Assembly: GCA_002102555.1 (NCBI GenBank)
Contig: MCFL01000046.1
Coordinates: 124,001 to 188,000, forward strand
Origin: Catenaria anguillulae PL171
Taxonomy: Eukaryota > Blastocladiomycota > Blastocladiomycetes > Blastocladiales > Catenariaceae
Direction: 5' to 3'
DNA: 64,000 bases
This document shows positions 1 through 64,000 of this stretch, in pieces. A program made the translations under genes and the position numbers. The notes beneath the pieces are model-generated. The model had not been told where the DNA came from. It saw only the letters and a program-made list of their open reading frames with translations, and did no database searches. The number at the start of each line of letters is the position of its first letter. The stretch's first letter is position 1.

Positions 1-3000
1 GAGGTGGCCAGCATGGTGGAGGAGGGTATGCGAGTGTGGCAAAGAAAGGTGGGAACGAAGGCGGCGGTGGCGGTGGCGGTCATTACCAGTTATCGTTGGC
101 GGATGTGACTGACAGGAGGGATCGGAGGGTCATGATTGAAGCGCTTGGGGCATTGGCGGGTATGTACCAGCAAAATGCCGATTTGGTGGCCAAGGTGATT
201 GAGGGATTGTTGCGGTTGGATGTCAAGGTCCGTTTGCCATAAAGCTCCGCAACCAGTTTATGTTGGGAAGCGTGTGCTGACGTGAATCTTTCTCGTTTCT
301 CGCGTGCATGTCATTTAGACTGAATCGGAACGGACAGCCATTCAATCCACTTTGACTCGCCTCAGCGACACCCCACACGCCAATCTCGCTGTCGCCGTTG
401 TCGAGCAAATCCGCCCAGAGGACGACGACTCACTCGACCTCATTTGGTGGCTCGTGCAAACATTAACCCCATCTGCACCACTCCCATCCCTCCTCGACGC
501 ACACTTGACTTCACCTCAACCTGCTGTCCGTTACGGATGCGCTCTTGTCCTTGACGCTTACTGTCACCTGCACCCGTCACGCATTCCTTCTCTCGCGCCC
601 ATGCTCACGCTCGGCTTTCACGACCGGTGCGTGCCTGTGGCCCTCATCTACCGCTCCCTCTTTCGTTCACTTCTCGGGACCACACCCGGGGCACTTGCGG
701 CCACGCCGGGCATCCCCTGCCCGTTTGACCTCATGGAGCGCGTGGCCACAGCCATGGAGTACATGGGCAGTACAGCCGACCAGCTCGGCGCACTTGCATT
801 CCTCGACGAATGGGCACCTCGCGCATCAGGCACAGGCTCGGGCTCGCCACCGCCCCTCGTCCTCCAATCGCTCGTCAACTGTTTGCACTCGCCAATGCCC
901 GACGTACGGATGGCCGCACTTGGTGTGCTTGCCAAACTCGCGCCGGCCATGATGTCGGCGGCACTCACAACCCCACCGCACGCGCCCATCCACGACCAGA
1001 TTCATCTCGTGTGGACACACTTGTGCCAGGTGCCGTCGGCCATGTGGGCTGCTGACCTTGGCGTATTTCCGGCACTGGCACCTGCGCTGCGGGCGCAAAA
1101 GGACTTTTACTTGATCTTATTTGAGCGCATGATTAATGGCGCGCCTGCTGCTCGGTCATCGATTTATGCCGTACTCAAGGGTGTGGCCACGACAGGCGCA
1201 CCGTCAGACAAGGCGCAGGCCGTGGGCTTGCTGGCACTGGCGCTAGGGGATATGCACCCGGGTGCACATGCGGCGGCAGTTGAAGCATTGGCTGCGCATC
1301 GGCCGGCAATGGCGCAGATGCTGGGTCAGTTGAGGGAGACACACAAGGGGATGGGTAAGACGGCGGATGGATACGCGCGCATGGTGAGCGTGTGGGATGA
1401 TGCGGCGACAGCAGTCGCAGACGCGGGATTGTTGGCAGAATGGGTTCGAAGGGAAGAAGTCATGGACCGGATTTGGGATTGTTACTTGGGTGGGCAGCCA
1501 GAGCATGCCGTAGCCCCGTCGCCCGACGATTATGCTTACGCTCGAGCCTTGGAGGTGCACTCGCCCATTTGGTTGAGTTTGGTTCTGCATCGGCTGTCGG
1601 TCGCACCACCACCAATCACCAAGAACGAAAAGCGCGGCACCGTTCCTCAGCTCGTCACGTTACGCCGGCGCCATTTTGCTGGATATCTGCTCGTCATGTT
1701 TCCCATGCTCGGATACCCAGACGTGGCGATTCGCCAAGCAGCATGCACCGCCGTCGTCGCTGCCGTGTTTTCGGGTGTGCTCATCAACAACTTGACAGCC
1801 AAGGCACTCGTCGAGTATGTCGTGAATGCACTGGCAAATCACAAGGCGTGGACCTATGTGTGCTCGGCGCTGGACATTGCCGCACTGTTCCTGCGCACCA
1901 AGGTGCCCAACTTGTCGCAGTTTTTGTTTTCGCACTTTTTGGGCATAGCCCTGGATTGGGCCGTCAACTCGCCAAGCGTCCCGGTGCGTGTATCGTCGCT
2001 TGAGTTTCTCGACGTCGTGTGTGCCATCTTCCCACAAGCGTCCAACGTGCGCCTGCCCGAAGTGCGCGACGCCGCAAGGCAATGTTTGGTGGATCGGGAC
2101 CCGATGGTGGCCACAGCGGCCGCCCGCGTGTGGTCGCGAGTGTTTGGGGTTGTCTCAGAGACCAACGTTCCCGAGTTTGTCCAGTACATTCGCAACGAAA
2201 TGGTCACGGTACATGCCCGGTCGCCTGTTCATGTCCAGTCGGATCCATTGTTACAGCATTTGAGTCTCGAAGAACGCAAGCGCCTCGTGGCTCTGCATTT
2301 GGATGCGCTGGGAAATGTCAAGCATGCAAGTCAAGCACTCCCGATCGTGCAGCTGTGTTTGCCCATGCTAGCCAGTTCGTCGCGCATGTATCGACGGTTT
2401 GCCCTGGTGGCGATTCTCAGGCAGTTTGCGAGTTTACGTGAGGTAGACCGGCACGTGGCTGCTTGGGCGTGTTTGCCGTTGTCTGCAGATGCGGCACTCG
2501 CTGTATGTCGTATCGTGGATGCGTTTTTGGCTGGGGATCGAGTCATGTTTGGCGATGGGGTCGCGGATGGAAACAACTCCGAGAGTGGCTCACGTGGGTC
2601 AACTTCATCGACGTCATCAATGGCGCTGGCCGTCTTGTCTGCGCATCCTGACGACGCAACAGCATTCTCGGCCATGTCGCTGGATGAAATGCTTGATGGG
2701 AACGCAGTGCTCTCGGTTGCGCAGCAGAACCGCGTCCACAACCATCGCAACACGCGCGTGTCACTCACTCAGTACCCGCAACTGGCCGACCCGACGGCCG
2801 ATAAACAGCACCAATCCTCGCACTCACATGCCGAGCGACTCACAGCCATCACGAGCCTCGTGACCAAGCTTGCCGGTTGGGTTCCCGAATCGGCCGAATC
2901 GCAAGTGCTGTACCACCTCGAGCGCGCGGCCGAAAATCCTCACTTGGTTGGCGGTGCACTCATGACACTTGCCGAGTTTTGCTGCATGCATGACTCGACG

Positions 3001-4809
3001 CTCGAGCACGTCACTGGCTTGCTGCTTCGGCACGTCGTCAACCGCAACAAAGTGGCCATGGACGCCATGGTCCGGCTCAGCGAGCATTCGCCGTCGGCCT
3101 TCAACCACGTACTGCGTGTGCTCCTCTCGTCGCTCGGATCGTCGGTCGAACTGGAACCTGGCGTGATTGAATGCCTGCGACACATGGTTCCGCTGATCCG
3201 AGAAATGAGCCCTGATAAGATCGACAATTTGCTTATGACTCTGATTCCCAGTGTGACGGCGGCACGCCACTCTCTTGAATCCCGCTTGCTCGTGGCCGAA
3301 CTAATTGCCGACCTGCTTCTTGACTCGCCCGCATCTGCCGTGGAATCGACCCCATCGACCGAACGTATCGAGCGTGCGACCGAGTTTCTCGACGCTCTGT
3401 ACACGCTCATGTCCAAGGACGAGGCCACCGAGCAAGTGTACGCCCTGCTGCGCCGCGTCACCAAGACATTTTGCCCGCCGCAGTACCCGCACAAGATATT
3501 CTCACATTTGCAAACTCGGACCATGGCCCTTGTTCTTGAGGGCAACGAGCTCGAGCGGCTTGAGGCCGTCGACATGGCGTCGTGCGCATTCTTGACCGAG
3601 CAAGATACCGCGACATGTGTGTTGCTTTTGCTCGCGGACGAAACTCCGGCGGTCGTGACCAAGGCGGTGAATATCTTGAAGCCGGTGCCGACGGATTTGA
3701 CCGGATACATGTCGAAGTGCGGCCCTGCCGCAGTACAAGCCGTGGTTCAGCGCATCATGGACTGGTTGCAGCAAATGGGCAGGCGGGTATCGGCAAGCTC
3801 TCGTGATCGGGTAGCGCACGCGTTTGCAGTGCTGTCGCGACTGTTTAGGGTGGCGGAGCAGGCGTCGGCAGAAAGCATGCAATCCATGTTGGTGCAGTAT
3901 TTGCAGTTGGCGACGGCGAGCGCCGCGCGCTTGCGGGCAACGCAGTCTTCGGATATCAGCAAGTCGGCGTTGGCGCTAGAAGAGTATGTTGGTATTGGGC
4001 TCGTGAGCATGATGGACGGGTCCGTCGGGCAATTGAATTCGAGCGGCGGGATGGGTGGGATTGCTACGTCATTGACTGCGGCGGCATCGGCCGCGGCAGC
4101 TGCCTCTGCAGGAGGAGCCGGAAGTGTGGACGGCGGAGGAGGAACTGGTCCCGGCGGGTTCTTATCGACGGGTGAAGCCAGGGTTGATGCCATGGAGGCA
4201 AGGAAGAACATCTTGACCGGCAGCCTTGCCGAGCGCCAGGCCGAACTCGACCATTGGGTCCATGCTCAAATGCAGCTACTTGCCATTCTGTCGTGTGCTC
4301 GCTCGCTCGACCCGGCCATTCTGTTGGAACAACTTAAGGACGACCATCGTGGCGTCCGCTCCGCAGCTGTACGGTCGCTGCTGCACATCACTCTGCCCAC
4401 TGCGGTCGCCCAACAAATCCTTGTCGATACACTCGCAGCCATCGAATCAGACGCTCAACACGCGACGCGCCTGTACCATCGCAAGCTGGACCAGTTGCGT
4501 CTGGCTGTTGGCCTCGAGTGTAAGCTTCGTTCTCAGAGCAAGCAAGTGCTGGACGTGTTGATCCGTGCATGGCGGGATCCGATCCGAGCTGTTCGCGCGG
4601 CATCGATTCAGCTGGTTCGTCAATTAGGTGTGGCCGGCATACCAGACAGCAATCGGCTCATGGAGGCCATGGGCGCACTTGTGTCGAGGGACGATTATCC
4701 AGAGCGGGCATCCCTCAATGGTCTGTTGACGTGGTTTATTCTGCAACCCTCAGTGTCAACGAGCGGGAGCCGGTTGAGCATGCGAAGCGGCAGTATCGGT
4801 GCATCATGA
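1..4809 (+). CDS. Large HEAT/ARM-like repeat protein, 5' partial
   Basis: Two exons are visible: 1-227, open at the left edge in the frame starting at base 3, and 319-4809. The intron 228-318 (91 nt) ends in TTTAG and keeps phase 0. At least 1,571 residues are present. The start lies outside the window, and the first visible residues are glycine-rich. The rest is a long run of hydrophobic helical segments such as VRYGCALVLDAY, VRMAALGVLAKL and VRSAAVRSLLHI, typical of HEAT/ARM solenoids. A serine-rich linker lies near base 2570-2640, and an Ala/Gly-rich loop at about 4075-4160 interrupts the solenoid. There are no catalytic motifs. I do not recognise the family; large adaptor or scaffold proteins (adaptin-like, focadhesin-like) are possible but unproven. 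The neighbouring downstream sequence is non-coding. Confidence 0.8.
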
Positions 4810-4989
4810 GCGTTGGTTTTGTTCTTGACGTAATCGTATTGAGTTTTGCTTTCCTTTGTCAATTTATGATGTCTTAAGACTCTTCATGTTTCATTCACCC
4901 AACTATGTGACCATAGTCTTCTGATCCGATGTTATTTCACTTATCAATCGGGACATCCGGGTCCTTGAGAGAAGTTGAAGCATCGATCG

Positions 4990-7065
4990 CTCGCACGCCT
5001 CTGGGCGTGTCCCAGTGTCCCCTCGTCACTTTGCCTCACGCAAAGCCGGGATACAGTGTCCTATCATTGGCAGACAAGATGAATCATACTGTAGTTTTGT
5101 CGAAAAGGGCAAGTCTGTCTGGAGGGAAAAGGTGTCCGGGTCAGCTCATTTGTTATTGCACACGGGTACAAGTAATAAAGGTTTATGTGGTTGGGGCGAA
5201 GAGATGGTGACCCCGCCCGTACCAGTCGCAAAACGAATTGAGCTCAAGTTGATTAAGGATGTCGACTTAGAAGAATCTAGGAAGAGGGACAAGTACAAAC
5301 GGAGTCAGCCCATCGATCTCAATCAATCCAAGCACTCAGTCAAGCATGTGCATGTGTGTTGGCCACCCCGGTGTCGCGGCACCGGTGCATGGGAGTCAAC
5401 TCGCGGAATGCGTCCACTCGTTGAGCTGAAAAGCTCCAACGATCGCGACTCGAACGAAAGGACGAACGAGCGTTGAGAATGGCAACAGCACCACACGGGC
5501 TAAACCAACCGCCTGGGAGATTGCCAAAGTCTTGGTCGAGTGGGCCGACTCGCTTGACTTGATGCCACTCATCATTAGGGAATGACGAGTGTGTAGGGGC
5601 AATCAAGTCCCGGGAATTGCCCCACCCTCCCTGTTACAGCCGCGCACGGCAGACCTTGGCAAAGGCGGATGTACGCGCAGCCAGCACGTTCCTTGACGGA
5701 ACGCACAACCACGGACGGTCCACCCCAAGCGGCCGGGTCGAGACAAGAAGAAAAAAGGACGAGGGTGACCCGTACCAGGGATGGGAAGAAGCTGTGCGGA
5801 CGACGGCGACGATGACGAGAGCACGTGCGAGGAGGTTGATGTGCGTTCGATCTGGAGGGGAAAAAAAGTGTCCGGGTCAGCCCATCTGCTATGCACACGG
5901 TTACAAGTAATGTAGGTTTATGTGGTTGGGGCGAAGCAATGGTGACCCGCGCTTTGCGATGAACAATGATGGATGGCGTGAGTGTGTGGGTGTTGATGTG
6001 TGAACTGAGTGAGGGGATGGACGGCGGGGAACGGGCGCTTATTTGTAGCTTTTTCCACACTTGACCGAGACAGATAGAGGGAGAGAAGGTGGAGGGGGTC
6101 GCTGGTCCATGTCAACTTGTTGTGTGAAAAGATGTGACAGCGTCGTGGGAACGCACTGTAGCGAAATCAAAGGTTGGGAGGCAAACGAAAAAGGCCGGCG
6201 AGCATGCCTTGGACAAGCAAAAGCGCTGCGGGGATCATGGCAGGGACTGGGTCAGTTGTCGTCGTGATGGGGTTTTGGTCAGCGATAGGACAAGCTCGAC
6301 GGGGTTTCGACTTTGCTCGGCGGGGTTACGACTTCGCTCGACGGGGTTACGATTTTTCTCGACGGGGTTACGATTTTTCTCGACGGGGTTTGATTTTCTG
6401 GCCGTTATCGTGATTCACGGGGGTCAGTCTTCATTGCTTTCTTCTTGCGGTTGTGCAAAGGCTAGTCCAATCGGCGTGCCAAAGCAAAACGACGCGCACT
6501 TTTGCGCGAACAGTGCCGACGCGTCGCCTTCAAAGCAGAGGAAAAACAACAATTACATTTATGCACAGTCCTTCCGAAACCCTGTGCCGACCTTTTTTCT
6601 TGCTGAACCAATTATATCGCCTCCGGGATTTCGCTCACTTGCTGCTTCAACGCCGTCCGGCGTTTGCTGTCAATCCCCGTTTGGCACGAGTGTTCGGTGA
6701 TCACCTCAAGTGCAACATCCATGTTGCGTTCCCGTCACTTTCACACTTGTTGACGACGCCCCCTCTCCCTCTTCCTATCTCTGTGGTGGAAAAGAGAGGA
6801 CACTTCACACATCAACGCACTCACGCCATCCCTCATTGTCCATCGCAAGGCACGGGTCACCATTGCTTCGCCCCAACCTCATAAACCTACATTACTTGTA
6901 ACTGTGTGCAATACCAAAGGGGCTGACCCGGACACTTTTTCCCTCCAGACAGGCTTTTCCTTTTCGACTCAACTACAGTATGATTCAACTTGGCTGCCAA
7001 TGATGGGGCACTGTATCTCGGCTTTGCGTGAGGCACAGTGGCGAGCGAGCAGGCCCAGAGGCACA
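4990..7065. mobile_element. Degenerate inverted-repeat element (foldback/MITE-like)
   Basis: Three copies of one sequence family occur here. Copy A (about 4996-5213) and copy B (about 5850-6170) read on the plus strand. Copy C (about 6700-7056) is their reverse complement. C matches A at its outer end (shared text around GCCTCACGCAAAGCC and TGAATCATACTGTAG). It matches B at its inner end (around GGTTGGGGCGAAGCAATGG), with weaker similarity continuing towards the centre at about 6430. A and B overlap in about 95 bp of common sequence (5118-5213 and 5850-5948), so 5214-5849 looks like inserted or duplicated material flanked by direct repeats. No transposase-like protein is encoded, and the short ORFs are not conserved between copies. 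Homology ends at about 4996 and 7056, consistent with element boundaries. I found no clear target-site duplication. Confidence 0.6.
6294..6398. repeat. 21-bp tandem repeat, five units
   Basis: Five imperfect copies of a 21-22 bp unit built around CTCGACGGGGTTACGA lie in the centre of the inverted-repeat element. The last full copies are nearly identical, and the first two vary (CTCGGCGGGG). The period is a multiple of three, so two frames show heptapeptide repeats (for example RRGYDFS). No start, splice or flanking conservation supports translation. It is probably a minisatellite in non-coding DNA. Confidence 0.85.
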
Positions 7066-7333
7066 GCATTAAACTGTGAATGATCATGTTGTATTGGAGC
7101 AAACAGACATGACAACAGAAAGCGTTGAGGTTACAGGCAAATCGGCAGCCGAGCGACTCCTGAACCGAGGCAGACTGCTTGAGTTGAGAGGCACTGGAAT
7201 GAAGAGACTGGATGTTGGCAAGAGCTTGACCGAATATCACGATGGTGCTTGGCAGAAACTTTCAGAGAGAATGCATGTTTTGTGTCGTGACGGAATCACC
7301 CACCGAAAGCTTGCCATGCAAACCTGGTCCGGC

Positions 7334-8571
7334 TCACACACGGCGGCACGATTCCTTGATGCTCAACACCTTGTCGCCACCCGGCGGTGCAACCACCTCG
7401 AAATCCTCGGGCTTGATAGCGGCCAACGACCTTGGCCCAAACCCAACATCCGCATACTTGACCTTGCCATATTTGTCGCTCGCCGCCGTCAATGCAATCT
7501 TTCCTCCATCCGCTAAAATCATGCCATACTCTTGCAACGCCCTGGCCACGACCCTGGCCGCCTCATTGGGCAACTTGCGCATATCAAACGACTTTTTGAG
7601 CCTCAACCTCGACCCATACGGAATGGCGTCGCTGGGACCCTTGGTCGCCTTTGTGCCGTGTGTTGCCGGGCGCACGTACACGCCGCGGCGCATGGTCTTG
7701 TTGGGCAAAATGAAGCGAATGGCGTGATCGATTTTGCCTGAGCGCAGTTCGTCGGCAGTGAAGAGCATGGCGGCCAGCGGAAAACCACCTGCGTCGGCCG
7801 AGGTGCATCCGAGCCCGCGCAGTTCGCTCAGGTAGGTCTTTTGCGTGTCCCAGACGGCAAGGCAACCGCCAGATAACAGGTTGCCGCGCAGGTTGGCGCG
7901 CCACATTTCGTACAGCTGTGATTGGACATGAAGTCAGTTTTTTTGACTGGACTTGGACACGACGGCAGAGAAACGTCACAAACAGACCTTGTTGCTCTTA
8001 ACATTATGGACAATCAAGTGGCAGTCGCCGTCGTCGACGCACTGGTAGTTGTTTGAGTTTTCAATCGACCCGCCAGCGGGCATGGGCACGGGCACAAAGT
8101 CGCAGTCAGGCTCATAAAACTCGTCTGAGACACGATTGATCACAACTTGGTGTGAGACATGCAATTGCAAGCTGCAAAAGGCAAGCAAGACAACGCACCC
8201 GTCTTCTTGAAAGTCCTGAAATGCCCCGTTCCCTTTGCTTCATCGCGCAACACGGAAATCCCGAAATCCGTCCGCATGGACCCCGTCCCAAATCCGACGC
8301 GCTGCAAGTTGGCAATGATGGCTTTGGAATCCTTTGCCAGCGGCGCATCCATCACCTTCTTGTTCCACGGCAAGTTGCGGTCGGCAAACAGGCGCAGGTT
8401 GGGCTCGTGCAGCGGGCCGCCCCGAGGCATGGTCGGGTTCGGAGTTGTCGCGGGTGGACGCTTGGCGTACACGGCCGCTTGGTCTTGGTCGTTGCCTCTG
8501 GCGTTGGCGAGGGACGGAGACGTAGTGGTGGCCAGCACGGCAAGGGTGGCGAGAAGAGTGGTGAGTTTCAT
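7334..8571 (-). CDS. Secreted protein of a conserved bacterial-like family
   Basis: Three exons fit perfectly in phase: 8571-8199, 8145-7988 and 7915-7334, with introns 8146-8198 (53 nt) and 7916-7987 (72 nt), giving 370 residues. The N-terminus is a clear signal peptide (MKLTTLLATLAVLATTTSPSLANA). The mature protein has a LFADRNLPWNKKV segment near its start. A central stretch ends in a cysteine-containing DCDF...CVDDGDCHL section. A C-terminal block contains ADAGGFPL, then HAIRF, then ALQEYGMILAD and DFEVV. From memory, the order 'SADAAGLP..G..HALRF..ALK.YGMIVAD..DFE' is common in secreted proteins of soil bacteria. I know of no assigned activity. The product is likely extracellular or cell-wall associated. 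Possible horizontal origin is an inference, and the spliceosomal introns show it is fully eukaryotic now. Confidence 0.75.
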
Positions 8572-9905
8572 CTTGAAAGATCTATTAGGGGGATTCTCAG
8601 GGGGTCTATGGACGAGTGGGAACTGGAGAGGCGTTGGGCGATGGAGACGGGATGCGTGACGCTAGTTGAAGTGGCGATCGTGACAGAGATGACGGGGGGA
8701 AGACCAACAGTATTTGTACCTGCGAGTTCGGCCTCTAGTAGGTCCAGTACCAGCCGTTTGGGGAAGTGGAGACTAGCTGAGGGAATAACGCTCGACGGCA
8801 CCATGGCATTGCCATCAACCCAAACACTCACTCTCGAATGATGGGAATGCCTACCATCTCACACGCACTGAGCGGTCTAGTCAATTTTGCTGCTTCAAGT
8901 GGAACCAACGTGTCTCATACCTGTTAACCTGGCCAAGCACTGACACTGATACATTCATCAGTACCGAAGAGAATATCACAAGACATTGACAATTTATCCA
9001 ACAAACGTTCGATTCAAGTAATTCGTATTGCTACCAGGCATGACCTCGGCGGGTTTCGATGAAGGAGGAGGAATTGACTTGGACATGGTTTTTTGTCCGC
9101 GACATGGTGCGATTTCCCTCTCCAGGTGCACATTGCGCCGCAGGTTGTCGAGCGGTGCGGGCCGAGTCATAAGCCGGCATGACATGCAAACTCAAGAGAA
9201 ATCAACTTTGGGGGCCAAGGCTTACTACTCCGGACCCAGCGGTGTCTCAGCGATTATCAAGCCGCGTTACCTGATCCACATTCAATCGTTTCCGAGTCGA
9301 CACAAGCTGAGAATGGAGAAACATTGCAGACAGGTCGACTTTGCTTGACACACGCCGCAAGAATCTTTTTGACTTTCCCCAAAATGGCACAGACTGCGTT
9401 GTGACTATGTCCATCAGCACGATGAATGCTCTGGGCTGCGATACCCTTGTAACGGCCCCGTTCGCCTGCCGACTACGGTCCAGTCAGACAGCTGTAACGA
9501 TTCTCGAGGTCGGCCAACTCATGGTTGAGGAAAAAATATGAAGAGCTAGATGAGAATATGTATAGGAGTGTGATATGTATGTACACTGAAACGGAAAAAC
9601 AGGGAATCGCGACGCGGGCCTGTCGAAAAGAAAGGAGAGGAAGTGGGAGGGTGGGATGGCACAAAAATGGTTGTCAATTATGAGAAAAGGAGGAGAGAAA
9701 GTATGTGCGCGTGAAGAAAGCCAGGGATGTGCAAATAAGGAGAGATGAGAAGGACGAATGAAGCGGGGAGGGGGGGAGTAAGTACATACACAATGCAAGA
9801 GAGGAGAATGACGAATGAAAAGAAAGATAAGAAATGTGAGGAGAATCAAACCGCGGAGCAAATCCGACCAACCAACCAACGCAAAAATGTGCAACGAAAA
9901 CTCAA
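8572..9905. other. Intergenic region, no gene seen
   Basis: This is the 5' side of the secreted-protein gene and the 3' side of the LRR gene. Only short unsupported ORFs occur. An AT-rich motif (GGTACAAATACTG on the minus strand, about 8704-8720) could be part of the secreted gene's promoter. Nothing else stands out. Confidence 0.5.
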
Positions 9906-12770
9906 TCACTCTGCCTGCGCCGCCATCAAACTGGGCGTCCTGTCGACCCCACCCTCATCCCCCTCGGCCGCCGCCGACGCGGGCGTGCTCGCGCCGCTCG
10001 CACTGCCCCTCCGCGCCGCCCACCGCCCACCCAACCGACTCACCCTGGCGACCCATCCACCCAACCTGGACGACCGATTCGACGCGTTAGACTTGAAGGA
10101 CGCGTCCGTTTCGGGCCCGTCGTGCTCCTCCTCCTCGTTGCCAACAACCCCGACATCACTGCCGTACACGGACGCGGGCGGCGTGACCGAAGCGCGCGCA
10201 GCCAAGTCGGGAAACGCCGCAGCGCCGGATGCATGCTGGACAAGGTCGGGTGCTGGCGCGATTTCAATCTCGTCATCGAGGTCGCGCCAACCGGCCCCGC
10301 TGGGCACGCGCGGCGGCACAAGGAGTGGCGCTTCTTGTGCAAATGCGGCCTCGTCAACCATGGGCAACGCGGGCGCAGGCGCAGGCGTGGGCGTGCGCGA
10401 CCGCGAAATGAACCCGAGCGCCGAGCTTGTGACTGCCCTGGGAAGTTGCGGCACAGACATGGAACGTTTGTTGAGCCTGGGCGATGACGGCAGCGACAGG
10501 GACGAGCGCATGGTTGGGGTGTTGGCGGCCGCCGTGGCGGGCGGAGGCGGAGGAGGAGGAGGCGGGTGACGCGCGGGCATGGGCGGAAGCAACGGCATGC
10601 GTCGAATCGCGGCAAGTGCCGTGATGGGTCCAACCATGGGCAGCTGAGTGCCCAAGGCCGTGGTCGACACCAGGTCAAACACGTCGGCCATGTGTGCTTG
10701 CACGTCGGCCGCGGGCGGGCCCGGCGTGTAGAATTCGGCGGCTGCAAAGTAGCCTGCCACGAGCGTGGGCGTTGAAGGTGCGAGTAAGGGTGAGGACGCA
10801 TGGGCAAATTCGGGGCTGAGCAGTGACCCGAGCGAGGGGGACGTGGGCATGTCTGAATGCGTGTTGCTGGCCGTGTGCTTGCGCGACCTGGACAGCGAGA
10901 TCCAAGGGAGCGAAGGGGTGCGTGATCTGGGAGTCGGTGGGACAAGTGCTGGCCCGGCCACGGGGGACAGGACGGGCGAAGATGACGCAAACCCGAAAAG
11001 CGACGGCGGTTTTGGTGAGCCTGTGCGGGCAGGCTGCATGCCAGGTGACGCTGCCGCCGCCAATACGGGTCCGGCATGTGCCTGTTGAGCAGTGGGTTTG
11101 GCGGCAAATGTCCGATTTGCCAGCTTCCACGCCACCTCCTCTGCGTCCCTGGTCGTGCTGGATGTGGGCGTGCTAAAGAGCGCCTTGACACGTTCGCGCT
11201 CCGTGCTCCAATGGCTCGAGCAAAGCTCAAACTCGAGCGGGAGCACATGATCATTCTTCACAAACTTGCGGCTGCGAATGACGCGATGGTCAAACATGGG
11301 CCCCGAACAAAACGCACAATTGTCGTACGAACACAAGTACGCGGCCAAGTCGCGCGGCAACTGCGCCAGGTCAAGCGTCGCATTCGTGGCGACGAGTTTG
11401 CGAGCAGCAAGTTCCCGGAGCGAGGGCACACGCGAGGGAGGATCGGGTGTACCCAGGGCCATGGGCGAATGCGATGTGAGCTGGGTCAAGGGACAGTTGC
11501 GCGTGCGAAGCTTGCGGAGATGCTTGAGGCGTGCGAGCTCGGCCGGCAGGGTGGTGAGCGGGTTGTCGGACACGTCTAGCGAGACGAGGTTGGACAGGCG
11601 GCCCAGTGCGCGAGGCAGTTTGGCAATACGGTTGTGGTCGACACGCAAGATGTGCAACTTGCGTAAATGACCCAGCGAGTCGGGCAAATCAGTGAGCCGG
11701 TTGTGCGACACGTCCAGCTCGACGAGCTGGGTCAAATGGCCGAGCTCGAGCGGGAGCGACGTGAGGAGGTTTTTGGCCACTGAAAGCACCGTGAGATGTT
11801 GCAAGTGGGCAATGTGCGGCGGGAGCGTGGTGAGCGAGTTGCAGCACAGTTGCAAGACGGTGGCATTCTTGATGTGTGCGATCCAAGGGGTCAGTTGGAC
11901 GAGCCCCTTTGAGCACAGGCCCACATTGACTTGCGAGTCAAGGTCCGACATGCGCAGCGGGAGCACGTCGGGCAGAGTGAGGGAGAAGAGCGAGGCAGCA
12001 GCCAAAGAAGACATGGACTCGTCCCCGGCGCCAATGCCAAGCGAGAGTTTGCTGGCCAGGTGCGGCGAAGAGTGCCCGCGAGTAAGGGTTGGGTGTGGAA
12101 GAGGGGAAACGGCGGCGCGGCCAGATGAGCCCCGTGAGGAACGTTGTTGTTGTTGTTGTTGCTGCTGTTGGATGCGCAGTTGCTGCTGAGGGTTGTTGCT
12201 TGCGAGCGAGGCGTCAGACATGGACGACGACAGGGCGGAACTCAAGTCGTCGTCCGTCGCCGAGGTCCCCATCATGAATGCATCTTCGGTTGCCGAGACG
12301 TGGTGGATGGAGGCCGTGGTGGCGAGGGGCGTGTCGCGGTGCCGCAAGGTGGCGGGGGACGGCGGCAGAGATGGGATGGCGACAAGGTACTGGCGCAAGA
12401 TGGCGACGACTGTATCGATGGGCACCAAGTCGTTTGCGGCAAACGAGTGGTGGAGCAGTAGCGTGGACAGTGGAGCGGGCAAATCCTTTGGTGAGAGGGC
12501 ATCAATGACGGGCGAAGCGGCCGCGGACGAGGACGACGAGGGCAGAGGCGGAGGCGGAGACGGGTCATTGGCTTGTTCGAGGGGGTGGGCCGAGTCGAGA
12601 GGCAGCAGGGGCGGGTCTGGGGTGCCGGCGGCCCTGGCGCGGAGCAGGCGGAGTAGATGGCGTTCGTGGTCCGAGTAGTCGCGGAAGCCAATGACGGGGG
12701 ACGAAGGGTCGAACCCGAGGCGTGCGCTGTTGGACGACGACAAGGACGACAGCGACAGCGACTGACCCAT
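9906..12770 (-). CDS. Leucine-rich repeat protein with N-myristoylation signal
   Basis: A single exon of 954 residues. The protein begins MGQSLS, a good N-myristoylation consensus (Gly2, Ser6), so attachment to a membrane is predicted. Residues about 20-275 are low complexity, including a poly-Gln run near 200 encoded by a CAA/CAG tract at about 12142-12190. Residues about 275-455 hold roughly seven typical 23-residue LRRs (for example LVELDVSHNRLTDLP). After the LRRs comes a Cys/His-containing module at about 485-520 with CAFCSGPMF and a later C..H pair. Such a module follows the LRRs in several fungal and animal LRR proteins and may bind metal. The C-terminal half is Pro/Ser-rich. Its role is probably scaffolding or signalling at a membrane, and no partner is evident. 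It is divergently transcribed from the bHLH gene. Confidence 0.85.
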   Translation of the reverse strand: MGQSLSLSSLSSSNSARLGFDPSSPVIGFRDYSDHERHLLRLLRARAAGTPDPPLLPLDSAHPLEQANDPSPPPPLPSSSSSAAASPVIDALSPKDLPAPLSTLLLHHSFAANDLVPIDTVVAILRQYLVAIPSLPPSPATLRHRDTPLATTASIHHVSATEDAFMMGTSATDDDLSSALSSSMSDASLASNNPQQQLRIQQQQQQQQQRSSRGSSGRAAVSPLPHPTLTRGHSSPHLASKLSLGIGAGDESMSSLAAASLFSLTLPDVLPLRMSDLDSQVNVGLCSKGLVQLTPWIAHIKNATVLQLCCNSLTTLPPHIAHLQHLTVLSVAKNLLTSLPLELGHLTQLVELDVSHNRLTDLPDSLGHLRKLHILRVDHNRIAKLPRALGRLSNLVSLDVSDNPLTTLPAELARLKHLRKLRTRNCPLTQLTSHSPMALGTPDPPSRVPSLRELAARKLVATNATLDLAQLPRDLAAYLCSYDNCAFCSGPMFDHRVIRSRKFVKNDHVLPLEFELCSSHWSTERERVKALFSTPTSSTTRDAEEVAWKLANRTFAAKPTAQQAHAGPVLAAAASPGMQPARTGSPKPPSLFGFASSSPVLSPVAGPALVPPTPRSRTPSLPWISLSRSRKHTASNTHSDMPTSPSLGSLLSPEFAHASSPLLAPSTPTLVAGYFAAAEFYTPGPPAADVQAHMADVFDLVSTTALGTQLPMVGPITALAAIRRMPLLPPMPARHPPPPPPPPPATAAANTPTMRSSLSLPSSPRLNKRSMSVPQLPRAVTSSALGFISRSRTPTPAPAPALPMVDEAAFAQEAPLLVPPRVPSGAGWRDLDDEIEIAPAPDLVQHASGAAAFPDLAARASVTPPASVYGSDVGVVGNEEEEHDGPETDASFKSNASNRSSRLGGWVARVSRLGGRWAARRGSASGASTPASAAAEGDEGGVDRTPSLMAAQAE

Positions 12771-13343
12771 GGTGACGACGGATGAGGGACGACGGACGAC
12801 GGACGGAGCAGTGGGTTAGAACTTGATGAAGGAGGCAAGAAGCAATGAAGCACAAAGGTCAACTCGACTCGACTCAACTCAACTCAACACTGGACAGGAC
12901 GCAGGACAGAACAGCACAGGACAGGATAAGAGTCAGAAGAGGTCAATGCATCCAATGCACCGAGTGTATGATGGTCCGAGTGCAAACTGGAAATTGAAAG
13001 GAGGCGGCTGTCAAGTCAACGTTACCAATGTGAAGTCAAGCTTGGTCAACTGGACTTTGGGATTGGATTGGATTGGATTGTTGGGAACGAGAAGCTGCGA
13101 TCACTGATCGATATCCAACTTGTTGGCGCTCCACTCCCGTTTCAATTTTCATGCCAAGATGATGTCAGCATAAATACATATCTGTCCACTTTATTCATCA
13201 ACTGGAACACCTGTATTTATTTACGTGGATGAAAAGGATGCCAAAGGATGCGGATGCACTCTGCTCTCCTCCACTTCCACCTCCACCTCCACCATGAATT
13301 GCGAGCCACCAGTATCATCATCATACCAATCAAAAATCATGAA
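12771..13343. promoter_or_regulatory. Shared upstream region of LRR and bHLH genes
   Basis: The region holds short runs of CTCGA/CTCAA pentamers (about 12857-12890), GGACAG repeats (about 12893-12925) and three GGATT repeats (about 13060-13080). An AT-rich GCATAAATACATAT at about 13168-13181 is a candidate TATA element for the bHLH gene. A non-preferred upstream ATG for that gene lies at 13248. Confidence 0.4.
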
Positions 13344-15158
13344 ATGATGAGTCAACCATCGCAACCACCACCGCCACCACCACCACCGCCGTCGGGCCAG
13401 ATGCAGATGCAGACTCTGTCGACGCACGAGCAGCGCAGACTCCAATCCTTGCTCCACTCGATTGCAAACGCGACCTCCTCCTCCTCCTCCCCCCAAGCCC
13501 AAGCCCAAGCTCTACCACCGGCAGTCCCGGCTCTCGGCAACTCTGGATCGTCCTCGTCTTCTTCCCTTTCCTCCTCCCCGTCCATCCTCCTGCCCTCGGC
13601 CGCTGCCGCCGCCGTCGCTGCTCTCTCGGGCAGCTCCTTTCTCGATGCCGTCGACCCCGTCCCGGGTACAAACTCGGCGCTCACCGTACATCAACACGCC
13701 ACGGCTACGGCTACGGCTGCAGCAACCACCGCCGCCATGATGAGAATCACGTCCTACGCTCAACATACACAGGCACTGGCACATGCACATGCACATGCGC
13801 AGCCACAGCCTCCGGCAACCGTCCCTGTGGTGCACCACCAGCTTCAGCATCAGTACCAGCGAAGCAGTGCAAAGCGATCATCCACGCTGGCCGCTCTCGA
13901 CACGGCACTGCCTTCATCGTCCTCTTCATCCATGTCTCCTGCTTCTGCTTCTGCTTCTGCTTCGTCGTCCTCGTCGCCGCTCCTGCCATTGGCAGCAAAC
14001 AATCTGAGCAGCAGCAATCATCGGCGCACGTCATCGCCTGCATCGGCAGCGCCAGTGCCAGCGCCATCGGCAACTCCATCTTCCTCCTCTTCAGCTGCCG
14101 CCGCGCTCCTGCTCTCGACAAGTGCACCCGCCAAACTGTCTCCACTGCTCAGCATGGCTTCTCGCGCACTCCCTTCTTCATCCTCTCCGCCGCCGCCGCC
14201 AACACTCCCTCCACCCTCCTCCTCCTCGGCTGCGGGACCTCCAACCACCAGGGCTTCCAAGCGAGCACGCACCGCGTCGTCATCGCTTGCGTCGCCACCA
14301 ACCAATGCTGCTGCTACCTCTACGACTCGCCGGCGCCGTGCGTCCATGGTTCCAACAACAACCACTGCCACTTCTCACGTGTCGGAAGACCCTGCCGCTC
14401 CGTCCTCGGACCCACCATCCACCCAATCCAACGCTACCCCCGCCGTCCCCGCCACGACGGCTGCAGCTGCTCCCCGTAAGCAACGCAAGCAATCGCGCCC
14501 GCTGCTCACCGATGACGTGAAAAAACGCAACCACATTGCCTCGGAACAAAAACGTCGCCTCAACATCCGCGTCGGTTTTGACAATCTCGTGTCCCTTGTC
14601 CCTGGTCTCGCCGATCACCCGCGCTCGGAAACCGTCATTCTAGGCAAAGCCGCAGACCATTTGCAAATCATGCTGGACCACCATCGGCGCGTCAAGGGCA
14701 GGGCCAGGGACATTGCTCAGCAGCTACGTATGGCGCAGGGATTGGATGGCGAGCCGGATCCGGAAATGCATAGGTTGATTGAGCAAGTGTTGGGCGCGCA
14801 ATCAGCGGTGGATGAGGTGAGTGAGGACGAGGAGGTCAAGCGTGAGGTGGGTGACGTCAAGATTCGCACGTATCGCCGCACCGTGTATGCGACGGGCAAG
14901 CGCGCTGCTGCGTCTGCTACAGCGGCAGCGGCATCGGCAGCAACCACGGTGGCCGCTGTTGATGGCCCAGAGGAAGAGCTGGCAGGCGCCACCAGGCAAG
15001 AGGTGGATGCAGATGGCGATGTGCACATGGCCGATCAACCGGCCCCAAGTGCGGATCATGAACCACCTATTCCAAAAGATGGGGATGCCTCTGAGCAGAG
15101 CGAATTGAGCGATGTCGACGAGGAGGTGGACGAGGACGAGGACGAATCCGATGGGTAA
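13344..15158 (+). CDS. bHLH transcription factor
   Basis: A single exon. I choose the ATG at 13344 (604 residues), because the 32 residues from the upstream in-frame ATG at 13248 look like translated leader; that would give 636. The N-terminal two thirds is Ser/Pro/Ala-rich low complexity with Pro and His/Ala runs. The bHLH domain lies at about residues 393-447. Its basic region is KKRNHIASEQKRR, with the E-box-contacting Glu and Arg pattern (H..E.KRR). It is followed by helix 1 (GFDNLVSLVPGL), a short loop and helix 2 (SETVILGKAADHLQIML). The C-terminus is acidic and ends in a run of Glu/Asp. It resembles fungal Ino4-like or animal Mlx-like class B bHLH proteins, but orthology is not established. 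Expected site of action is the nucleus, as a dimer on CANNTG sites. Confidence 0.88.
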   Translation: MMSQPSQPPPPPPPPPSGQMQMQTLSTHEQRRLQSLLHSIANATSSSSSPQAQAQALPPAVPALGNSGSSSSSSLSSSPSILLPSAAAAAVAALSGSSFLDAVDPVPGTNSALTVHQHATATATAAATTAAMMRITSYAQHTQALAHAHAHAQPQPPATVPVVHHQLQHQYQRSSAKRSSTLAALDTALPSSSSSSMSPASASASASSSSSPLLPLAANNLSSSNHRRTSSPASAAPVPAPSATPSSSSSAAAALLLSTSAPAKLSPLLSMASRALPSSSSPPPPPTLPPPSSSSAAGPPTTRASKRARTASSSLASPPTNAAATSTTRRRRASMVPTTTTATSHVSEDPAAPSSDPPSTQSNATPAVPATTAAAAPRKQRKQSRPLLTDDVKKRNHIASEQKRRLNIRVGFDNLVSLVPGLADHPRSETVILGKAADHLQIMLDHHRRVKGRARDIAQQLRMAQGLDGEPDPEMHRLIEQVLGAQSAVDEVSEDEEVKREVGDVKIRTYRRTVYATGKRAAASATAAAASAATTVAAVDGPEEELAGATRQEVDADGDVHMADQPAPSADHEPPIPKDGDASEQSELSDVDEEVDEDEDESDG

Positions 15159-16018
15159 TGTAGACGGTATCTCAATCAATCAAAAAATCCAAGATGTTGT
15201 CGAGCTCTCTCTTGTCCGATCAATCCCCTGCAAGTCATACCCAGCACAGCATTTCAACGCTTCCGCTGCTGCCTTTCTGTTTTGTAACCTAAAACTTTGT
15301 TTGTCCGAACGACGTCTCTCTCCAACATGGATGTACATTTTTCTTTCTGATTTCACCATTATTTACATATTAATATCAGATCATCGCGAGAACGGGCAGC
15401 GCAAAGTATTCTCACAAAAGAATAACCTCAACTGCAAAGAACAAAAGAAAAACCTCCTGTCCTGACTAGAAGCAACCGCGAACACATCGTCTATCGTCTA
15501 GGTACTATCAAACGTGCGAGCATTCTCGGTCCTGCCAGTGTGGCTGCGACTCGCAACGCTTCAATACCCCGGCCCACTTTCCGTATGCAACCGTGACACG
15601 CGCTTTCAAGTTGAAGTTGGGTTGGCCGATCCAGCCCAGGTCAATAATTTGCAAGCAACAGCCCAACCAGCTCTCAACTCTACCTGCCGGCGTTCCGAAC
15701 TTGGGACCCAGCCCCTCAGACGCCCGCTCATTTCCATTTTGCGACACTGCCCCGACCCCAGTCCCATCGCAGCCAGCGGACTGCCCACCCTCTATCAACC
15801 CCAACTTCCCTTGTCGTGGCATCCTCCCGCGTTCCTGGGGTAGAGAGCTCCATACTTGAAGGAATTGACGGACAAGCCGTTTTGGACAATCGACTGCAAC
15901 AAAGTCAACGGCAACAGCCACTCTGCCATCTGGGAGCCCATCTGGTTCAGGCGTGCGATACCGACCTTCAAAAGGCGTGTGTTGATCCCCTGGTCTCCTT
16001 TCATTCACATTAGCCATC
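15159..16018. other. Intergenic region, no gene seen
   Basis: This lies between the bHLH stop and the next plus-strand gene. The first ~300 bases are AT-richer and suit a 3' UTR. The remainder is GC-rich with overlapping unsupported ORFs on both strands. No repeat or RNA gene was recognised. Confidence 0.45.
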
Positions 16019-17581
16019 ATGTCCTCCAAGACACCCAATATCCCTCTCCCGAATCCGGCATCCCATTCCAGCACCATGCCGCCTTCCTCAGATGCTCTGC
16101 CTTTGACTTTGCCTGACACCACGCAGAAAAGCCAGCCCGGTATGGCCGACGCCGCAGCCGAAGCGGACACTCCAACCATCTGTGGCCTGTCCACGCCACC
16201 CACATCTCCCCCCATTCACTCGCTCGGTTCCTCGCGCTCAAAGCCATGTGCCGTGCAAGCCCCGCCCGCGGCCGAGGGCCAACTGCAGCCGCACGCCGCA
16301 ATGCCATTGCCACCGATTGGACCCGACCGCCGCCAGCGATACGCCACGCACGATCACCCGATACTCACCTCGACCTATACCTCCTCTTCGTCGACATCGT
16401 CTTCGTCGTCTGGGTCGGTCGATCGCGCCGTGCGCGCACTCATGGCCGAACTCGACGCGTCCATCTTTCGCAACGTGTCGTCGGCCGTGTCTGCCTACTT
16501 TCTTGATATCAACGACGTGGGTCATTTCGTCAGCATGCCGCATATTGGCGCGTGTGCCTCACCTGAGGCAAACCATGTGATGCGCTTGATCGAGGAGACG
16601 TTGACCAGGAACGCAGGGTACTTGCTGGATCCAACGGATCGCGCCGGGTTGGAGGCGTTTGGCGATGCATTGGCCAGGCGGGTGAGTTTAGGTATGTGCA
16701 TACAATGTGCTCCTTTTAAATTCGTGCGCTCGCATGGATAAAGAGTGTCTCACATGAAAATGAGCACTTTGTTGACGTATGCATCAGATCCACGCGTCCT
16801 TACGCCGCTCGCCAAAGTCCTCATTGTGTTGCGTCTTGGGCACACGGCCACGGCCGCACGCCAGGGACATCATCCCGCCGTGGCCGCCATGGTGCCCGAG
16901 TTTCCGCTCTTTTTGGATGCACATGTCCAGATCCAAGCGCGCAAAGTGGGTGGCAGCACATTTGCCGCAGTGGGGTCGACACGCACCCCAACGTCGCCGG
17001 ACGATAGCTCAAGTGCACAAACATGTCTGGGAATGATTGCCGAAGACTCATCGATTCCGGTGACTCAGCACCACGCAGGACTGCACAGATCCGTGTCTTT
17101 ACATACGTCGCCCTCGGCCGCGGCACACGCGCATTTCGCGTCGCCACCCGAATCGCCCGCTGCGACTGCATTGACGTTTTCCGCCGCCGCCGTCGCCGCC
17201 AGCGCATCCCGCCCATTCACGGCACCCATGTCGGCACTTGCACTCGCGCCCACAATGCGTGCTTCACCAGCAGTTCCCGCCACGAGGCAACGCACAGTGT
17301 CCATGCCCGCGCCGTCGCCTCACGCACAAGCTGCAGCGGCGGCAGCCGTAGCTTGGGCGCGGCCAAAGACCGAGGTCGCTGTTGTGATCGAGTCCATGAT
17401 TGCCGATACACGCAGCACCACAGGTGGCGGTGGCATGCTGCGGCATCCAGTTTACTTGTTGCACGTCCAGGACGCAGCAGCCGCGGCAGCAGCAACAGGT
17501 ACAAGTGCGTGCGGGTTTGGTTTTGGGTTTGGGACGCCCGCGAGAGCCCCCGTCGCGGGTGCATCAGCATTTACGCCATGA
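16019..17581 (+). CDS. Unrecognised two-exon protein
   Basis: Exons 16019-16691 and 16788-17581 give 488 residues. The intron 16692-16787 (96 nt) starts GTATGT and ends CATCAG. An alternative GTGAGT donor just upstream (16682) would break the frame. Residues 1-100 are Pro/Ser-rich. About 140-300 is a folded-looking segment with helices (VRALMAELDASIFRNVSSAV, VMRLIEETLTRNAGYLL, LAKVLIVLRLGHTATAA). The rest is Ala/Pro-rich low complexity, with a hydrophobic stretch EVAVVIESMIAD near 415. There is no signal peptide, membrane helix or known motif. A conserved-unknown cytosolic or nuclear protein is the most that can be said. Confidence 0.6.
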
Positions 17582-18281
17582 TTGTCATGTTTGCGGTGTC
17601 TTCCTTTTTTTCCGTCTCGTAATGGGTCTGTTCTTACGCGGGCCGCTTCTCGGAGCTCCGTCTCTCTTTATTTTGTCGTTGACGGTGATAACAGCATCAA
17701 GATTTCTACATGTTCCGTGCGCCAGGTTCTTGCGAGCCATTGGTCTGGGCTGGAGAGAGTTGTCTCTGTTTTGTGTACATAGCTTTTCTGCCTCCTTTTG
17801 TCCCCTATATCCTTGATTCAATCCATTCCTTGCCTCTCCTAGCTGTTGTTGCGCTGCTTGTTGCCCTGCACGGTCACTCTTGGTGCACTTTTTTTTTTTT
17901 TTTCTCTCGTTGTCGTCGAGCTTGCATTCTTCCAGCTCGCAGTTGTCTCCCAAATCTCCTGTTACCTTATTCAACTCATGACGTGTTACCAATGTCGCTG
18001 TGATTCTGGGGGCGTCAACCCCATTGTGGATTGTAAATACATCACGTCTTTTGGGAGAAACAATGTCGGGAATGGTGGAAGCGTTCGTTCGTAACAACAG
18101 CCGGCGTTGGCCAGGATTCAATGAACAGAAAGTCAAATTGCATTGAGCGATGGCGAATGTTGACAGCGGCAACTTGAAGGAATTAATCCGTTGCATGAGC
18201 TGGACCTGACGAGGGGACGGGAAGCTGGTTAGTTTCGGATACAAGGAATGTTTGGGCGTTGGATAGCCTAAAAGTGGGTCA
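17582..18281. other. Convergent 3' intergenic region
   Basis: This spacer lies between two convergent genes. It contains a T-rich run at about 17889-17904. No coding sequence is supported; the long minus-strand ORF across it (17585-18631) overlaps the PP1-inhibitor exon in another frame. Confidence 0.45.
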
Positions 18282-18941
18282 TTACAAACCATCAGGGCCA
18301 GCACCTGTTGGACTCGCCCGTTTCTTGTACTTTGGCTGGCGCTCGTACGCATTTGGCCCCGGTCGCCGTCGCGGCTTGCCATGCTTGTGCCCGTGCCCAT
18401 GGTTGCACTTGCCCGGCCCATGGTCATGGCTGTGGTCATGCTGGCCCTTGCCTCCGCCATTCCCTTGGCCGCTGTCCGAGTCATCATCCGAGTCGTCATC
18501 CGACGAAGAAAATTCCGACGAGTCCGAGTCACTCTCGTCCCAATTGCGCTGCTTGCGAAAGATGCAACAAACTGTGTGCAGTGGCGGTGGGGCGTCAGTC
18601 CTCGCAGCACAACCGGAAGCACAAGGGCCATGAGAAAAAATGAACATACTCTTTGAACTCTTCTTCCCCATGCCCTCGTTATCCACGACCGACTCGTCCC
18701 ACTGAATTCGCCCTGTTCCGCCTTGCATGCGAGCCCCCGTCAGCGATAGAATGCCAATGATGGGCTCCACCGCAGAGCCATCATCGCCCGAGGCGGGTGG
18801 CGCTTCACGCGAGGCCGTGGCGTGAATCACCATGGTACGTGACCCGTGCGATGGAGTCGGCGCATTGGCACCGGCGCTAGCGGTTGCAGTTGCGTTCGCT
18901 GCTGGTGGTGGCGGGGAGGGGGTGGAAGTGCCGGAGTTCAT
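18282..18941 (-). CDS. Type-1 protein phosphatase inhibitor (PPP1R11/Ypi1 family)
   Basis: Exons 18941-18650 and 18571-18282, with intron 18572-18649 (78 nt; donor GTATGT, acceptor CACACAG). The ATG at 18941 (MNSGTSTPSP) is preferred over an in-frame one at 19115 that translates leader-like sequence. The family signature is clear: a PP1-docking RIQW followed by VVDNEGMGKKSSK and, across the splice, CCIFRKQRNW. It corresponds to the KVxW...VDNE.MG..SSKCCCI..KPR core of human PPP1R11 and yeast Ypi1. An acidic Ser/Asp tract (DSDSSEFSSSDDDSD) follows, then a His/Gly-rich tail (HDHSHDHGPGKCNHGHGHKHG) and a basic C-terminus. The known role of the family is inhibition and nuclear targeting of PP1 catalytic subunit. 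The His/Cys tail may bind metal (inference). Confidence 0.85.
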   Translation of the reverse strand: MNSGTSTPSPPPPAANATATASAGANAPTPSHGSRTMVIHATASREAPPASGDDGSAVEPIIGILSLTGARMQGGTGRIQWDESVVDNEGMGKKSSKSMFIFSHGPCASGCAARTDAPPPLHTVCCIFRKQRNWDESDSDSSEFSSSDDDSDDDSDSGQGNGGGKGQHDHSHDHGPGKCNHGHGHKHGKPRRRPGPNAYERQPKYKKRASPTGAGPDGL

Positions 18942-20560
18942 GCTTGCTGGTGGTGGTGGTTGAGGAGATGTTTCTTGATGAATAGAGTTGTTCTGGGATG
19001 AGTGCCAAAGGTTGCTTTCAGTTCTGCATGAAACTTCATGGCTGGGTGACAGGATGATAAATGGGAATTGTAACAGGATGACCATCTCAAGGAATGGCGA
19101 ATTTGAACACAGCACCCCGATCTCTCGCGTCGAGAGACCTCCCTGCGAGACAAAATCTCAGTTGAGCACGCAAGGTAATCTGAAATCCGATGATGAGATT
19201 CACACAGTAAAGCATGGGCATCCACAGGTTACCGTACGTTCATGAATTCCCTTTGTCCAAGACCTTGCGACGTTTTGCGGTCAAAGTCAGAGGATCTTTC
19301 GGCCAAGCGCCCTGCGTCAGGGGAGCACCAATCAGAGCAAGGTAGAGGTTGAGAGGAACTAAGGAGAACGAAAGCATTTTGCGACCTTTCTTCCTGCAGG
19401 CGGCGTGCTCAGCTTCAGCGCTGGGTCTACCGAGGTAGGTAGTCGGACACGTGGCGGTGCCAGGACTCGTTTTCGCCGCATGCATGGTTGCCGTTGCATC
19501 TTGAGGCGGTCCCGCTGGGTCTCGCCCAACAACAATCATGGCAAAACTTTCGCTGCGCTAGTATCTTTCGTTCCCACCCCCGCATTTCATCATTTTTGGA
19601 TCACATAGCTCCGCGGAAACGTGCGTGCAAGTTTCTTAGGTACATACGTAGCTCTCTGATCAAGTATTCCTGAAAAACGCAAAGTGGAGACAAAGCGAGC
19701 GTTTCCCCGCACTAGTACTGGTCTGGCCTTTGATTCGTATGAAGCTGATGCAAGATTCACAGCCCAGAAAATGGTGCGGAGCTTGTTCTAGGCGGTTTTC
19801 TGTGCCCTCTAATGTGGCGAGAGAATCCGTCATGGGCCGGTGGGGTGTGTACTGCTTACCGGTTACCGGAAAACGCAATTCAGTCCTCATTTTGACTTTC
19901 TTAGCACCTCACCGACGCCGACAGCTGGGTCCCTTGCGACTCGTTGCGACTCAACGACGCCGTTTTGCGTGATTCTTTGCTCATCTCTCTTGCCCCCACA
20001 CTTTGCAGTGCATGTTGCGATTCGATGTTCCCACCTTTCATGCCACTCACCGGCGCAGGCGCAGCGCTCTCTATAGCAAAACATGTGCTCGTGCGCTCAC
20101 AAAAACATTCACACAGACATTCAAGATCCAAGCGGTCAACCAAATTGTGCAACGGCATACGGCACATGGAACTAAGCATGTGCCGTACATGCTCAGCATG
20201 GCGGTAATTCCGAGTCGTTTCCCACCCTCGGTCGGCGCAGCCGTGAATGCAACAACAGCAATTCGTGGGCTTTACTAGTGATCATGACAAACATTCAGAG
20301 GTCGTGCCCCGGTCGTCTCTGGCTCCTTATTTTGCCCCTCCCGAGACTTGAGCACTGCGACCGTGGCATGTGCCACATTCCGTCACCGGCGCGCCAGGGT
20401 ATAAAGAGCGGTCAAAGCCCGCCCATTTTCTCTCACCTGCTCAAGTCTACATGCAAGTTACAGCAAGCAACTCGGACGCGTCTCTCTCACTCCCACTCCA
20501 ACTCGTAGCTCCCATCTGCACCCTCTCTTCTCTCAACCTCCTTCACGTATTCGTCACACC
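18942..20560. promoter_or_regulatory. Intergenic region with TATA box of the repeat-protein gene
   Basis: The only convincing signal is GGGTATAAAG with TATA at 20400-20406, 161 bp before the ATG at 20561. It is followed by a pyrimidine-rich leader, consistent with a strongly expressed gene. The remaining ~1.4 kb shows no supported gene. Confidence 0.6.
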
Positions 20561-22084
20561 ATGTCGATCCCTCACCAAGTCAACATCATTGAGGCCAACC
20601 AAGCTTCCGGTGACCGCATCAACCAATTCCAGCACATTGACGTGGACGGTGTTGTCGTCTCTCCTCACTCGCACTGGTTCCCTAACCCGGCCGATGGTCG
20701 CGATGTCCAAGTCAACTTGATCCAGCAGAACGCTGCCTCGGGTCGCGACATTGCGCAATCGCAGCAGGGCAACATTGACGTGGTCTCGATTGGCGGGTCG
20801 CACTGGGGTACCGGTACCGGCGACGTGCAGCTCAATGTGATTCAAGCAAACCAAGCCGCCGGCTCGCGTATTGCCCAAAACCAAGGCGCCGATGTGGACG
20901 TGGTTGCTGCTGGTAACGGCTGGGGTCACTTGCACGGCTCGGGCGACGTCAACACCTTTGTGGGGCAGGCAAACCTTGCGTCCGGTAACAATATCTCGCA
21001 AGCCCAGTTTGCCGATGTGGATGTCGTTGCCATTGGTGCCGGTCATCATCACCATCACCATCACGGGTCCGCTGGCGACGTCAACACGGTCGTCTCGCAG
21101 TTCAACGCCGCGTCCGGTAACAACATTGGTCAGTTCCAAGGTGCCGACGTGGACGTGGTTGCGATTGGAAACGGCTGGGGCCATCTTCACAGCTCGGGCG
21201 ACGTCAACACGGCCGTGATTCAAACCAACCTCGCCTCGGGCAACAACATTGCTCAAGCGCAGTTTGCCGACGTCGATGTGGTCGCCATCAATGCCGGCCA
21301 CGGCCACCATCACCATCACCACGCCACTGGTGGCGACGTCAACACTTTGGTTTCGCAATTCAACGCGGCGTCCGGCAACAACATTAGTCAATTCCAAGGT
21401 GCCGACGTTGACGTGGTTGCTATCGGTAACGGTTGGGGCCACTTGCACGGTTCGGGCGACGTCAACACAGCCGTCATTCAGACCAACCTCGCGTCTGGGA
21501 ACAACATTTTCCAAGCCCAGCTTGCCGATGTCGATGTCGTTGCCATTGGTGCCGGTCATCATCACCATCACCATCACGGGTCCACGGGCGATGTCAACAC
21601 AGTTGTCTCTCAATTCAATGCCGCGTCCGGTAACAACATTGGCCAGTTCCAAGGTGCCGACGTGGACGTGGTTGCCATTGGTAACGGCTGGGGCCACTTG
21701 CACGGCGACTCTGGCGACGTCAACACCTTGGTGTCCCAATTCAACGCGGCTTCGGGCAACAATATCAACCAGTTCCAGTTTGCCGATGTAGATGTGCTTG
21801 CTCTGCACAACTCGTTTGCCCACGGCCACCATGGCCACGCGCATGACCTTGGCGACGTTATTACCAACGTGATTCAGACCAACATTGCCTCGGGCAACAA
21901 CATTAGCCAGGCTCAGTTTGCCGACGTGGATGTGTTTGCCGGTCATCATTCGTTCTCGACCGCGACCGATGGTGGCGCCCAATGGTCGGCGCACACGACC
22001 ACGATTGCCGATGGTGTTGCCAAGACAGTTGTCGCCGGCTCGGACTTGACGGACGCCGTGGTGACCACCACGACGCTCGCCTAA
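20561..22084 (+). CDS. Histidine-rich tandem beta-repeat (curlin-like) protein
   Basis: A single exon of 507 residues. Eleven tandem repeats of about 41-45 residues fill the protein. The consensus of the core is VNtxVxQxNxASGNNIxQxQxADVDVVAI: two short alternating beta strands around an ASGNN turn. The linkers alternate between an NGWGHLHGSGD type and a polyhistidine type with up to seven consecutive His. From repeat 4 onward they form 85-86-residue dimers starting at 20948, 21203, 21461 and 21719. The Gln/Asn ladder recalls bacterial curlin repeats, but the spacing differs, so homology is not claimed. The last ~50 residues are Thr/Ala/Val-rich without repeats. There is no signal peptide and no cysteine in the repeats. 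Predicted: a beta-solenoid or amyloid-like self-assembling protein, possibly metal-binding. A strong TATA box precedes it, and a paralogue lies at 49819-50463. The function is unknown. Confidence 0.85.
   Translation: MSIPHQVNIIEANQASGDRINQFQHIDVDGVVVSPHSHWFPNPADGRDVQVNLIQQNAASGRDIAQSQQGNIDVVSIGGSHWGTGTGDVQLNVIQANQAAGSRIAQNQGADVDVVAAGNGWGHLHGSGDVNTFVGQANLASGNNISQAQFADVDVVAIGAGHHHHHHHGSAGDVNTVVSQFNAASGNNIGQFQGADVDVVAIGNGWGHLHSSGDVNTAVIQTNLASGNNIAQAQFADVDVVAINAGHGHHHHHHATGGDVNTLVSQFNAASGNNISQFQGADVDVVAIGNGWGHLHGSGDVNTAVIQTNLASGNNIFQAQLADVDVVAIGAGHHHHHHHGSTGDVNTVVSQFNAASGNNIGQFQGADVDVVAIGNGWGHLHGDSGDVNTLVSQFNAASGNNINQFQFADVDVLALHNSFAHGHHGHAHDLGDVITNVIQTNIASGNNISQAQFADVDVFAGHHSFSTATDGGAQWSAHTTTIADGVAKTVVAGSDLTDAVVTTTTLA
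20945..21785 (+). repeat. 255-258 bp tandem coding repeats
   Basis: Within the repeat gene, three units of about 255-258 bp (each encoding one Gly/Trp-type and one His-type repeat) are highly similar at the DNA level, followed by a partial fourth. They include recurring stretches of CATCATCACCATCACCATCAC at about 21043, 21307 and 21557. The pattern implies recent duplication of two-repeat blocks. Confidence 0.8.
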
Positions 22085-22763
22085 GCCTGAGGTTGATCAC
22101 ACTCCTCATTGCCGCCCACTTGTGTGTGGATCGTTGGTGATTGCGACCGTTGTTGGAGGTGGACAAGATATGATTTCGCAAGGTCTTGAGTTGCTCATGA
22201 CCTTGCTTTTTCCTACCCAAACTCGTTGATCCTTGTGTGCTTGTTGCTGTGTTTTTGAGTTTCTCGTTTGTTCTTTCATACCCTTTACCCCCCGTCCCAA
22301 GCTGGCAGGTGGCTCTGTGTGTCTCGCAATCTTGTCGCTTTGTTGCATTCTCCAATCGCCCATTTCTTCGCATTTGTCACCTTGTGGTGATTCGATCCGT
22401 CGCTTGTCTCATTCTCGACCGTCTTGGGGCTCAAACCAAAACAATATGATATACATCCCAGTTAAATTTACTCTTTGTGGCTTCTTTTGATCCTTAGTGG
22501 CATATGCGTATTCGACTAGGTCGAGTGTGGACCACGACTCTAGCATGGCCTTGTGCCTACCAATCATCAATACGGAAAAAGAGGAAGGATCAGGAAAATG
22601 TCTATGAATGCACGTATGCATGAGCAGCGATGGTAAATGTACAATGTTCCTCAACAGCAACCAGGCTCGTTGGGAATGAGAGAACAACAACAAACAAAGA
22701 TCTAAATTTCGCCTGCGCCAAGGGTTCGCCTCGCGTTTCTTCGACTTGTCAAGGTCCCACACC
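22085..22763. other. Convergent 3' spacer
   Basis: It separates the repeat-protein gene from the convergent subtilase gene. No gene, repeat or RNA is supported; short T/C-rich stretches suit 3' UTRs. Confidence 0.5.
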
Positions 22764-24149
22764 TTACGGCTCGACATACAGCAAACGGTTGGGGGTAGAG
22801 CGGAGCCCGGTGATGACATTTGGCGTGGCACTCTTGATAAGTGCAGCAGACACTTCAGCAGGGGTCAAGTTCGGGTTGGTGCCAAGCAGAAGGGCTGCAG
22901 CGCCAGCAACGTGAGGGGCGGCCATACTATAATGACATGGGCCAGAATCGAGTCAGTCATCAGTCTTCAGAGCACCGGCCAATGAACGAGCGGGCTTCGC
23001 ACCTGGTGCCATCAATGGTCTCGATCCTTCCGTTGTTCCAAGTGGATTCGATCTTGACTCCAGGAGCAGCGACTAAAGGATGAACCAAGCATACAAATGC
23101 GTGAGACAAGGAACAAGATCAAGCGTCAGAGACGACGGGCAAAGGAGGGACAATGCGTACTGTCGACACACTTTCCCCAGTTTGAGAAGCTGGCAAGCCT
23201 GTCGTTCTGGTCAATGGCAGCGACGGTAATCCCGGACGGCTCGCGAGCGGGTGAGACATTGCACGCATCTGATCAACAAATGTCAGCGTTGCACCAAGTA
23301 AGCGAAGAGAAAGGAAAACAAACCTTGTGACTCATTCCCCGCGGCCAACACCATGACAACTCCGGCGTCCACGGCGGCCTTGACAGCAGCGTCGAGCGCC
23401 TCATCTGCTTCACCGCCGAGCGACAAGTTTGCCACCACCGTCTTGCCAGCCTTGCGCGCCTCGGAAACCACATACTCGATTCCTGCGATAATCCCCGACG
23501 TGGGGCCCCGACCGTTGCCATCCATCACCTTGACGGCCACGACCTTGGCCTGATCGGCCACACCAAAGGCCCTCGAAGCAACCGTTCCCGCAACATGCGT
23601 CCCGTGGCCGTTATCGTCCTTGCGGGGCCAACTGCTGTCGGAGGAAAAGCCCCAGCGTGCGCGGCCGTCGAAATTGGAATGACCAATGTGAATGCCTGTG
23701 TCAATCACATACACCGTCACACCATTTCCGGCAGTGTCGGGGTAGATGAACGGTGCGCCCGGCTCGCGCTGGCGCTGCGAAATGCGTCGCATTCCCCAGG
23801 TCGGGCGAGGGTTCGACGTCAAGACGCGCATGATGCGATCGGGTACGACGGCGGCCACGTTGGGGTTGTTCTTGAGCTTGGACACAAGATCGGTCGAAAA
23901 GGTGCCGGCAAAGCCCTTGATGGTGTGCTTGAACTCGCGGTCCAGAGCGTTGGTGATTCCCGAAGCATCCTCGCGAGAGTTTTCGCGAGCAATTTCGGCC
24001 TTGAGCGCACGAGACAGGGTTGAGTGGTCTGCTTCGGGCTTGAGCATGACAATGTAGCGATCGGGAATGGCGTCGGGTTGGGAGGTGGGAGCCGCAGACG
24101 CGGTGATGGCCAGCGCGGCAAGGGCGAGAATGAACGAGAAGGACTTCAT
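22764..24149 (-). CDS. Secreted subtilisin-like serine protease (proteinase K type)
   Basis: Four exons in phase: 24149-23324, 23268-23161, 23072-23003 and 22926-22764, with introns of 55, 88 and 76 nt. The protein has 388 residues, the usual length for fungal S8 proteinase K-like enzymes. Domains in order: signal peptide ([19 protein letters not shown]), an I9-type propeptide starting at IPDRYIVML, and a peptidase S8 domain. The catalytic triad is intact: Asp150 in VIDTG, His182 in NGHGTHVAG and Ser335 in GTSMAAPH, the last codon being split by intron 3. The oxyanion Asn is in AAGNES. CVDIAAPG and STW also fit the family. It is expected to be an extracellular endopeptidase activated by propeptide removal. 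A GGGTATAAAA box lies upstream. Confidence 0.93.
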
Positions 24150-24270
24150 TGTGGGTTGGATGGGTCTATGGTCTATGGATAGAGTGACTGGGGACGGGGA
24201 TGGGGCGAGCCGTTGGCCTGTTGCGGATGATGTGGGAATCACGGCCGGTCGGACAGGAGATGCGGGAGCC

Positions 24271-24280
24271 TTTTATACCC
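24271..24280 (-). promoter_or_regulatory. TATA box of the subtilase gene
   Basis: The minus strand reads GGGTATAAAA about 123 nt upstream of the ATG. The first nine bases match the TATA elements before both histidine-rich repeat genes. Confidence 0.65.
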
Positions 24281-25860
24281 CGGGACCGAGACGGGCTGAG
24301 TGGGCGAGAGAGCCGGCGTCTGTAGAGACTTGGTGGTGGGCTGAGCTTGGGCCCTGGTCAGTCGGACAAGGTAACAATGGTTAGCGACGCTCGTGTGCAT
24401 GCATGCAAGATGGCGAAAGAAGCAGGTCGTGTGATCGCTCCAGTTTCCGCTCATAAGTCTTGTGATCCGCCATGAAGGCACAATTGCAAGGAAACGTGAC
24501 GAAGAACCTGGTAATGTGACCGGCTCATCCGGTCATATCTTGGTCATGTGGATCAATGGGTTCTGCCCACCGTTCTGGGTCGGAATGTGTGCGTGAGCAC
24601 TTTCTCTGCGCATGTCTCAACTTCACAAGATCATCGATCTGGTGACTGAAGGTGAAGCAGGCGGTGCGCATCCATGCGTGATCTGTGCCCACATGGGTTC
24701 AGTCAGGAAAAAACGGCACCGAAACGTGCATGTGCATGCAGACAAAGCGTTGTACATGTTGGTTGACGATCGATTGTAAAGTGTTCGCAGAGGCCCACAA
24801 GTGAAACGAACGAAGCTGAGAGACGCGTGCAAGTGTTTCCTTGTTACGTGCGTTTCATGTCCGTGCTGGACCGGCGGCCGCCACATCACCTGAGCGCCAT
24901 GCAGGGTATAGGTATTGGTCGCCGGTGACGTATGAGACCGCATCGATGCACAAAGGAATGACGGTCAATGTACGGTCACTGTACACCTTTATCTTGACAG
25001 AAGTCCATCACATTGTGGTGTGGTAGGGAGTGCCCGGTCAATTCTCTCGCGGAGCACAATGCGTCCATAGTCGAGTAAAGACAATACTCACGTATGTACA
25101 TATGGACGGTATATCCGTCAGTGCTCCAAGAAACCTCAAGCTCGTGAAGCTTTGTGCTGGCACCTACGTGTGATCGGTGATCAAAGCTAAGCGGATGTGA
25201 GACATGCAATTTCTTGGGAGTCGGCAGTTAATAACTGAGCCGGCAGACAAGATATTTACACAAACGCATTGCAGATTCCAGGCTTCCATTCAGCATTTCT
25301 TCGTTTGTGTTTCAAGTGTTCCTGAATTTGCAGAGCTCACGTCGCCTACAGTATGGAATATGTTAGACCGTCAAGTGAAGCTGAGTTTCATACACAAGTC
25401 CTCAGTCGCAGCATCGTAGAATGACCTAGAATAGTGCTACATATGCTCATGACATTTCAGCTTCATTTTGCTTCGATTGTCATCCAGTTCCAGTGTACAA
25501 TCACGTTTACCCACAAAGAATCATTTCACCCTTGATGCACAACTGGCTAAGCACATCGTCTCCATTTGCCTGCTTCGAAGTCTACGAAAGAGCTTTTCTG
25601 TATTGTAAATTTTTTCAGACGTCGTGCTAAGGCCCCCCCCATAATGGTGGCAATGATGCCAGGAGACGCGGCAAGATCGGCGACGCTCGGTCATCTTTTA
25701 CTCAACGATGAACGTGGCATTTTCGTGAGGCGTGAGCTCCACCTCTTCATCTCTTTCACCCAAGTATACGACATTTCCTCCATGTAATACATCCCCAAAG
25801 CACGATAAGTATCGCTCGCATCTGTGATACCGTCTCTACCAGCGCACTGCTCTACCCGTC
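24281..25860. other. Intergenic region, no gene seen
   Basis: This region separates the divergent subtilase and methyltransferase genes. Minor features only: a small hairpin GACCGG-n5-CCGGTC at about 24519-24535, a palindromic TGATCGGTGATCA at about 25171-25183 and a C-run near 25632-25640. No gene is supported. Confidence 0.45.
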
Positions 25861-26819
25861 ATGTCGTCCGTCAACATATCTCAGCTTGCCACCAGCCTGT
25901 TGAGCGTGCCCGTCCTGGCCGCCGCCGGTGCGATCGTTGCCCATGTTGCCAACTACAACGTCACGGCACAAATTGAGTACAATACCCGCATCTTTACCAA
26001 GGTGTGTTTGCTTTGAATGAGTGACGGAGTGCGACCGGGGACAGTATTGCTGTCATCCCTGCGTTCCTTTTGCCAACGTCGCCATTGGCTTTCCATGTCA
26101 CCCAACTGACCTCGTCCGGCTCTGCTCGTGCGATTGCATTGTCGTGGGGGGGAATTAGGCAATCGGCAAGAATGCGATTTACTTTTACGCCGTGTACTTG
26201 ATCCTTTCGGCCCTTGCCCGCGATTACGTGATTGATTTGGCCATGGTGCAAGACGCAGGCTCGGTACGTCACGACGCATTCTTTCCCTGCATGCCCACAC
26301 TCCGTCTCACCCATGATGCCATCCCTCGACCCCACCGCCCTCAAACTACCCAACTATCAGCTTGTCCTGTTCCCTACAACCATTGCTCAATCTCTGGGCT
26401 ACTCGCTTTTTGCCGCTGGCATTCTCATCAACCTGTGGACGCTCAAGGCACTGGGCATCAAAAACATGTACAATGGTGACTCGTTCGGTTTCCTCATGGA
26501 CGAAATTGTGACTGGCGGGCCGTACCAGTACTGGAACGACCCGCAGTATGTGGGCACATCGTTTGCGTGCCTCGGGTATGCCATTGTGTATCAGTCGGCG
26601 GCTGGGTATGCGTTGGCGGCCATCATGTGGGTCGTGTTTCAGATTTCCGTCAAGTTTATCGAGGTATGTAGTCTGGGTGGGTTCCTGGGTGAGTTGATGG
26701 GTGTATTGTTCGTGGTTACTCATAGAGCAGAGGTTCGTGTGTGATTGTAGGGCCCGCATCTCACTCGCATTTATGCCAACCGGGCAAAGGAGGATGCCAA
26801 GAAGACAAAGAAGGAATGA
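25861..26819 (+). CDS. OPI3: Phosphatidyl-N-methylethanolamine N-methyltransferase
   Basis: Exons 25861-26001, 26159-26263, 26361-26663 and 26751-26819, all phase 0, give 205 residues, matching the ~200 of yeast Opi3 and human PEMT. Several membrane helices are evident (VLAAAGAIVAHVA, TIAQSLGYSLFAAGILINLW, LAAIMWVVFQISVKF). The family core is present: LKALGIKNMYNGDSFGFLM, then GGPYQYWNDPQYVG, with the final EGPHLTRIY around the last splice where the SAM-binding Glu-Glu/Glu-Gly region lies. It catalyses the last two methylations of the phosphatidylethanolamine to phosphatidylcholine pathway in the ER membrane, using SAM. Introns are 157, 97 and 87 nt. Confidence 0.9.
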
Positions 26820-26936
26820 GGAGTGTGGAGGCAACTGGAGTGTGTGGTCATCGACTACGATAATGTAAACAACTCTTGACGTGCACATCGACAACATGTG
26901 TACCTATGGTCTTACACCTGCTATGAGGAAACACCA

Positions 26937-28084
26937 TCAATCGTCAAGAAAGTCGTCCAGCCATGCCTCCATGCTCGCCACCTTGGACACCTCGGCAGGC
27001 TTCTTGTCCGCTGGTGTGATTTGTGTCGGATTGGCCACGTGGGAGCCCTGAGCGGGCGCCGGCTGCGCTGGCACAGTTAACGTGTCAGTGGCGGTACTGG
27101 TTGGCACGTTTGGTTGTGACTCTACAACCCGCGCCCTTGAATCGCGGGTTCTTGACCGAGAGCGAGAGCGAGACTTGGAACGTGAAGCCGGAGCGTTTGG
27201 AGAAGGCGGCTCCTGGGGTCGAAAACAGAGTGCATGTGAGGGAGAGAGGTTTGACGGTAAGGGCGTCGAGCAGAAGAAAGACATTCACACACCTTTACAG
27301 GAGAAGCCGTCTTGGCGTTTGCGATGAATGCCGTTACAGCCGGGATTCGGGTTGCGAGCGGAACCGACGCCAGGCAAGTGTCAAGCTGGTTGAGATCGAG
27401 CATTGCCACCGCGTCGAGATCCGCATTCGGTCCACCAGCGCTCTCGCGGGCTTGATCCCAAGCTTCCTCATCCTTGAACTTGAATGCACCAGCATCGGTT
27501 CGACTGCGTTGCTCTGTTGGTCGGTGTTTATTGGCGAGAACTACGTGAGGGGAGATGAGCCAGGACATCGTGCATCTATTTTGGAACTGTACCCGTTCGT
27601 GCAATCCGTTCGGCGAGCAACTTGGCCGCCTTGGCGCCGGCATCTTGTCCCCGGTCAGGCACATTCTCGTCGGCGTCGGCGTCGGCGTCGGCGTCGTCGT
27701 CACTTGTTGCTGCTGATGCACATCCACCAGAAGAACAATGAGCAAACGTGTCCACAGTGTGTAGTCAAAGCCACAGGGTTTAGACGTACGGAGGTCGCCC
27801 TCAAACCGAAACGAGTTGTCGACGACCCGACGCCGAGTCCAAAACGCTGACGCTTTCGACTGATCCGACTCGAGTTCCTCGGCAAATGGGTTGTCTTGTG
27901 CATCGTTTTCTTGCGCACTGGTCTCTTGCTGTTGGGCACGACGTGCAGATGTGGTTGTTGGCAGTGAGGATGAGCCGCCGCGGCCACGCTTCGGCGTTGA
28001 CCCACCGCGGCCGCCGCCGGCGGTCATGTCATGGGTAGCCTGGTATCGGCGAGAAGCCTTTTGCTTGTGTGCGTCGGGTCGCAT
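26937..28084 (-). CDS. Aven-like protein
   Basis: Exons 28084-27790, 27712-27593, 27540-27293 and 27212-26937 join in phase to 312 residues. Introns are 77, 52 and 80 nt. The order of features matches the Aven family. There is an RG/GGG-rich N-terminus (TAGGGRGG, KRGRGG), then FWTRRRVVDNSFRFEGD, comparable to the RRxxxSNWDRYE block, and an acidic DADADADADE stretch. Next come FKFKDEEAWD (compare FRFAEEKEWD in human Aven) and a helix MLDLNQLDTCLASVPLATRI (compare VDSELLVRALQELPLCLRL). A basic SRSKSRSRSRSR segment follows, and the protein ends with SMEAWLDDFLDD (compare EDWLDSMIS). Human Aven binds RNA G-quadruplexes and regulates apoptosis and the ATM response. The fungal role is unknown. The start could also be the ATG at 28027. 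Confidence 0.6.
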
Positions 28085-28418
28085 TGTGCGGGTGTAGAGG
28101 CGGGCTTACATGGAGGCGGTGCTACATAGCTCATACCGTGTTCACTGATCCGGGCAAGACCAACGTTCTATGCGTGCATTTGCCATTCTGTCATGGTCAC
28201 CTCTCAGCAGGGAGATTAGTGAATCAAAACGATTACATATTCACGAGGTTCTTCTTAATGCTTGCTTACAAGACAGGTTTTACTATGGATAATGTCAACG
28301 GATCAAGAGAAAAAAAAAGGCGAACAGCTTGAATGACACATCAACTCCAAATCCACAAGCAACAAACAACCTGCCTGCTTGACCGCCCACACACACATGC
28401 AACGAAGCAGCTCAGGTT
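28085..28418. other. Short intergenic spacer
   Basis: This lies between the 5' end of the Aven-like gene and the 3' end of the TFIIA gene. No feature was recognised apart from an A-run near 28311. Confidence 0.4.
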
Positions 28419-29553
28419 TCAGAATTGATAATCACCCGTCAACCTGGAAAACGCATAATCCTTGCCATTCACGTGAATGATGCCCTCACGCATGGTGCAC
28501 TTCCACTTGTTCTTTGTGCGGTTCACCTTTTCGTACAGGCACAAGATCTGGTTCTGCGCCTCGGCGTCTGCCTCGTCGTCTGCATCCTCGTCGTCGTCGT
28601 CCAGGTCACTGTTGATGGCGTCAGGATCGTCGTCGGGGTCGTCGTCGGCACCGTCGACTTGTTGGATCATGGGGCTCACGACGTGGGACGAGGCAACGGC
28701 AGGAGTAGATAAAGAGGCAGAGGTGGAGACGGCTGAGGAGGAAGCGGACTCGACGTCGTCGGCGGGACCATCGTATTGCGGAACGGCGTCGCTGGCATTG
28801 GGTTGCGTGGAAGCGGGAGGAGGCTATGGAACAAAAAGCAAAGAAAAAAAGAGTTAGATATGCGACTTGGAACGGAGACACACAGAAATGGGCAGGCGTA
28901 TATGGACGTACGCGAGGGCGGCCCTCAGGGGCAAAGCTGCCCATCACGGGTGCATTGAATTGGAACATGGGCGGCATCTGTGGGTTTGCCTGCAAAAGGA
29001 AGAGGAGATGAGCTCTCCGGCACACATGATTTGAATCGAGTCCCCACCATGAGACACAAGGCGGCCGAGTAGGGAGCAAATACGCACAGCTGCAGCACCA
29101 GCGGCAGCTACGGGAGCTGCAGGGACGGGCGCAGGGGCGGGTGCGGCAGGCGCAGCGGCGGCGGCCGGCTCGCCATAGTACTCGTCCTCTTCAATGAAGG
29201 AAAAGTCGGCGACGCGGGACTCGAATAGCTTCTTTTCCCAGGTCTGTTGCAGCGGTGGAAAGTGAGCAGGGATACTGGATCCTGTCTGTAAGTCAAGAGA
29301 GTGAGGCGTACGATGCGCAGCTCGTCCAGAATGGACTCGTCAATGTTGTAGCTCTCAAAGTCTACACGGGCATCCTCAATGACCTTATTGATGATGTCGC
29401 GGTACAGATTGGGCTGTGGGCAGAGCGTCACCGACCAGGGTCAGTGGCACGGCAACATGTGAAGCGGATGCATGTCGGCATGGCGGCAGAGCGTGCGAGT
29501 GCATTGAGCAGGGTGGCAAGGCAGCGGCAGCGTACAATGACCGAGTTGGACAT
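28419..29553 (-). CDS. TOA1: TFIIA large (alpha/beta) subunit
   Basis: Five exons, all phase 0: 29553-29536, 29413-29312, 29243-29088, 28989-28912 and 28823-28419, giving 252 residues (yeast Toa1 has 286). Exon 1 encodes only MSNSVI. The N-terminal four-helix-bundle region reads LYRDIINKVIEDARVDF...DESILDELR...TWEKKLFES, characteristic of TFIIA alpha. A Pro/Ala-rich linker follows, then an acidic run (DDDDEDADDEADAEA) and the beta-barrel region QNQILCLYEKVNRTKNKWKC..REGIIHVNGKDYAFSRLTGDYQF at the end, which contacts TBP and DNA. It acts in RNA polymerase II pre-initiation complexes with Toa2 and TBP. It shares a 134-bp upstream region with the divergent gene at 29688. Confidence 0.93.
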
Positions 29554-29687
29554 GTTGGCAGAGTGCGTAATGATCGGTTGGATCGCTTTGTCGATCAACA
29601 TCAACACTATAAATAAAGAGAGCCGCCAAGTCACTCCCGTCAGCCGCCTCTCTCTGGCTTCAATCAACATCGACACTCATCTCACTC
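29554..29687. promoter_or_regulatory. Compact bidirectional promoter
   Basis: Only 134 bp separate the predicted start codons of the TFIIA gene (minus) and the small gene at 29688 (plus). No TATA box of the GGGTATAAA kind is present, though TATAAATAAAG occurs at 29608-29618. Confidence 0.5.
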
Positions 29688-30140
29688 ATGACAGGGTTGT
29701 TTGCTGGGGTGTACGTTTTCAAACTTGTTTTCTCATGTGTCTTTTCTGGATCCTGACCCTCACTCGATACGTACGTCCAGCGCACGGACCTCAACTGCCC
29801 TCCCTACATGGGCACCCTCTGCGACGGCCTCATGTACGGCTTCCGACTCGACTCGGTCGACAAGCTCAACTGGGTCGGGCAACGCATGGGCAACCTCTCG
29901 GCCTTGATCGATGTCGTCATGCCCCACGGCCAAGTCCTCAAGTCGCACACGATCCTGCACGACCACTCGCGTGACACAGCGTCTATGTTGGAAAACGTGG
30001 CCTCACTGGATCGTCCCACGATGCTTCTTTCCCCATACATTTTTGAACTCCCCGACATGCTCCAATCGGCGCCGATTGGCACGGATGCCACTGTCGTTGG
30101 GCATGTAGCCTCCGACAAGAAAAAAATGCTCATTCAATGA
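29688..30140 (+). CDS. Small unrecognised protein, two exons
   Basis: Exons 29688-29708 and 29781-30140 join at phase 0, giving 126 residues. The intron 29709-29780 is 72 nt. The translation reads smoothly through MTGLFAG, RTDLNCPPYMGTLCDGLMYGFRLDSV, VDVVMPHGQVLKSHTILHDHS-like segments and ends DKKKMLIQ. It has no signal peptide or membrane helix. It contains two cysteines in NCPPYMGTLC and several His in SHTILHDHSRDT. Size and codon use suggest a real gene, but I do not recognise the family. Confidence 0.6.
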
Positions 30141-30830
30141 TCGTGCGTTGAAAACTCTATTCTCAAACCTTCCATTCGTTATGGCATCATCTCTAATTGC
30201 ACTATCCTTGTTTTGTTTACTCGCAAGAATTTGATCAATTCTCTTGTCGGATTGTGCCCAAGGCGCACAAGACACCCTGGGCCCAGCCCAATATCATCGA
30301 AATTGTAGTTGATTCACGCCTGTATGGTCTCGGTTTTTCATTCTTCAGCAGTCAAACATTGTTTGCTCACCATCATGTTTCCATGTCATTTTTGTGCTCT
30401 AAAGGTCGGACAAGATCAGGTGCCCTAGCGGTGCCTCCTTTTCGGCTTGTGGGCCGTTGCTTCTGGTCGACGGCCAGTTCTACGTTCACGCCAACCATTT
30501 CGTCCTTGACCCATTGTGCCGCGGTTGCCATACACACCCAATTCATTTCGTCCATTCTTTCTTCATTCCGCGGCAGGTTGCTCATGGGTATGCCAAGGGA
30601 CAGACCCCCTCAAGTGCGAAAGAACTATATAGTCATTTAGCAATCGCTGTTTCACTTTGCGGGTGAACTCATGAGGAAATGCTTCCGCTTCTCGACTTAA
30701 AACATACCGCCGAGGAAAAAGCAATGCGACGCATAATAGAAAACAGGCTATGTCCAAGACGGCAAAGCTCGCCCACATCAACACAGGACGGCTTAGCAAC
30801 AGAGCTCTGGAATCGTTCAAAAGCGTTTCT
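30141..30830. other. Intergenic region, no gene seen
   Basis: It holds only short ORFs. The area next to the tRNA shows nothing further. Confidence 0.4.
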
Positions 30831-30914
30831 GGTGGCAGTGGGGTTCGAACCCACGCGTTGGAAGCCAACAAAGGAACTTAAGTCCTTCTCCTTAGACCAC
30901 TCGGACATACCACC
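30831..30914 (-). tRNA. tRNA-Leu (anticodon TAA)
   Basis: The 84-nt minus-strand sequence folds as a class II tRNA. The acceptor stem pairs GGTGGTA with TGCCACC (one G-T). The D arm contains GAGTGGTCTAAGGA. The anticodon stem AAGGA/TCCTT closes the loop CTTAAGT, giving anticodon TAA, which reads leucine codon UUA. A long variable arm (about TGTTGGCTTCCAACG) follows, then the T arm GTGGG-TTCGAAC-CCCAC with an intact B box. It has no intron and no encoded CCA. UUA is a rare codon in this GC-rich window. Confidence 0.95.
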
Positions 30915-31183
30915 TCGATAAGGCAAACCGCACCGCTTTGGTCACAACGGCGGATCGGATCAAGTCAACCATGCAAGCTTGGTTCGACGAGGGAGGTTTG
31001 CTCGTCATGCAATGTGCGATGGGGCGAAAAATGAACGACTTTATGCTGAGTGAGGGAATGCAAAAGGATGAATAAATATCTTGAATTTACCTACATCCCA
31101 TACGAATACTGCAACACCAGAATCGAAAAACAGCAAAACACATCAAACAGTGAAAAAAAACAAAAAAAACTCCACCCAATCAC

Positions 31184-33400
31184 TCACTCATTCTCCTCAA
31201 ACTTCAACTCGCCCTCCCCATCCTGCTGCCCGTTGCCCCTGGCCGTGCCCGGCTTTGGGATCGGCACCTCAATCACGGGATACTTTGCCTCCAGATCCTT
31301 TGCCGCGGCCGCATCCTTCTCGGACCCAGACACGGCGCGCTGCTTCTTTGACCACTTGTCGAGCTTCATCTTGAAGGAGCGCGACTCATCCACAAACCAG
31401 TGCGGCACCGCGAACACGTGCACGCCAATGGAAAAGGTGCCTTGAACCTTGGGTCCAGCAATGGCCACACGCACCGTGACCTCACCCGTGGTATCGTCCC
31501 GCGCGCGCAGGATGGACGTGTCGTCGAGGGCAAGAAACGCGCCATTGAGAATGGGCGCCATCTTTGGGCGCGTGGTTTCCGAAAGGAACAGCCACAGGCC
31601 GCCACGCTTGGTGTCGGGGAAGTAGGGCGCATGGGCAAACGCGGGGGGCAGTTCGCGGGCAAGGACCTTGGGCGGGGCGGCCGTGGCGGATTCGGAAGCA
31701 CTGGAAGCCTTCTTGCCGGCTTTGCCGGCCTTCTTATTGGGCGACGCATTCGGGCTCGCATTCACGCCGGCGGCTTCGCCATTCTCGACCTGATCCCTGA
31801 CCGTGGTGATGACCAGCTTGACCGTCACGGCAATCTTTTCGGCATCTACATGCACGGGCGTCTCGTTTCCGGGGGTCGCATCGTATGTCAAGTCGCCAAA
31901 CGTTGCGCTCGAAACAGCCACATATGGGGCATCCCCCGCAGCCTGCCACATCTCTTCACGCTGCTCCTCGCTCAAGAGATTACCGACCTTTGCATCAAAG
32001 TACGCGCGGCCCTGCTTGTACAATCCCATGGCCGACAAGTTGCTGCCGCCGAGCTTTTGCACGACTTGCGGGGTTGCGTGCGGCAACGCCAGCAACGGCG
32101 AGTCGCCCGGCTTGGTGGCCGTGATGATGGCGCGTTGTGCGGCAAAGCACGCGGGCAAATCGACCAAGCGGCCGCGCTGCACAGCGAGACCCAACACGGC
32201 GTCCGAAGCCAAGTCCAGCGTGGTCAAGAGGTCTGCGGGCAGGTCGCCTGTCGACCGGTGCATGTGTGCTTGCAGGGCTTGCATGGCCGGGTTGCTTGAC
32301 ACGTCACGTGCGGATTTCGGGATGGATTTGAGTTGGTCGGGCGTCAGGGCAAAGTGCGGGTGATGTGCGCGGGCAGTGCCCGTGACCATGGTCAGGACTT
32401 GGTCGATAGACAGTGGCGGTGAGGTTTCTTTGGCTTGCTTGAAGGACTGGGCGAGCTTTTCGATGGGTTCCTTGAGGAGACCTTGAGCCAGAACAACACA
32501 GGATTAGATTAGGCAAACTCGAATCGAGCGTGAAAGAAGAGGAACAAAAATGTAAGGCATACCATTGTCCAAGGCCTTGTCGCTGCTGCCGCCAAACACA
32601 TTGCCATACGTAAAGTAGCGGTACGCCACAAACCCGAGCAGCGCCAACACGGACAAGTAGGCCACAATCACAAAGGTGGTGTTGGTCATCCACGGCGGCA
32701 ACGCAATACCAAACGTGGTTGCCTGTGGGCCATCCGGGTTACCGTACTTTTCAAAGTTGGCCGCGGCCTTTGCATCCGTCAACACCTTGTACGCCTTGGA
32801 CACTTCAACAAATTTCTTTTCGGCCTCCTTGCGCATCGACTCGACAACCTTGTCCGGGTGCAAGGCCAGCGACAGCTTGCGGTACGCCTTCTTGATCTCT
32901 GAACGAGTCGCCGACGCCGCAATGCCCAGCACAGAGTGCGGGTCCCACAACTCGACAACGGTGCCGGCCGTAAAAATCTTGTAAACGACATAGCACAAGG
33001 ACAGCCATCCATAGCCCAAGACAATGTTGGGGAACGAGTAGGTCGACAAATACCCGTTCCAGATCTTCCTCAAGATGCCGTCACCAGACGTCTTGGCAGC
33101 CAAGGTCGCGGCGTTGTCGCTGGTGCCGCGTGCAGACCGTGGCACACCCACCATGGGATCGGTCGACAAGAGCGACGACACGAGCGTCTCACGCTTCGCG
33201 CGGGCCTTGACACACACGGAGCACGTGCATTTGGGCGGGTCGGGCAGGCCGGCTTTGCGGGACCGGGCAATCGAGGGCGAGGCAAGCGCGTCGGCGGGGC
33301 GGGTCGCAATGTAGTAGGTGGCGGGCACAAGGGCAAGCACCAGGAAGGTCAGCAGCACATAATACGACTCGGCGGCCGAGTATTCGTACTTGAGCGACAT
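31184..33400 (-). CDS. SEC63: Sec63, ER translocon J-domain subunit
   Basis: Exons 33400-32563 and 32481-31184 (intron 32482-32562, 81 nt) give 711 residues, between yeast (663) and human (760) Sec63. The N-terminus has a hydrophobic helix (YYVLLTFLVLALVPATYYIA), and two more flank the J domain (IVLGYGWLSLCYVVYKIF; TTFVIVAYLSVLALLGFVAYRYF). The J domain carries HPD at residues 181-183 in LALHPDKVV and reads ILGIAASATRSEIKKAYRKLS. The second exon is the Sec63/Brl-type cytosolic region, starting at LLKEPIEKLAQSF. The C-terminal end is mildly acidic (GELKFEENE), where Sec62 binds in yeast. It recruits Kar2/BiP to the translocon for post-translational import. It is transcribed divergently from the TENA-family gene. 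Confidence 0.93.
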
Positions 33401-34385
33401 GGCGGCGGGGGAACGGGAATGGCGAGTGTCGGCGGATCGATAACTAGGAAACTAGGAATCAGCAGTGGACGAGGGCAAGGGGAAACGAGGACCGCTGGTT
33501 CATTGGACCATGTATTGATGGGGACACGGGCAGAGAGAGGCGCGCCGTTGTCTCGGTGTGCTGAAAATGGGCATGAGGGCGAGAGATGGCGAGAGACTGA
33601 CCCGCATCAACAAATCGCGATGCGATCGACGGACGTGGCACTGTGGCGGTGGTGGTGGACGGCGTGATCTGTCACGCTCATGTTGGCAGCTCGCAGCTAC
33701 CGGGTCTTCAAATGGCCAATGGCATTCGCCGCACCATCAGCAATACATACCAGCGTCTAGTACAGGCTCGCACTGCAATACATGTTGCCCACATGTCCAA
33801 ATGTCGTTGCCGAGACCTTCAAGTTGAGCTCATGCCTTTACTTACTCGGTTTTTTTCTGTCTCTGCACCATATGCAGCGCCCGCTTGTGTTGCTCGTCTT
33901 TCTCGTCTTGCGTCGCGTTGAAACACCACTCGAGGTCGAAGGAAATGGCACCCAATCCCGCAGGTGGCACAGGGGCCGGCCCGGCATGCATGAGTGCTGT
34001 AGTACACAACAGCCGCAGCCTTCCAACTCTCGTCTCTACTATAGTAGATCTCGCTCGCCTTGGCCGGAAAATTGCTCGGGCAATCCATGGCGAATTTCAT
34101 GTTCGATGTTCGCGGCTCAGTGTCTCACATCTTCGCGTTCGTACTTATCACAGCAACAATAACACAATGGCTCGCAATCGGTCACATTCTTGTTGAGCGT
34201 TGAGCGTTGGGGCCCCGATTCTGCGCGAGTCGACCCTCCCGTATGTAACGTTCCGACCTTTCCCGGCAGCCTGGCATGTACAAATACGGCAGACCACCCA
34301 GCATCGCACCGCTCCGTCTCTTGCCACGCGCTTCTCATGCAAATGCAACGGCCCCCCTCACATCAGGCCAAAGTCAATCGACACC
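33401..34385. promoter_or_regulatory. Shared upstream region of SEC63 and the TENA-family gene
   Basis: About 1 kb between divergent start codons. No strong TATA or repeat was found. A TAGTAGATCT stretch lies near 34042. The ORFs here are short and unsupported. Confidence 0.4.
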
Positions 34386-35129
34386 ATGACCGTCAACACC
34401 TCCACCGATGCATTGACCTTCACGGCCCAAGCAACCTCGCACTTTGCCGCCAACTGGGCCAAGATCGCCACCCCCTCATTTTTGGCGCACTTGCGTGCTA
34501 ACACGCTGCCCAGGGCTGCCTTCAACCGCTGGCTGCTGCAAGACTACTTGTTTGTGATTGAATTCGCCAAGCTCCTCGGCACCATCTTCACGCTTGCCCC
34601 GCGCCGCGACAACGACCTGCTGCTGACCGGGTTTTTGGCGCTCAAGGACGAGATTGCCTGGTTCGAGGCACACTTGACCAAACTTGGCGTGTCGCTGCCA
34701 CACCCAGACGAGTTTGTGCGTGTCTCTGAGCAGGCCCCGGGAAACGGAATCCAAGTGCGCCCTGCATGTGCCGAGTTTGTCACGTGGCTGGGCGACCTTC
34801 AAACCCAAGTGCTGGGCGAGGGCAAGGATAGGCGCGCGGCGTACCGGCAGTTGCTCGTGGCGTACTGGGCGGGCGAGAAGGCGTACAATCTGGCGTGGGG
34901 ATCGCTCCGAGGGGACGCAAAGGTGCCTGATGAGTACAAGGAGTTTGTGGACCGGTGGACCAATCCGCTGTTTGACCAGTTTGTGGTCGACATGGGCGTG
35001 GCGGTGGATCGCGAGTTTGCGAGGGAGGAGGTGACTGAGGACGACAAGAAGGCGGCCATGGCCGTGGTGGAAAAGGTCACGGTCCTCGAGGACAAGTTTT
35101 GGGCCATGGTGTATGGCGCTGACGAGTAA
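34386..35129 (+). CDS. TENA/THI-4 family protein
   Basis: A single exon of 247 residues from the ATG at 34386 (context ACACCATGACC). The frame is open upstream to about 34200, but that part looks like leader. The all-helical TENA fold is indicated by FLAHLRANTLPRAAFNRWLLQDYLFVIEFAKLLG at the start and later VAYWAGEKAYNLAWGSL and FVDRWTNPLFDQFV. TenA proteins hydrolyse thiamin breakdown products (aminopyrimidine salvage). The active-site Cys that TenA_C enzymes carry in the helix corresponding to LLVAYWAGEKAYN is absent, while the Glu in GEK is kept. This suits the TenA_E subclass, which lacks that cysteine. The exact substrate is not determinable. It is the divergent neighbour of SEC63. Confidence 0.82.
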   Translation: MTVNTSTDALTFTAQATSHFAANWAKIATPSFLAHLRANTLPRAAFNRWLLQDYLFVIEFAKLLGTIFTLAPRRDNDLLLTGFLALKDEIAWFEAHLTKLGVSLPHPDEFVRVSEQAPGNGIQVRPACAEFVTWLGDLQTQVLGEGKDRRAAYRQLLVAYWAGEKAYNLAWGSLRGDAKVPDEYKEFVDRWTNPLFDQFVVDMGVAVDREFAREEVTEDDKKAAMAVVEKVTVLEDKFWAMVYGADE

Positions 35130-35496
35130 GTCAGTTTCCAGGGAGACCATGTATACCAAGCGTGCGAGTGTCCTGGGTATGCCAAGTTCCCCCAACTCGG
35201 CATGGAGCAGCAACCAAGAGATCCTATCAATGTACTATTATGCTTTATGTCATTCCTGTTGTATAGTTTGCTATTACTCGTGCATTTGGCCGCATGGGAC
35301 GCACAGAAGCCATGAAGGTCAGGAAAATGTCGCTCGGTGGTCAGGTCCCAGAGACCCAGACTCCTCAAGACTCCCAGATCGCCGGTGTGGCGCTCGTTGC
35401 ACGACGTCGAACAGCGCATTGGATGTACATATGATACCACGATGAATTGAGCCATGACACTGAACTAAACTGCACTCGCTGCAATCACACACGACC
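35130..35496. other. Short intergenic region
   Basis: This is the spacer between the TENA-family stop and the ARP10 start. An AT-rich stretch at about 35229-35280 suits a 3' UTR. Nothing else was seen. Confidence 0.4.
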
Positions 35497-37281
35497 ATGG
35501 ACCGCATCCGCCGCGCCCTCGACACGGCCGGCACCCGCACCGCCTCGGCGGCCGCCCGTGCTTCATCTTCGCTTGCCTCCTCTTCATCCGACATTGCCGC
35601 GCTGCTCCGGTCGCGTGCCACGGCATCGTCGTCAAACTACACCTCGGACGACCGCATTTTGCTCGACATTGGGTCGCTCTACACCAAGGTCGGGTTTGCG
35701 GGCGAGCACTCGCCACGGTTCATTGTGCCCAACCGGTCTCGCCATGCTTCAGCAACAAAGGCCGATCGCACACAGTTTTGGGACTATTCGGGCTTTTTTG
35801 ACCAAGTTGCTGCCAACAAGCTCGAGTACTACTTGTCGGATCATCTGACCGATGTGTTTTTCCGGTACCTGCTCACGGACCCAAAGGGCAAGACGCTGAT
35901 TGTGTGCGAGTCGGTGCTCATGCCCGTGCTGCTCAAGCAAACACTCGCCAAGGTCCTGTTTGAACGGTTCCGGATCGCCACCTTGTTCTTTGCGCCCGCC
36001 GAACTCGCCACCGTGCTCACCACGGGCCAATCAGCGGGCCTGGTCCTCGAGTGCGGCCACCTGGAAACAACCATCACCCCCGTGTACGACTACCGGGTCC
36101 TTGCAACCAACGCCCGAGCGGTCCCACTGGCAGGCGACTGCGTGCTAGCCAACCTCAAGGATCTGCTCACCAAGTTTGGATCGCTGCTGACGCCCATTGA
36201 CGATTTCCGCGGGCACACGAGCGGCGCACGCATGCCCACGTCGGGTCGGCCAATGACGCCACCGTCGTCGTCCAGCCAGCAGCAACTCGTGCTCCGTGGG
36301 CCTTCGATGCTCGATCGTATTACGGGCCTGTCTGCCGTGACTGCGTTTTGGTTCAAGTGGTCCAACTGGGCACTTGGACTCACGTCGCGGCTGGGCATGA
36401 CGCCGTCGCCAGAAACAATGGCACGGGCCGCGGGCGTTGGCCATGGGCACACGCTGGTTCCGTGGTCAGATACCATTGTGACGCAACTGCTGACGCCCGA
36501 GTTTCTCGAGCAAGTCAAGGCGCGTGCCGTATTTGTTGGAGCTGTACCAAAGGAGGGCGAGTCGGTCACGGTGACTGAGCCGACCGAGGAGCAGTTGGCT
36601 GCACAAGAATCTGCGGCGGCCGCCGCCGCCGCCGCCGATACGGCAAGTGTCATGAGCGACGACGGAGCCACTGGCATGCCGCTGCCTGCCCTGCCGCTGC
36701 CCGTCAGCGATCCGCTCGAGCCGCCACACCTGCTCAACCAGTATCGTATTTACAAGTCGGGCGCGTCCACCGTGTACTATCCGTTGGGCGAGCGCGGCGT
36801 GCCGATTGGCGGAAATCGCAACATGAAGCTGATTTTGCCCGGATGGGTCAGGGAGCGTGCGGCCGAGCCCTTGTTTGATGGCGATGCCGATGGCCGAAAC
36901 GTCGTGACCGTCTTGTTGGACGTGCTGCTCTCGTGCCCAAGAGATGTGCGCGGGGCCGTGGCCCGAAATGTGATCGTGTCGGGTGGAACAGCCTTGTTGC
37001 CCGGGTTCTTTGCGCGCGTCAGGGAGCAGACTTTGAATGTGCTGGCGACCGACGAGCGATATCGGGAGCTGCGGGGCGTTGAGAATGTATTGCGGTTTGT
37101 GGCTCCGGGCAGTGGCACGGTTCAGTGTGGCCCTTGGGTTGGCGCGTCGTTGGCCGCATCGCTCAAGATCTTGGGTGCGCCCGTACAAACCACCATGCAG
37201 GATTTCGAGGCGTGGTGTACTGCTATCGGGGAGGGCAGGGAAGAGTGGCTGGTCAAGGATTGGGCTTTGGGCGTGGATTGA
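35497..37281 (+). CDS. ARP10: Actin-related protein 10 (dynactin pointed-end subunit)
   Basis: A single exon of 594 residues, longer than typical Arp10/Arp11 (about 400) because of low-complexity insertions. After a Ser/Ala-rich leader, actin fold segments appear in order: ILLDIGSLYTKVGFAGEHSPRFIVPN (phosphate-1 region), LIVCESVLMPVLLKQTLAKVLFERFRI, FFAPAELATVLTTGQSAGLVLECGHLETTITPVYD (phosphate-2 region) and NVIVSGGTALLPGFFARV (adenosine region). ECGHLET differs from actin's DSGDGVT. That degeneracy is typical of Arp10, and ATP binding is probably lost or weak. It caps the Arp1 filament of dynactin, which activates dynein for organelle and nuclear transport. Insertions lie at about residues 245-280 and 365-415 (poly-Ala). 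Confidence 0.88.
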   Translation: MDRIRRALDTAGTRTASAAARASSSLASSSSDIAALLRSRATASSSNYTSDDRILLDIGSLYTKVGFAGEHSPRFIVPNRSRHASATKADRTQFWDYSGFFDQVAANKLEYYLSDHLTDVFFRYLLTDPKGKTLIVCESVLMPVLLKQTLAKVLFERFRIATLFFAPAELATVLTTGQSAGLVLECGHLETTITPVYDYRVLATNARAVPLAGDCVLANLKDLLTKFGSLLTPIDDFRGHTSGARMPTSGRPMTPPSSSSQQQLVLRGPSMLDRITGLSAVTAFWFKWSNWALGLTSRLGMTPSPETMARAAGVGHGHTLVPWSDTIVTQLLTPEFLEQVKARAVFVGAVPKEGESVTVTEPTEEQLAAQESAAAAAAAADTASVMSDDGATGMPLPALPLPVSDPLEPPHLLNQYRIYKSGASTVYYPLGERGVPIGGNRNMKLILPGWVRERAAEPLFDGDADGRNVVTVLLDVLLSCPRDVRGAVARNVIVSGGTALLPGFFARVREQTLNVLATDERYRELRGVENVLRFVAPGSGTVQCGPWVGASLAASLKILGAPVQTTMQDFEAWCTAIGEGREEWLVKDWALGVD

Positions 37282-37982
37282 GAGTTTGAGTTCCATTTGT
37301 ATTTATAGTAAGGCATATAAATACATAGATTTTCGGTACATAGACGAGGTGGTTGGCGGCGTATGTGCAATGTGCTCGTGCCCAGGAAGCCTGTGGGCGG
37401 CTACTACTGGACTCAGCTGGCTGCCAACCTCTTCGCTACTCGTCACTCTCTGCAGACATACCTACCTGCTGGGAAAAATTCTCTGCTTGCCCTCGTTCGG
37501 CCGTCGACGCTTCGTCCGACGCCGCCAACCGCTTCACATTGGCATACACGCCCGATGAATGCTACGATCGATGGTCTCAACACATGTTTCACGATTCGTT
37601 TGGCCATGCCGCAGCTGCCTTTGCAAAGCTTGACGCGATGCTCGACACAATGCATGTGACTCGATGCAAAACAGAAGCAGAAGCACTGAATCATGCATGC
37701 AAACGAACCTTGCAACCCACGGCCGCTTGGCTGCAGCCAGCCAGTTGGGACCAGGCACATCGATGAAAAAAAATGACTCACCTTCCAATGCCCCAACTCC
37801 CAAGCAAACGATTGATTAAGCAGCGCACTCGGAAAAACTTGAAATGAGCAACGGGCCCGCCCAAGCAGGACCCTTGCTTGAGAGTTGAAATACCTCGTCA
37901 ACAAATGCGCTCTTGAGATCGCACAAGCATCTAGTCCCAACACGCTGACCCTTCATCTCATTATCTCACCCAACCCACCGCA
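37282..37982. other. Intergenic region, no gene seen
   Basis: This is the 3' side of ARP10 and the promoter of the HEAT/SPRY gene. An AT-rich stretch at 37295-37340 fits a polyadenylation region. No further feature. Confidence 0.4.
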
Positions 37983-40900
37983 ATGTTTTCTCGCTTGGGC
38001 GGCTCAAAATTCAGCCGCGGGCAGCAAAAACCAGGCGGTAAGCATGGCCAGTCCAAATCCCACCAGCGTAAGCTCAAGTCAGTGCTCAAGGAGCTGCAGG
38101 TTCCCAGTACGTGGACTCGATTGCTTGCTTCTCGCTTCTGGCGGTGGCCACAACCTCGCTGATTGCACACATTTTTTTTTTTCCCTTTTGCAGGCAACAA
38201 CTTGGATCTCTTCATCAAGACATACTCGTCGGCAGTTCTTGAGGACCGTGACGTGCCTCAAGAAGACGTTGAGCTGTACGTACCCGTATTCTTGTCGCCC
38301 TCCCTCGTCAGGTTCTGGAATGACCTCATCATTGGCCGTGACTGTCATTCAGTATCAAGGAAATCATGGCGCCTGAGGGCGAAGTGTTGTTTTTTCGTAT
38401 GTCCGCAGCGCACTGCATTTGCAATTCATTCACGTCTATCACTCACGGTCGAAACTGCAGCCCAGGCGCTCGAAACCATCCGTGTGGCGTTGAACAGCGA
38501 CAGCCAAGATGACCAAGTTGCCGCCTCGTGCTTGCTCCGTGCTATCATGGAAGATGGTACAATCCACGTTGTCAAACCAGCTTGTGCAGCCCCCCAAAAC
38601 AGCTCACCTCGTCAAGGTCATCGAACACAGACACGACTGCCGGCGTCACTGGCGGCATGGTTGCTCTCGCCGCGTACAATGTCTTTTTACAGCCAACGCA
38701 AACCAACGCGATTGTGCGCGTCAACTTGCTCAATGTCATCAGCTGCGGGATCATCAATGGTATGTTCCCCCTCCTCGTCTGCCCTGAGTGCACTCCATTT
38801 GCTAACTTGAGCTTTTCTTCTTATAGTGCCGACCGTCTACAACGGCCAAATTCCGGCGCTATTCACCAGCGCAAAAACTGCGCATGACCTCCTGTCGCTT
38901 GTTTGTGAGCGTTGGCATCCCGAACGTCAAGTCGCCAAAGCCGCCCACGCATTGCTGGCGACCATGGTCAACACTGGTTTGCCTCTTTCTCTGCTTCTCC
39001 TGACTCGTTAGTCACCATCTCACACGCGGTTCTTGTTCCCAGATCTGTTGAGTTCTGTCTTTGTGTCTGGTGAGTTCACCAAGGCGCTCTGGACTAACAT
39101 TTGCAACGACTCGCTCGATGATGGTTTACGCGAGGCGCAGGTCTGCTTGTTGAACCACATTTGGAAGGGCGGAAAGAAGAATCCCGATTTGACGTGCGAG
39201 GCATTGCATGGGTGGGCCGAGATGGAGCCAGCAGGCAAGGTTGTCGAGTTCTTGAAGGATGACAGGGGTTCGTTTCCTTTTTTGTAGTCAATGTCCTCCA
39301 TGGATTCGGCTTTCCTTATCGCTCACCATGATGTGTGGTTTTGCAGAGTTTCTCGTGGACGCTGCGTTTGACGTGCTGGCCCGATTCCTTCCTGGCCCGC
39401 CTCAAATTGCCGCGCCAGTTCTTGACGTGATTCAAGACGCCGAGTTTGCTAAGGTGCTCTTGTCGGCCATTATCAATCACAAGAGTCTCGATTTGCTATT
39501 GGTCGAGGAGGCCTTCACCGCCGTGATTATCGCTGGTCAATGTGCGCTTCCCCATATGTTTTTGGCTCCATGATCTGTGATTGATTTTTTGCTTCTGACA
39601 CTTGGCATCGGTTTGGTCAGCATCCTTCACGGACCAATTGATCAATTCTGGCAAGCTGGTCGAACTATTGACTCGAGAGTTTGGCGACGAGATGGACGAT
39701 TTCTTCGACGAGATGTACACCATTATGCTCACCTTCCCGGAGACAGGTATGACCATGTGCCCTGTGCGTTGCGTGCCAACTCAGGACAGACCGAACTGAA
39801 ACCTCGCTTCCTATCATGGATTTGTACTAGCCCGCAATCGTTTATGGCAACACATTAAGGACACACCGCTCGCATCACATGGCTATTCGCACCTCGCAAC
39901 CTCTCCCGTCACGTCCGATTTCACCCACTTTGCCATGGCATTTGACCCCAACGCCAAACCCAAGCTCGTTTCGGCCTTCGTCCAAGCAATCGACGCCATT
40001 GCAGACGATGGACTCGACGAGGTGGACCCGGATCACATCACCCAGCTCTTGACTCAGCTTCATTGCTTGCTCAAATGCGACCTCTCGCCCTCGCTCCGCG
40101 CACAGCTTTTCGACCAATCGCAACTTTGGGACGTGATTCGAATGGCAATGCTGACGCCCGACTTGCGAATTGGCTGCAAGCCGCTGCGCCTCGTCGTCAA
40201 CAACCTCGCACATACGCTGCCCAAGAGCATTCCCACCATTGTCGAGGTCGTGTACGCGCCGACGCTCGCGCAAATCCAGTCCAAGCTCACCGACGCGCTG
40301 TCGCCCCTTGCCGAAATTGTCAAGTCCAACCGCACCAATCCCGACGCCAACGACTTTACAGCCGTACTCATGGTCATTGGCCTCTTTGAGGAAGTCGGCA
40401 GCCAATTGCTCGATTTGGTCGATGGCTTGCACGGTGCCGTTGTGACGGCGATCTGTGCCGAGCACAGCAACACGTTCAAGGACATGTTTGAGACATTCAT
40501 GCAACTGCTCGAGGTGGTTCTCTTTGACGAGCAAAAGCATCCTGGGCTCATGCAGAAGCTGGAGGCGGCCGTGGAGCCCTACTTTTTCAAGCGGGCAAAG
40601 GAGGGCCGGTGCAAGCCCACGTACTCGACCAATCTGCAGCAATTTGAGCGGGACATTCAGTTGAACCGTGAGAATGATGTGATTGGCGTCTATGTCCAGG
40701 TGATTGCAGAGACCGTCGAGGCGTTGGTTCATTATCGTACGCTTGTTGCCTGTCCATTGGATTCATTCCGTCAAAATGTTCTAACCACCCGTCATTGAAT
40801 AGCCGAGTTGCGGCAATATTGCCTGGACTTGCTCCCACCTCTTGCCGCCGTTCTCACTCGTATGCAAGTCCAGTCGTCGTCCATTTCTGCTCTCATGAAC

Positions 40901-42802
40901 ATCCTTCAACAAGGTACAAGCTAGCAGTCATGCTCTTTCGCACTTATCATACTGCTCGCGAAGCTCACGTCCATGCTGCCATGACTTGCCCACAGTTCCG
41001 GACGAGGACTTTGATCAAGGGTATCACGAAATTGGTCTCATGTACTATGACTGCATGATTACCACAATCGACCCATTCCCCGCCGAGACACATTTCCAAC
41101 CCACGTTCTTGACTCTTGAGCGGCTGTTTGTCCGCAACTCACTTCCGATTCGGATGTGTTGGGAGCCAACGTCGTCCGCACTCACCATCAGTACACGCGG
41201 TAACATGGTCTGTGTTTCTGGTCATTCCTGACTCAACTCGCTTGGACCAACCTGACACTTGTTCCCGTCGTTTCCAATTCGCAGGTCAACAACGGGTCCG
41301 CATCAGCGCACTGCGCTCGTGGCTCCTTTGGCGTTTCCGGCGCTGGCAAGTATGGGTTCTCGATTCGGTTCACGGAGGGTGGGTTTGGCGCTGTTGGATT
41401 CACGACTCGGACCGCGCCTGTTGCCGGTCCTGAGGGCGACCATTTCTGCGAGCCGGGAGCGGATGTCGGCGACGTGGTCGTGGTTGACATTTTGAACGGA
41501 TTCGCATGGCACTCTGGCAAGGTACATGATTCCGTGCAATCGTCGAGACACATATTGATTTCACACATGAACAATAATTGCGGTTCATAGGGCCGGTACA
41601 ATGGCTTTGCTGGCTTCCCAGGCGCATCAGTCACATTTGTGCTCGACCTTGACCTCGGTCAATTTCTTGTTCGACTCGACAAGCACGGCCCATTCCGTGT
41701 CGTCTTTTCTGGCCTAGATTCCGGTGCCGCTTGGTACCCGTACCTGTGCCAACCGCAGCGGTCGTGCTCGGAATCCATGTTTCACGACGACGCACGCCTG
41801 ACCGATATTGACGACTTTATCCCCATCGGACTGGCCAACAACGAGCACATTGTCTTTGATCCTTCGACGTCCTTGGTTGCAGCTGAGCCGTCCAACCCGC
41901 CATCGGCGTTCACGCCATTGACCGATCCCATCGACCCTCCCGTGGACGAAAACATGACTATCCAGTACTATTATGAGCTGGAAGCAGCACCCGCTTCCCC
42001 CATCATTGCCGCCGGATTCCGTCAAGTGCATCTGTACTCGCTGTGGATCGCCACACGCGGGCTCGAGGCCGCTGTGCAGTTTACCACGGGTGACATGGTC
42101 GAGGAGTCGCTCGAGTGGCGTGAACTTGTGCCTGCGTTGGTGCAGTGGTACATGCGGCGGCAGGCAGAGACAGATGAGCCGTTGCCCGACCAGTTTGCCG
42201 CGCATTTCACTTGTGCAACCCCAAATGATGAGGATGAGGGTGGGAGGCTGGCGCCAGACGGATGGCGCAAGTGGTCGATTGCGGTCGAGCCCGCGATTGT
42301 GGATGGTCGACCCAACATTCCCGACGATGGCAACGTGTTGATTGTGTGCGGCATCGTATCCAAGGCCGACATGTTGCCCAAGCACGATGCCATGGAGGAC
42401 GCATTCCCGCTGGCTCCATACTGCTCGGATCGGCTCTTGTTTGGCGTCGCTGCGGTTACTGAGGCGGACGAGTCGATTGAGAACTCGCACTGCTCGCTGG
42501 TCGTGACAAAGGGGTCGGACCATGTGTACGAAGGCGACGAGTTTAACAAGATGGTGCTTGCGCACATGTCCGAGTTGCATGCGCTGCCGGTTTGCATTGG
42601 GATGCAAGGGGTCAAGATGACAATGCACGCGGATGTGACGGTCGAGGGCGAGAATGCACTGCGCGGGCCGCTGCTCAAGCAATGCCAGTCGCCCGACTCG
42701 GTGCTGTACTTGACGATGGCCAACTGGGGTGTGCGGCCGCCTGGGTTTGGCGACGACGATGATGAGGAGTGGTCGGACGAAGATGAGTTGGATGTGGATT
42801 AG
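37983..42802 (+). CDS. HEAT/ARM-like protein with SPRY domain, 14 exons
   Basis: Exons: 37983-38106, 38194-38275, 38353-38396, 38461-38556, 38631-38759, 38827-38976, 39043-39267, 39347-39535, 39621-39746, 39831-40736, 40803-40913, 40996-41207, 41285-41521 and 41591-42802. Every phase agrees, and the sum is 1,280 residues. A basic N-terminus (MFSRLGGSKFSRGQQ) precedes a helical solenoid with ARM/HEAT-like pairs (QALETIRVALNSDSQDD, AAHALLATMVNT, LLSAIIN-like). Residues about 795-950 resemble SPRY/B30.2: GFSIRFTEGGFGAVGF, then VGDVVVVDILNG and VTFVLDLDLGQFLVRL, ending WYPYLC. The C-terminal third (YYYELEAAPASPIIAAGFRQVHLYSLW) is unassigned and ends very acidic (DDDDEEWSDEDELDVD). SPRY domains bind proteins, so a scaffold or ubiquitin-ligase adaptor role is possible. 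No RING or F-box was seen. Confidence 0.75.
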
Positions 42803-42883
42803 GAGTTTTTTGCCTTGTCTTGATGGTCACGCCATAGAACCCATACATGGACACAATCACAATACATTTTGTTGAGTACTTCC

Positions 42884-44218
42884 TCAACGGTTTAGTGCAA
42901 CCAACTGCGTCATGCTGGTCATTGTCATTGACGCCACCGCTACGACGAATTTGAGTGTCAAAGTCATCATGGACGTTGACAAGTGTGCAGAAATCTTGTC
43001 CGAGAACAATGATCGGACAAGGACAAATAGGGCAAGCAGCCCGACTTTGAAGCCGACAAGCACCGCTATTCGAGTGATAACTATGGACACCTCGGCTTTG
43101 CGATTCCTTTGTTGACGCCGTTTGCCGAGACTCCTCATTATTGTCCTTTTGATGATGGAAGATCGTTGAGAAGATGCTGCAGGTGATGGTGCTACCGGTT
43201 CCTTTTCAGGTTCGGATGGGACACTGGCAATAAATCGCGGACCAGCGGTTGGCGGTGGCGCTGGACTACTCGGGCCGGCTGTCAAAGTCGACTCGACCTT
43301 CCCGCTTGTCATGAGCCCCAAGTCGCCTTGGTGATGCGCCTGCCTGAGTTCCCGCCGACGTTGCATCGTGTACTGAATCGCCAGCACGGTGCAGGGAATG
43401 TCGGCCATGGCGACAATGATGAAAAAGCTGAAATACCCGAGCAAGTACAGTGTCGTCGCTGTGATGGCGAGTTGGCTTCCATTCGCCTCATACGCATTTC
43501 GTGCAAATTCGTGCGATGACCACGACACTGGGACATAAGCCATGTGTCGCAAGAAAGGCAAAGTGCATAGCCGCAAGACCGTCACAGTGATAATCACACC
43601 AGTTCCCAGCTGAACGGCCCACTTCCGCACAGCAGACAGCATGGAGTAAACAGACGTGAAACGATTGACGGATGCCAAGCTGAAGAAGCAATAGCCCAAC
43701 GTTTGTAATGTAGGGATGGCAGGGTAGATACTTGATGCGATACAGCCTGGGGTATTGGCCATAGTAGCGTTTCGACAGTCAAACTGCGGGCAAATGACAA
43801 CGAGGGCGATGTCGTAAGCCGTGATGGCCACTTGATCAAGCAACATCGCCATCCAACTGAGAGTCGTTAGTGTGGCGAGGACTTGATTCAAAGTGCGCGG
43901 CCAAATAGCTCGAAGGGGATACACAATTCTCACCCAAACACCATTGCTTGAAGCAGAGCATGACGTGCGGCGGCGAGAATGTTCTCCAAACATGATTCGT
44001 TTGTGGTACCGACAACTTGCCATTGTGAATACCACACACAATGGAAGGCCAGCCGTCGAAAGGACAATCGGCGTCCATGCTGGAAAGGTTTCATGGGCGC
44101 GGTCGATTGTACAGAAGACTGACATTGCCGACACTGACTTTTTTGTTGATCTTCCAATGTGGCTGCATATTTGTTGCATGATGATACGTCCAATCAAATA
44201 GAATCGGGAGGAAGCCAA
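42884..44218 (-). CDS. Seven-helix membrane protein A (GPCR-like topology)
   Basis: A single exon of 444 residues. By comparison with its neighbour, the ATG at 44125 (MSVFCTIDRAHE) is a likely alternative start, giving 413. Seven hydrophobic segments can be counted, among them WTPIVLSTAGLPLCVVFTM, LLDQVAITAYDIALVVI, LGTGVIITVTVLRLCTL, YLLGYFSFFIIVAMADI and FKVGLLALFVLVRSLF. Between helices 2 and 3 lies a cysteine- and N-glycosylation-bearing loop, CPQFDCRNATMANTPGC. The long loop between helices 5 and 6 is Ser/Pro-rich and basic, as in many receptors. The end, TSMTQLVALNR, matches the paralogue's TTMTRLVALRH. The family is unknown to me, and receptor function is only a topological inference. 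Confidence 0.7.
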   Translation of the reverse strand: MASSRFYLIGRIIMQQICSHIGRSTKKSVSAMSVFCTIDRAHETFPAWTPIVLSTAGLPLCVVFTMASCRYHKRIMFGEHSRRRTSCSASSNGVWVRIVYPLRAIWPRTLNQVLATLTTLSWMAMLLDQVAITAYDIALVVICPQFDCRNATMANTPGCIASSIYPAIPTLQTLGYCFFSLASVNRFTSVYSMLSAVRKWAVQLGTGVIITVTVLRLCTLPFLRHMAYVPVSWSSHEFARNAYEANGSQLAITATTLYLLGYFSFFIIVAMADIPCTVLAIQYTMQRRRELRQAHHQGDLGLMTSGKVESTLTAGPSSPAPPPTAGPRFIASVPSEPEKEPVAPSPAASSQRSSIIKRTIMRSLGKRRQQRNRKAEVSIVITRIAVLVGFKVGLLALFVLVRSLFSDKISAHLSTSMMTLTLKFVVAVASMTMTSMTQLVALNR

Positions 44219-44368
44219 TCAGCATGCACGTCACTCAAACATCACGCAAAAAGCAGGTGCGGACAGAATGATGCAGACAACGTGGAGCACAACCGAGAGA
44301 GGCAAGTAAATAAAACATAAGCCGGAAGGAACAGAATAGATACCAGGTCCCATCTACTCCAACTCCCA

Positions 44369-45902
44369 TCAGTGTCTCAAAGCTACTAGCCTTGTCATGG
44401 TCGTGATGACTTGTGTCGCGGCGGCAATAAACAGCTTCAAAATGATTGTGACGATGGCATCCGCCAGCCTTGCCGATATCCGCCCAGCCAATAGCGGCGT
44501 GAATCGAACCAGTGCAAACAGTGCAAACAAAGTCACTTTGATTGCCGTCAACGCCAGGACACGAGAAACGGCCGCTTTCATTCGCTTTCTCCGGCCGAGC
44601 CGATTCCGCTCCTGAGTTGAGTGTATCGCGCTTGTTGTGCCAGATGATGTCAAGCCCAAGCTGTCCCGAGGAATGGTGTTCATGGGTGTTCCCGACGACT
44701 TGCGTCTGGGGGACGTTAACGACAGAAGGGGAGATTCGGGGATCGAAGCCGCAAGCGATCCTTTACGGTCGCTACCCCGACGTGAGCTTGATGATGGGCC
44801 ATCAGGAACGGCCAGCGCGAGAGAAGGCGACGCTGCTGTTGGCAGGTTTGTTGTTACAGAGTCGTTGTCGGAGTCCATGGCCACTGCCACGGCCTGTGAC
44901 TTGAGAGATCCTGTGGTTTGCGGCGCCGACTTGCTCGCTTGTAGCGCCAGTACATTCAATCGTGCTCGGCAATCGACGACAAAGTGCAGCGAGATGGCCG
45001 TTGAGCCAACGTCCACAACCAGGAGCACAGTAAAGAAAATCGAGTACACAAGTGTGTAGATTGGCCCTGCGATTTGTTCTATTCCTGCTTCTTTTCGTGA
45101 GGAATCGGGTGCCGCAAGTGAAGTGGGCATGAACGACACATGTGCAAGCATTGAGACCGATGACAGTCTCGCAATAAGAACGATGACAGCCAAGGTCGAA
45201 AACAGTTGAATGATGCGATGTCGAAGCGGTGACATGGCGGAGTAGACACGCGAAAACCGATGGATGGCACCGAATACGTACGAAAAGAGACCCATTGAGT
45301 TGAGACCAGGGATAGTTCGAATAAAGGTGCTTGCCGGGCAACCTGGGGTCCTCGTCGGCGTTGCATTACGACAAGCCCACTCTGGGCACAGCACAGTGAC
45401 GCTGTACATGTGCCCAACGACAAAGACTTGATCCAGGAGCAATGCAGTCCAGCAAAGTAACGAGCAAGTTACAAGCAGCTGATTGGTCGATTTCGGCCAA
45501 AAGCGCTTCATGAGCTGGCAAAACTTCTTTGTAAAAAGTCCCACGGTGAATCTGCCTCCTTGTTCTTGTTGTTTTTTTGTTGCCGATGCAGCGTTCGAGG
45601 TAGACTTCCTCGATCTATGCTGCTGTTGTGTTGGAGGAGTTCGATGTCGGAGGTGTTGAGGACGAGGAAGAGCCAAACCCTGTCTCTTGACGTTTTCCGC
45701 GTTCGAGAGATTCGGCACCATGGGCGCTGGCCTTGACGGCTTGCGTTGATGCAAACATTACGCTTGAATATCGCCAAGCACTCTCATACAAAAATGCACC
45801 ACATAGCGGCAGTCCGATGATGGCAACCACAAGTGGAGCCCAAAACTCAAGAGCGTTGGTGGTGGGGACTTCGGCCAGGCATGTCGCCGTGGTGGTGGTC
45901 AT
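44369..45902 (-). CDS. Seven-helix membrane protein B (paralogue of A)
   Basis: Exons 45902-45679 and 45614-44369, intron 45615-45678 (64 nt, GTTTGG..CATAG, phase 2), giving 489 residues. A stop codon in the intron makes splicing necessary. It shares layout with the gene just downstream: first helix FWAPLVVAIIGLPLCGAFL, second region LLDQVFVVGHMYSVTVL, loop CPEWACRNATPTRTPGC, helices LFSTLAVIVLIARLSSV and IYTLVYSIFFTVLLVV, then a long Ser/Pro-rich loop, IKVTLFALFALVRFTPLL and TTMTRLVALRH at the end. The C-P-x3-C-R-N-A-T-x5-P-G-C loop is identical in spacing in both proteins. They are head-to-tail tandem duplicates 150 bp apart. Confidence 0.72.
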
Positions 45903-46326
45903 TTGTTAGAGGAGGAGTTCGGTTCGGGGATTCGATGATTGTTGGCATCAAGTTCATGGTGTTTGGGCTCCTCAATGTTTCTCCCCAATCTAGGGGTGGA
46001 AGGGATGGTCCAAGCGACGATTCGAACGAAGGAGAAAAATCAACGCGCTTGGTCCACACGACACGAAGCACAAGAGCAAGTGCTACAGAAAATGGCGGGC
46101 ATTTGGCACACGATCGTGCATATGGTGTAAGATCAATTTAACTGTTGTGTTGAACAGAGCATGGTGCAAAACAGCGCCGCAAAAAAACTGCAAGAAAGAG
46201 CAGGATAGAAATGCAATAAATACAATCACAGGAAACAAAAGCGGTGCTCGAAAAGAAGAAAAAAAAAAAAAAGCAATCAAACGATTTGAGACTTGTGCTC
46301 TCGCAACCCAGTCCTATATTCCCTAC
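45903..46326. other. Intergenic spacer
   Basis: This separates protein B's start from the end of the CYP51 gene. It contains an A-rich run at 46256-46274 and no supported gene. Confidence 0.4.
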
Positions 46327-48342
<2,016 letters not shown>

Positions 48343-49818
48343 GGTTGGTTGCGGTTGCAGGAGGTGATGAGTGGCGGGAGCAGTGGTCGGATGATCGTGG
48401 ACGGATTGACGACTCAAGAATGCGACTGATCTGGCTCAAGTGTCGTCTTTGTCTGCTTGTGAGAAGGAGCAAGAGGCCGTCAGATTATGATTCTTGACGT
48501 GACGGGGCACAATGAGTATTGCGGCTTGCGATCGGAAACCTGTGGGCCGGGGTTGCAAGCTTAATTGACCCCTGTTCGCGAGAAAAGGGCACGCTCCCCA
48601 GTCGATCCAAATGAACATGTCGGCGGTGAAAAAACGCTTCCCGCGAAAAAAAAAGCTATAATCACGCAACAAGGCCAAGCGCTTCCGCCTGGCCATGCAC
48701 ATGATCCAAGCGGGCGCTGGCAGCAGGGGGGGGCAAAACCTTGGCGGCGGCAACAGCCAAGAAGGAGAACCGTGTGGGCTTGACGCGACAAGTTGTGATC
48801 ACTCGGCCCAGGGTGGATTGCGAGCAAGGACGTGTGGGGGGGACGACGGTGGATGGCGGACGTACATGCTGAAGGTACAGTAGTGATGATACAGAACAGT
48901 GCATGAAGTGTATGCTCGTGAATGTGTTGTGCATCGAAGGCAGAACGTGCAGTCCGAGCTGTCAGGTTCGTGTCCGCTACTTATGTTGAGCAAAGCCGGC
49001 CGGGCCGAGAGACACTTTGGATCGCACTTTTCGCAATCGCGTGTGGGTGATTCATGCTGCGTCTTGCCTCTCAACATGCGCTGATTGGCCGCTCGCGGAC
49101 GAGTGCTCAAGAGTGCTTTTGTGCTGAATGACGGCTGCTCCTGTTGGAGAATCACGAGAAACGCGTCGCCCAACAAAAAACACCCTGAAATGCTGCAAGC
49201 CAAAGCATCTCGCTCCTTCTTGTCTTTTGGACACTCCATTTGAATGATGTGATAGCTCCATCTTCCCCAATCTAATCCTCCATGCTTGATGGTAGCCGAA
49301 CTCGACGTGCAATGGCTTGCGGCCGCCGGCGGCAGTTACAGACAATTTTAATGTGACCGGGCCGAGCGGCACGCCTTGGTCGCATGCGTTCAGACTCTGG
49401 TTGTGCCCGTAGGGGTCGACGGCCTAGGACATGTCGGACAAAGGGCAGGGCGAGAAATGAGGCCTGATTCGATTCATGTCCTTGTGTGGAGAGAGCTGCA
49501 TCAGATGAGACACGCTAAGCATGTGTGTATCCGCCATGCCGGCGCATCTTGATCTCCATATATGTAGAGCCCATCGCCGACTCTTGGTCCCATACTCAGT
49601 TGAGCTCCCATGTTGCGATGAAAAAAAATGAAAGACTAGCGAGTTACATTTGATTTTGAGAAAATGAAGATGGCTTACAACGCAACACTACCGATATGGC
49701 AACACAAAATGGTTAAACAAATCCAAAGAAAAAGACCTTTTCAAAAACACATCACGACACGACCAAAAACCTCATCGATTGCAAAGCTTTACCCTCGCGG
49801 CTGGTTCGGCCAATGGCT
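48343..49818. other. Intergenic region, no gene seen
   Basis: The promoter side of CYP51 lies at the left. Low-complexity runs include GGGGGGGGG at about 48727-48735 and an A-run near 48648-48655. A TATATGTAG motif at 49559-49567 has no gene assigned to it. No RNA gene was recognised. Confidence 0.4.
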
Positions 49819-50463
49819 TTAGCAACCCGGGTTGATGGGCAAGATGGACACATCGCAGCCATAGTCGCCCGAGTGACCGTGATTGTACGCGCCGGAATCG
49901 TACGCATGACCGTGCTCGTACCCGCCAACATAACCTTGACCGTACCCGGCATCATACCCGGAATGCGGATGGGTCGGGGCCCAAGAGTTGTGGCCATGGA
50001 AGGCATCGCGCACAAACACGTTGACGTCGGCGTTTTGCGTCTGGTGAATGTTGTTGCCCGAAGCTTGGTTGGATTGGATCACATTGACCTGTGCATCGGC
50101 TCCGTGGTCGGCTTGGTACCTACCCGACCAATGGTGAGTGTGACCGTTTTGGGCAACCACGTTGACATCGGCGTTTTGCACTTGGTGGATGTTGTTGCCA
50201 GAGGCATGGTTGGATTGGATCACGTTGACTTGCGCATCGGCACCGTTGTTGTAGCCGTGGTTGTGACCATGGTGGTTGTGGCCGTGATGGTTGTAGCCGC
50301 CGTGGTGGTGGCCGTACTCGTGGCCTTGGTTGTGGCCGTACCAGTGCGGGTTGTGGTGGTGCGAGCCGGATTGGGCAACAACGTTAATGTCGGCGTTTTG
50401 CGACTGGTGGATGTTGCGGCCAAAGGCTTCGTTGATTTGGACAAGGTTGGAGTGGGCAGACAT
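49819..50463 (-). CDS. Histidine-rich beta-repeat protein, small paralogue
   Basis: A single exon of 214 residues. Three repeats carry the same core as the larger protein at 20561: NLVQINEAFGRNIHQSQNADINVVAQ, then VNVIQSNHASGNNIHQ and VNVIQSNQASGNNIHQ, each followed by an ADVNV strand. The segments between them are rich in His, Gly, Asn and Tyr (HNHHGHNHHGHNHGYNN). The C-terminal ~75 residues are a Gly/Tyr/His-rich tail (GYGQGYVGGYEHGHAYDSG). Two cysteines occur only at the very end (GCDVSILPINPGC). There is no signal peptide. The Gly/Tyr/His composition resembles phase-separating or adhesive proteins, and the repeats suggest a beta-stack. The promoter has the same GGGTATAAAG box 134 nt upstream. 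The function is unknown. Confidence 0.82.
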   Translation of the reverse strand: MSAHSNLVQINEAFGRNIHQSQNADINVVAQSGSHHHNPHWYGHNQGHEYGHHHGGYNHHGHNHHGHNHGYNNGADAQVNVIQSNHASGNNIHQVQNADVNVVAQNGHTHHWSGRYQADHGADAQVNVIQSNQASGNNIHQTQNADVNVFVRDAFHGHNSWAPTHPHSGYDAGYGQGYVGGYEHGHAYDSGAYNHGHSGDYGCDVSILPINPGC

Positions 50464-50596
50464 GTTTGCGTGGAAATGGGAATGGGTGTGGGAACGGCCG
50501 AAAGTGGACGCAAAGGGATGACTGACTGGAGCAAGAGGGATGCCGGGTGGATGGAGGGCAAGGATGAGGTGGGAAAGCGGGTGGGTTGAGCGTGAC

Positions 50597-50603
50597 CTTT
50601 ATA
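50597..50603 (-). promoter_or_regulatory. TATA box of the small repeat-protein gene
   Basis: The minus strand reads GGGTATAAAG, identical over ten bases to the element before the large repeat-protein gene. Confidence 0.65.
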
Positions 50604-51942
50604 CCCGTTCCCACAGTTCTCTAACGCCCATCCCCCCATCGGGTTGGCCGGCCAGCAAAGACTCTCGGACGAACCTTTCCGAGGAGTCATGCACGCACGT
50701 CCAACCTGCCTTTGCTTGCAGCTCGTGCTGGAGCTCGAGCTCGAGCGAGTGCGTGTTCCTGTGGTTCCTGTGGCAGAAGACTGATCCAGTGAGTTTCCAT
50801 AAAGCCGTGCTGCACGTTACGGGAGAATTGTTGATGTCTCACGCCATTTCAGGCAAATCCATGCGTCTGTCCTTTTGTCGCTGTAGGCCCGATAAAGCAA
50901 AATGGAAGCAAGGGACCCCAAGAACAGAGTCTATGACAGCATCCAGGGTCCGTTTGCCTCACGATCCTGTCACAGCTGCTTGGAATGTAGCTCGTTTCCG
51001 TTGCATCAAAGCTTGCCGATTCATCAAAGTGCCAAAAGAGATACACCGAGCTTAACGTCATTTCGGTCAACTGGGGGGGGGGGGAGGGAAGATACCGAGG
51101 AAAGCTGGGAACAACAAACTGCCGTAAAATTGCATGGTTCTTTTGCTGCTGTGCGGCTGGGCGTGTGCCGATGTCTCACACGCGAACAGATAAAGATTCA
51201 CAGCCCTTCAATGAGCGCTTGATCTTGCGTGCAAGCCAACGCCAAAGCCCATCATTCCGATCCCAGCACTCAAGCAGCGACAAAGAAACGTTTCTCCATG
51301 GCCACGTCGACGTCTCGAGCACCGTCTATTCTGGTGGACATGCCATATCCGCTCCCACACCAAACGCAAATTCAAAGCTTGAGCTCAGCATGTGCAAAGC
51401 CGGTGCCCTGCAACGGAAGCAAACTGAAAAAAAAACAGAGGAATTGCCAACGTGCACCCCAAAACCAGCTGCAACGAACGCTGGAAGCCATGGGAACGGT
51501 GTGAAGATTACCTTGTATACTTATCTGTCAATGTCCTGCTGCGGGAATAGAGTGACGTGCCGACGTCATACCGGCATGTGCAGCGCACAGAGGTCATCGA
51601 GAAGCCGAACATGACATGAATGGTGACGGCCAGAGATCTAGAAGAGGAGCGGAGGAAGCAAACGGGTAGACGGAAATGAAGAGCATCCACATCCAAACAT
51701 TTGCAGGTGTCGGAAATGACAACATCTGTTGTGATTGTGGTATGAATATACATTCTGGAGTAATTCAAATGTAGAGTCTGGCACGAAGAACCAGGGCCGA
51801 GTGAGCTCGAGGCAAAGTCCAGTGATGGGAAACACAATGCGTGAGATGCCCGCAGTGTTCCACGTCGATGGGTGACAGAAACAATTCAACGACGGAAATG
51901 TCAAAAGAATAAAATGTGTATCAAAGTGACACAAGAATCAGG
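50604..51942. other. Intergenic region, no gene seen
   Basis: It contains an 11-base G-run at about 51074-51084, a GAGCTCGAGCTCGAG stretch at about 50731 and no supported gene. Confidence 0.4.
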
Positions 51943-53679
51943 CTACACCATCACCCGACCTTCACTCGTGACCGGCGAAACAAACGTTATCCGACACTGC
52001 TGGTCCGCCCGACCTCGAATCCCCGCCGCATCCACCACCTTGTCCCACGACCGCTGTAAGTGCGGGGCAATGCACTCGCGCCACACCTTGCCTTGTGTGT
52101 CACTCGCCACATGTCGCTCCACCTTGTCCATGGCATCCGTCAAGCACGCGGCCATGAGTGTCAACTTGGCCACTGGAATGCGCGGAAACGTGGCCGCATT
52201 CACGGCATCGACCACGTGTGCGGCAAACGCGGCCAGTGGGCGTGACGCCAATGCCCAGGTTTCTGGCCGGTCGGCAACTGCCGCGCCAATGTCAACCTGG
52301 CCTTGATCTCCCGCCAGCCCACAAAGTCCCACGTCCACTGCGCGTTCCAAGTCCCTTTTGAACCTTGTCACCAGTTCGGCATCCATCACGGGGCGAACCA
52401 CAGGCACACTTAAATCCCACCCAAGGCGGCGACACGCCGTGCCCCAAGCCGACTGCGCGTGCCTAGCCAAGAGTGCCAAGTCCTGCGGTGAACCCAAATG
52501 CTTGACGACATGCGCGAGCCCAGACCTCAGGGTGCGTGCAGAGTAGAGCGCCGATGGGTGAACGTGCACGTCGGGAAACACAACGCGCGCATGGGCCCAT
52601 GTGTCAAACATGTGACCGCGGACTGCGTCGATCCAGGCGAGTGCCACGTCCGTGGGAATGTTTGAGGTGGAGGTGGAAGGAGAAGGCGGAGGAGGTAGGC
52701 GAGCAAGGCGCGAGGCAAGAAACTGGTGTGCCCATTGGTGCGAGGCCAAGGGCGACGGGTCGATACGGCGCAAGTGGGCGACGGCGCGCAACAGGGTGGG
52801 CAAGGGCGAGGTGGGGAGGGTGAGATGCGCGAGCAAGGCAAGCGGCAGGTCTGTGTTGAGGATGGAGCGTGCACGGGCCGTGACAAGCGCGATGGTTGTT
52901 TGTGCAGTCGTAGTTGAGGAGGAGGAGGAAGTTGCGTCGGGTTGGGTGAGGTTTGAGCTCGACGTGTAGGGCGAGGCCGCGGTGGAGGTGGAAGAGATGG
53001 ATCCGCGGCGGGCCATGCGGCGTTCGAGGGCACCGAGCGCGGCCTGGAGTGCAAAGACTTGGTCGACGAGTGAGCCGAGCTGATCATTCAAGTTGTTGTC
53101 GTTGCTGGTGGTGGTGGTGGTGGTGGTGGTGGTGGTGTTGTTCTTGTTGGTGGCAGAGGAGGAGGGGCACGGGTGGATGGCGGTGACGGCGTGCGAGAGG
53201 ATGGAAGGGATGGAGAGGAGGAGCTGCAGGTCGGGTTGGTTGGCTTGGAGCGAGTGGATGATGCCGAGAGAAAGCGCGTCACTGGGAGGGGGACTGCCAT
53301 CCGGATTAGGATTAGGGCATGAAGCACAGATGGCGGAGGCGGCCTGGATGGCGTGTTGGAGGCGGGGCCAGTGAGCCGAGTGGAGCGAGTCGACGGCGCC
53401 AATGAGGGTCGGGAGGTGGTCTGCGTGCTGTGTAAAGAGGTGGGCGCAGTCGAGGAGGGTGCGCTGGCGTTGTGTGGCAAACTGCGAGGGCAGGGCAGCA
53501 ATGTCGGCGAGCGACCCGAGCAGCCAGTCGGCTGGGATGGGATACGTGGGCTCCTCTTGCTCCTGCTCCTGCTCCTGCTCCTGCTCTTGTGGCTGCTCTT
53601 GCTCTTGCTCTTGCCCTAGAGATTGCTGTTGGTGGTGCACGTGTTGGTGATCCGTCGCGGCCATCTTGTAAATATCCAT
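51943..53679 (-). CDS. COG8: Conserved oligomeric Golgi complex subunit 8
   Basis: A single exon of 578 residues. The ATG at 53664 (MAATDH) is an alternative start. Key matches to the Dor1/COG8 family: an N-terminal helix region (WLLGSLADIAALPSQFATQRQRTLLDCAHLFTQ); LLSIPSILSHAV where human COG8 has LEIPQLMDTCV; LLRAVAHLRRID (human LRVIGYLRRMD); HMFDTWAHARVVFPD (human HLFDIITQYRAIFSD); and ARHAQSAWGTACRRLGWDL (human GQCMYFGLSFSRVGADF). Low-complexity insertions include a Gln/Glu dipeptide run near the N-terminus (bases about 53550-53620) and a ten-Thr run (about 53104-53133). COG8 links the two lobes of the COG tethering complex in retrograde intra-Golgi transport. Confidence 0.78.
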   Translation of the reverse strand: MDIYKMAATDHQHVHHQQQSLGQEQEQEQPQEQEQEQEQEQEEPTYPIPADWLLGSLADIAALPSQFATQRQRTLLDCAHLFTQHADHLPTLIGAVDSLHSAHWPRLQHAIQAASAICASCPNPNPDGSPPPSDALSLGIIHSLQANQPDLQLLLSIPSILSHAVTAIHPCPSSSATNKNNTTTTTTTTTTSNDNNLNDQLGSLVDQVFALQAALGALERRMARRGSISSTSTAASPYTSSSNLTQPDATSSSSSTTTAQTTIALVTARARSILNTDLPLALLAHLTLPTSPLPTLLRAVAHLRRIDPSPLASHQWAHQFLASRLARLPPPPSPSTSTSNIPTDVALAWIDAVRGHMFDTWAHARVVFPDVHVHPSALYSARTLRSGLAHVVKHLGSPQDLALLARHAQSAWGTACRRLGWDLSVPVVRPVMDAELVTRFKRDLERAVDVGLCGLAGDQGQVDIGAAVADRPETWALASRPLAAFAAHVVDAVNAATFPRIPVAKLTLMAACLTDAMDKVERHVASDTQGKVWRECIAPHLQRSWDKVVDAAGIRGRADQQCRITFVSPVTSEGRVMV

Positions 53680-54326
53680 GTGCTTATTACATATTTATGC
53701 ATGCACATGTACCAATCATACTTGGAAGTAAACTGAAACCGAAATACATATTTCCTAACGATGGCGCGTCAGATCAGAGGACCACACGCCAACGCTGTCC
53801 ATTCCGATCTCTTCATCAGCGATCAATTTGGCTCTTTGGCGAAAGAAATACTTATTAGCCCACTGACCATGCATCCTTATGGCCACCCTTATGGCTTGGC
53901 ACGCTGCTTCCCTGTTGCCCTGCTGGCCATGCATCATGCATCATGCATCATGCGCGCCTCCAATGCTCCAACCACGCAGGGAATCAATGAACCGCCAATC
54001 CATCGATATCTCAGCCCAGCCCAGCCTGCTGTCCACACTTGGTCCACCTCGACCTTCGGCTTTCCAACCTGGCGCCTGCAGCACACTCAGTTGCAACGAG
54101 CAGCCGCCGAGCAGTGGCTGGCTCACCGCATGCGAGCCAACACACTCGACTTGATTCTATCTGGCCTTCAAGTCGGTTGTCCTCTTTCCCAATACCAATA
54201 TCGTTATACCACAGTGACATTCCATTCATCCAATTGACGTCCATGTATTTGCGCGCCGTATGGGAGTTGCCCATTCCGTGATTTCCTCCATTGCACCTCA
54301 CCCACCTTTCGCATTCGCAATTGAAC
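53680..54326. promoter_or_regulatory. Divergent upstream region with ATGCATC microrepeats
   Basis: This lies between COG8 (minus) and the membrane-protein gene (plus). Three and a half copies of a 7-bp ATGCATC unit lie at about 53929-53951. The part from 53879 could encode a signal-like peptide (MATLMAWHAASLLPCW) for an unfound first exon of the downstream gene, but no good splice model was found. Confidence 0.35.
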
Positions 54327-56312
54327 ATGTCAACAACCGACCCAACACTCGTCCCGGTCCGACCTCCACGCCAAGCGAGGGACATTCCACCCCTGTTTGC
54401 GCTCCCGGGCGCTCTCAACGCCTCCGTTCCCATCCGCTCAATGTGTACAACGGGCTCGTCGCCCTGCCCTAACCTGCCCACCCCCGCCGCCCAAGTGGCC
54501 TATGCTCAGTGCTTGCAGGACCAATGCGCTGGCGCCGTCAATGAGCTGTCCACGGCCTATACAACGGCACGGGTCCCACGAGAACCGGCAACACCCCTGG
54601 GCGTCTTCCCTTCTGCAAGCGTCACGCCTTCAATGCGGCCCGTGATTGAGCAAGCTGGTATGTGTGCCGCCCATTTTGTCCCTGAGAGCTCTTCCCACTG
54701 TTTTCTGAACCAACCATTTTTCACAGCGGCCGCCGTCGAAGTATGCGGAATCGACCGGTGTCTGGCAGAGTGGACCGCCGTGGCATCCACCCTCTGCGTC
54801 CCGCTCGACTCGCCAGCCATCCTCTCTCGTGGCTTCCACCTCCCCACGCTCCCAACATCAGCAGCATCCAACGCAACGCTGGCCCGCCTCTTTCAATCCT
54901 ACCAGTCTGCCGTCTCGACACACATGCTCCCGACTTCTGCTGCACAAGACCCTGCATCCATTGACCAATCTGCATTCACGGCCACCATGCTCGGGTCCAA
55001 CCCAGACACGTCCTCGCTCGACAAGCTCGGCGTGTGCGTCCCCACACTGCCCATAGGATCCACATGCGACGCACGTGCCTGGGACGCACAAGCCAACCTG
55101 CCCGCCCTCGGCCGCGTTGTACCCAACTTTGCATCCACGGGCAAATCGGCCGTACTCACGCCCACATCGCCCTCATCCACATCCCTTGGATTTCCGGTGC
55201 ACGCGGTTCGCCTGCCTCCCACGTCGTCTGCCCCAACCGAAATTGTTACACAGGCGCAACGGTCGGGCAACACGTTCACTTCCATTACTTGCGTTGACGG
55301 AACCGTTTCAGCCGCGGCACCCAAACTGCCTGGCACAGACTGCGCGTCACATGCAGAATGCCTTTTGGGCATGTGTGTCCCCTCTCCCTCCTCCTCCTCT
55401 TCTACATGCCGGCTCATTGACCGGCTTGCCGCCTCGACCCCGGCCCAACCGCCCATCATTGAACAACCAACCAATCCGACCTCGGACCCTTCCAATGCAT
55501 CCGACGGCACACTTTCGGCGCTCGCATCGCCCATTCTTTGGGCGCAACTGACGGCCATCATCCTGGCCTCGATCCTACTTCTCGGATGGTCACGCGGCGG
55601 CATCGAGTGGCGCAAGCGCGTGCAAGCGCGGCTCGTGCGATGCCTAGCACGCGTCCAACCCAGTAAATCCACCGTGGTGCGCGAGCTCGCGTGCGACCCG
55701 GCAGACAATCGTATGCTGGCGAGTTATCGGCCACGGCAAGGGGGAAGGCGACGACGTGATCGGGGTACGCGCGCCATGCGCGTGCGATATTTGCCAGATG
55801 GTACCCCCGAGTGGATTGAAGAGCGGGTGGATGAGGACGAGCCATTGCCCTTGTATGTGCCACCCTCGCCACCAGAGCCTGCCGTGGCTGCATCCATTCT
55901 GGGTGTGCCGGGGGCTGATAACGATACCATGGCGGCGGCCCCGCCCGCGGCGTACGGGCATCGCCGATCGTCACTGGACCCGGAACGCGCGCTCTTGCTT
56001 GCGCACCCGTCGGCCGCGGCCGCGGCAGACATCCGGCGCGCGCGCCGTGGAAGCAGTGCGGGCGGCGCAGTGGCCGTGGGCAGTCCCAGATTGAGCGCGT
56101 TGCTTGTGGGCGGTCCGCCGCCCCCGCCGTTTGGCATGCCAATGCCAAGGCCCGCAAGTTTGGATTCGGTCGAGGATGGATCGGGCGGGTCGAGCAGTGG
56201 GTCGAGGCGGGGCAGTTTTGGAGTCGAGACGTTTGAGGGCATCGATGAGGATGACGTGGATATGGATGGAGGGGAGGTAGAGGACAATGAGTGGAGGTTT
56301 GGGCATCGGTAG
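54327..56312 (+). CDS. Cysteine-containing single-pass membrane protein
   Basis: The frame is open from 54291; I start at the ATG 54327. A perfect intron-like segment, 54658-54726 (69 nt, GTATGT..TTTTCACAG), is in frame and stop-free. With it removed the protein has 638 residues, with it 661. The N-terminal ~390 residues are Ser/Thr/Pro-rich with scattered cysteine pairs (CTTGSSPC, CLQDQC, VCGIDRC, DCASHAECLLGMC), as in fungal extracellular domains. One membrane helix follows near residue 400-420 (WAQLTAIILASILLLGW), then a basic juxtamembrane stretch (RKRVQARLVRC). The cytoplasmic tail contains LPLYVPPSPP and poly-Gly/Ser segments and an acidic end. No signal peptide is found, so a first exon may be missing. 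A cell-surface sensor is possible but speculative. Confidence 0.7.
   Translation: MSTTDPTLVPVRPPRQARDIPPLFALPGALNASVPIRSMCTTGSSPCPNLPTPAAQVAYAQCLQDQCAGAVNELSTAYTTARVPREPATPLGVFPSASVTPSMRPVIEQAGMCAAHFVPESSSHCFLNQPFFTAAAVEVCGIDRCLAEWTAVASTLCVPLDSPAILSRGFHLPTLPTSAASNATLARLFQSYQSAVSTHMLPTSAAQDPASIDQSAFTATMLGSNPDTSSLDKLGVCVPTLPIGSTCDARAWDAQANLPALGRVVPNFASTGKSAVLTPTSPSSTSLGFPVHAVRLPPTSSAPTEIVTQAQRSGNTFTSITCVDGTVSAAAPKLPGTDCASHAECLLGMCVPSPSSSSSTCRLIDRLAASTPAQPPIIEQPTNPTSDPSNASDGTLSALASPILWAQLTAIILASILLLGWSRGGIEWRKRVQARLVRCLARVQPSKSTVVRELACDPADNRMLASYRPRQGGRRRRDRGTRAMRVRYLPDGTPEWIEERVDEDEPLPLYVPPSPPEPAVAASILGVPGADNDTMAAAPPAAYGHRRSSLDPERALLLAHPSAAAAADIRRARRGSSAGGAVAVGSPRLSALLVGGPPPPPFGMPMPRPASLDSVEDGSGGSSSGSRRGSFGVETFEGIDEDDVDMDGGEVEDNEWRFGHR
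54658..54726 (+). other. In-frame stop-free intron of 69 nt
   Basis: GTATGT donor, CTGAACC branch-like site and TTTTCACAG acceptor. The segment is divisible by three and lacks a stop, so gene predictors may keep it as coding. Confidence 0.7.
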
Positions 56313-57799
56313 GTACCCAACACAGTACCTGACAGCTGGGCTGGTCCTTGCTTTTTTTTTTTTTTTGCTTTCTTTTCTCCTTTTTGTGAGATTGGTCCGT
56401 GATTTGGACTCTCTAATATTCCTTGTTTTTCCTTTTCTCCTTTTGATTCAACGCCTACCTACCTACCTACCTACCTACCCCTTTGCATCTATGCATTTGC
56501 GAATCGGTCAACCCATTTTGTCCATTTCTCTTGTATATTCATGTACTTAGTACCCCCACGTCCAACATTTTCACGCACATGTTTACTTGGCTCATTTGCT
56601 CGCACTTTTTCTGCCATGAATGCCCTGACTTGCTCTGCATGTCGAATATGAACAGCATGGAACCTGCGGGCCTGACAGAAAGATAATAATCGATGCGCGA
56701 CTGGGACAAGTGGATCCTCGTCGGGCCAAGTTCGCCAATGGAGAAGGCCCTTCTGGGTCGCCCCTCACCAATTCACAATGCAGCTGATTCTGGCGACTCA
56801 AACCGTCCCACCATGCCATGCATGGCCGCCTTCCTTGGGCGAGCAAGTACCGGACTGCGTCAGAGAGAGTCCATGAGGGAGCTAACCCTGTTAGGCTGAC
56901 GCTTGTGGACTTGAGTCGAATCAGACGCGCGTACTGACGTTTTCGCTCCTTCCGAATTGTCGTATTTGATAAGTGCCGAACCCCATGGGCGTCTGTCCAC
57001 TTGACACTACCCGCATCCGTCTCCTCGCAACCCACTCCACTTAATCCTGCGCATCCGCAGCTGCCCCAGTCCCTTTTAGCTCACGCCTCCGTAGCCCTCC
57101 TTTCAACCGACCCACACTTTGCACTTGCTGCACACACTATTCGTCCATTGCTCCAACTTCCTGTCTGCCACACCCAAGCGGCAGCAGCGTCAACAGTGCA
57201 TCCACCCGCAAATGACCCTATTCGACTCCGCACGGGCTCTCGCCGACTGGTCCTCGACTTGCGTCCCTGTTCCCACATGTCCTTGTCCTCCTCCAGTCCC
57301 ACGCGGTTTCTCGCCTTGCCCATCCACTTGTAGCCTGTGGAGCAGTAACATTTGAGCCTCGGCACGCAGTCGGATTCTACCCCGCCATTTCGCACCGTTC
57401 ACTGTGCGATTCGCTCGTCCGCAGCGGCCGCGAGACACGTTTGCGTCAACGCCGAAAGGTTATCTTTGTCCGGCATTGCGTTCCTTTGTGTATGGCACAC
57501 TGTCTATTGCCCAATGTGTGAGGAGATATACTTGGAGAATGGTTGTGCGTCGTCAATTTCAGCGCTCGCTTGACTTTGACGATGTGGCGACATGGGCCAG
57601 GACGTCGGCGCCGCAGCAAGCGTTGCAGCATGGTTGAAAGCCCTAGTGACAGCGCGATGTGCATTGGCCAGACTGGAAACTTTCCAGTGACCAGTGGTGG
57701 GGGGATGAGCACCATGTTTTGAACCAAATGGATATTTACCAAAAGACAAAGATTCAACTACTCAACGATATGATAGAGAATGCTGACACACACACGCAT
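56313..57799. other. Intergenic region with simple repeats
   Basis: It contains a T-run (about 56351-56367) and a CCTA microsatellite at 56454-56478. The rest shows only unsupported ORFs. Confidence 0.5.
56454..56478. repeat. (CCTA)6 microsatellite
   Basis: Six consecutive CCTA tetranucleotides, non-coding. Confidence 0.9.
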
Positions 57800-59641
57800 T
57801 CAAACGAACGAATACAGCCACCAAGCAACAAATCCAACAAGGAGAGCGACGACATGATACACGCGCACTCCCATCCAATGCACTCGCCACCGCATGTACA
57901 CGACGACATAAATGACAGCCAGCACGCGATACAGCCACCGCGACATGCTCCACAAGTACCTGATAACCGACCGAGCAGCTCCCAGCGCCTCCGGAAGCTG
58001 CTGCTTCGGATGCTTGATGACGCGTGGTGAAATCATGGCAGCGGACGTGGCGACAACGAAAAGCATTTGGGTGGGCTCGAGGTCGTCCAGAGTGGAAAGG
58101 AGGTTGCCCGATCGATGCAGAGTAATGATAAACTTGGAAAGCGAGATGATGCGCTCGTCGAGAGATCGGAGCGCGGCCGAGTCAAAGGTAATCATTGGCT
58201 GGATCACTGAGCCGAGGGTCAGGCAAGGTATGCACAAGGAAATCAGTCAGTAAATACGTCCGCAGAAAGAGGTACATGCGCAAGAGGAGATGGTCAGCAT
58301 ACAATATGACAGCAGAGTCGGCAAACTATCCTGATCGATAAACTCGTGCACCATTTCCGCTGCCTCATCGCACCCACTCATGACTGCGACATGGACCGCC
58401 TCGCTGACGTGGCCAAACTGCCACAAACCACTGGCAAGCAGCTCGTGGAACAAATTCATGTCGCCATGCTTGCCCGCCAGAATCAATGCCTCCCCGCCAA
58501 TCCCATGAAACTCTTCGTGATAGTCCTCAAAGCGGTCCGCAAGCGCAGAAGGAGGAAATCGGCAGACAAGGGCGGCGACCGAGCCATAGTCGTCAATCCT
58601 CTGCTCAAGCAAGTACATGCCGAGCGAGTGCAGGGAAACACCGTGTCGCTCGAGTGAGTTGAAAATGGGCAAAAAACGGTCGGGCGAAACTTTGGGCGCA
58701 GAAAACGTTTGCAACAGTGCGTGAAATGGCGAGCGGCGGGCACTGAGCAGGTCTGGGTCATAATGGAAGAAATCTCGGATGCACCCCAGGTTGTGTAGCA
58801 TGGAATCGACCATGTCGAGAAGAGCGGGTGACCATTCGAGCAAGACGGTCCAATACAGCCATTGTTCGATCGACATGGTCGCCTGGTCGCCGGGATCGTA
58901 GGAAACAACACTCGCTACACATGCGCGCGGATCCACTGACAATTGGAGACACACCGAGCGATGCAAGGTAAAGTGGGGATTGACCACACGTAAAAGTTGC
59001 TCAAGAACGAATGCGGCCGAGGTGCAGTCGCCGAGCTGCGTGAAGAACGAGAACATGCGAAAGGCATCAGGAACAAAGAGCCAGTGCCGACGCACTCGGG
59101 CCAGCGGGTCCTCGTTCAGCGGAACCTCCCGCTCAATGCCAGCAGTAATATCCATACATGCTTGAAATTCTGTTTCCGTGAAGGGCCTCGCAACATGTAG
59201 CGGTCCTTGGCAAGAAAAGATCCAATTGAGGAATGATGGCGGCGAGAGAATGGAATCGGCGATAGGCGAAAGTGCTGCAACACGCGGCACCTCGTAGACA
59301 AAATCATCGTCAGCTTCACGGCCCGGCAGCCTGTGTTGGAGACGAAGAACGAGAAATCTGGCCAACTGAGACTTGTCGTTGGTCGGATATTGATGAGGCG
59401 GTGTCTTGAACATTGGCATTGAGCGGTGGAGGATTAAGTGCAGGGCCCACGAATGCCGCACCAGCGGTGTACGGGACAGCTGAATGGTTTCAAGGCAGAT
59501 TGCAACCTTTTGCTGGGTCAATGGTTCTGACAGCGCGAGGATGGGGAGAAGCAGTTCTGCGGGCAGAGCCGCGGCCGTGGCACAGGCCGGCGGTGCCGCC
59601 TTGTCTTGGTGTGCGGAGTAGCAGTCGACGGCGGCGGTCAT
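57800..59641 (-). CDS. Unrecognised protein with C-terminal membrane segments
   Basis: Exons 59641-58303 and 58206-57800 (intron 58207-58302, 96 nt, GTATGC..GCTCAG) give 581 residues. Another ATG lies at 59668. The N-terminus ALPAELLLPILALSEPLTQQKVA resembles an F-box-like helix pair, though weakly. The middle has helical repeats, including GKHGDMNLFHELLASGLWQF and VAVMSGCDEAAEMVHEFID, that look ankyrin-like. The second exon ends in two hydrophobic segments (WLYRVLAVIYVVVYM and VVALLVGFVAWWLY), implying a tail anchored in a membrane. I do not recognise the family. F-box/ankyrin-like repeat proteins are numerous in fungi, and this may be one. Confidence 0.62.
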
Positions 59642-59982
59642 GATGCCTTTGCGCTGGGAGAAATACATGGCGTCTCCAGCGACGAAAAATGGGCTAGACT
59701 TACGATGTGTGAAGAAGTGCCGCAGTGGTCAGGTCAACAACTCTCGTGTGCTGACTGCTGAGAGATCAACGAAAGGTTGGCGGGATTGCTGCTTTTGTCC
59801 CGCGACCTTGCGAGTCTATCATATTAATATGCCACTTGGATTGCGCTAGGACAGACGAAACAGGGAAAGCACAGTCAAGAAAGTAGGGACAAGCGGATGC
59901 ATTTCGAGTATGAATGACTCAAACATCAAAGGTCACATTCGTGTGCACAACCTGCTGCCAATACTTACAAAAACAAGAAAGC
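59642..59982. other. Short intergenic spacer
   Basis: This lies between the 5' end of the previous gene and the 3' end of the eL8 gene. A TATTAATAT stretch occurs at about 59821-59829. No gene. Confidence 0.4.
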
Positions 59983-61762
59983 TTAAGCAAGGTGAGCGGT
60001 GGACACCTCCTTGGCACGGGCCTTCTCGCGCTTGAGCATCATGTCGTTGGACTTCTTGCCCATGATACCGCCACCCCAAGTCTTGCGGATCTCGTCCGAC
60101 TTGTCGTTGAAGTTGGCCTGAGCAACCGACACGAGGGCAGCGAGCTCCTTGGCGTTCTCGGGCTGCACATCGACAACGGCAAGAGCAGTGGCGGTCTTCT
60201 TGTGCACAACGGTACCGAGACGGGCCTTACCCTTGACAATGACGTAGGGCACGTTCATCTTGCGGCACAAGGCGGGGAGGAAGACAACGAGCTCAATGGG
60301 GTCAACGTCGTGGGCAATCACGACAAGCTTGGCCTTCTTGGCCTCAATGAGGGCAGTCACGTGGTTGATACCGTACTTGACAACAACGGGCTTCTTGCCA
60401 GCCTCGACGGTCTTGCCGGCGGCCTTGGCCTCGGCAATGGCCTTGAGACGCTGCTTCTTCTCCTGCTTGGTCTCGGGGCGGATCTTGTTGAGGAGCTTGA
60501 ACAATTGCGAGGCAACGTTCTTGTCGACAACGCGCGAGAACTGGTTGATCGCGGGGGGAACCTTCAGGCGGCGCTTGAGGATGGCGCGCTGGCGCTGGAG
60601 GCGCACGTACTCGGGCCACTTGGTGTAGCGGGTGAGGTCGCGCTTGGGCTGAACAGCGTTGCCTGAGAAAGAAAAGGGTGTAAGCGAAACACGAGTTTGG
60701 TGCACACAGGGAGCTCAACCGCTTGTGCTCGAGGCCAAGTCAAGAGATGTGTGTGACAAGGACGCGAAACGCAAGGCAGCAGTGCAGCATCCTGGTAGCC
60801 AGTTTGACACAGGGGAGACCCCGAGTGGTGATGAGCGGGCACTTGGGCGAAGCAGTAGATCGAAAGGCAAGCGCTTCTGCAACGAGAGGCAACAGCGACA
60901 GAGGAACAAGCAAAGTTGGAAATCAAGGCACGACCGGCGATTCATGGTGGCACGGGGTGAGCGGACATGACACGGCAAGAGCTAGACAAGACATCGAAAA
61001 GCCCCGTCGAATCAAACGGCACAACACGGCACCAAAAACGAAACACCATGCCTACCTGTTGCAACAAGGAAGTCGCAACAGGGCGATTCCACTTTTGCTC
61101 GATCGTCTGCCCGTCCCCTCGCGGCAGCGCACACGTGCCCTTCACACTGCCCGCCCCAACATGCCCACACCAAACCCCCAGGTGACAAGTGCAACACTGG
61201 CCAGGGACAGGATGCAAAACACATGGAACAAGAAGCTGCGGAAGGTTGCGTCGTGTACACACACCCGAGGACATGGCACAGATGACACCCAAACACAAGA
61301 GCACAAGCGGTATGTCGCAAACACAATTGCGGCAATCAAGCCGTCTCAAAAGCGCATACCAATGCCGAAGTTGCGGGTGGCCTTCTCGAAACGAGGGTCC
61401 TTGACGGCGCCAGCCTTGGCGGCCGACTTGAAGGGAGCGGCGGCGATCTTCTTACCCTTGGGAGCCTGTCACGGACATCACCAAAAAGTAAAGCGAACAC
61501 ACGTCACACACGACAACAGTCGTCAAGGACAGGCATCAAGCAACATGTGGGCAGAGGGAGGTAGCGCAGACGAGGTTGGCAGGATTGTATGCAAGAGTGT
61601 AATGGGTCATTGACAATGGTGTCGTTTGAGGATGTGGAGTGGCGTAGATGGGATGAGACAGTTGCGAAGGAAGGAGGGAAGGGTCGATTCGAAGTCAGTA
61701 TTGTTGTTCGGTGCGGTTCGTCGACAACGACGATTGCATGAAAAGGAACTGCATTTTACCAT
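59983..61762 (-). CDS. RPL8: Ribosomal protein eL8 (L7Ae family)
   Basis: Exon 3 (60662-59983) and exon 2 (61465-61360) are certain. The 697-nt intron 60663-61359 joins them as [14 protein letters not shown]. Exon 2 starts [12 protein letters not shown], which in yeast directly follows the initiator Met. The only nearby ATG followed by GT on this strand is at 61762 (ATG|GTAAAA), giving a first exon of just the start codon and an intron 61466-61759; this is tentative. The protein has about 261 residues, close to yeast Rpl8 (256). The L7Ae-type RNA-binding core is clear: [43 protein letters not shown] and [16 protein letters not shown]. It is a 60S subunit component. The start is divergent to the J-protein gene, 222 bp away. 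Confidence 0.93.
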
Positions 61763-61984
61763 TGTGATGATTGATAGAGGCGACTAAAAGGTGTGCCGTG
61801 TGGAGGGAGAGGGAAGCGCATCCTTGGTCACGTTCGGAGTCTGTCATCGTTGGGGTTTGTGGTGGATGCCGAATACAAGGCGGGATCGGCGACCCGGAGC
61901 ATAGTCTTCTCCAGGATCTGCGCCGATCCATGTGCACACGAGACTCGCTCGCAAAATGCAACGATTGATTGCCGCAAAACAACA
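61763..61984. promoter_or_regulatory. Bidirectional promoter of RPL8 and J-protein genes
   Basis: 222 bp separate the predicted start codons of two divergent genes. No TATA box of the GGGTATAAA type is present. Confidence 0.4.
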
Positions 61985-63340
61985 ATGGATAACGACGACT
62001 ACTATGACTCGAGCTCGGGCAATGAAGCCGGTGGCCCGGCCTCGGCCGTCTTTGACGAAATGGGTGACTTTTTCAAGAGCATGCTCTGGTTCTACTTCCC
62101 AAGCCTGATCGCCGACCGTGCGCTGCCTTACCTGCACTCGCTCTGGTATTCAGGGTCGCGGCGAGGCAATGGACCGCCGCCAAAGGGATCGCATCTGTGG
62201 ATCAAGCATCGGGCATGGACATGCGCCTTTATAATTCTCTGCACGCTCGTCTACTCGATGCACAACACTCTCCAGTCGCGGGCCCTCAACCACTATGAGG
62301 TGATTGGTGTTCCGCCATCCACTTTGGTCGAACAAGTACACCTGCAGGCAGATACCGATGCCACGGAATCAGCGACTGCAACCGAAGGTCTGGCATTGCT
62401 TCGCTCTCGGTTCCGCCACCTTTCGCTGCAGTTCCATCCGGACAAGAATTCGTCGCCAGATGCGCCAATCATGTTTGGCAAGGTCCAATCCGCTCGTGCC
62501 GTGCTGGAAAGCACGGCGTCGCGCAACATTCACGACTTGATGGGCCCAGCCATGGCTGCCTATTGTGCCAACGACGGGAATAGTGGAAACCGGCGCCAAG
62601 GTCGTGGCAGAGGAGGGCGTGCTGGGTCGTCGGGTGTCAAGATTGAGTGCGAGGATTACAGTAAAGTGGTCAAGATGTACATTGCCCATGGATTGATGCC
62701 CGTGTATCTCATGTATGGCGGGCTGATCACGCTCATGATGCTCTTTCGCGGAGCATCGCATGGCACGTATTGGTACATACCTTGATTCCGAATCCCATTC
62801 TTTTTCAGCATTTCACGGACCGACCACTCACCTGCAAACGCTGTGCCCTCAGGCGTGTTGTCGGCTTCTTCGTTTTCATTTTCCTTGACCTCACCACCGC
62901 CACTGGCCAACTCTCGCCCACCGTGACCAATTTCCTGCACACATACCTGTGGTGGACGCCCTACGACCTATCCATGTTTGTGCACCGCACCTCATTCACT
63001 GTCTTTGCCGCCATCAACCAAATCGGATCCGCACTCGCAGCAACCACCTCGTCATCAAGTGCCCAAGATCAGCTCGCCCATGGTTGCCGCCAGCATGAAT
63101 GCGCTCACGGGCATGTCGGCGCAGGCCATTTCCAATCTACAGCGCACGATCGGCATCTTGCACCAGCCGTTGCAGGGGCGGCCAACGGCTTCAGGCACCT
63201 TGGGCAGGCGGGATTTACGAGCAGTGGTCGAAACAAAGATGGTGGACGAGATGCAGGATCGGTTGATGTGCCAGGATGACCAGTATGCGGCAGTGTATCA
63301 GGAGGTCATGAATGAGGTGTCAGCAAAGTTGATTAGGTAA
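61985..63340 (+). CDS. Membrane-bound J-domain protein, frame disrupted
   Basis: From the ATG at 61985 (MDNDDYYDSSSGNEAGG) the first frame runs to about 62770. Two N-terminal hydrophobic segments (SMLWFYFPSLIADRAL; WTCAFIILCTLVYSM) are followed by a J domain, HYEVIGVPPSTL...FRHLSLQFHPDKN, with HPD at 151-153. Next come an RG-rich linker (GRGRGGRAGSSG) and another helix (PVYLMYGGLITLMMLF). An intron ending TTTTTCAG at 62808 leads to a coding-looking frame with RRVVGFFVFIFLDL and HTYLWWTPYDLSMF. A third frame (MVAASMNALTG...VSAKLIR) ends at 63340. The phases of the visible splice sites do not agree at either junction (near 62770 and 63055). Expected role: an ER or vesicle membrane co-chaperone of Hsp70. 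It may be intact with unusual splicing or damaged by single-base errors. Confidence 0.65.
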
Positions 63341-63416
63341 ACGGGATATTTAACCGACAAGGTCATATACTTTTCAGGTTCTGTTTGGCTCCCTCCAATG
63401 CAAGTCGTTTCATTAT

Positions 63417-64000
63417 TTAATGCTCAGCACATGTGCGCCAGTATGGCCACCACTCAACCACAACCTTGCCCAAATCGCCATCTTCGCCAGCAAGTGTCGA
63501 TGTATCGGCTTCATGAACCGAATCCCAAGGGTCACCCTGAACCCACACCCGCAGTAACCGCCTTGCTTGTCCTTTGGCTGTTTCGGTAAACGCCATCAGC
63601 GGCGTTCCCTGCGGCAGCTTGCATCTCGTCGACGAAAGCCATCCAGGCGATGTCGGGTCAGACGTGAACTTGTCTTCCAGCAACGACCCGAGCGTCGATG
63701 AAAGGGAACCTATGTCACAAGCAAGAGATGGGCGGTGGAGGCAAAGCTGTCCGAGAAGGAGACCTCCATTGTCGCTGGAATGAATGCGGACGCTGGCGAG
63801 ATGCGGGCGGCGGCGGGGGGCCGGCGAGCTGGATGGGCGGTGGCTGCAAATGTCGCCCAATAACAATTTCACCATGTACCAGCCCGAGTCGACGATTGAG
63901 CATGATGATTCGGCCGATACGTGGATGCAGTTGAAACAGGACCGCTGGCATCCGGATCGTAAAGCGTGCAGCTAATCGAGGGGATTGATCTTGATTCGGT
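63417..64000 (-). CDS. 3' end of an unidentified gene (partial)
   Basis: On the minus strand the last frame ends at 63417 with LRVWVQGDPWDSVHEADTSTLAGEDGDLGKVVVEWWPYWRTCAEH. It is preceded by a plausible acceptor (TTGTGACATAG, exon beginning near 63710). The upstream exon structure is unclear and continues beyond the right edge. A competing plus-strand reading (63784-63975, SPNNNFTMYQPESTIEHDD) also looks protein-like. Strand and product are therefore uncertain. Confidence 0.35.

Follow-up and report, generated by a model that had tools for sequence, protein, structure and literature searches.

The analyzed stretch of DNA, here called the window, comprises 64 kb (positions 124001-188000) on the contig labelled C399 of Catenaria anguillulae, which fits the fungal host and the Blastocladiomycota named earlier. 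Catenaria belongs to this group and is a nematode-killing, zoospore-forming fungus. The window harbors one intact open reading frame of 507 codons encoding a tandem repeat protein (the main gene, WIN1 in the family comparisons) and, on the opposite strand, a further gene of this family (WIN2; Table 1). A subtilase (S8) gene with an I9 propeptide, as is ordinary for a nematode-killing fungus, lies convergent with the main gene, and a cytochrome P450 gene is found further along the window.

Table 1. Features of the window, with positions counted from its first nucleotide.
Feature	Position	Strand	Remark
TATA-like box TATAAAG	20400..20406	+	161 nt upstream of main-gene ATG
Main gene, 507-aa tandem repeat protein (WIN1)	20561..22084	+	single uninterrupted frame; dN/dS 0.09; codon bias z=8.6
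Repeat core 1	20567..20662	+	motif; begins at residue 3, right behind Met-Ser
Repeat core 2	20699..20794	+	motif
Repeat core 3	20819..20914	+	motif
Repeat core 4	20942..21037	+	motif
Linker His run H7, residues 162-168	21044..21064	+	
Repeat core 5	21074..21169	+	motif
Repeat core 6	21197..21292	+	motif
Linker His run H6, residues 249-254	21305..21322	+	
Repeat core 7	21332..21427	+	motif
Repeat core 8	21455..21550	+	motif
Linker His run H7, residues 333-339	21557..21577	+	
Repeat core 9	21587..21682	+	motif
Repeat core 10	21713..21808	+	motif
Repeat core 11	21851..21946	+	motif
Thr/Ala/Val-rich tail of 45 residues, without repeats	21947..22081	+	
Subtilase (S8) with I9 propeptide	23286..24242	-	convergent with main gene
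Cytochrome P450	46696..48417	-	
Second family member WIN2, 214 aa, 33 His	49819..50463	-	2 units by motif, 3 by profile; dN/dS 0.028 vs C104
TATA-like box of WIN2	50597..50603	-	140 nt upstream of its ATG

The main protein is built of 11 units of approximately 42 residues with a spacing of 40-46 residues. Motif and profile agree on this number, and the eleven repeats counted before are thus confirmed. The motif QxNxA[SA]Gx4Q occurs ten times in the protein, whereas 5000 shuffles of its sequence averaged 0.0012 occurrences and never exceeded one; in unit 1 the first Gln is replaced by Glu. The spacing QX10Q is likewise found ten times, which was equalled in five of the 5000 shuffles, and on the DNA level TRF detects a 255-bp block of two units with a score of 1111. 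The ASGNN turn named in the earlier note is exact in eight of the 11 units, whereas units 1-3 carry ASGDR, ASGRD, and AAGSR, respectively. With a unit profile trained on 30 motif-collected units, 75 units were detected in the nine distinct family genes that are intact. This count is better than that of an earlier set of 74 units, since the collecting motif itself demands several of the conserved residues. Among the 75 profile units G15 and Q20 are invariant (75/75), followed by N11 and A13 (74 each), I18 (70), and S14 (69). The consensus unit of the family reads D-V-Q-T-N-V-I-Q-x-N-x-A-S-G-N-N-I-x-Q-x-Q-x-A-D-V-D-V within a core of 32 residues. Across the family, with the exception of C90/C38, units are spaced by 34-53 residues, and a single gap of 81 residues in C453 is due to a unit that the motif missed.

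At least 16 loci of this family are present in the genome (41.07 Mb on 457 contigs were searched), and three different protein queries gave the identical set. Five pairs of loci, C399/C60, C399/C104, C301/C4, C406/C453, and C90/C38, match each other by 90-98% into their flanks, and these near-identical contig pairs probably represent two haplotypes. When the five pairs are collapsed, about 11 distinct genes are left, of which nine are intact. The two others, C290 (L017:1810-2376) and C335b (L019:1674-2645), have frame breaks inside the repeats and are either pseudogenes or assembly errors. Contig C335 carries two copies (L018 and L019) separated by approximately 19 kb. They agree by 98.3% over the 1.2 kb of the gene, and none of the matching pieces of at least 150 bases that were listed lies in their flanks; the copies may have arisen by a recent duplication or by gene conversion. 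The C60 partner of the main gene has 15 units and 676 residues, compared with 11 units and 507 residues in the window. As these partners are nearly identical otherwise, the number of units changes quickly.

The main gene is real and under selection, since 58.5 synonymous versus 19.5 nonsynonymous differences separate it from its C60 partner (dN/dS 0.091). For WIN2 against C104 the ratio is 0.028, and the other eight pairs range from 0.06 to 0.24, except for C406/C453 with 0.44. In view of the low dN/dS and the recurrence of the family at 16 loci, an artefact was rejected. Furthermore, codon usage is biased toward that of HSP70 and H3 in 11 of the 13 sequences, i.e., in seven of the eight distinct genes tested (z 5.3-12.6). 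The reference consisted of one HSP70 and histone H3, the expectation for the same residues was taken from ordinary window reading frames, and C101, C290, and C335b were not included. The z value was 13.8 and 14.9 for two HSP70 genes outside the reference and 3.5 for the rhodopsin cyclase; eight window frames, which also set the expectation and may contain intron sequence, ranged from -2.9 to 3.5. A guanylate cyclase domain encoded in this genome is identical in 180/180 residues to PDB 6SIR, reported to be that of the Catenaria anguillulae rhodopsin cyclase (PMC7384201). In C406/C453 the constraint is weaker and the codon bias is absent (z 0.1 and 0.3). From the codon bias we infer that most proteins of the family would be abundant.

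A TATA-like box is located 98-161 nt before the ATG in 11/11 distinct genes, with 0.087 expected per gene and with the pattern having been selected after viewing the sequences. The absence of a signal peptide, pointed out before for the main protein, is supported by the hydropathy of its first 40 residues, where the best 11-residue value is 0.91 and that of the CsgA control 2.57. By the same measure a leader-like N-terminus was found at none of the 16 loci, the family maximum being 1.02. An upstream exon encoding a signal was also considered and rejected, as the distance between the TATA-like boxes and the ATG leaves little room for it. Within the 150 nt ahead of the main gene there is a single ATG, which is absent from its C60 partner. 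Since there is no leader, the proteins are probably cytosolic.

The core of 32 residues is compatible with a single long beta-arch consisting of a strand, an S-G-N-N arc, and a second strand. In this arrangement the arch would close at the four-residue arc, and the positions of facing inward residues would all sum to 31, giving the pairs A13/I18, N11/Q20, Q9/Q22, V7/A24, T5/V26, and V3/V28. The core would then be layered, with an A/I cap beside the arc, an amide layer formed by N11/Q20 and Q9/Q22, and a hydrophobic layer formed by the three remaining pairs, so that a buried amide zipper would adjoin the hydrophobic layer and Asp25 and Asp27 would stand in rows on the outside. Over the 75 profile units conservation is higher at the proposed inward than at the outward sites (3.29 vs. 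2.30 bits, permutation P 0.0017; 2.89 vs. 2.30 bits, P 0.027, with the anchor residues removed), and charged residues account for less than 1% of the former compared with 15% of the latter, figures that have to be read in the knowledge that the register was picked after inspection of the data. The alternation is seen in strand 2 (2.96 vs. 2.08 bits, P 0.047; charged residues 0.7% vs. 27%), but not in the outer half of strand 1, where inward sites have 2.70 and outward sites 2.89 bits. Mutual information between facing positions does not single out the register either (0.003 for the sum of 31 vs. 0.048 for the sum of 29). The strand-turn-strand design put forward earlier is therefore partly supported, namely by the overall alternation and by the charge kept off the proposed inner face, but not for the outer half of strand 1. 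The Gln/Asn and Val/Asp ladders also require a modification, as Val points inward and Asp outward in the proposed arch, so that Val and Asp would be two ladders on two faces. The first arch begins within the first three residues of the protein, and the last one is followed by only 3-5 residues in six of the nine intact genes, the tails being longer in WIN1 (45 residues), WIN2 (61), and C406 (68).

Of the 43 histidines of the main protein, 39 are located in linkers or in the tail and four in the repeat cores. Polyhistidine or GWGHLH linkers had been described at each turn; a His run of at least six is indeed present in three of the ten linkers and GWGHLH in four, but the remaining three differ, and the linkers are placed at the edge opposite the ASGNN turn. 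In most members the loops have a high content of His, Gly, Trp, or Asn, and their chemistry differs within the family, being polyHis, Gly-His-Tyr as in WIN2, aromatic, or polyGln. The polyGln-rich member is found on C90/C38 (L020/L021), with an uninterrupted Gln run that is far longer in C38. WIN2 ends with Gly-Cys, as do several members (L010, L020), and this Cys is the only one of C301a (L010). A His content of only 3-4% is found in C406/C453 and C90/C38, and therefore His is not essential to the family; these two His-poor lineages suggest that the loops may vary as a decoration while the scaffold stays fixed. His (43 residues) and Asp (40), next to one Lys and four Arg, are almost the sole ionisable residues of the main protein, and its computed net charge consequently shifts from -32.7 at pH 7 to -2.3 at pH 5.5. 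Across 13 family sequences the computed net charge at pH 7 is -8.6 to -44.6.

No Pfam or NCBIfam family reaches its curated cut-off with the main protein, the best NCBIfam E being 0.0017. Eight family proteins were scanned, and neither PF07012 nor a HET-s family is among the Pfam matches at E 10; the best Pfam match of the seven other proteins is DUF4062 in one of the eight members (E 0.00065). Among PHROGs, 16 families match at E 1, 14 of them unnamed and each in at most three of the eight members (best 5.1e-06). In one member the best of these matches coincides with a His-rich linker, and none of the stretches passed when taken alone. A PDB search with the main protein gave 329 matches at E 10 (best E 0.0052), which were taken as tags and chance because many of the 60 listed begin at a His run, and nothing significant was found in PDB with the family profile (best E 0.044) or the unit profile (best E 2.7). 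Relatives were found neither in 5.8 billion proteins, where each search scored the 8000 candidates sharing most words, nor in plasmids and phages. Among bacteria and archaea, 84,980 species were covered by two scans limited by a sequence pattern, which matched 62 and 88 times; in viral contigs there were 133 such matches, and in neither group was a relative confirmed. As these collections are distinct from the reference eukaryotes and did not return the Catenaria family itself, the searches have no bearing on other fungi. None of the papers listed in literature searches deals with the repeat family. The earlier note knew of no described fungal family with this repeat, and neither the curated families at their cut-offs nor the solved structures gave a significant match. 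That the main gene is one of about eleven in Catenaria had been missed before. Within the collections searched the repeat family appears to be new.

The closest known design is that of the bacterial curlins CsgA and CsgB. According to PMC10192328, curlin has two N-$-hydrophobic-$-hydrophobic-$-Q motifs per unit of approximately 23 residues, an arc of the form X-G-X-X, and subunits that end in open-edged sheets. The likeness, which on the Catenaria side is partly a matter of the proposed arch, comprises tandem strand-arc-strand units with Gln and Asn ladders, a four-residue arc with Gly in second position, the QX10Q spacing in 10 of the 11 units of the main protein, open ends, and a variable number of units. 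However, the Catenaria core of 32 residues with a period of approximately 42 contrasts with an average of 23, the strands would have six and seven inward residues instead of four and four, and the ladder order would be A/I, N/Q, Q/Q, V/A, T/V, and V/V instead of N/Q, hydrophobic, hydrophobic, and Q/N; in place of the double motif the core reads V-T-V-Q-N-A / I-Q-Q-A-V-V. The second arc in Catenaria is long and often His-rich, and the Sec leader of curlin has no counterpart by hydropathy. Membership in the curlin family could not be upheld, as Curlin_rpt (PF07012) has no match in the genome, where the initial screen let no candidate through, while the E. coli control is positive, and CsgG is missing as well: the channel family (PF03783) has no match in the Catenaria genome with four positive controls. 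A profile comparison by hhalign gave a probability of 1.1% and a score that was equalled in 17 of 100 column shuffles, its power being low with only 11 E. coli repeats on the curlin side. A curlin gene acquired from bacteria, which would account for the QX10Q spacing, the Gly-second arc, and the open-ended arches, is therefore disfavored and in our view very improbable, also with respect to the different ladder order and to the pattern-limited scans of bacterial and archaeal species that confirmed no relative. The Catenaria proteins may work like curlin but are not classed as curlin.

Two other systems resemble the family in single aspects. HET-s is a fungal, leaderless beta-solenoid amyloid of stacked arches, as proposed here for Catenaria, but differs in being a signalling prion with two short pseudo-repeats. 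The metal-hardened proteins of worm jaws and squid beaks likewise have bulk stretches of His, Gly, and aromatic residues as possible ligands of Zn or Cu. They are secreted and are not known to contain an ordered arch repeat.

Our preferred explanation, held with somewhat less than even confidence, is that the main gene is a member of a group of about 11 leaderless, mostly abundant proteins which would stack into an open-ended beta-solenoid fibre in a pH- or metal-dependent manner. The 32-residue beta-arches would stack in register into a two-sheet, open-ended solenoid, and the subunits would join end to end into fibres, as suggested by the last arch being bare in six of the nine genes and by the first arch beginning within the first three residues. 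Acid or divalent metals at the His loops may then help the assembly, with the Asp rows contributing; this is proposed because His and Asp dominate the ionisable residues and the charge drops at pH 5.5. Such a switch need not follow from the Asp rows, since in an acidic curlin the kinetics of polymerisation were not significantly affected by pH and fibres formed even with EDTA, although more fibrillar aggregates were seen with Ca or at pH 4 (PMC10192328). As to the role, the fibre would most likely serve for structure or storage within the zoospore, cyst, or sporangium, which is a guess and the weakest step of this explanation. In a more specific form, about 11 leaderless abundant subunits, differing in length and loop chemistry, would co-assemble into a curli-like intracellular system that this early-diverging fungus invented independently and that is switched by pH or metal at the row of His loops, which we regard as unlikely.

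A rather unlikely alternative, and the one that comes closest, is that the beta-solenoid stays a soluble monomer, i.e., a rod in the cytosol that forms no fibres, with His loops serving to buffer metal or protons or to bind partners. The negative charge computed for pH 7 would separate such rods from each other, WIN2 has three units only, and the longer tails of WIN1, WIN2, and C406 fit a rod as well, the 45-residue tail of the main protein being one that could cap its own end. However, the 3-5 residues behind the last arch of most intact genes are too few for a cap, and even an acidic curlin is reported to form fibres (PMC10192328). It is doubtful that the proteins form an extracellular adhesive or wall fibre, exported without a leader and hardened by His and metal, with which the zoospore sticks to nematodes or encysts. 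Codon bias and repeat design would suit a bulk structural protein, as would the lifestyle of Catenaria, but the hydrophobic leader is missing at 16 of 16 loci, the protein opens with the repeat itself, and none of the papers listed in literature searches links the family with such a role. Slightly more doubtful still is a disordered, low-complexity His/Gln/Asn-rich protein acting as a condensate or metal sponge, in which the repeats are merely a by-product of tandem duplication. The richness in Q, N, G, and H, the lack of any strongly hydrophobic segment, the long polyQ run in C38, and the outer half of strand 1 without alternation point in this direction. Nevertheless, the position-specific conservation across nine genes, the low dN/dS, and the scarcity of charge at every other position of strand 2 argue against disorder.

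Altogether, Catenaria harbors a selected repeat family with a clear code, for which a fibre is plausible on the grounds of sequence although unproven. To our knowledge, few stacked-arch fibres of eukaryotes follow a clean repeat code. If the fibre is real, the family, which is leaderless and apparently abundant, would provide a new scaffold with a layered amide/hydrophobic ladder, both for fibres and for materials that display metal. If it is convergent with curlin, the comparison would separate the required parts, namely a Gly-containing four-residue arc, paired amide ladders, and open ends, from those that are free to vary. Descriptions of adhesins are reported to be rare outside the Ascomycota (PMC6023273), and the repeat proteins would give the Blastocladiomycota a structural protein family that can be tested.
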